Source: Deltaproteobacteria bacterium
Lineage (GTDB): Bacteria; Myxococcota_A; Polyangia; Polyangiales; Houyiibacteriaceae
Direction of reading: 5' to 3'
NCBI GenBank assembly: GCA_004283055.1
Contig: SHLP01000013.1
Coordinates: forward strand, 1-48,344
Length of the DNA stretch: 48,344 bases
How positions within the stretch are numbered: position 1 is the first letter of the stretch; every line of letters begins with the position of its first letter. Shown one piece after another: positions 1 through 48,344 of the stretch. The translations under genes were made by a program, and so were the position numbers. The notes beneath the pieces are model-generated. The model was not told the DNA's origin. It saw only the letters and a list, made by a program, of their open reading frames with translations, and searched no databases.

Positions 1-2
1 CT

Positions 3-2594
3 CCACAGAAGCATCCGGTCACCCTCGAAGACGAGATGAGGCGCTCGTACCTCGATTACGCGATGAGCGTGATCATCGGGCGAGCCATTCCGGACGTCAG
101 GGACGGCCTGAAGCCGGTCCACCGACGGATTCTCTACTCGATGCACGAGCAAAAGGTGCAGTGGAACGGAGCCTACCGAAAAAGCGCCCGCATCGTTGGT
201 GATGTCCTCGGCAAATACCATCCCCACGGGGATAGCGCGGTCTACGACGCTCTCGTGCGCATGGCGCAGGACTTTTCCATGCGTTACCCGCTCGTCGATG
301 GCCAGGGGAACTTCGGGTCCGTCGATGGCGATCCCGCCGCGGCGATGCGCTACACCGAGGTTCGGATGCACCGGCTCGCGTCGGAGCTCCTTGCCGATAT
401 CGAAAAGGAAACCGTAGACTTCGGTCCGAACTTCGACGACTCCGAAACTGAGCCGCTCGTCCTACCGAGCCGGATTCCAAACCTGCTCATCAACGGCTCA
501 GGCGGCATCGCCGTCGGGATGGCGACCAACATCCCGCCTCACAATCTTCGGGAAGTCGTCGATGCCACCGTTCGACTCATGAGCGACCCCGAGCTGACCG
601 TCGACGACCTGATGCAGGATGACGATGAGACGGGACGGCTCGGGGTGAAGGGCCCCGATTTCCCGACTGCGGGTTACATCTACGGCCGCGCGGGCATCCA
701 CCTCGGTTACCGAACCGGGCGAGGGCGCATCGTGATGCGGGCCCGCGCGAGCATCGAGCAGATCCCCGGCAAGGGGGACCGCGAGATGATCGTCATCACC
801 GAAATCCCATACCAGGTGAACAAAGCGGAGCTCCTCAAGAAGGTGGCGGACCTGGTCCGCGACAAGCGGCTCGAGGGCATCAGCGACATCCGCGACGAAT
901 CGGACCGCGACGGACTTCGAGTGGTCATCGAGCTCAAGCGCGACGCGCACGGCGAAATCGTCCTCAACAAGCTCTACCAGATGACCGCGCTTCAGAGCAC
1001 GTTTGGATATAACTGCCTGGCCATCGTGGGGCAGCGTCCCGAAGTCCTCGATCTACGCTCGGCGCTTCTTCGCTTCATCGACCACCGGCGTGAGGTCGTC
1101 GTTCGTCGGACGCGGTACGACCTTCGCCAGGCCAAAGCTCAGCGGGAGCTCATCGAAGGCCTGGGGATGGCGGTCACCGACATCGACCTCGTGGTCAACA
1201 CCATCCGCTCTTCGAACGACCCGGAGGAGGCGCGCGCGCGCTTGATGAAGCTGCCGCTTACGGGCCTCGAAGAGTTCGTCAAGCGCGCAGGCCGCCCCGA
1301 GGCGGAAATCCAAGCGGCCAAGCAACGAGGCGAGTACCTGCTCTCCGAAAGACAAGCGAAGGCCATCCTCGAGATGCGGCTCTCGCGATTGACCGGTCTC
1401 GAGCGCGAGAAGTTGGCCACGGAGTACGGGAGCCTCTGCGACTTGATCGGCGAGCTCGAGGCTATCTTGGCAAGCAAGAAGCTGCTCGACGAGGTCATCG
1501 TCAAGGAGCTCGGCGAAATCCGGGAGCGCTTTGGTGACGCTCGGCGGACCGAGATCGTCGAGGCGGAAGGAGACATTTCGATCGAGGACCTCGTCCCAGA
1601 CGAGGAAGTGGTCGTCACAGTCTCGCACGCCGGCTACGTGAAGCGCGTTCCACTGAGCGAATACCGGGCGCAGGGCCGTGGAGGCAAGGGCCTTCGCGCG
1701 ATGGACACTCGCGACCAGGATTTCGTGAGCTGGGTCTTCGTCGTCAACGCCCACGCAAACGTTCTGTTCTTGAGCGACAAGGGCAAAGCATACCTCAAGA
1801 AGGTGTATCAGATCCCAGAAGCGAGCCGCGCGGCGAGGGGAAGGGCGGTCGTGAATCTCGTGGGCATGGAGCCCGATGAGCGTGTCGCCGCGATTCTTCC
1901 GATTCGCGAGTTCGTCGATGAGGGCTACCTCTTGACCTGCACGCGAAAAGGCCGGGTCAAGCGAACCAGTCTGAGCGCCTACGCGAACATTCGTCAGACC
2001 GGCATCATCGGTGTGGCCATTGGCGAGGGCGATGCGCTATTGGCCGCCCGAATCGTGACACCCGCCCAGCACGTTCTCATCGGCACGTCGCACGGGATGA
2101 GCATTCGCTTCGCCATCGAAGACGTACGCGCGATGGGCCGTGACTCGATGGGTGTCAAAGGGGTCGACCTTCGCGAGGACGACTTTGTCATCGGCATGGA
2201 CATCATCGAGGAGGAGAGCGAGCAACAGGTACTCACCGTGAGTGCCAACGGCTATGGCAAACGCACCAGGGTCGCGGAATGGCGCACTCAGAACCGGGGA
2301 GGCAAAGGCATCATCGCGATGGACACCTCCGCGCGAAACGGCGCCTTGGTGAAGCTTCGCCTCGTGTCTCCCGAGGATCAGCTCATGGTCATCACAAACG
2401 GCGGACAGGTCATTCGTACGCGGGTGAGCGAGATCCGTGAAACCGGCCGCAACACGCAAGGAGTTCGCGTGATCCGCCTTCGAGACGGGGAGCAGGTCGT
2501 GGACGTCGAGCCCGTGGCCGAAGGCGAGGAGGGCGACGAGGAGGTCGACGAAGTACTCGGCGCAGAAGAACCCCAGGAACCCCAGGGGAATTAG
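3..2594 (+). CDS. gyrA: DNA gyrase subunit A, 5'-truncated by window edge
   Basis: Breakage-rejoining subunit of DNA gyrase, the type II topoisomerase that introduces negative supercoils. The reading frame is open to the left edge: codons before the first ATG (36) are in frame and look like the usual GyrA N-terminus, so the true start lies upstream. Counting from that ATG, the catalytic tyrosine is Tyr106 in the AAMRYTE motif (codon 351-353). The quinolone-pocket segment GDSAVYD keeps the drug-sensitive Ser and Asp. The GyrA box, which separates GyrA from ParC, is Q-G-R-G-G-K-G at 1671-1691, with Gly in place of the usual second-position Arg. A second Gly-rich repeat (NRGGKG) and an acidic C-terminal tail follow. 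A terminator-like hairpin lies downstream. Confidence 0.96.
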
Positions 2595-2632
2595 ACCCAG
2601 CCCGACTGGAAATGTGTAATCCCTAGAACAAC

Positions 2633-2657
2633 ACGCTATCCTTGTGGGAGCGTTTTT
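2633..2657 (+). terminator. Probable rho-independent terminator after gyrA
   Basis: ACGCT (2633-2637) pairs with AGCGT (2649-2653). After a bulged A, TCC pairs with GGG (one wobble), leaving loop TTGT. A run of five T (2653-2657) follows. It lies 39 bases past the gyrA stop and just before the Hsp70 gene. An outer TCCCTA/TAGGGA inverted repeat (2620-2625 and 2657-2662) flanks it. The stem is short, so strength is uncertain. Confidence 0.5.
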
Positions 2658-2686
2658 AGGGACTCATTTGCGAGGGGTAGGGGAGT

Positions 2687-4852
2687 GTGAGTAGCGGACC
2701 CGTCATCGGGATCGACCTAGGTACGACCAACTCTGTGGTGGCCGTCGCGGACCCGCAAGGAGCGCGGGTTCTCGCAGATGGCGACGGCGTGACGTTGACC
2801 CCGTCGGTCGTTTCCTTTCATCCAAGCGGCGATGTCTTGGTCGGCGCGTCTGCAAAGGAGCGGCGCCTGCTCGATGCCAAGAACACCGTCTACTCGGTCA
2901 AGAGGCTGATCGGCCGGCCCTTCAGCAGCTACGAGGTCAAGCATGCGCAAGAGCGGTTCGCGTTCGAGCTCTCAGAAGGACCGAGCGGAGGTGTGCTGGT
3001 TGCCGCGCGCGGAGAGACGTACACGCTCAGCGAGATCAGCGCATTTGTCCTTCGGCATGTTCGGAAGGTAGCCGAACAGGCCTTGGGCGAAGAGTGCGGC
3101 AGGGCGGTTGTCACCGTGCCGGCCAATTTCAACGAGCTGCAACGAAGTGCAACCAAAGCGGCCGGACGCGTGGCCGGTCTCGACGTGCTTCGCATCGTAA
3201 ACGAGCCTACCGCCGCCGCGCTTGCGTATGGTTACAACAAGACGTCGACGGAACGGGTGGCGGTCTACGATTTTGGTGGCGGCACCTTCGACATCACCAT
3301 TCTCCAGCTTGCCGGAGACGTGTTTGAAGTGCTCGCAACGGCCGGCGACACGTTCCTCGGCGGCGATGACGTCGATACGGTAATCGCGGACCACATGATC
3401 GGGCGTTTCCTCGAAGCGCATCGCTACGACGTGCGTCAGGACGTCCAAGCCTATGAGCGGCTGAGGGCGGCGGCCGAGTGGGCGAAGGTCCAGCTTTCGA
3501 ACAAGCCCGACATCCAGCTCTGCGTCGAGGAGCTGGCCTACGGCGACGGTGGTGCAGCGCTCAACCTGGACTATGCGCTGACGCGGCAGCAGCTCGAGCA
3601 CATGAGTCAGCCTCTCATCGCTCGGACCTTCGACGTCTGTGAAGACGCGATGAAGGCAGCAGGCCTGCGTCCGACTCAGCTCGACAACGTCATTTTGGTT
3701 GGTGGCTCGACGCGCATTCCTCTGCTTCAGCGAATGGTCGCCGAGTACTTCGGTCGTGAGCCTCAGGTGGATATCGATCCGGACCTGGTCGTTGCGCAGG
3801 GCGCGGCGCTCCACGCGCGGTCGCTCTCGGTCCCAGCTCGCAAAGCGCCGTTCGCAAAGGTCTCACTCAAGAAGGTCGCTCAATCGAGCGGCGCCGCGGG
3901 TGGTGGCGATCTAGACGACGAGGTCACCAACGTCGGAGACCGCCCCCCGCTTCCGCCCCTTCCACCGCCGCCGGTTGTGCGGGCGGCGCGAAAGGCAACC
4001 CTGCCCGGGCAGGCGCCGCCGCCTCCTCCGCCGATGTCCCTCGATTCCGTGGCGGACGAGCTCGCCGACGACGACCTTCTCGACGCACCGACGCGTACTC
4101 GCGAGCCGAGTTACGCCGAACAGCCCACGCGCGGTGGTGCGCTGGATTTCCAGCCCTCGAGCACCGAGGATGCCTCCGGGCTCCTCATGCAGATCGGACG
4201 CCAGGCCGAGGAGGGGCTCGAAAGCCCGGACCAAGAGCGCTCATCGCTGATGATGGAGCTTGGAGAGGATGCGTTTGGCCACGACTCGGTCCCGGCCGAC
4301 GACGTGTCGCACGTCGACGTGGACCTCGACCTCGGGAGCCAGGCGCCAGCGGTGCTTCGCGCTGCGCTCGACGAGGAAGTCGACACGGTCACGGGTGCGA
4401 TTGCCGTAGTTCCACCACCAGAAACAGTGCCGCAGGCGCCGCTCCTGCTGGATGTCACGCCGCTGTCGCTCGGCGTCGAAACCGTCGACGGCTACTGCGA
4501 GCGCATCATCCGCCGCAACTCCGCGATTCCCGCCGGCCAAACCAAGATGTTTACGACCGCCCGCGATCGGCAGGAGACGGTCGTCGTTCGAATCTGTCAG
4601 GGCGAGGACCGCAGGGTCGCTGAAAACCAGCTCCTCGGGGAAGTCGTGCTCGACGGGCTGCGCCCAGCGGCTCGCGGCAAGGTTCAAATCGCGGTTCGCT
4701 TCATGATCGACGCGGACGGCACGCTCCAGGTCAGGGCGCAAGACGTTGGAACCGGCCAGCAGCAACAGATTGCCATCAAGCTCATCGGTGAGCTGCCCGA
4801 AGAGCAAATCACGGAGCTTCGCGAGCGCCACGAGGCGAAGCTCGGAGGCTGA
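2687..4852 (+). CDS. Hsp70 (DnaK-like) chaperone with long linker and no lid
   Basis: Hsp70-family ATPase of 721 residues. The nucleotide-binding domain spans about residues 5-378 and has all phosphate and adenosine motifs: GIDLGTTNS near 8, DFGGGTFD near 195, and LVGGSTRIP near 337. In ordinary DnaK the LLLDVTPLSLG start of the substrate-binding beta-domain follows almost directly. Here it begins near residue 585, after about 205 residues rich in Pro, Asp and Glu. The beta-domain ends near residue 700, and only a stub of the alpha-helical lid remains (ordinary DnaK is about 640 residues with a full lid). The start is GTG, in a G-rich purine stretch. A J-domain gene follows after 3 bases, so the two probably work as a dedicated pair. 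It is not the housekeeping DnaK by architecture. Confidence 0.9.
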   Translation: MSSGPVIGIDLGTTNSVVAVADPQGARVLADGDGVTLTPSVVSFHPSGDVLVGASAKERRLLDAKNTVYSVKRLIGRPFSSYEVKHAQERFAFELSEGPSGGVLVAARGETYTLSEISAFVLRHVRKVAEQALGEECGRAVVTVPANFNELQRSATKAAGRVAGLDVLRIVNEPTAAALAYGYNKTSTERVAVYDFGGGTFDITILQLAGDVFEVLATAGDTFLGGDDVDTVIADHMIGRFLEAHRYDVRQDVQAYERLRAAAEWAKVQLSNKPDIQLCVEELAYGDGGAALNLDYALTRQQLEHMSQPLIARTFDVCEDAMKAAGLRPTQLDNVILVGGSTRIPLLQRMVAEYFGREPQVDIDPDLVVAQGAALHARSLSVPARKAPFAKVSLKKVAQSSGAAGGGDLDDEVTNVGDRPPLPPLPPPPVVRAARKATLPGQAPPPPPPMSLDSVADELADDDLLDAPTRTREPSYAEQPTRGGALDFQPSSTEDASGLLMQIGRQAEEGLESPDQERSSLMMELGEDAFGHDSVPADDVSHVDVDLDLGSQAPAVLRAALDEEVDTVTGAIAVVPPPETVPQAPLLLDVTPLSLGVETVDGYCERIIRRNSAIPAGQTKMFTTARDRQETVVVRICQGEDRRVAENQLLGEVVLDGLRPAARGKVQIAVRFMIDADGTLQVRAQDVGTGQQQQIAIKLIGELPEEQITELRERHEAKLGG

Positions 4853-4855
4853 GCC

Positions 4856-5338
4856 ATGTCGAACGCCGCAGATCGTTTCGACTACTACCAAGTCCTCGAG
4901 GTCACCCCCGTTGCGAGCGCGGACGAGATTCGAACCGCCTTTCATCGTTTTGCGCGGGAGCATCACCCGGACAACTTCGTCGGCTCGCCCGAGGAAGCTG
5001 CGCGACACACGGAGCTCTACCGGCTGGGTAGCGAGGCGTATCGCATCCTCCTCGATCCGATGAAGCGCAAGATCTACAACGAAGGCCTCGCGAAGGGCGT
5101 GCTTCGCTATTCTGAGGATCGCGCCGAGGAGAAGCGCCGAACGATCCGAGCGCCTGGCGGTGTCGCCTTGCGCTCCAGCAAGGCGCGGACGTTCTTCACG
5201 CGGGCGCATCGAGCGATCGAGGCGGAGGACTGGGCTCAGGCCAAGCTCAACCTCAAGATGGCCATTCAGAACGAGCCCGACAACGAGGACCTAAAAGCAA
5301 AGCTCGAGGAAGTTCTCCAACGGATGAAGTCGGGCTAG
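4856..5338 (+). CDS. Small J-domain (DnaJ-like) co-chaperone
   Basis: A 160-residue protein with an N-terminal J domain (about 8-75) holding the essential HPD tripeptide at residues 37-39, which stimulates Hsp70 ATPase. The Gly/Phe region, zinc fingers and client-binding domains of true DnaJ are absent. The C-terminal ~55 residues are helical and resemble one TPR-like hairpin (AIEAEDWAQAKLNLKMA). The start is ATG with GGAGG inside the end of the preceding Hsp70 gene, and the gap is 3 bases, so translation is likely coupled. The obvious partner is that upstream Hsp70. The client is unknown. Confidence 0.88.
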   Translation: MSNAADRFDYYQVLEVTPVASADEIRTAFHRFAREHHPDNFVGSPEEAARHTELYRLGSEAYRILLDPMKRKIYNEGLAKGVLRYSEDRAEEKRRTIRAPGGVALRSSKARTFFTRAHRAIEAEDWAQAKLNLKMAIQNEPDNEDLKAKLEEVLQRMKSG

Positions 5339-5343
5339 TGTGG

Positions 5344-5367
5344 TAGCCCGGAACGATTTCCGGGCTA
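5344..5367 (+). other. Perfect 10-bp hairpin between the J-domain gene and hisB
   Basis: TAGCCCGGAA (5344-5353), loop CGAT, and TTCCGGGCTA (5358-5367) form a flawless GC-rich hairpin 5 bases after the J-protein stop and 13 bases before hisB. No T-run follows, so it is not a classical intrinsic terminator. It may act as an mRNA 3'-end stabiliser, a processing site, a Rho-aided terminator or a translational control element for hisB. Confidence 0.6.
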
Positions 5368-5380
5368 TGGTAGCGTCGTC

Positions 5381-5974
5381 ATGGGACGAACAGCGACGAT
5401 AGAGCGTCGAACCAAGGAGACGGACATCCGTGTGGTGCTCGATCTCGACGGCAGCGGCAGCTACCAAGTGGAGACTCCGATCGGGTTTCTCACGCACATG
5501 GTGGAACAGCTCGCCAAGCACGGGCTGTTCGACCTCGAGGTGCGCGCCGTCGGCGATACGCACATTGACGGGCACCACACGACAGAAGACCTGGCCATCG
5601 CGCTCGGACAGGCGTTTGCCATCGCGCTGGACGAAAAGGCCGGCATTCGGCGTTTCGGTTCTGCGACCTTGCCAATGGATGAAGCCTGCGTCACTTGCGC
5701 GCTGGATTTGTCCGGTCGGCCTTACTTCGTCTGGGCTGTCACGCTTCCGAAGGCAAAGGTCGGCGACTTCGACGCCGAGCTTGCCGAGGTGTTTTTCGAG
5801 GGGTTTGCGCGCGGCAGCCAGTGCAACCTGCATATGCGCCAACACGCGGGCGAGAACCTCCACCACGTGATCGAAATCAGCTTCAAGGCTTTTGCGCGCG
5901 CGCTTCGGGAGGCGACCGAAATCGACCCTCGAGTCGTCGGTGTGCCTTCGACCAAGGGCACGTTGACCGAATGA
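5381..5974 (+). CDS. hisB: Imidazoleglycerol-phosphate dehydratase
   Basis: Cytosolic enzyme that dehydrates imidazole-glycerol phosphate to imidazole-acetol phosphate in histidine biosynthesis. Its 197 residues match the monofunctional dehydratase; there is no fused histidinol-phosphatase domain as in E. coli. The two manganese-binding signatures are present: HHTTED at 65-70, and a second HH-x-x-E (ENLHHVIEISFKAF) near the C-terminus. The start is ATG, 42 bases after the J-protein gene and just behind a perfect hairpin. Its TGA overlaps the ATG of hisH (ATGA), so it leads a coupled hisB-hisH-hisA-hisF run. Confidence 0.95.
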   Translation: MGRTATIERRTKETDIRVVLDLDGSGSYQVETPIGFLTHMVEQLAKHGLFDLEVRAVGDTHIDGHHTTEDLAIALGQAFAIALDEKAGIRRFGSATLPMDEACVTCALDLSGRPYFVWAVTLPKAKVGDFDAELAEVFFEGFARGSQCNLHMRQHAGENLHHVIEISFKAFARALREATEIDPRVVGVPSTKGTLTE

Positions 5975-6600
5975 CGACAGGCCGCGTAGCGATTGTCGAT
6001 CTAGGCCTCGGTAACTTGCACAGCGTGGCCAAGGCCTTCGAGCGTGCTGGCGCCAATGCCGAGCTGAGCGCGGATCCAGACGTCTTTTTGCGAGCCGATC
6101 GCCTCGTGATGCCAGGGCAGGGCGCCTTCAAGGAGTGCGCCCATGCGCTGGCGGGAGAGCTGGGCGAGGCGGTCCGCGCCTGGATCGACAGCGGTCGCCC
6201 ATACCTCGGTATTTGCCTCGGGATGCAGGCCTTGTTCGACGAGAGCGAAGAGGCGCCAGGGGAAAAGGGGCTCGGCATCTTCCCGGGAACCGTCAAGCGC
6301 TTCGCGACCGACTTGCGCGACCCCCGAGGTGTAAGGCTCAAGGTGCCGCACATCGGATGGAACCAGATCGAAAGCCGGCACCCAGTCTTCGAAAACGAGG
6401 AATGGTACTACTTCGTGCACAGCTACTACTGCGTGCCGGCTGAAGAGGGCCTCGTGGTCGCGACGACCGACTACGGTGGACCTTTCTGTTCGGCCATCGC
6501 ACGAGACAACGTTCTGGCGTGCCAGTTCCATCCTGAAAAGAGCCAGCACGCCGGCGCCCGTCTGATTGGACATTTCCTGGGAGACCTGGCGTGGAATTGA
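5971..6600 (+). CDS. hisH: Imidazole glycerol phosphate synthase, glutaminase subunit
   Basis: Class I glutamine amidotransferase of 209 residues that releases ammonia from glutamine and channels it to HisF. The catalytic triad is visible: Cys82 in GICLGMQ, and His187 and Glu189 in FHPEKS. The frame stays open far upstream inside hisB, but the ATG at 5971 is chosen. It overlaps the hisB stop as ATGA and places the typical AIVDLGLGNLHSV start at the N-terminus. The 3' end overlaps the GTG start of hisA by 10 bases. Confidence 0.95.
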   Translation: MTTGRVAIVDLGLGNLHSVAKAFERAGANAELSADPDVFLRADRLVMPGQGAFKECAHALAGELGEAVRAWIDSGRPYLGICLGMQALFDESEEAPGEKGLGIFPGTVKRFATDLRDPRGVRLKVPHIGWNQIESRHPVFENEEWYYFVHSYYCVPAEEGLVVATTDYGGPFCSAIARDNVLACQFHPEKSQHAGARLIGHFLGDLAWN

Positions 6601-7310
6601 TTCCGGCGATCGATTTGCTCGACGGCAAGGTCGTCCGCCTGCACCAGGGGAAGTACGATCAGGTGACCGTCTACGACGACGATCCCGTCGCCATGGCCAG
6701 GCGTTTCGAAGGTCAGGGCGCCGAGCGGCTTCACGTCGTCGATCTCGAAGGGGCGCGTCGCGGTCAGCCCGCGCACGTTCCCACCATCGAGGGGATCCTT
6801 CGCGAGACTAAGCTTCAGGTTCAGGTGGGTGGCGGCGTTCGCAACGAGGATATCGCGGCCCAATGGATGGGTGCGGGCGCTGCGCGCGTCGTCCTTGGTA
6901 CGGTGGTCGTCAAGGAACCAGACATCGCGCGGGCGATCTGCGATCGCTATCCCCGGGGAGTCGTGATGGCGCTCGATGCCCGCGACGGAAAAATCGCCGT
7001 CGAGGGTTGGCAGGAGCAAAGCGCGCAGGACGTCACGGAGCTGGCGAAGCAAGTCGATGGATGGAATATCGGCGCCATCCTGTTTACCAACATCCACAGG
7101 GACGGCACCCGGGAGGGGCCGGACGTCGAAGCCACGGCCCGCTTGCAGTCTCAGGTCCAGACGACCGTGATCGCCTCGGGCGGCATTGGCTCGCTCGACG
7201 ATCTTCGTGCTCTTCGTGCCGCGGGTGTTCGTTCGTCGGTTTGCGGGCGAGCGCTGTATTCGGGGGCCTTCAGCCTGCCCGAAGCCTTCGCTGCGCTCGA
7301 GGAGTCCTGA
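6591..7310 (+). CDS. hisA: ProFAR isomerase (HisA)
   Basis: 1-(5-phosphoribosyl)-5-[(5-phosphoribosylamino)methylideneamino]imidazole-4-carboxamide isomerase, a (beta/alpha)8 barrel catalysing the Amadori rearrangement before HisH/HisF. It has 239 residues, normal for the family. Asp8 (PAIDL) and the Asp of the RDG motif near residue 171 are the expected catalytic acids. The phosphate-binding glycines QVGGGVR and ASGGIGS are present. The start is GTG inside the end of hisH, with GGGAG 7 bases upstream. Its stop shares one base with the hisF ATG (TGATG), a tight translational coupling. Confidence 0.95.
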
Positions 7311-8086
7311 TGCTGGCTAAGCGAATCATCCCCTGTCTCGACGTCAAAGAAGGACGCGTCGTCAAGGGCATCAACTTCGTTGGGCTTCGAGACGCAGGCG
7401 ATCCGGTCGAATCGGCGCAGCGGTACAGCGCTGGCGGGGCGGACGAGATCACCTTCCTGGACATCACGGCATCGCACGAGAACCGTCGGACTCTTTTCGA
7501 CCTGGTCGACCGCACCGCGTCTACCGTTGCCGTTCCTCTCACGGTCGGCGGCGGCGTGCGAGAGCGCCGTGATGTGAGTGAGCTCCTCCACGCTGGCGCC
7601 GACAAAGTCTCCATCAACAGCGCTGCCGTATCGAACCCGGACTTCATCAAAGAGATGGCTGAGGCGTACGGCTCGCAGGCGATTGTGGTGGCGATCGACG
7701 CAAAGCGGGTTCCCGGGCAAACCGAGAACTGGACGGTCTATACGCACGGGGGAAGGCGGGACACGGGTCTTGATGCGATCGCCTGGGCCCGGAAGATGGC
7801 TGACTACGGCGCTGGAGAAATCCTTCTGACCAGCATGGACCGCGACGGGACCCAGGATGGCTATGATTTGCTGTTAACTCGCACAGTTGTGGACGCAATC
7901 TCGATTCCGGTTGTAGCTTCCGGGGGTGTGGGGACCCTGCGGCACGTGCACGAAGGTTTGGCGGCGGGAGGAGCGGATGCGGCGCTTGCGGCTTCAATCT
8001 TTCACGACGGTCACTACACTGTGGCGGAGGTCAAGGAGTACTTGCTCGACCATGGGGTCTGTGTGCGCCCGCCTGAGCGGGATTGA
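7310..8086 (+). CDS. hisF: Imidazole glycerol phosphate synthase, cyclase subunit
   Basis: Cyclase partner of HisH: it uses channelled ammonia to form imidazole-glycerol phosphate and AICAR. It has 258 residues. The catalytic aspartates are Asp11 (IPCLDVK) and Asp130 (VAIDAKR), and phosphate loops VGGGV and ASGGVG are present. The open frame extends upstream through hisA, but the ATG at 7310 gives the standard N-terminus and overlaps the hisA stop by one base, with GAGGAG 5 bases upstream. No hisI, hisE, hisG or hisD follows, so the rest of the pathway must be elsewhere. Confidence 0.95.
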
Positions 8087-8095
8087 GGGGTAGCG

Positions 8096-9844
8096 ATGGG
8101 CAGAGACGTCGGCGTGGACCAATTGGTGCAAGAGCTGGAGCGGCGTGGTGATCGCCTCCCGTTCGAGATCGGTGCCTTCGTCGCCCTCGAGGCATGCGAG
8201 GGTCTCTTGCTCGAGGCGGTGAAGCTCGATGCAGACGATGTCCGAGTGACGTTGGAAGGCTCGGTGGTGGTGTCGAACGAGGCCGAGCGGGTGGACCCGG
8301 ACGAGGCGGCGCGGTCTCTAGTCTCCGTACTGGCCCGACTACTCGTTGCAGCGGGGCCCGGTGTCCCCCCACATCTGCTGCAGCTGGTCAAGGAGAGCAC
8401 GACCGGACAGAACCCGCGCGACCTTCGGCATCTGCACGACGCCATCGAGGCATCGCTCATTCCCATCAACCGCGGTGCATCCCGACGCGTGCTCGCTCGC
8501 CTCGTTCGTGAGAGCGACCGACCGCCGGTCGCGGAGCCTGCCAGCGTCGACCCGCGGGAGCTCGACACCGAGCTCCAGGAGTTGCTGCGGGATCCCGCAA
8601 CGAGGGATTTGGAGTCGAGATCGGACGCGTCGCGAACCGCGCAAGCGCCCGCCGAAGAGCCCATCACCGAGCAAATTCGGATTCCATCCGCCCTGAGCCG
8701 CAAGGCCCAGCTCGATGAACAACCAGAGACCGTCCCGGTTCCGCCCTCGCGACCCGCTGTCTCGGAAAGATCGACGTCCGCTCCCGACCCGAGGGCGCCA
8801 TCTGCAGCCGATACGGCCGCGGCGGCCGACGCTGCTCGCCAACGAGCAGTACAGCAGGAACCCGAGCCCGTCACCGCGACGATACGAAAGTGGTCGAGCG
8901 AAGAGGAGTCAGGATCAGCGCCGGTGTCAGCGTCGAAGCCGGTGTCAGCGCCGGTGTCAGCGTCGAAGCCGGTGTCGCAACCGGCGAAACCGACCCGATC
9001 CGAAACCCTCCTGGAAACACCGACGGAGTCTGTCTTTGGCACGGGGTCCGTATCGCACGCCGAGTCCGTTCCATCTCCATTGCCCGTGCGGGAGTCCGCG
9101 GCTGCGCCCGAGCCGACCTATGAGCAGCGCTCCTCTGCGGTTCCTGCGCCGCCGAAGCGCAGGGGCGGCTTGGGGGTTTTGCTGGCTGCCGCGGCCGTGG
9201 GTCTCGGCCTCTACGCGCTCATCAGCACGGGTACGCTGGACGCACTGGTTCGGCCCGCGCCGGGGCCGGTAGCGTCGTTCACCCCGGGCGTCATCGAGAT
9301 TACGGTCACGCCCAGCGATGCCCAGATCTTCGTTTTCGTTGGGCGCGGTCCCGCGATTGCAGACGGCCTGGAGGCAGAACAAGCTCATGAATTCGTCGTG
9401 TTCGACCACGATCTCCGCCCGTCCAGGGCGATCGTTCCTGAAGGCGCGAGCTGGACGACTACCGACGAGGGCTTGCTCTACGAGCTCGCGGTTCAAGCTG
9501 AGCCGGCGGACAACCCGACGGAAGAGCTGGATTTTGGAGAGGCGCAGTCGAAGCCATCGTCCGTCCGCGCCACCGGCAGCGCTAGGGTCCGCGTCATAAC
9601 CAATCCACCGGGCGCAAAAGTGTATCGCTACGTCGGCCTTGGGCCACGCCTACGTATCCTCGCGGGGTCGATTCAAGAGGGCCACGAAATCCTCGTCTTT
9701 CATCCCGAGCACGAGATCCGGCGCGGCGTGATCGGCCCGAGCGACTGGCAAATGGCGAAGGGCGAGACGGCTCAGAGCGCCGCTCTGGACGTCGAGCTGC
9801 CCGCGCTCCCGACCTCAGCGGCTCCTGAGCCGCTCGAGGACTGA
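8096..9844 (+). CDS. Bitopic protein with twin PEGA-like C-terminal domains
   Basis: A 582-residue protein of unrecognised function. The N-terminal ~140 residues form a compact globular domain. It loosely recalls the middle of a Hanks kinase (a helix, then a DDVRVTLEGSVVV strand pair) but has no HRD, DFG or Lys, so any kinase ancestry is a guess. A disordered Pro/Ser/Glu-rich linker follows (~145-350) with a perfect 30-bp tandem repeat. One membrane segment lies near 362-380 (GVLLAAAAVGLGLYALI). Two similar C-terminal domains, near 400-455 and 500-555, share a V-x-P-x-x-A-x-V-[FY]-x-[YF]-V-G-x-GP core typical of PEGA-like surface domains, so they are likely periplasmic. GAGGGG precedes the ATG, and hisF ends 9 bases upstream. 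The gene converges on the mutase gene with a 30-base overlap. Confidence 0.72.
   Translation: MGRDVGVDQLVQELERRGDRLPFEIGAFVALEACEGLLLEAVKLDADDVRVTLEGSVVVSNEAERVDPDEAARSLVSVLARLLVAAGPGVPPHLLQLVKESTTGQNPRDLRHLHDAIEASLIPINRGASRRVLARLVRESDRPPVAEPASVDPRELDTELQELLRDPATRDLESRSDASRTAQAPAEEPITEQIRIPSALSRKAQLDEQPETVPVPPSRPAVSERSTSAPDPRAPSAADTAAAADAARQRAVQQEPEPVTATIRKWSSEEESGSAPVSASKPVSAPVSASKPVSQPAKPTRSETLLETPTESVFGTGSVSHAESVPSPLPVRESAAAPEPTYEQRSSAVPAPPKRRGGLGVLLAAAAVGLGLYALISTGTLDALVRPAPGPVASFTPGVIEITVTPSDAQIFVFVGRGPAIADGLEAEQAHEFVVFDHDLRPSRAIVPEGASWTTTDEGLLYELAVQAEPADNPTEELDFGEAQSKPSSVRATGSARVRVITNPPGAKVYRYVGLGPRLRILAGSIQEGHEILVFHPEHEIRRGVIGPSDWQMAKGETAQSAALDVELPALPTSAAPEPLED
8915..8974 (+). repeat. 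Perfect 2 x 30-bp in-frame tandem repeat
   Basis: The unit starts TCAGCGCCGGTGTC and repeats exactly once (8915-8944 and 8945-8974), with a degenerate third start. It encodes SAPVSASKPV twice in the linker of the PEGA-like protein. Being a multiple of three, copy-number change would keep the frame. Confidence 0.9.
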
Positions 9845-11170
9845 CTCCACGTCATTGCGAATCGACTCCAGCCTTTGCTGGCTGTCCGCCTCGAACCGAA
9901 GGACTAGGACGGGCTGCGTATTCGATGCGCGAACCAACGCCCAGCCCCCCTCGAATTGGATGCGCGCCCCGTCGATGTCGATCAGAGGGTGCGTAGGGCG
10001 AAAGTGGTCGACCACCTGCTGAACCAGATCGAACTTGCGAGAGTCGGCGCAATCGACTCGAATTTCTGGAGTGGCGAATGTCTCGGGCACGTCGGCCAAG
10101 ATCTGGTGAAGGGGCACGTCACTTCTTGACACGATTTCCAAAATTCGGAGCGTCGCATAGATCGCATCGTCGAAGCCGTAGTAGCGATCCGCAAAGAAGA
10201 TGTGGCCGCTCATTTCTCCTGCGAGGAGCGCCCTCTCTTCTTTCATCTTGGTCTTGATGAGCGAGTGGCCTGTCTTCCAAAGCACGCCTCGTCCGCCGTG
10301 CGCCTCGATGTCGTCGTACATCGTTTGCGAGCACTTCACTTCGCCGATGATGGTAGCGCCAGGGTGCTTTTCGAGAAGAGCCCGCGAGAGTATGATCATG
10401 AGCTTGTCGCCCCAGATGACCTCGCCGCGCGCGTCGACGACTCCGACCCGGTCGGCATCCCCGTCATAGGCGAAGCCGAGCTCGAGCCGATCGGCGCGCA
10501 CACGCTCGATCAGCATTTCGAGCGTTTCTGGTTCGGTTGGATCGGCGTGGTGAACGGGAAAGGTGCCGTCCATCTCGCAAAGCATGGCCACCGGGTCGAG
10601 CCCGAGAGCCCTCGTCGTTTCGAGAGCGAGTGGACCGCCTGCGCCGTTTCCCGCATCGATTGCGAAGCGAACGTCGCGTCGCCCGAGTTGGATGTCGTCT
10701 TGCGCCCGCTTCACGTAGGCCGGAGTTGGGTCGGTCGCCTCCATCGTCCCGCCTGGTGCGCGGGAGAAGCGTTCGCTTTCCATGACCGCGCGAAGCTCCT
10801 CGATGTCCTTGCCGTAGAGCGAGCCCTTGCCCACCATCATTTTGAACCCGTTTTCATCGGGAGGATTGTGGCTTCCGGTGATTTGAACACCGCCGTCGAG
10901 GTCGAGCTCGTGCACGGCGAAGTACAAGAGCGGCGTAGGGCCGACGCCAATGTCGACCAGCTGAAGGCCGGTTTCGACCAGTCCTGCGCAAAGAGCTTGG
11001 TGCAGGCGCGGCGAGCTCACGCGGCAGTCGCGGCCGACGCCGATTCGCGTCAAGCCTCGCTTGGTGAAGAAAGTGCCGAGGCTCAACCCCAGCGCGCGCA
11101 CGAAAGCGTCGCCAAAATCGCGCTCAGCGTGCCCTCGAATGTCGTATTCACGGAAAACGTGTGGATTCAT
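9815..11170 (-). CDS. manB: Phosphomannomutase/phosphoglucomutase
   Basis: Alpha-D-phosphohexomutase interconverting hexose 6- and 1-phosphates, feeding GDP-mannose and related sugar nucleotides for envelope polysaccharides. With the ATG at 11170 it has 451 residues. The phosphoserine loop is TGSHNPP (Ser100), the Mg loop is DGDADR (236-241), the sugar loop is GEMSGH (318-323), and the phosphate-binding loop RASNTQP lies near the C-terminus. An in-frame start 30 bases further upstream would overlap manC. The 11170 ATG is preferred because it yields the family N-terminus (FREYDIRG) and leaves 4 bases after the manC stop. It is the last gene of uppP-manC-manB. AlgC-type bifunctional activity is likely from similarity. 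Confidence 0.93.
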   Translation of the reverse strand: MNPHVFREYDIRGHAERDFGDAFVRALGLSLGTFFTKRGLTRIGVGRDCRVSSPRLHQALCAGLVETGLQLVDIGVGPTPLLYFAVHELDLDGGVQITGSHNPPDENGFKMMVGKGSLYGKDIEELRAVMESERFSRAPGGTMEATDPTPAYVKRAQDDIQLGRRDVRFAIDAGNGAGGPLALETTRALGLDPVAMLCEMDGTFPVHHADPTEPETLEMLIERVRADRLELGFAYDGDADRVGVVDARGEVIWGDKLMIILSRALLEKHPGATIIGEVKCSQTMYDDIEAHGGRGVLWKTGHSLIKTKMKEERALLAGEMSGHIFFADRYYGFDDAIYATLRILEIVSRSDVPLHQILADVPETFATPEIRVDCADSRKFDLVQQVVDHFRPTHPLIDIDGARIQFEGGWALVRASNTQPVLVLRFEADSQQRLESIRNDVESVLERLRSR

Positions 11171-11174
11171 CGGA

Positions 11175-12251
11175 TCACCCCGTGTGATCGCCCCGTTCAC
11201 GAAGGGCCGCGACGACCTCCCGAACCTCTTGCGCGCGTTCTCTCGGGACGATCAGAAGCGCATCGCCAGCATCGACCACGACGAGGTTGTCTACGCCGAT
11301 GAGTGCAACGAGCTTTCCATCGGGCGCCGTTACGAAGTTCCCGCTGGCATCGACCGTGATTGCGCCTTCAGGCAGGACGTTCGCGTTTTCGTCCCGTGGC
11401 GAAAGCTCCCAGGCCGAGGTCCAGCTTCCGAGGTCGGACCACTCGAACGTGCCAGGGACCACGCTGACCGAGCTGACTTTCTCCATGATGCCGTGGTCGA
11501 TGCTGACCGCGGGAAGCTCGCTGTAAGTCTGTCGAACCAGGGCAGCTTCAGTGCCCGCTCGTGCCGCCTCATCGTAGCGCTGTAGCTCCTGGCCGAGACC
11601 CGGAAGGTGCTGGTCAATCGCTTCGAGAATTCGGGACGCGAGGAAAAAGAACATCCCACTGTTCCAAAGGAAGTTGCCGTTGGCGACGAACTGTTCTGCG
11701 CGCTGGCGGTTCGGCTTTTCGACGAAGCGCCGCGCTCGAAAGACCCCCGGGTCCAGCTCCGAGCCGACCTCGATGTATCCATAGCCGGTTTCCGCGCGCC
11801 CGGGGCGAATCCCGATCGTCACGTAGTCACCGTGTGTCGCGGCTTCGAGTCCACGTCGGAGGGTGTCGGCGTAGGCCTCTTTTTCGCCGATGAAGTGATC
11901 GGCCGGAAGGACCGCCATGATCGCATCTTCGTCGAGCCGCTTCACATGGGTCGCGGCCCATCCAATACAAGGAGCGGTGTTTCGACCAACTGGCTCGGCG
12001 AGGATCTGCTCAGGCCGCAGCTCCGGCAGCTCTCGTTCGACTCGCTCGCGCAGCTGCTCCGAGGTGACGACGAGCGTGCGTTCGGGCGGAAGCACGTCCC
12101 AAACGCGCTCAGCCGTTGCGCGGAGCAAGGACCGGTCATCGGGGCCGAGCGCCAGGAACTGCTTTGGCCGGTCGCTGCGCGAAAGCGGCCAGAATCGAGT
12201 GCCTGAGCCTCCCGCCATGATCACTGCGTATGCTTTGTCGCTGTTTGTCAT
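11175..12251 (-). CDS. manC: Mannose-1-phosphate guanylyltransferase
   Basis: Makes GDP-mannose from mannose 1-phosphate and GTP. It has 358 residues and is the single-domain form; the fused phosphomannose isomerase domain of long ManC/AlgA proteins is absent. The nucleotidyltransferase signature MAGGSGTRFWPLSR is at residues 12-25, the metal/substrate motif LPADHFI near 115, and FVEKPN follows in mid-protein, with WNSGMF after it. It lies 15 bases after uppP and 4 bases before the mutase gene, so mutase and transferase run consecutive steps in one transcript. Confidence 0.93.
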   Translation of the reverse strand: MTNSDKAYAVIMAGGSGTRFWPLSRSDRPKQFLALGPDDRSLLRATAERVWDVLPPERTLVVTSEQLRERVERELPELRPEQILAEPVGRNTAPCIGWAATHVKRLDEDAIMAVLPADHFIGEKEAYADTLRRGLEAATHGDYVTIGIRPGRAETGYGYIEVGSELDPGVFRARRFVEKPNRQRAEQFVANGNFLWNSGMFFFLASRILEAIDQHLPGLGQELQRYDEAARAGTEAALVRQTYSELPAVSIDHGIMEKVSSVSVVPGTFEWSDLGSWTSAWELSPRDENANVLPEGAITVDASGNFVTAPDGKLVALIGVDNLVVVDAGDALLIVPRERAQEVREVVAALRERGDHTG

Positions 12252-12266
12252 GAACCGGCCTCTGCC

Positions 12267-13076
12267 TCAGCGCGTAATCAGAAAGATTCCGAGAGGCACC
12301 AGGTACAACGCGAACGTCCACATCCGTCCGACGAGAATGATCTGTCGGAGAATAACAAGTGAAACGTATCCCGTCATCAGGGCCGTCGCGCCGCCCGCCC
12401 AGGCTTCGATCCCGAGAGACCCCAGGCCTTCGGCGCCGCTTGCCTCGAACGCCGCAGCCCCGACGATGGCTGGCAACGAGACCAGAAATGAGAATCGGAA
12501 CGCCGCGTTGCTTTGGACCCCCAGAAGCATGGCGATTGCGATGGTGACCCCGCTCCGGCTGACCCCGGGGAGAACAGCCACCCCCTGCGCCAGTCCAATG
12601 CCAATCGCCTGGGGCCAGGAAACCTCATCGCTCGATCCTCGCGCAATGCCGCTTGCAAGCAGAAAAGCCGCCGAAATGAGGAATCCGTAACCGACCAGTC
12701 GAAGGTCCGTAGCGAAGGCCTGGGCCGTATCGCGCAGGAACAGCCCAAGCGTCGCGGTGACGAAAGTGGCGAGCAAGATGCCGACCAGAGTGCGGCCTTC
12801 GGGCGTGCGGTAGAAGCGCTCGGGCTTACGTATCGCCGCGGCTGCTTCTCGAATCAACGCGGCAATGTCGTGCCTGAAAAGCAACACCGTTGCGAGCAGG
12901 GTACCCAAATGAAGGAGAATGACGAGTGCGAGCGAGCTCTCGCGAATGTCGAAATAGTGAGCACCGATCGCAACGTGTCCGCTGCTCGAGACGGGCAGGA
13001 ATTCCGTCAAGCCCTGCAATGCGCCCAATGCGGCCGCCGTTAGCGCATCGATCCCCTCAGACAAGGACCAAGCCAT
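12267..13076 (-). CDS. uppP: Undecaprenyl-diphosphatase (UppP/BacA)
   Basis: Integral inner-membrane phosphatase that recycles undecaprenyl pyrophosphate to the lipid carrier used for peptidoglycan and polysaccharide synthesis. It confers bacitracin tolerance in other species. The two signatures are clear: GLTEFLPVSSSGH (Glu25, His34) near the N-terminus, and PGVSRSG with its essential Arg in the second half. About seven to eight hydrophobic segments follow the family plan. The ATG at 13076 (269 residues) is chosen over a TTG eight codons upstream because it matches the usual N-terminal length; no strong Shine-Dalgarno precedes either. It is first in the uppP-manC-manB operon, divergent from the MCE gene across 100 bases in which I could not place a confident promoter. 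Confidence 0.92.
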   Translation of the reverse strand: MAWSLSEGIDALTAAALGALQGLTEFLPVSSSGHVAIGAHYFDIRESSLALVILLHLGTLLATVLLFRHDIAALIREAAAAIRKPERFYRTPEGRTLVGILLATFVTATLGLFLRDTAQAFATDLRLVGYGFLISAAFLLASGIARGSSDEVSWPQAIGIGLAQGVAVLPGVSRSGVTIAIAMLLGVQSNAAFRFSFLVSLPAIVGAAAFEASGAEGLGSLGIEAWAGGATALMTGYVSLVILRQIILVGRMWTFALYLVPLGIFLITR

Positions 13077-13176
13077 AGCGGTTGTCCAGCATCGCCGCAA
13101 GGACCGCGGACCGAGCCAATTGGGGTAGGGGGCGATGGCTGTTTCGTTCCGCTTCGACTAGGATTCGCCCGGCTCC

Positions 13177-14595
13177 ATGCGCGAGACCTGGCACGCGGCC
13201 CGAGTTGGCCTGATGGTGATTGTTGGACTGATCATCACGTTTGCGGTCTATCGTTACGTCGACGAGCGATCGTCCACCGACTCTGGCTACGGCGTGTACG
13301 CGTACTTCGAAGATGTTCAGGGGCTGGTCGCCAAGTCCCGTGTCTTGGTTGCCGGTATTCCAGTGGGCTACATCTCCTCCATCCGGCTGGAGGGGACGCG
13401 CGCTCGAGTAGACCTTCGCATCGAGGGGCACCTCACGCTCTACGAAGACGCCCGCGTCACCATGCGAAGCCTATCGCTCCTCGGGGAACGGGCGTTGGTG
13501 CTCCGGCCGGGGACCCCGGGCCTGCCTGTCATTCCGGACGGAGGAGAAATCCGTGGGACCGAGCAGGGCGTGCAGACCGACGACATCATGGTCACGGTCA
13601 ACGACATCGCCCAAAGCGTGAAGAAGATCACGGCCCAAATGGAGAGGGCATTCGGAACGGAGGAGGCCGGCGACCGAATGGAGAGCGCGCTTCGCAATCT
13701 CAGCGACGCACTCGAGAACATCAAACAGGTCACGGACGAAGCGGGTCCCCGAATCGTTCGCATCATGGAGAACGTCGAGCTCGCCACCGATGACCTCAGC
13801 CAAATCATTCATAAACGCAAAGGCGACATCGATCGCGGTGTTGCAGAGGTAGACGATACGATCGCCTCGATTCACCGCGCCGCCGACCAACTCAACGACG
13901 TCCTCGCGGACGTAAAGGAGGTCACCGGCCGGACTGCGCGAGGTGAGGGCACGATTGGCCGCCTCACGCAGGACGAAGCGCTCATCGATGAAGTGGAAGG
14001 CGTCGCTGAAGGCTTGAACAGCTTCGTGGGCGGTCTCAACCGTCTCCAAACCATCGTGGGGCTCAGGACCGAATACTACGCGCTGGCGAACGCGTTCAAG
14101 ACGTACTTCTCGATCTACTTGAAGCCCCGCGAAGGCCGGTACTTTCTATTTCAGGTCATCGACGACCCCAGAGGATCGATCAGTGTGTCGGAGAGCATCA
14201 TCCGTCAGAGCCCTCCGCCGCTCTTCTTCCCGAATGAATACAAGCGGACGGAAATCACACGGACCAATCGGGTAAGGTTTTCGGCTCAGTTCGGCAAGTC
14301 GATTTCCTTTGCGACCTTTCGCTTTGGCATCATCGAGTCGAGCGGGGGGCTCGGCTTGGACCTCAAATTCGTTCAAGATCGGCTCGAGATCAATAGTGAC
14401 CTCTTCGAGTTCGGCTTTCGCATTTATCCGCGGCTGCGCATTCGCGCGGCCTTCGAGATCATTCGACGATTCTCGCTCGTCGCGGGTATCGACGATGTGA
14501 TGAACGGCGGCCGCGACTACTTCTTCGGCCTTCAATTGCGCTTCGACGACCAGGACTTGAAGCCATTGATACCCTTCGCGACCGGAGCGCTATGA
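13177..14595 (+). CDS. MCE/MlaD-family lipid-transport protein
   Basis: A 472-residue envelope protein. One N-terminal membrane anchor (about 8-26) precedes a single MCE domain (~38-115: YFEDVQGLVAKSRVLVAGIPVG is the classic start). A helical stretch follows (~125-290) rich in heptad-like DDLSQII/AVEEVDDTI patterns. The last ~170 residues alternate hydrophobic and polar positions like beta-strands (FGIIESSGGLGLDLKF, RLRIRAAFEII), ending with an aromatic-rich segment. MlaD-type proteins bind lipids in the periplasm. The C-terminal beta region suggests contact with the outer membrane. No mlaE/mlaF permease or ATPase is adjacent. The last four bases (ATGA) overlap the next gene. Confidence 0.85.
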   Translation: MRETWHAARVGLMVIVGLIITFAVYRYVDERSSTDSGYGVYAYFEDVQGLVAKSRVLVAGIPVGYISSIRLEGTRARVDLRIEGHLTLYEDARVTMRSLSLLGERALVLRPGTPGLPVIPDGGEIRGTEQGVQTDDIMVTVNDIAQSVKKITAQMERAFGTEEAGDRMESALRNLSDALENIKQVTDEAGPRIVRIMENVELATDDLSQIIHKRKGDIDRGVAEVDDTIASIHRAADQLNDVLADVKEVTGRTARGEGTIGRLTQDEALIDEVEGVAEGLNSFVGGLNRLQTIVGLRTEYYALANAFKTYFSIYLKPREGRYFLFQVIDDPRGSISVSESIIRQSPPPLFFPNEYKRTEITRTNRVRFSAQFGKSISFATFRFGIIESSGGLGLDLKFVQDRLEINSDLFEFGFRIYPRLRIRAAFEIIRRFSLVAGIDDVMNGGRDYFFGLQLRFDDQDLKPLIPFATGAL

Positions 14596-15407
14596 GGAGC
14601 GTTGCCCGAGGCGCAGGCGCCGTCGTGAAATCGCCCGTAGGTTTCGTTCGCGGTTTGTCGTACGCGCTTCGAGGAATGCGCTTCGTCTACCTCCAGCACC
14701 CCAAGCTCGCGCGCTTTTGGTTGTTTCCTGTCCTGATTACCGGCCTCGCGTTGCTGGCTGTCTTCTACGGTGCCGGAAGCTACAACGAAGACGTCGGGGC
14801 AGCGCTCTGGTCGCTCTTTCCCGAGAGCTGGAACGAGGCCACCGGTTGGCTTGGCGGCTTGCTGAGCGCGTTGCGTTGGGTCATCGAGGTGATAGCAGCC
14901 CTCCTCATCGTTCTCCTCGGCTTGGTGCTGGTGCTCCTGATGTCGAGCGTGCTGGCCGCCCCCTTCAACGATGCCTTGAGCGAGGCAGTCGAGCACATCT
15001 TGACCGGCAAGCCCGCGCCGCCGTTTTCATTCCGTCGCATGCTCGGCGATATCGCGCGAACCGTCCGGCTCGAGCTTGGCAAGGCATTGCTCTACCTCCT
15101 GGTCGTGGGGCCGATGTTCCTCGCTTCGTTCTTCATCCCCGGGGTGGGCCAGGTCATCTCACTCGTCGGATTCGCCCTCACAGCGGTCTATTTGGGCATC
15201 GACTACGTCGATTGGCCGGCCGCCCGACGGGATTGGTCGGTCGGCGATCGCGTCCGGTTCACGCGCCGCCAGCTACCCGCCGTCGCCGGCTTTGGCACCG
15301 GGGTCTGGGTCTTCCTCTTCATCCCCCTGGTCAACCTGCTGTTCATGCCGGCGGCGGTGGCCGGTGGGACGATGCTTTTCGTCGACCTCGAACTGGCCGA
15401 AAGCTAG
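14592..15407 (+). CDS. EI24/CysZ-like integral membrane protein
   Basis: A 271-residue inner-membrane protein of the EI24 (etoposide-induced 2.4)/CysZ superfamily. An N-terminal amphipathic start (GFVRGLSYALRGMRFVYLQHPKLARFWLFP) leads into a first hydrophobic hairpin (~43-60). A long hydrophobic segment follows near 95-125, another pair near 160-200, and a last pair near 235-262. The LAAPFNDALSEAVE motif after the second segment is typical of the family. CysZ itself is a sulfate channel, but no cysteine genes are nearby, so the substrate is unknown. Its ATG overlaps the MCE gene stop as ATGA, implying co-translation and perhaps a joint envelope-lipid role. Confidence 0.8.
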   Translation: MRSVARGAGAVVKSPVGFVRGLSYALRGMRFVYLQHPKLARFWLFPVLITGLALLAVFYGAGSYNEDVGAALWSLFPESWNEATGWLGGLLSALRWVIEVIAALLIVLLGLVLVLLMSSVLAAPFNDALSEAVEHILTGKPAPPFSFRRMLGDIARTVRLELGKALLYLLVVGPMFLASFFIPGVGQVISLVGFALTAVYLGIDYVDWPAARRDWSVGDRVRFTRRQLPAVAGFGTGVWVFLFIPLVNLLFMPAAVAGGTMLFVDLELAES

Positions 15408-15472
15408 GGAATTCTGCTGCTTTTTGTCGACCGGGTCGGCTCGATGCTAACTTGGGAGCGAGGGTTTTGGTT

Positions 15473-16303
15473 ATGCAACGTTCATCCCATTGGGCGCTCT
15501 TGTTGGCGTTTGGATTGTTGTTGGGCTTCGGCATGCGCGCCGACACGGGGCGGGCGAGTGCCCGGTCACCGAGCGTCCTAGAGCAATCCATGGGCGACAT
15601 CCAATGGGGCTGGTCCCCGAAACAGGTGTATCGCCATCTCAAAAAAGAGATCGAAGCTTCGTACCAGGAGCCGATCGCGAAGACGACCGATGCCATCGAA
15701 GAGGATCGACTTCGACATAAGATGTCCGAGGAGACCCGAGAGATTCGCGATTCGTACTTGGAGTTCGACGGGACCCCTAGCGCCTACGATTCCGGTTACT
15801 TAAAGGGTGAGTTCACTCAGAGAAACGGCGAATCGCTTCTTCGGGTGCGAACCGAGAACACACAGGATTTCTTCTTCTTCATCAACGAGCGACTTTGGAA
15901 GAGATACCGCGCGTTCGATTCGTCCGTGTTCGAAGGCGCCAGCTTCGAGGAATTCGGCGCCGCGCTTCAGCAACGCTACGGCAAGGCAAAGACGAAGAGC
16001 GGTGTCCGCACGCCGGGGACACCATCGACCCAATGGCTGGAGTGGAAAGAGCCCAAGGTCCTGGCTCGCGCGGTGGACAACAACGAATTCTACGGCTTTT
16101 ACTGCCTGATCCTCGAGGATCGAAAAACGGTCGCCCAACTCGGCAAGCTCCGAAAGAACAATGCCGAGCAGGCCGAGGCAGGCGGTGGCCTGGTCGATAT
16201 GGTCGCGGAACAGAGCGACGAAGACCAGAACGCGGATATCGCCGACCGCATCACCGGCGAGATCCGACGCCACGACCGGCCTGAAGTCGTCGAAGCGAAG
16301 TAG
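15473..16303 (+). CDS. Secreted/periplasmic protein of unknown function
   Basis: I do not recognise the family. With the ATG at 15473 it has 276 residues. A basic N-terminus and a hydrophobic core (WALLLAFGLLLGFGM) make a signal peptide, cleaved near residue 25-30. The mature part carries GDIQWGWSPKQVYRHL, a charged helical region, and then a beta-rich segment with W and F (TQWLEWKEPKVLARAV, EFYGFYCLILED). The last ~60 residues are acidic and low complexity. The frame is open for 250 codons upstream across the EI24 gene, but only this ATG, behind GCGAGGG, gives a signal peptide. It lies 65 bases after the EI24 gene and may be transcribed with it. Confidence 0.72.
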   Translation: MQRSSHWALLLAFGLLLGFGMRADTGRASARSPSVLEQSMGDIQWGWSPKQVYRHLKKEIEASYQEPIAKTTDAIEEDRLRHKMSEETREIRDSYLEFDGTPSAYDSGYLKGEFTQRNGESLLRVRTENTQDFFFFINERLWKRYRAFDSSVFEGASFEEFGAALQQRYGKAKTKSGVRTPGTPSTQWLEWKEPKVLARAVDNNEFYGFYCLILEDRKTVAQLGKLRKNNAEQAEAGGGLVDMVAEQSDEDQNADIADRITGEIRRHDRPEVVEAK

Positions 16304-16380
16304 CACCGACGTAGGTCGGGGTGGGATTTACACCGCCCTAGCGGCGCAGGTACCCTTGTGAGTCCTGAAAGGCCCCCCTT

Positions 16381-17169
16381 TTGCGGTATCGTTTACGGTT
16401 TCATCTACAAGAGATCGACCTGGTTGGTGACGAGGTCATCATCGGCCGTGGTGCGATGGGGCAGATCACCATCGACGACCCGATGCTTTCTCGCCGCCAC
16501 ATCCGAATCGATCTCTCCGGCAGCGCGCCGACCGTGGAGGACCTCAGCAGTCGCAACGGCACCCAGCTCAACGGACATGCGCTCGTCGACCGGGCGACTC
16601 TGAGCGATGGGGACCGCATTCGTATCGGGACGCAGGAGCTGGTGTTTTTGGCGCCAGAAAGCGGAATGAAGAACGACCGGAACACGAGTGCACTTCGGTT
16701 TTGCGTCGGCTGCGCGATCCCGTATCCGGCGCGGAGCCCACACTGCCCGCACTGCGGAACCGCCCAGGACGACGAAGGCGGCAGCACCGACGCGCGCGAC
16801 GCCGTAGCATCCGGATGGACCTTCCACTTGCTGTCGCAGGTCGCCGCTCGCGCGATCGACCAGGGGCGACTGACCGACGCGGAGCGAATGATGTCTCGAG
16901 GCGTCACCGAGCTCGAAGAGCAGCTTGCCACGGGAATCGAGGTCGAATCGGCTCGTGTGCTCGATGTCGCCGAATGCTCCAGCAGGCTCGGCTGTGCTCT
17001 CCGGAGCCCGCGCTGGCTTGGAATCGGCGCCAAACTCTACCGGCGCGGGGGAGAGGCACCGTCCCGCGAGGTGCTCACGCTGGTGGACGACCTGCCGGCG
17101 GACCTCGGTTTGGATGCCGCGATCGACGAGCTGCGTCACGCCGGACCTGGGACGCGCCGCGCATCTTGA
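16381..17169 (+). CDS. FHA domain / zinc-ribbon protein (paralogue A)
   Basis: A 262-residue cytosolic protein with three parts. Residues 1-95 are an FHA phosphothreonine-recognition domain (IIGRG, SRRH, DLSSRNGTQLNG). Residues ~107-130 are a C4 zinc ribbon (FCVGC...CPHC). Residues ~145-262 are helical. The only usable start is the TTG at 16381, preceded by GAAAGG at 8-base spacing; an in-frame stop sits 15 bases upstream. It is a full-length paralogue of the gene that converges on it: both share the FHA core, the zinc ribbon and the helical motif (A-x-x-x-G-R-x-x-[DE]-AERM). FHA proteins usually read Ser/Thr-kinase signalling; a membrane Ser/Thr kinase lies ~8.5 kb away. Partners are not known. 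Confidence 0.82.
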   Translation: MRYRLRFHLQEIDLVGDEVIIGRGAMGQITIDDPMLSRRHIRIDLSGSAPTVEDLSSRNGTQLNGHALVDRATLSDGDRIRIGTQELVFLAPESGMKNDRNTSALRFCVGCAIPYPARSPHCPHCGTAQDDEGGSTDARDAVASGWTFHLLSQVAARAIDQGRLTDAERMMSRGVTELEEQLATGIEVESARVLDVAECSSRLGCALRSPRWLGIGAKLYRRGGEAPSREVLTLVDDLPADLGLDAAIDELRHAGPGTRRAS

Positions 17170-17174
17170 CCCGC

Positions 17175-18095
17175 CTAGTTGGCGGAAATGACCTGCTCGA
17201 GCCCTTCTAGCCGACCCACGAGGAATCGCTCGGAGGCGCCGTAACTCGACGACTGTTCCCGGATGACCCTGAGGTAAGCCTGCAGGTAGTTGGTCTGGGA
17301 GTACTTGTGAGTGCGAACGAGCTCATGGAGGGTTTCGATCGTTTCGGGCTCCATCAGGCGACCCGTCGCCGTGTGAATCCGAAACACCCAGTCGATCCAT
17401 CGCGTGTTCCGGAGGCCTCGTGCGAGCTGGAGCGCATATCCGGTCGCTCCCGCAAAGAGGGCGTCGGGGTCGTCTTTCTCGGATTCGCTCAATGGTCGGT
17501 CGACTACCGCGCGTTCGAGAATCGTATCGAGGTGAGGGAGCAACATGCGCTCGGCTTCCTCGAAGCGGCCCATTGCGATCGCCTTGCTGGCGATGCCTGC
17601 GATGACGTCCAGCGCGCGTTGCGTTCGCGTATCCTCGGCACCCCATGCGTGGGAGCTCGAATCGACGCTACGTTTGCTGGCAAGGGTTTTCGAGGCGTCG
17701 GAGCTGAGGCGCTTCCCGCAATCGCCACAGCGGCGCTTCGCTACACCGTTGATCGCACCACAGGATTCGCAGACGACGTAGTCGCCGGTAGGGGCCGTAC
17801 GCTCCTTGAGCTTCGCCGCATCGATGAGAACGAGCTCTTGGGAGCCGATATAGACGCGGTCCATGTGCTCGACCCGGCGCGGACCGTTGATGCGCACCCC
17901 GTTGACCGCGACACCGTTGCGGCTGCTGAGGTCTTCGACCACGACCGTATCCGGGCCCACATGAAGCATGGCGTGTTTTCGCGATACCAACCCATCGGCC
18001 AACGCGAGATTGCAGGCCGAGCTACGACCAATGGTGAACTCCCCGAGAGGCATCTCCATGTTGGTCGACTGATATCGCAGTCTGAATCGCGCCAC
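17175..18095 (-). CDS. FHA domain / zinc-ribbon protein (paralogue B)
   Basis: A 306-residue protein laid out like paralogue A: FHA domain (FTIGRS, SRKHAML, DLSSRNGVAVNG), C4 zinc ribbon (VCESC...CGDC), and a helical C-terminal domain. Start choice: GTG at 18095 gives an N-terminus MARFRLRYQ that aligns with MRYRLRFHL of paralogue A. A TTG at 18164 would add 23 residues and sits 15 bases after the upstream gene. It is second in a minus-strand operon behind the bitopic Pro-rich protein gene and ends 5 bases from paralogue A, tail to tail. A role as adaptor that reads Thr phosphorylation is inferred from the FHA domain. Confidence 0.83.
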   Translation of the reverse strand: MARFRLRYQSTNMEMPLGEFTIGRSSACNLALADGLVSRKHAMLHVGPDTVVVEDLSSRNGVAVNGVRINGPRRVEHMDRVYIGSQELVLIDAAKLKERTAPTGDYVVCESCGAINGVAKRRCGDCGKRLSSDASKTLASKRSVDSSSHAWGAEDTRTQRALDVIAGIASKAIAMGRFEEAERMLLPHLDTILERAVVDRPLSESEKDDPDALFAGATGYALQLARGLRNTRWIDWVFRIHTATGRLMEPETIETLHELVRTHKYSQTNYLQAYLRVIREQSSSYGASERFLVGRLEGLEQVISAN

Positions 18096-18179
18096 CCCGC
18101 CTAATAGCTTAGCAGTTGGCTCCGCCGCGGGTCGAATGAACTGCGGGAGGGCCGCAAGGGCCAACGTGGTGTCCGGCGG

Positions 18180-19298
18180 CTAGAAGCTCGCGATTTCTTC
18201 GAGACCGGCGACCGACCCGAGTCCCTTCTCGAGGCTGCCCTGGGTCTGCAGCGTCGAGTCCATGAGCCTGGACAGCTCGGTCAAGTCCCGCCGATAGGAA
18301 GCGAAGGCGTTCTTGCGCTGCCCGAGGACGCCCGCCGACTGATCCGGGTTCGTCAGAATCACGTAGTTGCTTGCATTCTGGCGCAAATCCTGCCCCGAGT
18401 AGAGCTCCTTCTCGAAGGGCTTGCTGCCACGCGTCGCCCGTACTTTTAGCTTTTTTGTGCCGGCCTCCGAGTCAGGCATGTCGACATAGACCAAACCACA
18501 GCGAAAGCCCCCTTCACCGAGGGTCGGAACACAGCCGGTGGGGCTCGTGGTGAGGGCGGTCTCGTCCTGCGCTGCCTCGTCGAGCTCGAGGCGTCGCGGC
18601 TCCGGGAGAACCCGCGCAGCGACGCTGTCGAACCGATCCCAAAGCTCGCCGACTTGGCGCGCATACAGGAACAACGAATTGACGGTCTCGGCATTGAACT
18701 TGGTGTAGTTCAGTCCGGTGAAATCAGCCGCCGTAAATGGAGTCGGAAGGGCGCGAAGTCGTTCGATGGCGTCATAGTCGACCGTGGGGCCTTCTCCGGG
18801 CCTCGATTTCGCTGCATCGGCCGCCCGATCGAGGAGCCGCTTGGCCTCTGTGACCTGGTCAGCTGCGGCGCGAACGCCTTGGTACACCGCCTTGCCGTCG
18901 CGGACGGCGACGTTGTACGCGGTACGCTTGCTCATGACGGTCGTCGCAAGCACGCCGAGGAACAAGCCGAGTAGGGCGGCTCCCGCGCCGCTCATCATCA
19001 TCAGCTTGCGGACGCGGCGGTTCTTGCCTTCGTGCGCCGTCGTGACGGCCTGCTCGTCGACGACGATACGGACTTCGCGCTGCGCGCTTGTATCGGCTGA
19101 CGTACCTCCGAACGGCCCCGATCGCTTTGCGGCCTGTCCTCCCACGAAACCGGGCGGAGGCGCGACGCCACCGAGCGTCGGTGGCGGGGGCGCAAGGCCT
19201 CCTTCTTCGACGGTCGTTGGCGGCGGCGCGGCCGTTTGCCGGCCGAGTCGCTCGCGTATATCGCGGACTTTCTTGGATTTTTGGAGTTCGTCTGACAT
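18180..19298 (-). CDS. Bitopic Pro-rich membrane protein linked to FHA protein
   Basis: A 372-residue protein of no family I recognise. Residues 1-100 are cytosolic and disordered: a basic start (KSKKVRDIRERLGR), then a Pro/Gly-rich stretch with a PPPTTVEEGG segment that could be a phospho-Thr ligand for the adjacent FHA protein (inference). A basic patch NRRVRK precedes one membrane segment (~103-122). The remaining ~250 residues are predicted periplasmic: a helical part (AADQVTEAKRLLDRAADAAK), a two-Cys beta segment (GCVPTLGEGGFRCGLVYVD), then a C-terminal helix. The two Cys could form a disulfide. The ATG at 19298 follows a strong promoter so closely that the mRNA leader would be only a few bases and has no Shine-Dalgarno. 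Confidence 0.75.
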   Translation of the reverse strand: MSDELQKSKKVRDIRERLGRQTAAPPPTTVEEGGLAPPPPTLGGVAPPPGFVGGQAAKRSGPFGGTSADTSAQREVRIVVDEQAVTTAHEGKNRRVRKLMMMSGAGAALLGLFLGVLATTVMSKRTAYNVAVRDGKAVYQGVRAAADQVTEAKRLLDRAADAAKSRPGEGPTVDYDAIERLRALPTPFTAADFTGLNYTKFNAETVNSLFLYARQVGELWDRFDSVAARVLPEPRRLELDEAAQDETALTTSPTGCVPTLGEGGFRCGLVYVDMPDSEAGTKKLKVRATRGSKPFEKELYSGQDLRQNASNYVILTNPDQSAGVLGQRKNAFASYRRDLTELSRLMDSTLQTQGSLEKGLGSVAGLEEIASF

Positions 19299-19311
19299 TT
19301 CAGTTATTTCA

Positions 19312-19341
19312 AATTTATCCGCCTTAGACCGATCCTGTCAA
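19312..19341 (-). promoter_or_regulatory. Strong sigma70-type promoter for the bitopic/FHA operon
   Basis: On the minus strand, a perfect -35 TTGACA (19336-19341) and a -10 TAAATT (19312-19317) are separated by 18 bases, in an AT-rich island within GC-rich DNA. Only 13 bases separate the -10 box from the ATG at 19298, so the transcript would be almost leaderless. Confidence 0.65.
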
Positions 19342-19385
19342 GGCGAGCGCCGAGAACTCGCCCCTGTTAGGCTTTCGCCCCCGCC

Positions 19386-20282
19386 ATGATGCCACCCCCC
19401 GTCGAAGAACGCCGCTTTGTGTCATTTGATGGCACCGAAATCGCCTACCAGGCGACCGGCCAGGGCCGCCCGATTCTACTCTGCAATGGCCTCGGGGGCA
19501 GCTGGGAGGCTTGGAGCCACCAGATCCACTACTTCCGCGACCGGTACCGGCTTCTATCCTGGGACTATCGGGGGCTCTACGGCTCGGCGGCGCCGGCCGA
19601 CCGCGAGGCCCTGCGGATCGCCGATCATGCACGGGACGCCCTTCACCTGCTCCGGGAAGAGGGAGCGGAGCGCGCGGCGATCCTCGGCTGGTCCATGGGG
19701 GTCCAGGTCGGTCTCGAGATGTTTCGCCTCGCGCCCGAGAAAGTCGCCTCCTTGGCGTTTCTCAACGGGGTCGCAGGGAGGCCCTGGGACTACGTCTTCA
19801 ACTTGAATCTCGTGGGCCGCCTATTGCCGTCGTTCCTTCGGAGCCTGCGATCGATTCCTCGAGCGATACAGGCTGTCGTACGGCAGGCAACACGCATTCC
19901 CGAACCTGGGGAGTGGTTGAAACGGATCGGACTGACGGCCGGAACGTTCGACGACCACCTCGCCGGCGAGCTGGTTGCGAAACTTGGGGACCTGGACATG
20001 GAAACGTTCATCCATCTGCTGGAGCGAATGGGCGAGCACGACGGCTGGGATCTCCTTCCGCTAATCGACGTGCCAACCTTGATCATCGCCGGCACTCGGG
20101 ACGTCTTCACCCCCAGGTCTGCGGCGGAGCGGATGGCGCGTCGCATTCCGGGGTCGGAGATCATGCTTCTACCCGGGGCCACGCACTACGCCGCCCTCGA
20201 GTACCCGGAGATGATCAACTTGAGGCTCGAGAAGTTCCTCCGCGAGCGCGGTTACGAACCTACACCGGCGGGGGCTGGTTGA
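19386..20282 (+). CDS. Alpha/beta hydrolase
   Basis: A 298-residue alpha/beta-hydrolase-fold enzyme without signal peptide. The nucleophile elbow is GWSMG (Ser103), the acid is Asp239 in GTRDVFTP, and the base is His267 in GATHYAALEYP. The oxyanion region LLCNGLGGSWEAW follows strand 3, and a helical cap lies near 140-205. Substrate cannot be told from sequence; the layout fits esterase or lactonase-type enzymes. Two adjacent ATG codons begin the frame, and the first is used. It is divergent from the bitopic-protein gene across 87 bases and lies 34 bases before trpG, so it may share the trp transcript, though it has no known role in tryptophan synthesis. Confidence 0.88.
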   Translation: MMPPPVEERRFVSFDGTEIAYQATGQGRPILLCNGLGGSWEAWSHQIHYFRDRYRLLSWDYRGLYGSAAPADREALRIADHARDALHLLREEGAERAAILGWSMGVQVGLEMFRLAPEKVASLAFLNGVAGRPWDYVFNLNLVGRLLPSFLRSLRSIPRAIQAVVRQATRIPEPGEWLKRIGLTAGTFDDHLAGELVAKLGDLDMETFIHLLERMGEHDGWDLLPLIDVPTLIIAGTRDVFTPRSAAERMARRIPGSEIMLLPGATHYAALEYPEMINLRLEKFLRERGYEPTPAGAG

Positions 20283-20316
20283 CGCGCTCTCAGCGAGCCG
20301 CTAGCGATCGAACGGC

Positions 20317-20901
20317 ATGATTCTCGTCATCGACAACTACGACTCCTTTACCTACAACCTCGTCCAATACTTGAGCGAGCTTGGGGCTGAGGTCGTCGTT
20401 CGACGAAACGACGCCATCACGGTGAGTGAAACCCGCGAGCTTCGACCGGCCGGCGTCCTAATCAGCCCCGGTCCGGGAAGGCCGGAAGAAGCAGGGGTCA
20501 GCCTCGATCTAATCGCCGCGCTCGGCTCGGAGACTCCCATCTTCGGCGTGTGTTTGGGCCACCAGAGCATTGCACAGCAATTCGGCGCGGCGGTGGTGAG
20601 AGCGGACCGACTGATGCACGGGCGCACGTCCGAAATCCTTCATCGAGGCCGCGGAGTCTTCGAGAACCTGCCGAGCCCTCTGACCGCAACGCGCTACCAT
20701 TCTCTGATCGTCAAGCGGGACACGATCCCCGATGAGATCGAGGTCACCGCCTGGACCGCCGAGGGCGAAGTCATGGGCATCCGTCACTCTGAGCTCTCGA
20801 TCGAAGGAGTACAATTCCATCCCGAGTCGTTCTTGACGGAGAACGGCCATCAGCTGATTCAAAACTGGTTGTCGTCGTTGCCGGGGGCAGGGGCGTTGTG
20901 A
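20317..20901 (+). CDS. trpG: Anthranilate synthase component II (glutaminase)
   Basis: Class I glutamine amidotransferase of 194 residues that supplies ammonia to TrpE for anthranilate formation, and possibly to PabB for aminodeoxychorismate. The N-terminus [15 protein letters not shown] is diagnostic. The triad is Cys79 (GVCLGHQ), His168 and Glu170 (FHPES). It overlaps the GTG of trpD by 4 bases. No trpE is present upstream; instead an alpha/beta hydrolase precedes it. From sequence alone TrpG and PabA cannot be separated, but linkage to trpD and trpC favours TrpG. Confidence 0.93.
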
Positions 20902-21914
20902 TCTCCGAGGCGATCAAGGAAGTCGTGGCAGGTCATGACTTATCTCCGGACGATGTCGAATCTGCAATGGACACCATCCTCGAAGGTGAAGCCTCGGAGG
21001 CTCAAATCGCCGCGTTCGTCATCGGGCTCCGAATGAAGGGCGAGTCTGCAAACGAAATAGCAGCCGCGGCCCGTTCGCTTCGCAAGCACTGCCACTCCAT
21101 CGAGCCGAAGGTCGATGGTCCCTTACTCGACACCTGTGGGACGGGTGGGGACGGTTTACACACTTTCAATATCTCTACTGCGGCGGCCATCGTGGCGGCG
21201 GCCTCCGGCATTGCGGTTGCAAAACACGGAAACCGTGCGGTCTCCTCGAAGGCTGGAAGCGCCGATGTCCTCGAAGCGCTGGGCGTCCGCATCGACCTCT
21301 CGCCGCAGCAAGTCAAGAGATGCATCGAGGATGTGGGGATCGGTTTCTTGTTCGCGCCGAGCCATCATGCCGCGATGCGCCACGCGGCGCCCGTCCGCCG
21401 GCAGCTAGGTGTTCGCACCCTGTTCAACCTGCTCGGTCCGCTTTCGAATCCGGCCTCGGCGAGCCATCAGCTGGTGGGTGTCTTCGACCCTGCACGGCTC
21501 GAGCAGATGGCACAGGCGCTGGGTTCCCTCGGTCTGACGGCCGCTTGGGTCGTTCACGGCGAGGGCGGGCTCGATGAAGTGTCCCCGGCAGGGCCGAGCT
21601 CGGTTGCGGAATGGGCCGATGGCGAAGTTCGCAAGTTCGAAGTCAAGCCGCGAGATTTCGGGCTTTCCGACGTGCCTGTGGACGCTCTGGCCGGCGGGGA
21701 CGCGGCGCGCAACGCTGAAATCATTCGCGGCGTCTTGGAGGGGGTGAAAGGGCCGCCACGGGTCGCCGTACTGCTCAATGCGGCCGCTGCGCTACGTGTC
21801 ACCGGGCTCGCCGGAGATCTGAGGGCGGCGGGAGAACGAGCTGCGGAAGCCATAGACAGCGGAGACGCCAAACGAATGCTCGAACGCTGGGTACATTTCT
21901 CGCAAAACGCATGA
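20898..21914 (+). CDS. trpD: Anthranilate phosphoribosyltransferase
   Basis: Transfers the phosphoribosyl group of PRPP to anthranilate, the second tryptophan-specific step. Its 338 residues match the family. The PRPP/Mg-binding motif is GTGGDG (81-86), and [21 protein letters not shown] from 109 is the anthranilate/PRPP site. [10 protein letters not shown] lies past mid-protein. The GTG start overlaps the trpG stop (GTGA), and the stop overlaps the trpC start (ATGA), so trpG-trpD-trpC are translationally coupled. Confidence 0.96.
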
Positions 21915-22708
21915 CCGATTTCTTGTCCGAGATTCTGGCGCGCAAACGCCGCGAAAACGAGAGGCGCCGACGCCACCTTGCCGCCGCGAGGTCCGTCGAG
22001 CGACCGCCCCAGCGCGAGAGGGCTGAAAGGGGAATTCGCGCCCTGCGCCGCACACCGGGTGAGGCTCCCTCGGTGCTGGCCGAGGTGAAGTTCCGAAGTC
22101 CAAGCGCGGGGGAAATCCGTCCGAGGAGCGCTGGGGAGGGCGTGCGCGTTGCTCTGGCGTATGAACGTGCGGGCGCAGCGGCCGTCAGCGTCCTAGCCGA
22201 CGGCCCCGGCTTCGGGGGGTCGCCCCTCCTAGTCCGTCGAGTCGCCGAGGCGGTGCGCGTTCCGGTGCTTTACAAGGGCTTCGTCCTCGATCCGATTCAA
22301 GTAGACCTGGCGTACGATGTTGGCGCCTCGCTCGTCCTGCTCCTGGTTCGTGCCCTCGGGGAGGCAGAGCTGCCCGCCCTGATCGAGCGGATACGGGCGT
22401 TCGGGATGGAACCGGTCGTCGAGGCAGCCAGCTCCGTCGAGGTCGATCGTGCCGTCGCGGCGGGCTCTACCATCATCGGTGTCAACGCACGCGACCTGAG
22501 TACCTTCCGTGTCGACATGGGCGCGGCGCGCGAATGCATCGCGCGAATCCCAGCCGGCTGCGTCGCTGTCTTCATGAGCGGCGTTCGATCGGCCGAAGAT
22601 TTTCGTGAGGTCGCGAGCGGCCGAGCCGATGCCGTGCTGATCGGCGAGGGCCTCATGCGCTTCGAGAACCCGGGCGTTCGGCTGTCCGAGCTCTTGGGGG
22701 CGGTCTGA
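21911..22708 (+). CDS. trpC: Indole-3-glycerol phosphate synthase
   Basis: Ring-closing and decarboxylating (beta/alpha)8 enzyme of tryptophan synthesis, 265 residues, without a fused TrpF domain. All six catalytic residues known from characterised homologues are recognisable: Glu58 and Lys60 (AEVKF), Lys122, Glu171 (VVEAAS), Asn192 (GVNARDL) and Ser223 (FMSGV). The surroundings are unusual. The common R-K-D-F around the catalytic Lys is Y-K-G-F, and S-E-S-G-I is F-M-S-G-V, so the enzyme is a diverged member. The last 56 bases overlap the 3' end of the convergent sensor-kinase gene. Confidence 0.92.
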   Translation: MTDFLSEILARKRRENERRRRHLAAARSVERPPQRERAERGIRALRRTPGEAPSVLAEVKFRSPSAGEIRPRSAGEGVRVALAYERAGAAAVSVLADGPGFGGSPLLVRRVAEAVRVPVLYKGFVLDPIQVDLAYDVGASLVLLLVRALGEAELPALIERIRAFGMEPVVEAASSVEVDRAVAAGSTIIGVNARDLSTFRVDMGAARECIARIPAGCVAVFMSGVRSAEDFREVASGRADAVLIGEGLMRFENPGVRLSELLGAV

Positions 22709-24368
22709 CCGAGTCCTCGTTGGTCGGCAGCGTGACCCGAAAGCAAGTGCCCGGTCCGTCGCGATCGAGGATCTCGATGCGCCCTTTGTGCTGGTCGACG
22801 ATCTGCCGCACCAGGGCTAACCCAAGACCGACGCCGTGCCGTCGGCCCGAATAGAACATGTCGAAGAGGCGCTCCCGCTCGGCCTCCTCGATGCCGGGAC
22901 CCTCGTCCGCAACCTCGAGGAAGGCGCGGCCTCGTGGATCCCGACCGGTCCTCACCTCGACCTTGCCTCCGCGAGGCGACGCTTGCAGCGCGTTCTTGAG
23001 TAGGTTCCAAACGACCTGCCGCATCCGATCGGGATCGACGATGGCGACGATCGGCTGATCCGGTTCGATCTCGTCGATCTCGAAGTCCTTGCTCGTGCTC
23101 GCTTCGCCGCGCGCCACCGCGACCACCTCGCCAGCGATCGAACGAAGGTCGAGCTCCTCGGTTTGAATCTGACTAGGTCGGCCGACCTGGAGCATCGTAG
23201 TGACGAGCGAATTGAGTCGCTCGACCTCGGAGATGACGATGCCGAGGAGCCGTGCATCCTCTCCGCTCAGAGCGTTGCCGTCGCGGACCATCTCCACCGA
23301 CCCGGAGATCGAGCTCAGGGGATTCCGAATCTCATGGGCCAAGCCGGTCGCAAGCTGTCCGAGCGCGGCCAGTCGCTGGGTGCGTTCCGCTTGCTCGCGA
23401 AGCGTCCTGATCTCGGTGAGGTCTTGGAAGGCGAGAAGCAAGCCAGAGGGATTCCCGTCCGAGTCCAGCAGCGAGCTGAGCGTGTAGCCTATGGGGAACT
23501 CGCTCCGGTCGGCGCGCCTTCCGATGGCTTCGGCGCGCCGCGGCGGCTCGCTCATGCGCTTGGCGCCATAGTCGGGGAGCACCGTCGAGAGCGGTTGACC
23601 AAGGAGCGACCCGGTATTGTCCCGAAGAATCTCCCTGGCTGCTCGATTGAGCCCCAAGATGTGTCCGTCGTCACCCGCGGTGATGAGTCCGGACGCAATC
23701 GAGCGGACGATGTCATCGTTGAGCCGAACCAGGCGTGCCGCGCTCTGCTCGGCCTCGAGGAGGCGGGCGCCCGCCACTTGTGCGCGCCGGGCAAGGTTGG
23801 TCGCGAGCAGCGCCACGGCAGAAATGCCAACCATGTTGCTCACCAGGGCCAGCTGGAAATCGCGTGAGCTCAGAACGTACTGGCTCAGGGGTTGGTCCGG
23901 CGGGGGCGGAAGCCAGCCGACGTTGAGCGCCAAAGCCTGGAAGAAGTAGCAAGCAAGACTTGCCGCCGCGGTGTAGTAGGCAGCGCCGGTTCCGAGCGTG
24001 AGCGCTGCGGTGAGAATCTGCGCGCCGTACAGGAAGGAGAAAATGCTTCCCGCGCCTCCTGTCAGGTACACCAATCCCGTGATCAGCAGCACGTCCAGAG
24101 TCGTGATCGCCGCCGCGACGCGCGTTTCACGACGGCCGCGAAGGAGCCAGACGCCAAACAGGATTGACGATCCGTAAATCGCCGAGATCAGGATTAGCAG
24201 GAACGTCGGCGTGAAGTGCCCGTATCGGATCGCGTCGAGCGCCAGGTACATCGTGGCACCGAGCAGCACCGTAGCGATGATGAGTCGCCCCCCGAGAACC
24301 CACTGCAGTCGTCGATTCGAGTTGAACTCATCTCGATCGAAGGTCGGGCTCTCTCGAGGTTGAATCAC
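22653..24368 (-). CDS. pilS: PilS-like sensor histidine kinase (PAS)
   Basis: A 571-residue sensor. Six membrane segments lie in the first ~195 residues, then a PAS domain (~215-320), a HisKA dimerisation helix with phospho-acceptor His345 (HEIRNPL), and a HATPase domain with N box (NLLKNALQAS), G1 (DEGPGI) and G2 (GVGLGLAL). This is the plan of PilS/NtrB kinases, which control type IV pilin genes through a sigma54 activator. The ATG overlaps the pilC stop by 4 bases, confirming the link to pili. No response-regulator gene follows; the gene ends inside trpC on the other strand. So the cognate PilR must be encoded elsewhere. The C-terminal ~20 residues are Pro/Arg-rich. Confidence 0.88.
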   Translation of the reverse strand: MIQPRESPTFDRDEFNSNRRLQWVLGGRLIIATVLLGATMYLALDAIRYGHFTPTFLLILISAIYGSSILFGVWLLRGRRETRVAAAITTLDVLLITGLVYLTGGAGSIFSFLYGAQILTAALTLGTGAAYYTAAASLACYFFQALALNVGWLPPPPDQPLSQYVLSSRDFQLALVSNMVGISAVALLATNLARRAQVAGARLLEAEQSAARLVRLNDDIVRSIASGLITAGDDGHILGLNRAAREILRDNTGSLLGQPLSTVLPDYGAKRMSEPPRRAEAIGRRADRSEFPIGYTLSSLLDSDGNPSGLLLAFQDLTEIRTLREQAERTQRLAALGQLATGLAHEIRNPLSSISGSVEMVRDGNALSGEDARLLGIVISEVERLNSLVTTMLQVGRPSQIQTEELDLRSIAGEVVAVARGEASTSKDFEIDEIEPDQPIVAIVDPDRMRQVVWNLLKNALQASPRGGKVEVRTGRDPRGRAFLEVADEGPGIEEAERERLFDMFYSGRRHGVGLGLALVRQIVDQHKGRIEILDRDGPGTCFRVTLPTNEDSVRPPPRARTAERPGSRSA

Positions 24369-25576
24369 TCCGCTTTGACTTTACCTGCGATCGAGAAGAT
24401 GGGCAGGTACATGGCAATCAGGATCGTGCCAACGATGCCACCGATGAAAACCATCATCAGGGGCTCCAGCAGCGAGGTGAGGGCCGCAACGGCGATGTCG
24501 ACCTCTTCTTCGTAGAAGTCTGCGATCTTGTTCAGCATCGTGTCGAGTGCGCCGGTCTGCTCGCCGACGCCGATCATTTGAACCACCATGGGCGGGAACA
24601 CGTTGGTTTCCATGAGTGGCTCGGCCATCGTTCGACCTTCGCGAATCTTGTCCGACGTCGTCTGAATCGCGGCCTCGACGACCACGTTGCCAGCCGACTT
24701 GCTCACCACGTCGAGGGCATCGAGAATCGGAACGCCTGCAGAAAGCAGCGTGCCTAGCGTGCGTGTGAACCGAGCCACGGAAACTTTCCGAATCACCGGG
24801 CCGAGAACTGGTAGCACCAACAGAGCCCTATGAACGAAGTGTTTGCCCGCCGGTTGACGGTAGATCCAGGTGGCGCTGAACACCAAAATGGCCGTCACCA
24901 GGATGATCCAATGGATGTTCGCAATGAAGCCTTCGGAGGCGGCGATGACCAACTGAGTGAGTGCCGGGAGTGAGTCTGCAGCGCCGAACTCCGCGAACAT
25001 CCCCTTGAAGCTCGGAATGACCCAAGCAAGCATGACGACCACGACGATCATCGCCACGAAGAAAATCGCAACCGGGTAGACCATTGCCCCACGGACCTGG
25101 CGCGCGAGCTTGACGCGCTTCTCGATGTAACCTGCGAGACGGTTGAGAATCGTATCGAGGATACCGCCCATCTCGCCAGCGCGAATGAGGTTGACGAAGA
25201 GCTCGTCAAAAAGCTTGGGATGCCTCGCTAGTCCGTCCGAAAATGTGCCGCCTTGTTCGACGTAGTCCTTGACGTCCTTGAGAATGGCATTGAGCGCCTT
25301 GTTTTCCCCGCGACTCGAGAGGATCTCCAAACATTGGACTAGGGGCAGACCAGCATCGATCATCGTCGCGAACTGGCGAGTGAAGATGACCAGCTCCTTT
25401 GCGTCGATGCCGGTGCCGAACGCCAAGCTGAGTTGGCGTCCCTTCTTCTTGATCTTGACGGGGTTCAGCTGGCGCGCGCGCAGCCTGGACTGCACGGCTT
25501 CCTTGTTGTCCGCCTCGATGATCCCTGTTTGGACTTCGCCCGCGCGAGTGCGCGCCTCGTATACCCACTCGGCCAT
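24365..25576 (-). CDS. pilC: Type IV pilus inner-membrane platform protein
   Basis: PilC/GspF-family protein of 403 residues that forms the inner-membrane base on which PilB and PilT motors act. Two T2SSF repeats are visible (~68-190 and ~270-395), each starting with a FTRQFATMIDAGLPL/FTRTLGTLLSAGVPI motif, with membrane segments near 170-190, 220-240 and 375-395. The N-terminal cytoplasmic segment WVYEARTRAGEVQTGIIEA is typical. GGAG lies 5 bases before the ATG. The gap to the kinase gene upstream is 75 bases and includes a short hairpin. The stop overlaps the pilS start. Confidence 0.95.
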   Translation of the reverse strand: MAEWVYEARTRAGEVQTGIIEADNKEAVQSRLRARQLNPVKIKKKGRQLSLAFGTGIDAKELVIFTRQFATMIDAGLPLVQCLEILSSRGENKALNAILKDVKDYVEQGGTFSDGLARHPKLFDELFVNLIRAGEMGGILDTILNRLAGYIEKRVKLARQVRGAMVYPVAIFFVAMIVVVVMLAWVIPSFKGMFAEFGAADSLPALTQLVIAASEGFIANIHWIILVTAILVFSATWIYRQPAGKHFVHRALLVLPVLGPVIRKVSVARFTRTLGTLLSAGVPILDALDVVSKSAGNVVVEAAIQTTSDKIREGRTMAEPLMETNVFPPMVVQMIGVGEQTGALDTMLNKIADFYEEEVDIAVAALTSLLEPLMMVFIGGIVGTILIAMYLPIFSIAGKVKAE

Positions 25577-25631
25577 GAATTCTCCGCCCGATCCCCTCCG
25601 GGCCTTTCAAAACCCTAGCTGATCACCGATC

Positions 25632-25651
25632 GCATGGTCAAAAAGCCATGC
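25632..25651 (-). other. Short inverted repeat after the kinase gene
   Basis: GCATGG and CCATGC form a 6-bp stem around an 8-base loop, immediately after the TAG of the Ser/Thr kinase gene. The T-run lies in the loop, not after the stem, so terminator function is doubtful. It could attenuate read-through into pilC. Confidence 0.3.
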
Positions 25652-27208
25652 CTAATTTCGAAATGAGCCGGTCACGTTGGTACCTGCCGGTTTCGCAGCC
25701 TCCGCTCGAGCGGGCTCCCCGCTAGGCTCCAAGTTCCCTGGGTTTTCTCGCTTGGAAGGCGTGCTGGGGGGCGACGGACGAGCCTCGAAGCGGTCCAGTC
25801 TGCCCTGGCCAGCCGGAGCTGGGCTGCTCGCACGTTCCGGTGCGGACACGGCTTGGCTCGACGGGGACTTGGTCGCGTCGGACGGATGGGCCCCGAGCTC
25901 TGTCGTGCCGGACCTGTCCGGCTCGGGAGCTTCGGCTGCAGTCGGGGAACGAAGTAGCTGAACGACCAGGAAGCCTGCGTACAGGAATACCATGATCGCC
26001 AGCGCCATCACGAACCACTTCAGCGCGTCGGACTCCGACGCGCGCCGAATCACGATCGGAGTCCCGTCGTCGAGCACTCCGGATACGGTTCCGCGGACGT
26101 GAGACCCGGTCTGGGCGCGCGTCGGGAAGCTCTGTGTGTCCATTGCGGTGCCCTCGCGGGGCATCGGAACGATCGAATTGCCGATGTCGGTGCTTCCGAG
26201 CATCTTGATGGCGTCACGAATTCGCTCGCGCTCGTCTTGCAGCTTGTCGGCATCCAAGTCCCGAACGACATCGGCGACTTCACGAGTCTTGGCAAGGCGC
26301 CCAGAGCCCACGGCCAATTCGAGCGATTCGGCAAAGTCGTCGGCACTCCGAAACCGCTCGTCCGGATCGCGGTTCAGCGCCTTCATCACGACATCGTCGA
26401 AGCGCTCGAGCTCGGGCCACAGCTCCGACGGCCTCGGCACCGAATCGTTCAGCAGCTTGTTGAGGGTCGCCCCATTCGACTCGCCCTTGAAGAGCCGACG
26501 TCCCGTCAGCGACTCCCAGAGGATGATGCCAACGCTGAACAGGTCGGAGCGCTGGTCGGTCGAGCTCGATGCGGCCTGTTCAGGCGCCATATAGGAGAGC
26601 TTGCCCTTGAACTGGCCCGCGCGGGTCGATGCCATGCGCACGTTGGCCTTGGCAACCCCGAAGTCGGTCAGCCGAGAAATGCCATCGGTGCCAACCAAGA
26701 TGTTGTGTGGCGAGACGTCACGGTGAACGAGCTTCAAAGGTTTGCCACGCTCGTCGCTGAGGCGGTGCGCCGCGGCCAAGCCCAGCAGTGCGTCGACCAG
26801 CACACGGCACACGAAGGGCTGGGGCAGTCTTTCTCCGCGCTTCGCGGCACGCCCGAGCAGTGCACCGAGGTGATTGCCTTCGATGTATTCCATCACCAGG
26901 AAGTAGCCGTCGCCCGGGCTATCGCTGATGTCGAGCGTAGGCACGACGTTCATGTGGCGAATTCGCGCCGCCAGCCTCGCCTCGTCGAGGAACATCGAAA
27001 TGAACTCCTGCTCGTACGCCAGATGAGGATGCAGCATCTTGATCGCGACGAGCCGCTCGAACCCGGCCACCCCTTGGGCACGCGCGGCGTACACGGACGC
27101 CATCCCGCCGGATGCCAGCTGAGTCAGGATCTCGTATCGGCCGAGGTGCCGACCCGCCATCGGTCGGGAAGGTGGAAGGGATCCTCGAGAGCTGGCGGGC
27201 GCATTCAT
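25652..27208 (-). CDS. Membrane-anchored Hanks-type Ser/Thr protein kinase
   Basis: A 518-residue bitopic kinase. The catalytic domain (~25-300) is complete: glycine loop LASGGMASVY, Lys57 (VAIK), catalytic Asp164 (HRDVSPHN), Asn169, Asp182 (DFG), and MAPE at the end of the activation segment. Ser replaces the usual Lys after HRD, as in many myxobacterial kinases, so it is not a pseudokinase. A juxtamembrane linker leads to one membrane segment (~398-419) and a short Pro/Ser-rich extracytoplasmic tail with no PASTA domain. AAGAGG precedes the ATG by 8 bases. It sits between pilT and pilC, which suggests control of pilus function or a co-opted insertion. FHA proteins ~8-10 kb away are possible readers. 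Confidence 0.92.
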   Translation of the reverse strand: MNAPASSRGSLPPSRPMAGRHLGRYEILTQLASGGMASVYAARAQGVAGFERLVAIKMLHPHLAYEQEFISMFLDEARLAARIRHMNVVPTLDISDSPGDGYFLVMEYIEGNHLGALLGRAAKRGERLPQPFVCRVLVDALLGLAAAHRLSDERGKPLKLVHRDVSPHNILVGTDGISRLTDFGVAKANVRMASTRAGQFKGKLSYMAPEQAASSSTDQRSDLFSVGIILWESLTGRRLFKGESNGATLNKLLNDSVPRPSELWPELERFDDVVMKALNRDPDERFRSADDFAESLELAVGSGRLAKTREVADVVRDLDADKLQDERERIRDAIKMLGSTDIGNSIVPMPREGTAMDTQSFPTRAQTGSHVRGTVSGVLDDGTPIVIRRASESDALKWFVMALAIMVFLYAGFLVVQLLRSPTAAEAPEPDRSGTTELGAHPSDATKSPSSQAVSAPERASSPAPAGQGRLDRFEARPSPPSTPSKRENPGNLEPSGEPARAEAAKPAGTNVTGSFRN

Positions 27209-27327
27209 CAGAAGCGCCTCTTGGCAGCGGCGGATCGTGAGCGGTCACATGTCGAAACGGCCGGCGCGATCCAAGCGCCGCTCATGGTCGTGCATCCCAT
27301 CACCAAGATCTCGCCATTAACGATAGT

Positions 27328-27348
27328 AAAAAACTCGGAGGAAGCCGA
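27328..27348 (-). terminator. Weak terminator-like structure after pilT
   Basis: On the minus strand, just past the pilT stop, TCGG pairs with CCGA around a 6-base loop; one base later comes a run of six T (27328-27333). The 4-bp stem is short. If real, it would partly separate pilT from the kinase gene, whose start is 141 bases away. The rest of that 141-base gap holds nothing I can identify. Confidence 0.35.
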
Positions 27349-27349
27349 A

Positions 27350-28477
27350 TCAGCCGCCGCTACGAATCGCCTGGTGGTAGCCCCTCTTGTCCAATTGATC
27401 GAGCATTAGACGGAATTCGTCGGGCTCCGGCGATCGGATCAAGGCTACATCGCGGTCCAACGCGCCGTGTGCGACCAAATGCAGGAGCGACTGATTCATG
27501 GTTTGCATGCCCGAGCTGCCCTGACCGGTCTGCATGATGCCGTACATCTGATGGACCTTGTCCTCACGAATCAGATTTCGAATCGCCACGTTCGGCACCA
27601 TCGCTTCGCAGGCCATCGCCCGGCCCGGTCCGTCGGCCCGAGGGAGTAGCATCTGGCTCAGAACGCCCTGAAGCACGAACGACAACTGGGCTCGGATTTG
27701 GCTCTGCTGGCCCGAAGGAAACACGTCGATGATACGGTTGATCGACTGCACTGCGGTATTGGTGTGCAGCGTTGCAAACACCAAATGGCCGGTCTCCGAA
27801 ATGGTGAGCGCAGCTTCGATCGTTTCGAGGTCTCGCATCTCGCCAACTAGGACGACGTCAGGGTCCTGACGTAGGACGTACTTGAGCGCGTCCTTGAAGC
27901 CCGCGGTGTCCGACCCCACCTCTCGCTGGTTGACCACGCAGAGCTTGTTCGAGTGTAGGAACTCGATGGGGTCCTCGACCGTCACGATGTGATGACGATG
28001 CTCGCTGTTGATCTTGTCGATCATCGACGCGAGCGTGGTCGATTTGCCAGAGCCCGTCGGCCCGGTCACCAAAACCAAGCCACGTGGTCGCGTGCAGAGC
28101 TCTGCGACGACCGGCGGCATCCCAAGCTTGTCCAGCGGCCGGATTTCGAACGGAATCGCACGAAACGCGCCAGAGACCGCACCGCGTTGTAGAAACACGT
28201 TGGCTCGGAAACGCGAGAGAGACTTCACGCCAAAGGAGAAGTCGATCTCGTGGCCTTTTTCGAAGCGTAGTCGCTGGTCCTCGGTCATCACCTCGTAGCA
28301 AAGCGCCTTGCTCTCGCGAGGCTTGAGCGGCGGCGTGCGCAGCGGCATCAATGATCCGTCGATGCGGAGTTGCGGCGGAGATCCCGTCGTGATGTGCAAA
28401 TCGGACGAGCCGCGTTCGACCATGAGTCGAAGCAACTGCCTGAGAGTGAGCTTTGGTGCCTCCTGTGGTGCCGCCAT
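27350..28477 (-). CDS. pilT: Type IV pilus retraction ATPase
   Basis: PilT hexameric ATPase (375 residues) that depolymerises the pilus to give twitching or social motility. The N-terminal PAS-like domain includes the GSSDLHITTGSPP motif. Walker A is GPTGSGKST (139-147), the Asp box is TVEDPIE, Walker B is VGEMRD, and the His box ISETGHLVFATLHTN follows. The AIRNLIRE retraction motif, which separates PilT from PilB, is present near the C-terminus. An ATG start follows 35 bases after the FAD-oxidoreductase-like gene. It is the first pilus gene of this minus-strand block. Confidence 0.96.
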   Translation of the reverse strand: MAAPQEAPKLTLRQLLRLMVERGSSDLHITTGSPPQLRIDGSLMPLRTPPLKPRESKALCYEVMTEDQRLRFEKGHEIDFSFGVKSLSRFRANVFLQRGAVSGAFRAIPFEIRPLDKLGMPPVVAELCTRPRGLVLVTGPTGSGKSTTLASMIDKINSEHRHHIVTVEDPIEFLHSNKLCVVNQREVGSDTAGFKDALKYVLRQDPDVVLVGEMRDLETIEAALTISETGHLVFATLHTNTAVQSINRIIDVFPSGQQSQIRAQLSFVLQGVLSQMLLPRADGPGRAMACEAMVPNVAIRNLIREDKVHQMYGIMQTGQGSSGMQTMNQSLLHLVAHGALDRDVALIRSPEPDEFRLMLDQLDKRGYHQAIRSGG

Positions 28478-28512
28478 GCGCTAAAGCATATCAGAGCGCC
28501 GGACGCTTTGCC

Positions 28513-30036
28513 CTAAACGCTCCTGCGGGCCCATGGACCGCGCCGGAGCCAATCCCGTCGTCGGTACTCTGAGCCAATGAGCTTGGCGACCGAGGACGCG
28601 GTGAGAAATGAGCCTTCCAAACCGAGACCGGGCGCAACCTGTTCGTTGCAGAGGAACACCCCCCGAACGGGGGTACGTGTAGTCAGTGCACACACGCCCA
28701 TCGCCCGTCGCGTCGGATAGTCGTACACCGCTCTCATCGTCGACGGTCCCCGGGCCCATGGATCGCTGCACGAAAGTTCCGTGTCCGCGCGGAACGCGCG
28801 AGGAGGCAGGCCATCGTGCGGGCTGTCCACCCAGATCGCGTGCTCGTCGAGAAATGGGACGACCCCGCGGATTGCATCCAAGGCCTCTTCGCGGACGAAG
28901 AGTAGCGGTGACGATTCGGTGTCGATGAGATGTTCTTCGACGAGGCGGCTTGCGGAGATCAGCATCTGGTCTGGTTCCACATCGAGATTCCGCAACATGA
29001 AGACCTGGCTTGGGTCGGTTGCGCTCATACACCGGAGCGAAAGAGGTCCGAACGGGTCTGGAACCCCTCGCTTTTCCACGAGGACGTGCACTGAGCAGCG
29101 GTACGCGCGGGCGCGTGGTTCACCGACGCGCTCGAATAGCGCAGCCATGGAGCCGCGTTCAGGGAGCAGTTGAGCAAGCTCGGCGACCGAGGTCCCATGG
29201 GCAATCTGCGAGCAGCCGATCTCTTCGTCGGTCCGAGCCACCCGGATGCTGTGGCCCCGTCTGCCTTCGTGGCCAATGCAAGCAACCCGATCGCGCGCTC
29301 GCACATCGCCGCCCCAAGATCGAATGCGAGCGAACAGCGCTTCGCGGAACCAGGACCAACCACCGCTGAGCTCGCTCACGCCCGACAGAAGATGTCCGTG
29401 CAACCGCGCACGAGTGGCGTCGGAATGCTGTGCAGGAACGAATCCTGAGAGGTGGGGGAGGATGGCCTCGAACGCCGTTCGAAGCGGGTGCCCCACTGGG
29501 AGCTGGTTCCACGAGGTCCAACCCTGCCCCTGCCGACCGAAACGATGCCCGGCGCTGTTCAATGAAAAACGCTGGCGCTCGAGGAAAGTTTCGGGGGGCC
29601 AGACGAGCCCTCGCGCAACCACCATGTCGAGCTCACTTTGCACCTCCGCTAGAGTCCGCGTGACGTCGGTGGCCTGGCGCCTGAGTCCGGGGAACTCCCG
29701 CGCGACCTCGGCCAACCAGCTCTCGTGATCGGGGTACACTTCCAATCGATGTTCCGGAAGCAGCAGCTGCAGGACGGCGACCCGATCGGCGCTGCGCTGC
29801 CGGATGTCCTGCTTGAGTGCGAGGTCCTCGAGCGTGCTTTGAACGATCGGGCTCTGCGCGCCTGCCATCATCAACCCGTAAGGTTCGATCTCGACGCCGC
29901 CCAAGCGATAGGACGGCTCTGGGACCCCCTGACCGAGCACGAGGACGCGCAGGCCCTCTCGCGCCAGCAGGGCCGCACAGAGAAGAGGCTCGAGTCGGGT
30001 CCCGAGCACGACGACGTCGTAGAAGCTCGTCGGCAC
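28513..30036 (-). CDS. FAD-dependent oxidoreductase-like protein (desaturase/isomerase fold)
   Basis: A 507-residue protein with the plan of the phytoene desaturase/amine oxidase FAD superfamily. An N-terminal beta-alpha-beta (YDVVVLGTRLEPLLCAALLA) begins the fold, and a C-terminal GLGLEGSFLTASSVAKLI helix resembles the FAD-closing motif. The dinucleotide loop reads G-T-R-L-E-P instead of G-x-G-x-x-G, so FAD binding may be altered or lost. No signal peptide is seen. GTG start, 4 bases after purN; no strong Shine-Dalgarno is visible. It lies between purN and pilT in one long minus-strand run. The substrate is unknown. Confidence 0.7.
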   Translation of the reverse strand: MPTSFYDVVVLGTRLEPLLCAALLAREGLRVLVLGQGVPEPSYRLGGVEIEPYGLMMAGAQSPIVQSTLEDLALKQDIRQRSADRVAVLQLLLPEHRLEVYPDHESWLAEVAREFPGLRRQATDVTRTLAEVQSELDMVVARGLVWPPETFLERQRFSLNSAGHRFGRQGQGWTSWNQLPVGHPLRTAFEAILPHLSGFVPAQHSDATRARLHGHLLSGVSELSGGWSWFREALFARIRSWGGDVRARDRVACIGHEGRRGHSIRVARTDEEIGCSQIAHGTSVAELAQLLPERGSMAALFERVGEPRARAYRCSVHVLVEKRGVPDPFGPLSLRCMSATDPSQVFMLRNLDVEPDQMLISASRLVEEHLIDTESSPLLFVREEALDAIRGVVPFLDEHAIWVDSPHDGLPPRAFRADTELSCSDPWARGPSTMRAVYDYPTRRAMGVCALTTRTPVRGVFLCNEQVAPGLGLEGSFLTASSVAKLIGSEYRRRDWLRRGPWARRSV

Positions 30037-30040
30037 GGGT

Positions 30041-30679
30041 CTACGCGTCCGGCACGGTCAGCGATCGAGAGAGGTCGGCGACCGGTCTACGCACGCGCAA
30101 CGGGTTGAGCGTGATGGCCCCGATCGCGATCTGGTGAATGACGGCCGGCAGAAGCCGATGTTCTTGCACTTGGATACGCGTGTGCAGCGATTCGGCGCTG
30201 TCGCCTTCGACCACGGGGACGGCGGCTTGTGCGATGATCGGACCGGTATCTACGCCGGCGTCGACGATGTGGACTGTACATCCGCTGATGCGCACCCCTG
30301 CATCGAGAGCGTCTTGCGGTCCGCTGTGCCCCGGGAAGGCGGGGAGCAGGGCAGGGTGGACATTGATGATGCGACCCGGAAAACGTTCCAGCAACGGCGT
30401 ACCCAGAACCCGCATGAACCCCGCCAGGACGATCAGGTCTGGCTTCAGCGAGACGACCGTCTTCGCAAGCGCGTCGTTCCACAGGTCTCGGTCGTCGCCT
30501 TTGCGGAGTGAGACCACTCGCGTTTGGATTCCTCGCGCGTCTGCGAACTCGAGTGCTGCGGCCTTCTTTCGGTCGGAAACCACGCCCACGATGTTTGCGT
30601 CGCATTTGCCCGCGTCAATCGCGCTGCAAATCGCTTTCAGGTTGGAGCCACGACCGGAAACGAGAATGACGATGTCCAT
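30041..30679 (-). CDS. purN: Phosphoribosylglycinamide formyltransferase
   Basis: GAR transformylase, transferring formyl from 10-formyl-tetrahydrofolate in the third step of purine synthesis. It has 212 residues. The catalytic residues Asn106 and His108 (INVHPALLP) and Asp144 (VDAGVDTGPI) fall at the same numbers as in the E. coli enzyme, and the N-terminal phosphate loop SGRGSNL is intact. It follows purM by 8 bases, the common purM-purN pairing. About 15 extra C-terminal residues (Arg/Ser-rich) follow the usual end. Confidence 0.95.
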   Translation of the reverse strand: MDIVILVSGRGSNLKAICSAIDAGKCDANIVGVVSDRKKAAALEFADARGIQTRVVSLRKGDDRDLWNDALAKTVVSLKPDLIVLAGFMRVLGTPLLERFPGRIINVHPALLPAFPGHSGPQDALDAGVRISGCTVHIVDAGVDTGPIIAQAAVPVVEGDSAESLHTRIQVQEHRLLPAVIHQIAIGAITLNPLRVRRPVADLSRSLTVPDA

Positions 30680-30687
30680 GGAACGCT

Positions 30688-31713
30688 CTAGGAGTAGAAT
30701 GACACGCCGTCTTGTTCGACGACCTCGCCCATGATGAAGGCGCGCTCACCGCCGGCCTCGAGTGCGTCCACCAGCTGCCCAGCACGATCCTGCGCTACGA
30801 CCATCGTGAAGCCGACTCCCATGTTGAAGGTGCGCCGCATCTCCGCGTCATCGACGGCGCCCCGCTCCTGGATCAGAGTGAAGAGCGGGTCGACCGACCA
30901 GGACCCCACGTCAATCGCGACCCCCATTCCCTCAGGGGTGACACGAGGCAGATTCTCCGGAAGCCCACCGCCTGTGATGTGACACATTGCATGCACCCCG
31001 TGTTCGAGCGCAATTCGGGCCGCTTTCACGTAGATTCGCGTTGGCCGGAGCAGGGCATCGCCGAGCGTCCCCGACGAACCGAAAGCGTCTTGCAGCAAGA
31101 GCGGCGCCTCGCCTTCCACGAGGACGCGCCTGGCCAAGGAGAAACCGTTCGAGTGCAATCCAGAAGATGCGACGCCGACAAGCTTGTCGCCGAGCCCTGT
31201 GGCTTTACCGTCGACGATCCGCTTGCGACTGACCACGCCCACCGCGAAGCCCGCTAAGTCGTACTCTCCGGCTGCGTAGAAACCAGGGAGCTCAGCCGTT
31301 TCTCCGCCGAGAAGAGCACAGTCGGCTTGGCGACACCCTTCGGCAATGCCTTTCACGACTGCCTCTCCCTGGTCGACGTCGAGCTTCGATGTCGCAAAGT
31401 AATCCAGGAAGAACAGCGGCTTGGCCCCCACGGTGATGATGTCGTTGACGCACATGGCTACCAGGTCGATGCCGATCGTATCGTGACGCCCGAGCTCGAA
31501 GGCGAGCTTCAGCTTGGTTCCTACGCCGTCCGTTCCCGAAACGAGGACAGGATCTTCAATGTCGCTCGGCAGCGAGCAGAGGCCGGCGAACCCGCCTAGG
31601 GACCCGAGGACGAATTCGGAACGCGTCGACTGGGCGAGCGGCTTGATCCGTTCGACGAGCTCTTCGCCCGCTTCGATGTCGACTCCGGCGTCACGATAGG
31701 TCAACCCCGCCAT
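30688..31713 (-). CDS. purM: Phosphoribosylformylglycinamidine cyclo-ligase
   Basis: AIR synthetase: ATP-dependent ring closure of FGAM to aminoimidazole ribotide. With the ATG at 31713 it has 341 residues, normal for PurM. N-terminal GLTYRDAGVDIEAG is the family hallmark, followed by the ATP/Mg-binding VSGTDGVGTKL, the GGETAELPG motif, and HITGGGLPENLPR. The frame stays open 26 codons further upstream, but that extension has no similarity and runs past the only 50-base divergent gap to the amidase gene. It is the first gene of purM-purN. Confidence 0.96.
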   Translation of the reverse strand: MAGLTYRDAGVDIEAGEELVERIKPLAQSTRSEFVLGSLGGFAGLCSLPSDIEDPVLVSGTDGVGTKLKLAFELGRHDTIGIDLVAMCVNDIITVGAKPLFFLDYFATSKLDVDQGEAVVKGIAEGCRQADCALLGGETAELPGFYAAGEYDLAGFAVGVVSRKRIVDGKATGLGDKLVGVASSGLHSNGFSLARRVLVEGEAPLLLQDAFGSSGTLGDALLRPTRIYVKAARIALEHGVHAMCHITGGGLPENLPRVTPEGMGVAIDVGSWSVDPLFTLIQERGAVDDAEMRRTFNMGVGFTMVVAQDRAGQLVDALEAGGERAFIMGEVVEQDGVSFYS

Positions 31714-31763
31714 GTCGCGGAAGCTAGGCGATCGACTCGGGCGGGTCAACGAGCGACGCTTCG

Positions 31764-32978
31764 TTGACGCTCGCACGCACGTCGCGTACACACCCGTTCA
31801 TTCGAAGCGGGGCACACAGATGGAGACTCTTCGTGTTCGGACTAGTGGTGGCCGCCGCGGCCTGTCGGTCCGACCCGTCGCCGCGGCGCCAGCAGGAGCT
31901 CTCCTCCCCGATGATGGAGTCGACCGAGCCGCGCAATCCTCGCGTTGAAACAGCCCGGCTGCAGCGTATCGACGTGTACGGTGCCGGGACTGAGAACGCT
32001 GCCGGCGCGCGAGTGGTGCTCCTCTTCGAGGGGGTGCCTCTTTTCGAGCAAAAGCAGCTCCCTGCCGAGGGGATCCTGCCGCCTCGTATTGCAATCGAGC
32101 TGCAGGGCGCCGAATGGGACGCGAGCGTCCCCGTTTCCCAGGCGATCGGGCGGGGAGGGCTGCAGCGTGTTCGGCTCGCCACGCCCAATCCTCGCGTCGT
32201 GCTCGATCTGCATCCGACCGCGACCGGGCGCGTTTTCTTCCTGACCGACCCGTACCGCATCGTCGTCGACGTGAGCGCAGCGCCTCCTTCGCGCAACGAG
32301 AGAAGGCCACTCGTCGTCCTAGACCCTGGGCACGGCGGTCGAGAGCCGGGCGCCGCCAACGATCGATACGCGCTCGTCGAGTCGCAGCTGGCGCTCGAGT
32401 TGGCCGAGCTGACGGCGACTCGGCTGCGGGCGATCATGCCGCGCTCGCGCGTGCTGCTCACCCGGTCGGGCGATGTCGGTCTTTCTCTCGAAGAACGCTG
32501 CGCTCTTGCCAATGCGATGGAGGCGGATGTCTTCGTGTCGATTCATCTCAACGCTAGCTCGGAGGAAGTTCGCAAAGGAGGCGTCACCACGTTCGTTCTG
32601 GACACTACGAACAACCGTCAGGCGCTTCGCCTGGCCGCGAGGGAGAACGGAACTCGTGTCGCCGAGGTGACCGGCATTCAAAGCCTGCTTGCGAAGCATC
32701 ATCGACAGAGCCAAGCGGAGGGCTCCCTCACTTTGGCTGGAAGGATTCAGCGAAGCACACTCAAAGCAGGCCGCAGGGTTCTCCCGAGTCTCTCCGATCG
32801 CGGCGTGCGGCGCGCGATGTTTTACGTCTTGGTCGGCGCACGCATGCCGTCGGTCCTGCTCGAAGCGTCCTTTCTGACCTACGAGCCCGAGGCGCGGGCG
32901 CTGACCAAGCATCGATACCGCCGTGCCCTGGCCGACGGCATCGCGTCGGGGATCGCGTCGTACCTCCAGACTCGATGA
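31764..32978 (+). CDS. N-acetylmuramoyl-L-alanine amidase, lipoprotein (AmiC-like)
   Basis: Zinc amidase that cleaves peptide side chains from peptidoglycan, used in cell separation. An N-terminal hydrophobic segment ends in V-A-A-A-A-C with Cys34 as likely lipidation site. An AMIN-like beta domain follows (~65-172), then an Amidase_3 domain with zinc ligands His190 (LDPGHGG), Glu206 and His261 (SIHLNAS), and catalytic Glu367 (LLEASF). AmiC of E. coli is soluble, so membrane tethering here would be a difference. The only start that keeps the signal is a TTG, with no strong Shine-Dalgarno. Its stop overlaps the glnD ATG (ATGA). Divergent from purM by only 50 bases. Confidence 0.9.
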   Translation: MTLARTSRTHPFIRSGAHRWRLFVFGLVVAAAACRSDPSPRRQQELSSPMMESTEPRNPRVETARLQRIDVYGAGTENAAGARVVLLFEGVPLFEQKQLPAEGILPPRIAIELQGAEWDASVPVSQAIGRGGLQRVRLATPNPRVVLDLHPTATGRVFFLTDPYRIVVDVSAAPPSRNERRPLVVLDPGHGGREPGAANDRYALVESQLALELAELTATRLRAIMPRSRVLLTRSGDVGLSLEERCALANAMEADVFVSIHLNASSEEVRKGGVTTFVLDTTNNRQALRLAARENGTRVAEVTGIQSLLAKHHRQSQAEGSLTLAGRIQRSTLKAGRRVLPSLSDRGVRRAMFYVLVGARMPSVLLEASFLTYEPEARALTKHRYRRALADGIASGIASYLQTR

Positions 32979-35716
32979 CCGGATGGCTTGCCGAGCGCAG
33001 GACCGACGGTCATACTCGACGACCTTTGTCGGATGGTTCCAGTCCGGTCGTCGATCTCGGTGGGCTCGCACCTTCGCTCGGCAAGACCTGCAGCGGATAC
33101 TTGGGTGGTTATCGCCAGGCGTTCGAGGACGCGGTGCGCCGAGGAGACCCTGGCGTCGACACCGCCCGCTCCCATGCCCGGGCCCTCGACGGCCTGCTGA
33201 GCGCGCTGTACTGCGCATCCGATGCGGCCACGCGCGCGCTGGGTGTCGAGCCGAACGGGCGCGTAGCTCTCGTCGCCGTCGGAGGCTACGGCCGCTCGAC
33301 GCTCGGCCTCAACAGCGACGTCGACGTGGTGTTTTTATGCGACGATTCGAGTGACCCTTTTGTCGGGGCGCTCGCCGAAGGGCTGCTCTACCCCCTTTGG
33401 GACCTCGGGGTCGATATCGGGCACGCCGCCCGAAGCGTAGCTGAAACCCTCACCCTTGCTCGACAAGACATCCGCACCACCACGACGCTCATCGACTTCC
33501 GTCGCGTCGCAGGCAGCGGTTCACTCCTCGACGAGCTGGAGCGTGGAGCGCGAGAACAGGTATTCGAGCCGCACCTCGTCGAGTTCCTTGCCGCGCTCGA
33601 GCAGGACACCGAGACACGCCACCGCCGTTTTGGCGGAAGCCTCTACCTCCTCGAGCCTGACGTGAAACAGGGGCGCGGCGGGCTGAGGGACTTGGACGTC
33701 GCCGAATGGGCAGCGCGGGCCCGCTGGGGCGCCCGAAACGAGCAAGACTACGTGCGCACCGGAGCGCTTCTCGCGCGAGAGGTTCGAGAGCTCGACAACG
33801 CAAGAGAGATGCTCTGGCGCGTCCGCAACCTTCTGCACTTGCGTGCGGGCCGTCAGCAGGACCGACTCACATTCGGCGATCAAGAGGACATCGCGCAGGA
33901 GCTGGGCTTCGTCGATGGCGTTGCCCTCGGCGTCGAGCAGTTCATGCAGGCCTACTACCGGCACGCTCGCATCGTCGCGCTGACGGCGGAACGCATGCTA
34001 GACCGAGCTCGTCCGCGAAATCGGACGCGGGCCGCCACATTTCGGAAGCTAGCGCATGGGATCGTCTTGGCGGACGGAACCATCAGCCTGGAAAGGCCGC
34101 AGCGACTGGATGGCGATCCGGCCTTGGCGTTCCGTTTCTACAGACAAGCGCTCCGCTACCACAAGCGGCCAGACCATTCCGCCCTGGATGCGATCGCTCG
34201 CATCGCACCGGACAAGCGCTGGCGTCTTCGTCTTCAGGATTCCGAGGAAGCGACGCAGCTCTTCTTGGGGCTCCTCAGCAACATCGATGAGTCGCCGTTT
34301 CGTAGCGGTTCCACGGTAGCCGAGCTCCACGAGGTTGGGCTGGTTTCGGCGATGATTCCCGAGTTCGAGCCCTTGGTCGGCCGCGTCTATCACGACGTCT
34401 TCCACACGTACACGGCGGACATTCATGCGGTCAAAGCGCTCGAGCACCTCCAGGCCCTGACCCGAGGGGAGAGCCGAGGCCGCGCGCTTTCAGCTCGCCT
34501 TGCGGCGGAGGCGCCGCGCCGGCTGCCTCTCTTTTTGGCGGTGCTTCTGCACTCACTCGGACGCATCCGGGGGCGCGAGCAAGAGCAAGCAGGCGCGCGG
34601 CTCGCCGAAAACATCGCGGTTCGTCTAGGGCTCGCCCCGGTCGACGCACGGCACGTCGCCTGGCTCGTCCAAGAGCAGAGCTCGCTCTACCGTTGGGCGA
34701 CCCAGCGCGATATCCACGACCCGCAAGGCCTGAGCGAGGTCCTCAGAATGGTGGGAACCCCAGAGCGTCTTCGCGACTTGTTCCTGTGCACCGTTTCCAT
34801 CGTCTCGACGGTAAATCCAAAAGCGATGACGTCTTGGAAGGCCCGCGCGCTCGAGGACCTCTACCTCGCGACGCTCGCAGAGCTCGAATCGGGCAGCGCG
34901 TCTGCACAAACCGAAAGCCGCGTTCTCGATGTGAAGCTGCAGGCCGTCGTTGGATTCGCAGGCGATGCCGGGCAGGACGAGCTTCAAAGCTTCATCGACG
35001 AAATGCCGGACCGCTACTTCCTCGCCAATCCAGTGGACGTCGTCAGACGCCATGCTCGCATTTCGCGTGACCGTGAAGAAGGCCGCGTGACCGTTCGCGT
35101 CGGCCCCGGCCCGAGCGAAGACGTTGAATCAGTAGTCGTGATCTCTGCGGACCAGTCCGGTTTGCTCGCGGATCTCACCGCGGTCTTCGCCGCGCACGAT
35201 CTTTCAATCCTCGCGGCACAGCTCTACACCCGCCAACGCCAAGGCGGGAACGAGGTATTTGACGTTTTCTGGGTCCGAGTAGGAGACAATACGCCATCGC
35301 CGACGAGGCTCGCCGAGGCGCTTCAAGAAGACGTCGAACACCGCGTCACCAACCGCGTCTCGGCCAAGGATTTGATCGCGCGGCAAAGCACGCCGCCGCC
35401 TTGGTCGGTGCGCCCAGGCCCCGACGTTCCGACGCAGATCAGTGTAGATAACAACGCTTCCTTGCGATACACGGTCCTGGACGTCTTCACGCGCGACCGC
35501 ATTGGCCTCTTGCACGAGATCGCACGCACCTTACACCAGCTCGATCTGACCATTGCTCTGGCCAAGGTGAACACTGAAGGTCAGAGCGTCGCGGACGTCT
35601 TTTACGTCTCCGACGCAGACGGAAACAAAGTTCACGATTACGAGCGCCTGAAGCGCTTGCAGCGTGTGCTCTACGATCGCATCCTCGCACTTCACGCCGG
35701 CGCGGAGGGCCTGTGA
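32975..35716 (+). CDS. glnD: PII uridylyltransferase GlnD with degenerate HD domain
   Basis: Nitrogen-status sensor that normally adds UMP to PII (NT domain) and removes it (HD domain), with two C-terminal ACT domains sensing glutamine. It has 913 residues, close to the usual length. The NT site is intact: GGYGR at 103-107 and Asp115/Asp117 (SDVD). Both ACT domains are present (~715-790 and ~830-900). The HD site is ruined: against E. coli HDIAKGRGGDHS it reads HSLGRIRGREQE (526-537). The Asp is Ser527, the Lys is Arg530 and the next His is Gln536. The later WLVRQH His is Gln568. Only the first His (484) remains. Uridylyl removal is therefore doubtful. The start overlaps the amidase stop, and the 3' end overlaps a TPR gene. 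Confidence 0.93.
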   Translation: MTGWLAERRTDGHTRRPLSDGSSPVVDLGGLAPSLGKTCSGYLGGYRQAFEDAVRRGDPGVDTARSHARALDGLLSALYCASDAATRALGVEPNGRVALVAVGGYGRSTLGLNSDVDVVFLCDDSSDPFVGALAEGLLYPLWDLGVDIGHAARSVAETLTLARQDIRTTTTLIDFRRVAGSGSLLDELERGAREQVFEPHLVEFLAALEQDTETRHRRFGGSLYLLEPDVKQGRGGLRDLDVAEWAARARWGARNEQDYVRTGALLAREVRELDNAREMLWRVRNLLHLRAGRQQDRLTFGDQEDIAQELGFVDGVALGVEQFMQAYYRHARIVALTAERMLDRARPRNRTRAATFRKLAHGIVLADGTISLERPQRLDGDPALAFRFYRQALRYHKRPDHSALDAIARIAPDKRWRLRLQDSEEATQLFLGLLSNIDESPFRSGSTVAELHEVGLVSAMIPEFEPLVGRVYHDVFHTYTADIHAVKALEHLQALTRGESRGRALSARLAAEAPRRLPLFLAVLLHSLGRIRGREQEQAGARLAENIAVRLGLAPVDARHVAWLVQEQSSLYRWATQRDIHDPQGLSEVLRMVGTPERLRDLFLCTVSIVSTVNPKAMTSWKARALEDLYLATLAELESGSASAQTESRVLDVKLQAVVGFAGDAGQDELQSFIDEMPDRYFLANPVDVVRRHARISRDREEGRVTVRVGPGPSEDVESVVVISADQSGLLADLTAVFAAHDLSILAAQLYTRQRQGGNEVFDVFWVRVGDNTPSPTRLAEALQEDVEHRVTNRVSAKDLIARQSTPPPWSVRPGPDVPTQISVDNNASLRYTVLDVFTRDRIGLLHEIARTLHQLDLTIALAKVNTEGQSVADVFYVSDADGNKVHDYERLKRLQRVLYDRILALHAGAEGL

Positions 35717-36705
35717 AGCCTTTGCGTGCGTTGCCGTTCGTCGCGGCGATTTTTGGAGCGATCTGCCCCGGCTGCGGCTCCAGCCCAAGCGCACCGGTCG
35801 AGGCGCCTGCGCAGCCCATCGTCAGTCGACCTTCGGCCAGCCCAGAGGTGCTGCGCGGAGAGCGCTTGCTTGCCGAGGGCAAGGTCGCCGAGGCCAAGGG
35901 TGTTTTCGAGAAGGCACTCGCCGCTGACCCGGACGACGCACGGGCCTGGCTCGATTGGGGGCTCGTGCACGAGGAGACGGGCGATTGGGCCCCGGCCGAA
36001 AAGGCGTACCGGCGCGCAGCCTCCATCGACCCGCAGTTCGCAGAGGCGTTCAACAACCTCGGTGTGCTCCTGCGCGAGGCGGGCAAGCTCGCAGAGGCAG
36101 CGGTGGCGCTCGAGCGGGCCGTCGCCCTGGATCCGTTGCTCACCGCCGCGCGTTTCAACCTCGCGCTTTCTTACGAAGAGATAGGTAACCTCGCGGATGC
36201 CGAGCGTGAATATCTGGCGACGATCGAGCAGCTCCCGGACGATCCGATTCCGCGAATCAATTTCGCAATGATGCTGCTCGATGCATCACGGCCAGACGAG
36301 GCAGCAGCGCAGCTCCGCGCCGTCCGGTCCATGGTCCGCGGCGACGTCTTACTCTCGATCGCGGTTGGAGAGGGTCTGCGTCGGGCTGGACTCCCGGCAG
36401 AGGCATTGCCGGTCCTGCAGACCGCGCTGCGGCAGGCGCCTGAGCCGCCGCCGACGGAGCTGCTCGCTGAGCTGGCCTTGGCGCAGTACGCGACCGGGGA
36501 TCTCGACGCGGCCGAAGCGACGATGCGCCGTGCGGTTGGACAGAGCGACCGCGACCCCGCGCTTCAGTACGCGTATGGCTCCATCCTGGCAAGACAGGGA
36601 CAGCTAGGGAAGGCTCGCGCCCATCTGATGCGCGCTGCAAAGCTCGATCCGGATGGGCCCTATGCGGAGCGCGCTCGCGCGCGGCTCGAGGCGCTCAGCA
36701 ATTGA
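35713..36705 (+). CDS. TPR-repeat protein, probable lipoprotein
   Basis: A 330-residue protein with an N-terminal signal (PFVAAIFGAICPGCGSS). The lipobox is imperfect; Cys18 or Cys21 may be lipidated. A Pro-rich spacer is followed by about seven tetratricopeptide repeats from residue ~48 to the C-terminus (WLDWGLVHEETGDWAPAEKAY and NNLGVLLREAGKLAEAAVAL are clear units). Such proteins scaffold envelope complexes. The GTG start overlaps the glnD stop (GTGA). The 3' end overlaps the convergent rlmE gene by 11 bases. No specific partner can be named. Confidence 0.83.
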   Translation: MKPLRALPFVAAIFGAICPGCGSSPSAPVEAPAQPIVSRPSASPEVLRGERLLAEGKVAEAKGVFEKALAADPDDARAWLDWGLVHEETGDWAPAEKAYRRAASIDPQFAEAFNNLGVLLREAGKLAEAAVALERAVALDPLLTAARFNLALSYEEIGNLADAEREYLATIEQLPDDPIPRINFAMMLLDASRPDEAAAQLRAVRSMVRGDVLLSIAVGEGLRRAGLPAEALPVLQTALRQAPEPPPTELLAELALAQYATGDLDAAEATMRRAVGQSDRDPALQYAYGSILARQGQLGKARAHLMRAAKLDPDGPYAERARARLEALSN

Positions 36706-37285
36706 GTGGTTTGAATCCCAGTCCGACCAAGAAAAGCTCGTAGCTTTCGTCGCGTGTTGCGTTTGGACGGATGGTCCGCACTTTGCTGAATACCTCCCGC
36801 ATCGCGCTTCGTGCGTCCTCGAACTCCGCACCTTGAAAAATCTTCGCGACGAAGCCGCCCCCCGGCTCGAGCACGGCCTTGGCGAGCTCGAGCGCGCGGA
36901 TCACCAGCTCGTAGCTTCGAAACTGATCGGCATGGCGCTGTCCGCTCGTCTTGGGCGCCATGTCGCTGATGACCAGGTCGAACGGGCCCCCTAGGCTCTG
37001 CGGGTCGGCTTCGAAAGCGTCGAGTACACGAATCTCCGCGTGGGCTGGCAGCGTGAGACCGGGGTCGCTGAGGTCGATCCCAAGCACGTGACCGCCCGGG
37101 CCGACCTTTTCCGCGGCGTACAGTGTCCAGGATCCGGGGCTGGCTCCGAGATCGAGAATGCGTTGGCCTTTGGCGAACAGACCGACCCGGCGGTCGATCT
37201 CCTGCAGCTTGTAGACCGAACGAGCAGGGTAGCCTTCGCGCCTCGCGCGACGCCCGTGGTGATCCTGCTGGCGGCGGCGGCCCAG
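36695..37285 (-). CDS. rlmE: 23S rRNA U2552 2'-O-ribose methyltransferase, CTG start
   Basis: RlmE/FtsJ methylates the ribose of U2552 in the 23S rRNA A-loop late in 50S assembly. The frame contains no ATG, GTG or TTG before the SAM-binding motif. It begins at CTG (37285-37283), directly after the in-frame TAG of rplC. AAGAGG (37291-37296) stands 5 bases upstream of that CTG. Read this way the protein has 196 residues (E. coli 209), and its N-terminus QQDHHGRRARREGYPARSVYKL is typical. SAM motif I is LDLGASPGSW (44-53). The K-D-K-E tetrad is Lys26, Asp108, Lys148 and Glu180. Calling from the first GTG (37087) would lose Lys26 and motif I. Stop-codon read-through from rplC is the alternative. 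Confidence 0.85.
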   Translation of the reverse strand: MGRRRQQDHHGRRARREGYPARSVYKLQEIDRRVGLFAKGQRILDLGASPGSWTLYAAEKVGPGGHVLGIDLSDPGLTLPAHAEIRVLDAFEADPQSLGGPFDLVISDMAPKTSGQRHADQFRSYELVIRALELAKAVLEPGGGFVAKIFQGAEFEDARSAMREVFSKVRTIRPNATRDESYELFLVGLGFKPLNC

Positions 37286-38011
37286 CTAGCCCTCTTCGGT
37301 GGCTTCCGGAGCCTCTGCCGACGCCTCGTCTTGGACGGGGCGCTCGGGAAGCGGAACGGCTGCCTTCTTGATCGCGCCCTTCAGGGTAAGGACCCCGTTG
37401 CGCGGACCCGGAACGCCGCCTTCGACCAGAACGATGTTCTCGTCCGGTAGCACTCTCGCGACGCGAAGATTCAAGATCGTCGCTTTCTTGTTCCCGTGCT
37501 GACCGGCCATTTTTTGACCGCGAGGGGTACGGCCGGGGGTCGTCGCCATGCCGACCGAGCCGCCACCTCGCTTGGACTCGTGCGTGCCGTGACCCACGGT
37601 GCCGGCGCCAGCGAAGTTGTGTCGCCTCATGACGCCCGTGAAACCACGGCCTTTGCTCGTGGCAGACACATCGACGAACTGGCCGTCTTGAAAGATGTCG
37701 GCCGCGCCCAGGGTCTGCCCGACCTCGAAACGCTCGAGGAGCGACTCGTCGATACGAAACTCGCGCACGACGCGCTGCGGGTCGACACCGGCCTTCTTGA
37801 AGGCGCCGGCCTCGGGCTTGGTCACTCTCGCTTCTCGGCGGCTTCCGAAGCCAAGCTGGAGCGCAGAGTAGCCGTCTTTGGCCGGGGTACGCTTGCCAAC
37901 GACCACGCAGGGCCCCGCCTTGATCGCAGTGACGCGGCGAACCTCCCCGTCGTCGAGGAAGATTTGGGTGTTGCCAAGCTTGGTGCCGATGAGGCCGGGA
38001 TTTGTATTCAC
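37286..38011 (-). CDS. rplC: 50S ribosomal protein L3
   Basis: L3 nucleates 23S rRNA folding near the peptidyl-transferase centre. It has 241 residues against ~210 in E. coli, the excess being an acidic C-terminal tail (PVQDEASAEAPEATEEG). Core motifs are complete: GLIGTKLGNTQIF, SKGRGFTGVMRRHNF, GSVGMATTPGRTPRGQKMAGQ (including the Gln methylated by PrmB in E. coli), and ILNLRVARV. GTG start. It is oddly alone: no rpsJ upstream and no rplD downstream. It follows tatD with its own promoter and leads into rlmE. It may be the only copy relocated, or a second copy. Confidence 0.96.
   Translation of the reverse strand: MNTNPGLIGTKLGNTQIFLDDGEVRRVTAIKAGPCVVVGKRTPAKDGYSALQLGFGSRREARVTKPEAGAFKKAGVDPQRVVREFRIDESLLERFEVGQTLGAADIFQDGQFVDVSATSKGRGFTGVMRRHNFAGAGTVGHGTHESKRGGGSVGMATTPGRTPRGQKMAGQHGNKKATILNLRVARVLPDENIVLVEGGVPGPRNGVLTLKGAIKKAAVPLPERPVQDEASAEAPEATEEG
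37291..37296 (-). promoter_or_regulatory. Shine-Dalgarno deciding the CTG start of rlmE
   Basis: AAGAGG on the minus strand lies in the last codons of rplC, 5 bases before CTG at 37285. That is ideal spacing, and the TAG of rplC fills part of the gap. It supports CTG initiation by terminating ribosomes. Confidence 0.65.
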
Positions 38012-38039
38012 AAGAGTTCTCGCCGGAAAAAGGGCCGCA

Positions 38040-38067
38040 AAGATAGTGATGCGTCAGGGCGAGTCAA
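38040..38067 (-). promoter_or_regulatory. Sigma70-type promoter for rplC-rlmE
   Basis: On the minus strand, TTGACT (38062-38067) and TATCTT (38040-38045) are separated by 16 bases, in the 88-base gap between tatD and rplC. Distance to the rplC GTG is about 28 bases. The -35 is one mismatch from consensus. Confidence 0.5.
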
Positions 38068-38099
38068 GGCGGATGCGCTCGGCCGCGAGACGCCCCCAA

Positions 38100-38891
38100 T
38101 CACTCGTCAATTCCGAAGATGCGGACGGCGTTTTCGTAGCTCGTTTGGGCCAGGGCCTCCGGCTCCTCGCCCCGAAGCTCTGCGATCCGGGCTGCCGTAT
38201 AGGATACGTACGCGGGTTCATTGCGTTTTCCGCGCTTCGGAATCGGGGCCAGGTACGGAGCATCCGTCTCGATCAGCAGCGCGTCGGCCGGCTGCTGGAC
38301 GGCCGCTCGTTGCACGGCGACCGCTTTGTCGAAGGTCACGATTCCGCTGAACGACGACACGAAACCCAGATCGAGCGCCGCTTTCGCGAAGGGGGCGTCC
38401 TCGCTGAAGCAATGGATGATCCCGCCCACATCTTTTGCATGCTCTTCGCGCAAGATTCGGAGGGTGTCTGCCGGGGCTGACCGAGTGTGAATGACGAGCG
38501 GCTTATCGAGCTCCTTGGCGATCGCGATCTGCCTCCGAAACGCTTCCTCTTGCGAGGGGTGCGGGGAGTGGTCGTAGTGGAAGTCGAGACCGGTCTCGCC
38601 GATCGCAACCACCGATGGGTCGCTGCCCGCGTCGCGGATGGCATCGCAGAGCGTGTCATCGAGATGCTTGGCATCGTGCGGGTGCACGCCGACCGTGGCC
38701 GAGATGCGGTCGGGATGTCGTCGGGCAATATCGATCGCCGTTCGCACCGAAGCCGAGTCACTCGCACATCCGATGCTCGTGATCCGCCGAACCCCTGCTG
38801 CGGCGGCACGTTCGAGCACCGCGTCGAGATCGTCGAGCAGGCGCGGATCGTCGAGGTGGCAATGCGTGTCGAAGAGCATGATGTGGTTCAC
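38100..38891 (-). CDS. tatD: TatD-family metal-dependent DNase
   Basis: TIM-barrel metallo-hydrolase of the TatD/YcfH family (3'-5' exonuclease or D-aminoacyl-tRNA deacylase-like), 263 residues. All metal ligands are present: FDTHCHLDD (two His), IGETGLDFHYD (Glu), VIHTRS (His), IIHCFS (His) and IETDAPYL (Asp). The GTG at 38891 overlaps the stop of the HEAT-repeat gene; an ATG four codons later is an alternative. It is the third gene of metG-HEAT-tatD; metG-tatD linkage is common in bacteria. Confidence 0.93.
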   Translation of the reverse strand: MNHIMLFDTHCHLDDPRLLDDLDAVLERAAAAGVRRITSIGCASDSASVRTAIDIARRHPDRISATVGVHPHDAKHLDDTLCDAIRDAGSDPSVVAIGETGLDFHYDHSPHPSQEEAFRRQIAIAKELDKPLVIHTRSAPADTLRILREEHAKDVGGIIHCFSEDAPFAKAALDLGFVSSFSGIVTFDKAVAVQRAAVQQPADALLIETDAPYLAPIPKRGKRNEPAYVSYTAARIAELRGEEPEALAQTSYENAVRIFGIDE

Positions 38892-39901
38892 TGGGGAAGG
38901 TGGTCTGTCTGACGGAGGGAAGCAAGCAAGGCCGTCGCCTCTGCGCTCTTCGGCGCGAGCTGCTCGAGTGCGGTTTCGTACACCGGCTGTTCGACCTTTC
39001 GGCTCTTGCGGAGCGCCCGGGTCAAGTCCGGGAGCAGCGAAGCCAGGCCGAGCTCCCCCACGAGCTCTACGCCGTATTGCCGAGCTTCGATCCGCCAGCT
39101 CCGCACGATTTTTCGGATGACTTCGGCCCCGGCCGGATCGCCTAGACGGACCAGGGCACGCGCCGCTGCGGCCCGCAGGATGGGAGAGCGCCAGCGATGC
39201 TTCGCAAGCCTGGTCAGAGCCGGGAGGGAGTCTTGGTCGGCGAGGTCGCCTAGGCCGACCGCAGCTACAAAGGCGCGATCCGGCTGGCTCAGGGACGCGC
39301 GAAGCGTTGCTGCGCCCCTCGCGTCGCCTAGGGTTGCAAGGCTAGCTGCCGCGGCGAAGCGGACCGAATCAGATGGGTCGTCGAGTGCGCGTGCGATCGC
39401 ATCTACGCTTGCGGTTGCGCCGAGCTCGCCGAGGCATTGCATCGCGAGTGTGCGCACCTCCGCGTCTCGATCGTCGAGCGCCTTGGCGATCCGATCGGCA
39501 TGCTCTGCACCCAGGTACGACAGGGTCCAGATCGCGGAAAATCGCATCTCCGGGCGCGAATCGTCGAGCAGCGCGGCAATCGCCTCGACGCCTGCCTCTG
39601 GGGCAACGCGTCCGACCGCCAGCACGGCCGCTTGGCGGGCGCCCATGTGCTCGTCGTCGAAGGCCTCGAGCAGTCTGCTCAACGCTTTGCCGGCGCCGAG
39701 CGCGCCAAGTGATTCATATGCCGCCTCACGAACGGCGCCCACCTGATCCTCAGAGAGGCTGAGGAGCCCTTCCACGGCCTCGGCTCGTCGGTCGGCCGGA
39801 GGATCGGCAAGCCGCGAAGCCGCCGCGCTGCGGAATCGCGGCTGCTGCGCTCTCACGTCCCGGACCGCTGCGTCGAACGTCGGTGTGAGCGGTGGGATCA
39901 C
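38888..39901 (-). CDS. HEAT-repeat protein
   Basis: A 337-residue all-helical protein made of about eight to nine HEAT/PBS-lyase-like repeats (~30 residues each; for example IAKALDDRDAEVRTLAMQCLGELG and IARALDDPSDSVRFAAAASLATLG). There is no signal peptide or membrane segment. These repeats form a curved solenoid for protein binding and carry no catalytic motif. The GTG overlaps the metG stop (GTGA), and the 3' end overlaps tatD by 4 bases, so it is co-translated between two conserved genes. Its partner is unknown. Confidence 0.85.
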   Translation of the reverse strand: MIPPLTPTFDAAVRDVRAQQPRFRSAAASRLADPPADRRAEAVEGLLSLSEDQVGAVREAAYESLGALGAGKALSRLLEAFDDEHMGARQAAVLAVGRVAPEAGVEAIAALLDDSRPEMRFSAIWTLSYLGAEHADRIAKALDDRDAEVRTLAMQCLGELGATASVDAIARALDDPSDSVRFAAAASLATLGDARGAATLRASLSQPDRAFVAAVGLGDLADQDSLPALTRLAKHRWRSPILRAAAARALVRLGDPAGAEVIRKIVRSWRIEARQYGVELVGELGLASLLPDLTRALRKSRKVEQPVYETALEQLAPKSAEATALLASLRQTDHLPQ

Positions 39902-41883
39902 TTGGCCGGCGATCCGGGTTCGACGTCGTCGTCGACGCCGATCACCGACAGACCGCTTGCGTCGCTTGCTGCGAGCACCATTCCCTGCGACTCCAGGCCC
40001 ATCAGCTTTCGGGGTTTGAGGTTCGCGACGATGACGACCCGCCGGCCAATCAGGTCTTCGGGCCGGTAGTGTTCGGCGATGCCGGCCAGAATTTGGCGCG
40101 GCTCCGCCTCGCCGGCGTCGACGACGAGCCGGATGAGCTTCTTGCTCTTCGCTACCTTTTCCGCTTCTTTCACCAGGGCCACCCGAAGGTCGACCTTCAT
40201 GAAGTCGTCAAACTCGATGAGGTCGTCGTCGGCTTGTTCGGTCTGTGTCATCGCTGCTGCCTTTTTCTCATCTGCTTTGGGAGCCTCGACGCCAAGGCGT
40301 TCCAAGATCGAGCGCTCCTGCGCCGCGTCGAATCTCGGGAACAGTGGCGTGGCGCCCTGCGTCCGTGTGCCAGGCCTGAGCCCGCCCCACGCACTCGGCC
40401 AAAGGTCGACCTGCTCGGTGGGTAGAAGCGGAGCCATCCCGAGCTGGGCACGCAGCTCGTTGCACTTCTCGGGCATCACCGGGAAGAGCATGATCGAGAG
40501 CCATCGCAGCGTTTCGAGCACGGTGTAACAAACCTGCTCGAGTCGGGTTTTGTCGTCCTGCTTGGCAAGTTGCCATGGTTCGGTCGAGTCGACGTACTTG
40601 TTCGCGGCTGAAACGAGGTCCCAAATCGTGTCGAGCGCGCGGTGAAACGCGAGCGCCTCGAAATACTCGGCCGCTTTGCGGGAAGCCTCCTCGGCCTTGT
40701 CGATCAGTCGTCGATCGGCCGAATCGAGGTCCTTCAGGTCGACTTCGGGCACCCGACCGTCGAGGTGCTTCCTCAGGATGCTAGCGACGATTCGGTTCAT
40801 CAGATTGCCGAGGCCATTGGCGAGCTCGCCGTTGTAGCGGTTGAGCAAGTTCTGGTGGCTGAAGTCGCCGTCCTGCCCAAAGCCGACCTCACGCATGAAG
40901 TAATAGCGCAACACGTCTGCGCCCACCGCTTCGACCAGCGGACCGGGCGGAAGGAAGTTGCCCAGAGACTTGGACATTTTTTCGCCGTTGACCGTGAGCC
41001 ATCCGTGCGCCCAAATCTGGGTCGGAAGCCGGATGCCGGCGCTCATCAAGAACGCGGGCCAGTACACGGTGTGGAAGCGAAGAATATCTTTGCCGACGAT
41101 GTGGATGATCGCTTCGGACGATTGCCAGAACTCGTCGTAGAGCGGAGCCACACCCTCTTCGGCGGGGCCGCCGAGCGCACTGACGTAGTTCATCAGTGCG
41201 TCAAGCCAGACGTAGACGACGTGCTCCGAGTCATCCGGAACGGGAACGCCCCAACGGAAGCTAGTGCGAGAGATCGACAAGTCGCGGAGCCCCTCCTTCA
41301 CGAAGGACTTGACCTCGTTGAAGCGCGCTTCGGGCCGCACGAACTCGGGGTTTGCCTCGTAGTAGTCGAGCAGAGGCTGAGTGTACTTGCTCAAGCGAAA
41401 GAAGTAGCTGCGCTCCTTGATGCGCTCCACCGGCTTTCGGTGAATCGGGCACAGATTTCCTTCGAGGAGCTCTTTCTCGGTCTTGAAGGACTCGCAGCCG
41501 ACGCAATACCAATCCTCGTAGTCGTCGAGGTAGATATCCCCGCGCGCGGCCATCCGCTTCCAGAGCGCCTGGACATTCTCCCGGTGCTGCGGGGAAGTCG
41601 TTCGGATGAAACCGTCGTGGGCGCAGCCGAGCTCTTCCCATGCAAGCCGAAACGGCGCTGCCATTCGGTCGACGAAGTCCCGCGGCGCGAGCCCTTCTTC
41701 TTGGGCGCGCCGCTCGATCTTGAGACCGTGCTCGTCCAAGCCTGTCAGGAAATAGGTCGGCTTTCCACGCAGGCGCTGGTACTTCGACACCACGTCCGCG
41801 GCGACGGTGGAATACGCGTGCCCGATGTGGGGCCGATCGTTGACGTAGTAGATCGGCGTGGTGACGTAAAAGGGACGAGCCAT
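39898..41883 (-). CDS. metG: Methionyl-tRNA synthetase with C-terminal tRNA-binding domain
   Basis: Class I synthetase charging tRNA-Met. With the ATG at 41883 it has 661 residues. HIGH is at 19-22 and KMSKS at 302-306. One zinc knuckle of the CxxC/CxxH type is present (Cys127, Cys130, Cys145, His148). An EMAP-II/Trbp111-like tRNA-binding domain forms the last ~115 residues (FMKVDLRVALVKEAEKV), joined by an Ala/Glu linker. A TTG seven codons upstream is in frame but less likely. Its stop overlaps the HEAT gene start. It lies 39 bases downstream of holB. Confidence 0.96.
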   Translation of the reverse strand: MARPFYVTTPIYYVNDRPHIGHAYSTVAADVVSKYQRLRGKPTYFLTGLDEHGLKIERRAQEEGLAPRDFVDRMAAPFRLAWEELGCAHDGFIRTTSPQHRENVQALWKRMAARGDIYLDDYEDWYCVGCESFKTEKELLEGNLCPIHRKPVERIKERSYFFRLSKYTQPLLDYYEANPEFVRPEARFNEVKSFVKEGLRDLSISRTSFRWGVPVPDDSEHVVYVWLDALMNYVSALGGPAEEGVAPLYDEFWQSSEAIIHIVGKDILRFHTVYWPAFLMSAGIRLPTQIWAHGWLTVNGEKMSKSLGNFLPPGPLVEAVGADVLRYYFMREVGFGQDGDFSHQNLLNRYNGELANGLGNLMNRIVASILRKHLDGRVPEVDLKDLDSADRRLIDKAEEASRKAAEYFEALAFHRALDTIWDLVSAANKYVDSTEPWQLAKQDDKTRLEQVCYTVLETLRWLSIMLFPVMPEKCNELRAQLGMAPLLPTEQVDLWPSAWGGLRPGTRTQGATPLFPRFDAAQERSILERLGVEAPKADEKKAAAMTQTEQADDDLIEFDDFMKVDLRVALVKEAEKVAKSKKLIRLVVDAGEAEPRQILAGIAEHYRPEDLIGRRVVIVANLKPRKLMGLESQGMVLAASDASGLSVIGVDDDVEPGSPAK

Positions 41884-41922
41884 TTCGCGCCCGAGACTAG
41901 CCAATATCGGCCGAGACGCCAG

Positions 41923-42906
41923 CTAGCGCAGATCTCGAAGACCAAAGAGCAAGGAGTCGAGCGTAACCTGCTTGTTGGCGTTCTTCTGCATGGATCGCAC
42001 GCATTGGTGAATCAGAGAGACACGTGCGGCCGCAGAGCTCGCCGAAACCGAGGACGCTCGATCCAGCAATGCCTCGCCGCGGTCGGAGAACCCCAACCAT
42101 TGGGCGGGAAGGCCGAGCGAGCTCGCTGCGAGATCACGATAGAAGCTTTGAAGGGTGAGCAATGCGAGCTCGAGGTCGTCCCGACGCGCCAACTGCTCGG
42201 CAAGCTCGACCAGAGCGCCGGGGCCCGCGCCGCAAATTGCACGGTCGATCGAGAATACGAGCTCGCTCAGCGCCCCGACCGCGCCGTCGCTTGCCAGTGC
42301 CAATGCGACGTCGGCACGGCCTCCGCTCAGCGCGATGGCTGGGGCGATGCAACCTTCGCTCGCTCCTTCGGCGCGGAGGATGTCCCGAAGCACCGCCTGC
42401 GGCAGGCGTCCGAATCGAACCCGCTGGCAGCGCGAACGAATCGTCGAAAGCAGTGAGTCCGGACGTTCGGACGTTAGAATGAAATGTACATTGGGACGGG
42501 GCTCTTCGAGCGTCTTGAGCAAGGCGTTGGCAGCCTCTGGCTGAAACACCGGAAATGATACGTCCGCCTCCGGGAAGATGAAGAAGGTCGCTGTGGCCTC
42601 GAAAGGAGCGAACTGGGCGAGCGGGAGAATCTCGCTGCGAAGAACCTCGACCTGGATGTTCCGCTTGCCTTCATCTCGCGGACGGAAGACGCGCACGTCT
42701 GGATGAGCCCCGAGCTCGATTCGCTCGACCACATGGGGATCGCCCGATGCGACGATATCTGTGGCGAGTGCAAGGGCGGCGAGCTCTTTGCCTACGCCGC
42801 TCGGCCCGTCGAATAGATAGGCCGAAGCCAAGCGGCCTCGTTCACGCGCCCGATTGAGCGCGTCAACGGCAGCGTTCTGCGCTCGGACGGCGTCGAGCGC
42901 ACTCAC
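41923..42906 (-). CDS. holB: DNA polymerase III delta' subunit
   Basis: Clamp-loader component of 327 residues. The AAA+ domain begins with GPSGVGKE (34-41), a P-loop whose Ser/Thr after the Lys is replaced by Glu. ALLKTLEEP and the SRC motif (IRSRCQ) follow, both standard. The four-Cys zinc module usual in delta' and DnaX proteins is absent: the region after the P-loop has no Cys. ATP hydrolysis is therefore doubtful, which suits delta'. The start overlaps the tetR stop (ATGA), so the two are co-translated. The C-terminal ~150 residues form the helical collar domain. Confidence 0.88.
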   Translation of the reverse strand: MSALDAVRAQNAAVDALNRARERGRLASAYLFDGPSGVGKELAALALATDIVASGDPHVVERIELGAHPDVRVFRPRDEGKRNIQVEVLRSEILPLAQFAPFEATATFFIFPEADVSFPVFQPEAANALLKTLEEPRPNVHFILTSERPDSLLSTIRSRCQRVRFGRLPQAVLRDILRAEGASEGCIAPAIALSGGRADVALALASDGAVGALSELVFSIDRAICGAGPGALVELAEQLARRDDLELALLTLQSFYRDLAASSLGLPAQWLGFSDRGEALLDRASSVSASSAAARVSLIHQCVRSMQKNANKQVTLDSLLFGLRDLR

Positions 42907-43508
42907 TTCCCCGACCCTCCGGTGAAGATCGAAATCGCGATCGTTTGGACCGCGTCGACGACTTCATCCGGTGAAAGAGCATCGGGGTCGACGAACGCTT
43001 GCATCACCAGGCCATCGAGCAGCCCGATTACGATTCGCGGCAGGATGTCGGGCGAGATTCGAGGCTCGAGCCCGAGCGACATCAGGTTTTGTTCGAGATA
43101 GGCGCGGATTTGCTGGGCGCCGAGCTCGTAGAACTCCGCCAGCTTTGGACGAAGGCTTTCATCGGACAGGCTGAGCGCGAGCAGGTCGGCGACGACCAGG
43201 GCTTCGTCGCTGCGTTCGGCGCGGGTGGCCCAGAGCTCTTCCAGGGATTTCCGAAGCGCTGCGAAGGGATTGTCCGAAGGCGACCAGGCCTGCATCGTGC
43301 GCGCCTGAACCGCGTTGCAGGCCGTCTCGAGCACCGTGTGAATGAGTGCCTCTTTGGTCGGGTAGTGGTAGTGCAGCGCGCCTTTGCTCATGCCCGCTTC
43401 TTTGGCGATGTCGAGCAGGCTGGTTTTGGCATAGCCCTGGCGCGCAAGAACCCGGATCGCCGCGTCGACGATTTGCTGAGAGCTGACTGCGCTCTTCGCG
43501 TAGACCAT
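42903..43508 (-). CDS. TetR-family transcriptional regulator
   Basis: A 201-residue repressor with an N-terminal helix-turn-helix (~10-55; the recognition part is AGMSKGALHYHYPTKEAL) and a ligand-binding helical C-terminal domain. It starts at ATG 43508, but no clear Shine-Dalgarno stands before it. The best one (AGGAG, 43531-43535) serves an out-of-frame ATG at 43520-43522. Two 10-bp direct repeats lie over the start codon and could be its operator. It is divergent from mazG and upstream of holB with a 4-base overlap. The ligand is unknown. Confidence 0.87.
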   Translation of the reverse strand: MVYAKSAVSSQQIVDAAIRVLARQGYAKTSLLDIAKEAGMSKGALHYHYPTKEALIHTVLETACNAVQARTMQAWSPSDNPFAALRKSLEELWATRAERSDEALVVADLLALSLSDESLRPKLAEFYELGAQQIRAYLEQNLMSLGLEPRISPDILPRIVIGLLDGLVMQAFVDPDALSPDEVVDAVQTIAISIFTGGSGK

Positions 43509-43527
43509 GACGCAGCGACCATGACGC
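43504..43527 (-). repeat. 10-bp direct repeats across the tetR start codon
   Basis: ACCATGACGC occurs at 43504-43513 and again at 43518-43527 on the plus strand, 14 bases start to start. It covers the tetR ATG and lies in the divergent tetR/mazG region, a plausible autoregulatory operator, although the half-sites are direct, not inverted. Confidence 0.4.
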
Positions 43528-43547
43528 CTGCTCCTGGGGCCCGTCAA

Positions 43548-43565
43548 CCGCTTGTGCTAAAGCGG
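43548..43565. promoter_or_regulatory. Inverted repeat before mazG
   Basis: CCGCTT, loop GTGCTA, and AAGCGG make an exact 6-bp inverted repeat that ends 4 bases before the mazG GTG. It could be a TetR operator half-site pair or an mRNA hairpin that covers the mazG ribosome-binding site. Confidence 0.35.
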
Positions 43566-43569
43566 CACG

Positions 43570-44355
43570 GTGAATGCACAAGGCCAGTCGTTACCGCGTC
43601 TCGTAGAGCTGATGCGAACCCTCCTCGGCCCCGAGGGCTGCCCCTGGGATCGTGAGCAGACGCTCGAATCGCTTCGGCAATACGTGATCGAGGAGGCCCA
43701 TGAAGTCGTCGATGCAATCGATCACGGCACCCCTGAAATGCTCCGCGAGGAGCTCGGGGACCTCCTGCTGCAAGTCGTCTTTCAGGCCGCGCTTACCGAT
43801 CGGAACGGTTGGTTCGACATCGACGGCGTCGTCGATGCGATCTGCGAAAAGCTCGTCCGGAGGCACCCCTGGGTGTTCGGAGACGAGCAGGTCGACGATG
43901 CGAGCGGCGCCATCCACAGCTGGGAAGCGATCAAAGCCAAGGAGAAGAAAGACCGCGGTGCCCTGAGCGGCGTGCCGGTTGCGTTGCCGGGGCTCCTCCG
44001 CGCGGTCCGCATCGGGGAGAAGGCGAGCTCTGTGGGCTATGATTGGCCGGACGCTGGCGGCCCCCGCGCGAAGATTGCCGAGGAGCTCGAAGAGCTCGAC
44101 GAAGCGGCCGAGAGCGGGGATATGGCGGCCCTCGAGCACGAGCTCGGCGACCTCCTGTTCGCCCTCGCGACGTACGGTCGCAAGCAGGGCTTGGATCCGG
44201 AAGCCGCCATTCGCGCTTCGCTCAATCGCTTCTCTTCACGTTTCAGGCACTGTGAGCTCGCGGCCCAGGCCGATGGCAAGAGCCTTCGAGACTACGACGA
44301 GCCCGAGCTAGACGAGATGTGGGAGCGCGCAAAGGCCGTGGAGCGCGAAGCCTGA
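43570..44355 (+). CDS. mazG: Nucleoside triphosphate pyrophosphohydrolase MazG
   Basis: House-cleaning enzyme hydrolysing NTPs and dNTPs to monophosphates and pyrophosphate. It has 261 residues and two MazG halves. The first has GCPWDREQT and the Mg-binding EEAHE...EELGDLL (45-70 region). The second has EELEELDEA...HELGDLLFAL near 180-205. GTG start. Divergent from tetR, convergent with epmA. The 42-base gap to epmA holds no clear terminator. Confidence 0.94.
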   Translation: MNAQGQSLPRLVELMRTLLGPEGCPWDREQTLESLRQYVIEEAHEVVDAIDHGTPEMLREELGDLLLQVVFQAALTDRNGWFDIDGVVDAICEKLVRRHPWVFGDEQVDDASGAIHSWEAIKAKEKKDRGALSGVPVALPGLLRAVRIGEKASSVGYDWPDAGGPRAKIAEELEELDEAAESGDMAALEHELGDLLFALATYGRKQGLDPEAAIRASLNRFSSRFRHCELAAQADGKSLRDYDEPELDEMWERAKAVEREA

Positions 44356-44397
44356 GCCACGAGGAGCGCACGAGGCACGCGCGATTGGAATCGGCCG

Positions 44398-45312
44398 CTA
44401 GAGCCGCTCTTCGGGAAACGGCATGACCGCCTGAATCGAAGGTGCGCCGATCAGCAGCATCAGCAAACGGTCCACCCCAAGAGCGTTGCCACCGCTTGGT
44501 GGCATGCCGCGTTCGAGGTCCTCCATGAACCTCTCGTCGATCGGATAGACAGGGACTCCGGCGGCGTCGCGCTCCGCCTGATCGCGCTCGAATCGTCGAC
44601 GTTGTTCGGTAGCATCGGTGAGCTCGCCGAAGCCATTGCAGAGCTCGACGCCGCGAAAGAATGCTTCGAAGCGGTCGGCCATGCCGTTGCCTTTGAGCTG
44701 CGCAAGAGATGCCATCGACGCCGGCCAATCGGTCACGATGACCGGCCGCTCGTCGCCAAGACGAGGTTGCACCTCCTCGGCCCAAACACGAAAGAAGCGC
44801 TCATCGTCGTCGCTCAGCGAGTCGAGCGTCAGGTGCGCATGGAGCTGCAGCGCCTCGTCGACCGTGATCCGCTGCCAAGGCGGCTGAACCTCCGGTGCAG
44901 GTTGATGGAGTGCGCTGGTGACGAATGCGACTAGCTCCTCGGTGTCCCCGATCACCTCCTCGGACGTCGCGTTCGCGCGATACCACTCCAGCATGGTGAA
45001 CTCGCGCTCGTGATGACGGCCTCGCTCCTCGCCGCGGTAGCTTCGACAGAGCTGAAAGATCCGCTTCGCGCCAGCGCTCAAGAGTCGTTTCATCTGGTAT
45101 TCGGGGCTCGTCGCGAGCCAGCCGACCGGTTCGCCTGCGGTGCTTCGCACCTCGAATGCCGACAGGTGCAGGTCGAGGCCCGGGGAGGGCACGATCGCCG
45201 GCGTCTCGACTTCGATGAAGTCGCGACCGATGAAGAAGCGTCGAATCGCCGCGAGCAGAGTGGCTCGGAGCTCCAGAACCTGAAGCACTGCGGCATCCGC
45301 GGGTTCGCGCAC
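44398..45312 (-). CDS. epmA: Elongation factor P beta-lysine ligase (EpmA/PoxA)
   Basis: Truncated class II lysyl-tRNA synthetase homologue that attaches (R)-beta-lysine to a conserved Lys of EF-P. It has 304 residues, with only the synthetase catalytic core and no anticodon-binding domain, as in EpmA. Motif 2 reads FQLCRSYRGEERGRHHEREFTMLEWY, and motif 3 is GNALGVDRLLML. GTG start, 7 bases after the efp stop. EpmB, the lysine 2,3-aminomutase that makes beta-lysine, is not in the window. So the modification pathway needs a gene elsewhere, or the enzyme uses another substrate. Confidence 0.93.
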   Translation of the reverse strand: MREPADAAVLQVLELRATLLAAIRRFFIGRDFIEVETPAIVPSPGLDLHLSAFEVRSTAGEPVGWLATSPEYQMKRLLSAGAKRIFQLCRSYRGEERGRHHEREFTMLEWYRANATSEEVIGDTEELVAFVTSALHQPAPEVQPPWQRITVDEALQLHAHLTLDSLSDDDERFFRVWAEEVQPRLGDERPVIVTDWPASMASLAQLKGNGMADRFEAFFRGVELCNGFGELTDATEQRRRFERDQAERDAAGVPVYPIDERFMEDLERGMPPSGGNALGVDRLLMLLIGAPSIQAVMPFPEERL

Positions 45313-45319
45313 TCGGCGC

Positions 45320-45883
45320 TCAGCCTTTGACGCGTTCTACGTAGGAGCCGGTTCGCGTGTCGACTTTGAGCCGGTCGCCGGTGTTGACGAAAAGCGGCAC
45401 ATTGACCTGCAGGCCCGTTTCGAGCGTTGCAGGCTTCGTGGTGTTGCTGCTCGTGTCGCCCTTGAATCCGGGCTCGGTTTCGGTGACTAGGAGCTCGACG
45501 AAAGTCGGTGGCGTCACCCCGATGGGGCGACCCTCGAAGAGCATCACGTCGACTTCGGTGCCATCGAGAAGGTAGTGCACATTTTCGCCGAGCTGCTCGT
45601 TGCTCAGAGAAAGCTGCTCGTAGCTCCGCGTGTCCATGAAGATCCGTGCGTCGCCCTCTGGGTACAAATACTGCATAGTGCGTTCTTCGGTGTCGGCCTT
45701 GTCGAGCTTTTCGCCGCTCTTGAACGTTCGGTCGATCACCGCGCCCGTCATCATGTTCTTGATGCGGGTCCGAATGAAGGCCTGTCCCTTGCCCGGCTTC
45801 ACGAACTGGTGGTCCACCACGGCGAACGGCACGCCGTCGAGGAGCATTTTGAAGCCTTTTTTGATGTCTGAGGTATCTGCCAT
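45320..45883 (-). CDS. efp: Elongation factor P
   Basis: EF-P rescues ribosomes stalled on polyproline runs; several genes here encode such runs (for example the Hsp70 linker). It has 187 residues, with three beta-barrel domains. The modified lysine is Lys32 in FVKPGKGQAF. Domains II/III contain YLYPEGD, VELLVTETEPG and the ending VDTRTGSYVERVKG. The frame is open for 115 codons upstream, but the ATG at 45883 gives the standard start MADTSDIKKG. It lies 4 bases after a lipoprotein gene and 7 before epmA, its modifier. Confidence 0.96.
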   Translation of the reverse strand: MADTSDIKKGFKMLLDGVPFAVVDHQFVKPGKGQAFIRTRIKNMMTGAVIDRTFKSGEKLDKADTEERTMQYLYPEGDARIFMDTRSYEQLSLSNEQLGENVHYLLDGTEVDVMLFEGRPIGVTPPTFVELLVTETEPGFKGDTSSNTTKPATLETGLQVNVPLFVNTGDRLKVDTRTGSYVERVKG

Positions 45884-45887
45884 GAGT

Positions 45888-46295
45888 CTAGTTCTCGCGT
45901 ATCTGCTGAGAGGCGACGACGAGGTCGCTCGGTTGATTGGGACTGTCGCCGTTCTCGGCGGTGATTTGAAGCTCGAACTCGCGCAGGCTCGTCGGAATGG
46001 ATGCACGGCCGGTCTGAGATTCGGCATCGTATTCGAGAGCCCGCTGTCGCACGGGAAGGCCGCCCGGAGCGCTGAACCAAATGACGTAGTGAGTGAGCCC
46101 GAGCTCGACTCTCTCGGGTGGGACGAGGTGGTCGAGGAGGACCGTGACAAGAATCTGCTTCTTGTCGATTTTCTCGATGTCGATCTCGCCGTGCGCGGCG
46201 GGCACATAGGCACTGCCGACGAGCGCATAGTCGGCTAGCGCATTGCAGCTTGCGATCAGTGAAAACGCGATCAAGCAGATCAGACGAAGCCCCAC
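45888..46295 (-). CDS. Small predicted lipoprotein, first gene of efp operon
   Basis: A 135-residue protein I cannot assign. The GTG at 46295 is chosen because GGAGG (46301-46305) lies 5 bases upstream. It gives a type II signal peptide with a perfect lipobox I-A-S-C (lipidated Cys17). The mature domain looks like an immunoglobulin-like beta sandwich (DYALVGSAYVPAAHGEIDIEKI, LLDHLVPPERV, HYVIWF), followed by a disordered end. A promoter lies directly upstream. Linkage to efp and epmA is by operon only and implies no shared function. Confidence 0.75.
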   Translation of the reverse strand: MGLRLICLIAFSLIASCNALADYALVGSAYVPAAHGEIDIEKIDKKQILVTVLLDHLVPPERVELGLTHYVIWFSAPGGLPVRQRALEYDAESQTGRASIPTSLREFELQITAENGDSPNQPSDLVVASQQIREN

Positions 46296-46300
46296 GGAAA

Positions 46301-46305
46301 CCTCC
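46301..46305 (-). promoter_or_regulatory. Shine-Dalgarno deciding the lipoprotein start
   Basis: GGAGG on the minus strand, 5 bases before GTG 46295. It excludes upstream in-frame starts, whose extra residues would bury the signal peptide. Confidence 0.7.
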
Positions 46306-46314
46306 ACGGCTCGG

Positions 46315-46343
46315 CTTTTAGGCGGCCCGTCTGGCCCCGTCAA
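46315..46343 (-). promoter_or_regulatory. Sigma70-type promoter for lipoprotein-efp-epmA
   Basis: On the minus strand, TTGACG (46338-46343) and TAAAAG (46315-46320) have the ideal 17-base spacer, 20 bases before the lipoprotein GTG. One mismatch at -35, two at -10. It gives a leader of about a dozen bases that contains the Shine-Dalgarno. Confidence 0.55.
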
Positions 46344-46389
46344 GCGCCTGCCCTTGCCTCCCGCGCGGGTCAGCGGTACTCCCGGTTCC

Positions 46390-47301
46390 ATGCGAGATGT
46401 CGACGACGAGGTGCGTCAGATCAAAAAGGAGATCGTCGAAAGCCGCGGTCTGATCATCAAGACCAACAACCTGGTCAATGCCCTAGGCGCGGACATCAAA
46501 TCGATCGCAAAGCGGCAGGCGGGCTACGAGAGGCGGCTCAACTGGAATAGCGGCGTTGCGATTGCGGTGATCGGCGTTCTTTCGTTCGTAGGCCTGAAGC
46601 TTTACTTCGATGCGCAGACAGGGGCGATGCAATCGGACAAGCTCGCAGCGGAAACCGCGGCCGAGGAGCTTCGAAACGACCTAGGAGACGAAGTCCGCCG
46701 CGCATCGGATCGCGGAACAGCGGCCGCAAAGGCCGCCAGGTACTACGAGCTGATTCGGGCGCGGAAACGCGCGGACGTCGTTCGAGACTACCCGGCCATG
46801 TCCAAGGAGGCCCTGTCGCCAGCCGAGGCTGCAGTGTTCCGAGACTTCGAGCAGCAGTTCCGGCAAGACCTCTCGCTCGAGGCGTATCAAAAGGGGCTCG
46901 CCCTCGCCGACGCGAAAAAGCACGGCGAAGCTATCAAGCGATTCGAAGAGGCGCTCGAACGACACCCGAACGGCTCGCACATACCTGCCGTCAAGCAGAG
47001 CTTGGCACTATCGTTGCGGAGCGAGAAGCGTTCAGCGGAGGCGCTCGTGTATGCGCAGCAGGTCGCGGACCAGACCACCGACCTCGCTCTGCAACCAGAT
47101 GGATTGTGGCTCGTGGCGCGCTGCGCGCGGGACATCGGTGACCTGGACACCGCGCGTGATTCGCTCAAGCTGCTCATCAAGAAGTGGCCGAGGTCTGCAC
47201 TTTCACGCGATGCCAGGCCGATGCTTCGCGACGTGACGCGAGAGGCGTATCTCGGAAAGAAGGCAGCGGCAGCGGCGAAGGCGTCCGACATCGCGCCCTG
47301 A
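46390..47301 (+). CDS. Bitopic TPR-like coiled-coil protein
   Basis: A 303-residue protein from the ATG at 46390; earlier in-frame starts lie within the divergent lipoprotein gene and are rejected. The N-terminal helix (DDEVRQIKKEIVESRGLIIKT) looks like a cytosolic coiled coil, followed by one membrane segment (~55-74: VAIAVIGVLSFVGLKLYF). The rest is helical and extracytoplasmic, with TPR-like units (AYQKGLALADAKKHGEAIKRF; ALSLRSEKRSAEALVYAQQV; WLVARCARDIGDLDTARDSL). The C-terminus is Ala/Lys-rich. It resembles YbgF/CpoB-type envelope scaffolds in shape only. Confidence 0.75.
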   Translation: MRDVDDEVRQIKKEIVESRGLIIKTNNLVNALGADIKSIAKRQAGYERRLNWNSGVAIAVIGVLSFVGLKLYFDAQTGAMQSDKLAAETAAEELRNDLGDEVRRASDRGTAAAKAARYYELIRARKRADVVRDYPAMSKEALSPAEAAVFRDFEQQFRQDLSLEAYQKGLALADAKKHGEAIKRFEEALERHPNGSHIPAVKQSLALSLRSEKRSAEALVYAQQVADQTTDLALQPDGLWLVARCARDIGDLDTARDSLKLLIKKWPRSALSRDARPMLRDVTREAYLGKKAAAAAKASDIAP

Positions 47302-47363
47302 GCGGCGCCCAAAGCAGCGTCCCGTGTCGACGCGGCAGTCGAGCTGTGCCACGTTGAGAATCG

Positions 47364-48284
47364 ATGGCACGGCCGAGGGTTGCATTCGTGGGTTCAGGCG
47401 GCGCTGCGAAAGGGGTGGCTCACGTCGGCGTGCTTCGGGCCATGCAGGAGCTCGGCATCGAGGCGGACATCTGCGTCGGCGCGTCAGCCGGAGCGATCGC
47501 GGGCGCGTTTTACGCCGAGGGCTACACGCCCGAGCAAATGATCGACTGGTTTCGCCCGTTTTGGCGGCGGGGGCTCGAGGGCCCGCCGCTGAAAGCCCGC
47601 TATTTCCTCGGCTTGCCCAATCAGGAGCAGCGACGGAGCCTCGGCTACCTCGCGAGCGGGCTGTTTTCCATCGACCGCTTCGAGGCCTTCGTCGCGGAGC
47701 AGCTGCCGAATAACGACTTTCGGAAGCTCGAAAAGCACCTCCTGGTGACGGCTGCCGACGTCGACGGCCGCGGTCGAATCGTCTTCGGTCGCGGATATCG
47801 CGACGATATCACGATCAGCAAAGCGGTGGCTGCCTCGAGCTGTGTGCCCGGGCTTTTTCGACCGTACCGTATCGGCGAACGCTTCTACATCGACGGGGAG
47901 GTGGTGCGCACACTCAGCATCGACCTGGCCGTCGAGGCCGGTGCCGACGTGGTGATCATCTCCAACGTCTACCGTCCACATGTCGGTCGATTAGGCAGCC
48001 CGTCTCTCGTGCATCAGGGCGGCCCTGCGGTGGTTCGTCAGTCGCTGAACATCATCCTCAACGAAAAAGAGAAGCGCGGCATCGATCTCATTCACAAGAT
48101 GTACCCACAAATCCAGGTCTTGGTCGTCTCCCCCGACCTAGGGCGCCTGCCCTTCACGTCGCGCATCCACGCACGAACGATGCTCCGCCGCGGCTACCGA
48201 GACGCGCTGCGCACTCTCGCGAAGGCAAAGCGCCGCGGCGTATTCGACGTAGCGCCGAATGTGCGCAGCATCGGCGAGGCGTAG
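47364..48284 (+). CDS. Patatin-like phospholipase
   Basis: RssA/NTE-type patatin of 306 residues. The glycine-rich oxyanion loop is GSGGAAKG (10-17). The nucleophile elbow is GASAG with Ser41, and the dyad Asp is Asp177 in YIDGEV. There is no signal peptide, so it acts in the cytosol or at the inner membrane, or is exported by another route. The likely reaction is lysophospholipid or acyl-ester hydrolysis. The ATG at 47364 lies 62 bases after the TPR-like gene. The remaining 60 bases of the window after its stop contain nothing I recognise. Confidence 0.9.
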   Translation: MARPRVAFVGSGGAAKGVAHVGVLRAMQELGIEADICVGASAGAIAGAFYAEGYTPEQMIDWFRPFWRRGLEGPPLKARYFLGLPNQEQRRSLGYLASGLFSIDRFEAFVAEQLPNNDFRKLEKHLLVTAADVDGRGRIVFGRGYRDDITISKAVAASSCVPGLFRPYRIGERFYIDGEVVRTLSIDLAVEAGADVVIISNVYRPHVGRLGSPSLVHQGGPAVVRQSLNIILNEKEKRGIDLIHKMYPQIQVLVVSPDLGRLPFTSRIHARTMLRRGYRDALRTLAKAKRRGVFDVAPNVRSIGEA

Positions 48285-48344
48285 TAACCGGGGCGCGGAA
48301 AAAAGCGCGATTGGGGGCGGAGTCGACGTAACGAGTGACAATCT

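Follow-up and report, generated by a model that had tools for sequence, protein, structure and literature searches.

Paralogous FHA-domain proteins with a C4 ribbon and a helical C-terminal domain, encoded by adjoining genes in Polyangia, as putative phosphothreonine-reading adaptors

Polyangia encode very many Ser/Thr kinases, and to our knowledge few readers are known for them. The locus analyzed here lies in a stretch of 48,344 nucleotides from a member of this class (the window; contig SHLP01000013.1 of assembly GCA_004283055.1), in which two genes designated A and B encode proteins composed of an FHA domain, a four-cysteine (C4) ribbon and a helical C-terminal domain (Table 1). It raises the question of what such a pair of proteins does, how the pair arose and whether its two members act together. 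A reading made from the sequence alone (the sequence-only reading) had regarded the genes as an inverted duplication whose products share one layout and, as their staying together suggested, act as a pair, perhaps by reading different phospho-states.

The convergent, tail to tail orientation of A and B described in that reading is correct, with a spacer of 5 bases (17170-17174), and both start codons agree with those of relatives, in which the proteins open at the FHA domain (MxRYRLRF.. / MxRFRLRY..). When the own genome (an incomplete assembly of 4.3 Mb in 293 contigs) was searched with B, A was matched with E 1.9e-15 over query residues 2-240, i.e. nearly the whole of B. Profile comparison of the two helical domains with the FHA part removed gave a probability of 99.8% and E 1.4e-26 over 144 columns; these two matches and the tree described below bear out the claim that A and B are full-length paralogues. 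Both are maintained as proteins across many species. The A orthologues of the same genus, 62-83% identical, come from metagenome assemblies titled Myxococcales or Polyangiaceae, and relatives at 33-44% identity carry the titles Sandaracinaceae, Labilithrix, Sorangium, Polyangiaceae and others; by these relatives the window belongs in Polyangiales (class Polyangia, phylum Myxococcota). A pattern scan with A through a collection of bacteria and archaea gave 102 relatives, and the titles of the best 80 of these are all myxobacterial, delta-proteobacterial or unspecified bacterial.

Table 1 Positions in the window of genes A and B, of the domains that they encode and of the neighbouring genes P3 and X
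Feature	Position	Strand	Remarks
X, predicted exported protein, 276 aa, just upstream of A, same strand	15473..16303	+	signal-like start
Gene A, 262 aa, FHA + C4 ribbon + helical C-terminal domain	16381..17169	+	TTG start
A FHA domain, residues 1-93	16381..16659	+	Pfam PF00498 E 4.7e-16; structural matches to phosphothreonine-binding FHA domains
A C4 ribbon, C108/C111/C122/C125	16702..16755	+	invariant in 61/61 A proteins
A helical C-terminal domain, without Pfam family	16786..17145	+	
Gene B, 306 aa, FHA + C4 ribbon + longer helical C-terminal domain	17175..18095	-	GTG start
B helical C-terminal domain	17181..17627	-	seven helices in model
B C4 ribbon, C109/C112/C123/C126	17718..17771	-	mostly lost in relatives beyond the family
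B FHA domain, residues 1-95	17811..18095	-	Pfam PF00498 E 3.9e-16; fold matches
P3, bitopic membrane protein, just upstream of B, same strand	18180..19298	-	Thr22 codon 19233-19235

The FHA domains of A and B score 59.4 and 59.7 bits, respectively, with Pfam PF00498, above the curated cut-off of 20.7. The phosphate-binding residues GR, SRxH, SRNG and NG are present in both, and the complete signature has been retained in 57 of the 61 A proteins and 40 of the 48 B proteins. By sequence and by fold the two domains match the phosphothreonine readers FhaA, EmbR, GarA, OdhI and DgcB, and from these features we infer that they should bind phosphothreonine. In the structure models the FHA domains and the helices are confident (pLDDT 88 for A and 84 for B) and the arrangement of the domains is of low confidence (pTM 0.52 and 0.49).

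The ribbon has the spacing CxxC-x10-CxxC, with two knuckles, and is a putative zinc ribbon; no Pfam ribbon family was found above its cut-off in A or B, the best being DUF7577 in B (E 0.00066, 19.7 vs 28 bits). The ribbon has been kept in every A protein and in only 15 of the 48 B proteins, so the three-part layout ascribed to both genes holds for this A and this B and not for B in general. The helical domain is longer and better conserved in B than in A, and the G-R-x-x-[DE]-A-E-R-M helix noticed earlier is matched exactly in both (QGRLTDAERMM in A, MGRFEEAERML in B). In the libraries tested, Pfam and NCBIfam, no family covers the helical domain and no named family corresponds to the whole architecture, in agreement with the sequence-only reading. 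TPR_19 was matched weakly, with E 0.023 at best, by 6 of the 41 helical domains scanned, comparison of the helical-domain sequence with solved structures gave matches at chance level alone (best E 0.028), and in fold searches with the whole-protein models the match lists were filled by the FHA domain. Neither outcome that would have told against the sequence-only reading, database hits of A and B in unrelated families or a pair that is not conserved among relatives, was observed.

Among 187 genomes of the phylum Myxococcota searched for the helical domain 34 were positive, all of them Polyangia, and none of the sampled genomes outside this class had it. In the copies read the domain always stands behind an FHA domain, and some Polyangiaceae-like genomes encode up to about ten FHA-helical copies each. 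Fusion to other domains was considered for long frames of 492-815 codons in G034, G043, G104, G148, G175 and G187 and rejected on reading, as they show no recognisable second domain; the frames resemble stop-to-stop extensions preceding the FHA protein.

In a maximum-likelihood tree of 114 proteins (quick search, without bootstrap or an outside root) all A proteins fall in one clade and all B proteins in another, and the branch between them has 99% SH-aLRT support. Proteins from a second order of Polyangia (family f17: G196 and G274) are found in each clade, which indicates that the duplication predates the order Polyangiales; A and B would thus be ancient paralogues whose split is older than this order, a conclusion that rests on the presence of both orders in both clades. 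In the other order (L229) X, A and B lie on one strand, followed by P3 on the opposite strand, and in most other families of Polyangiales A precedes B on the same strand, the two often being 0-6 bases apart or overlapping. The tail to tail arrangement prevails in the window's family and several near families, and in a few genomes B precedes A or the two are divergent. Given the same-strand layout of the other order and most families, the tail to tail layout is derived, a later rearrangement. The tree and the tandem layout elsewhere rule out a recent inverted duplication, and with it the origin that the sequence-only reading had assumed. Variants of the pair were also seen: in some Polyangiaceae-like genomes (L239, L243, L167, L173, L175 and L184) A is followed by two consecutive B-type genes, and in L235 and L236 (G257 and G298) the position of A is taken by short FHA-only frames of 167-183 codons, with stops in one match, which look like decaying A genes.

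Whether the two genes stay together was followed across the relatives. Among the 95 A copies flanked by 2.5 kb of sequence on either side, B lies no more than 2.5 kb away in 84, in a count in which some genomes were entered twice (by handle and by record name). The conserved block MlaD-EI24-X-A-B-P3-hydrolase-TrpGDC is found in the window's family and several others; in Polyangiaceae-like families and in the other order the MlaD/Trp surroundings have been lost and A and B still adjoin. Adjacency so widely kept, the other order included, makes a functional link between A and B likely. B stands without A alongside in G021, G026, G046 and G052, and A and B are far apart in G043 and G048. The own genome (G000) has two further B copies, C192 (1656-2606, 67%) and C207 (94854-95762, 57%), with neither A nor P3 beside them (L009/L010); they branch inside the genus-level B group and are common to other species of the genus. 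Such B copies without A imply that A and B need not act together. The earlier claim that the two act as a pair therefore stands as far as their conserved adjacency goes and fails as a general rule, the link being not obligatory.

Some loci depart from this pattern in other ways. In G005 the C192-type B gene is doubled, and its second copy (L095:4110-4916) lacks the N-terminal FHA part. The complete-looking chromosome of G013 (L052, L096) has A and B about 190 kb apart, the block being cut between them, and a broken MlaD gene beside A; the separation could be genuine or could stem from misassembly. In G017 (L105) A (6904-7667) is split into two frames and P3 is split too, probably by sequencing errors.

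Two neighbours of the pair, P3 and X, neither with a Pfam family, are candidate partners. P3 is predicted by sequence reading to consist of a cytoplasmic tail, a single transmembrane helix and an outer portion that is conserved. Its tail carries a near-invariant basic motif, K/R-D-L/I-K/R-x-R-L-G/N-R/K, and in 40 of the 41 proteins having it the next residue or the one after that is Thr (in 4 more sequences the motif, or the protein end where it would stand, is missing). In the window the candidate site, Thr22, lies in KKVRDIRERLGRQT, and a search of the own genome for the motif gave a zero-mismatch match in P3 alone. Judged by its surroundings, the tail Thr could resemble a basophilic Ser/Thr kinase site readable by an FHA domain; the motif, rich in Arg and Lys, could instead mediate contact with membranes or nucleic acids. 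Where A is absent or distant P3 still adjoins B (L087, L088, L097, L098 and L245), and where B is distant X still adjoins A (L060 and L061). X accompanies A throughout the class, including the other order. In Polyangiaceae-like families P3 is not beside B, and the P3-like matches are weak and remote.

As to the writer of the phosphate, 41 protein-kinase matches over the cut-off were found in the own genome. A general kinase neighbour of the A-B pair was sought across 79 loci and seen in one clade alone: in the Labilithrix-like clade (7/79 loci) a Ser/Thr kinase gene (PF00069 E 1.4e-44) directly follows A-B on the same strand. The window itself contains a Ser/Thr kinase gene (25652-27208, minus strand, PF00069 E 1e-31) between pilT-like (27350-28477) and pilC-like (24365-25576) genes, inside a type IV pilus cluster (24365-28477, minus strand) about 6 kb from P3; a PilS-like histidine kinase gene (22653-24368) lies alongside.

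We propose that A and B, long diverged from each other, belong to a Polyangia-specific family of small adaptors in the cytoplasm, which would read phosphothreonine in a Ser/Thr kinase network; the chances of this reading as a whole we put at about even. A Hanks-type Ser/Thr kinase would write the phosphothreonine, the FHA domain would bind it, and further partners would attach to the helical domain and, in proteins that have kept it, to the ribbon; phosphorylation would in this way lead to the assembly of a protein complex via A and B. We infer that the two work in one pathway: B would dock on the phosphorylated cytoplasmic tail of P3, with Thr22 as the candidate site, and A would act together with the exported protein X, either at this site or on a common process. 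The adaptor reading draws support from the intact phosphate-binding residues, the fold matches and the number of kinases in the genome, and from the linkage of A and B in families without the MlaD/Trp surroundings. The kinase gene behind A-B in the Labilithrix-like clade is a further point in its favour, although its restriction to one clade counts against it. For P3 and X as partners speak the split loci, in which B stays with P3 and A with X, and for P3 also the Thr conserved behind its tail motif; the absence of P3 from the side of B in Polyangiaceae-like families counts against P3, and that P3 is the ligand of B is a tentative suggestion, clearly less probable than the adaptor reading itself.

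The FHA domains could find their ligands closer at hand. A and B might be self-acting switches of the GarA/OdhI/DgcB kind, with the FHA domain of either protein engaging a phosphothreonine in the same polypeptide and with an acidic Thr motif just behind the ribbon as the switch of A. The sequence [DE][DE]-T-x-[SA]-G directly C-terminal to the ribbon is present in 42 of the 61 A proteins, against 0.21 expected from shuffled linkers, Thr102, N-terminal to the ribbon, is invariant in A proteins, and DgcB of Bdellovibrio is a precedent for an intramolecular FHA ligand (PMC6733907); yet the window's genus has lost the acidic motif and has EGxST or similar in its place, B proteins lack such a motif, and Thr102 may be structural, and we consider this explanation unlikely. 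We would give no better chances to a complex of A with B, in which one protein would present a phosphothreonine to the FHA domain of its partner, as ArnB does to the FHA protein ArnA in Sulfolobus. It would fit the adjacency kept across the order, the same-strand genes that overlap or nearly touch in several families, and the acidic Thr sites that B proteins of the family carry before the helical domain (AEDTRT, EEDTTK), but several genomes have lost A and kept B, and B copies without A have become fixed in the window's genus.

The linkage might also be nothing but inherited gene order, A and B being functionally unrelated today and rearrangement being rare. The retention of MlaD-EI24-X-A-B-P3-hydrolase-TrpGDC as a whole block speaks for it; the disappearance of the block from Polyangiaceae-like families and the other order, where A and B remain neighbours, speaks against it and makes it the most improbable of these explanations.

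Parts of this architecture are already known, namely an FHA domain with a single zinc motif and small FHA adaptors such as GarA/OdhI. In ArnA of Sulfolobus a single chain combines one zinc motif of four cysteines with one FHA domain that binds phosphothreonine; like the proposed adaptors, ArnA belongs to a kinase network, with ArnB as its partner protein (PMC6509490). It differs in being archaeal, in its N-terminal zinc motif of RanBP2 type and in the lack of a helical C-terminal domain, and ArnB is a vWA protein and not a paralogue of ArnA; the ArnA-like order (N-terminal RanBP2-type finger, then FHA) is not that of A and B, in which FHA, ribbon and helical domain follow one another. GarA, OdhI and FhaB of Actinobacteria, which the FHA domains of A and B match best in sequence, are small FHA proteins of the cytoplasm that act downstream of Ser/Thr kinases, but they have neither ribbon nor helical domain and are phosphorylated at an N-terminal site, not at linker sites. 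Membership in their families was rejected on the NCBIfam equivalog scores (53.6 and 58.8 vs 125 bits; 40.5 vs 200 bits). The FHA domain of DgcB from Bdellovibrio, a predatory delta-proteobacterium, reads a phosphorylated tail (PMC6733907) and matches A and B in fold (Z 16 over 93 residues); it is fused to a GGDEF enzyme, whereas A and B have no enzyme domain. TagH/VI_FHA and GltG resemble A and B in having further regions behind the FHA domain and match weakly, in the FHA part alone; TagH was rejected on NCBIfam TIGR03354 (31.7 and 34.6 vs 120.25 bits) and GltG on a match limited to the FHA part and far below the cut-off, and no type VI or gliding genes adjoin A-B. In the open-access literature we did not find an FHA domain with a zinc ribbon described in myxobacteria (PMC7159879 treats other systems), nor the order FHA-ribbon-helical, the helical domain or a class-wide paralogous pair of this kind.

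What has been conserved is a family of putative readers that share an unnamed domain and have two ancient members at their core, beside a neighbour whose tail carries a conserved candidate phosphosite. It is conceivable, though we think it rather doubtful, that A, B, P3 and X form a class-wide membrane signalling module from which the larger families of FHA readers, with up to about 11 copies per genome, have radiated. If true, paralogous FHA readers would link Ser/Thr phosphorylation of the P3 tail, via the helical domain, to an envelope process peculiar to Polyangia. The A/B locus offers a concrete place to seek a chain of kinase, reader and target in social, predatory bacteria, and one that could be tested with a few purified proteins.
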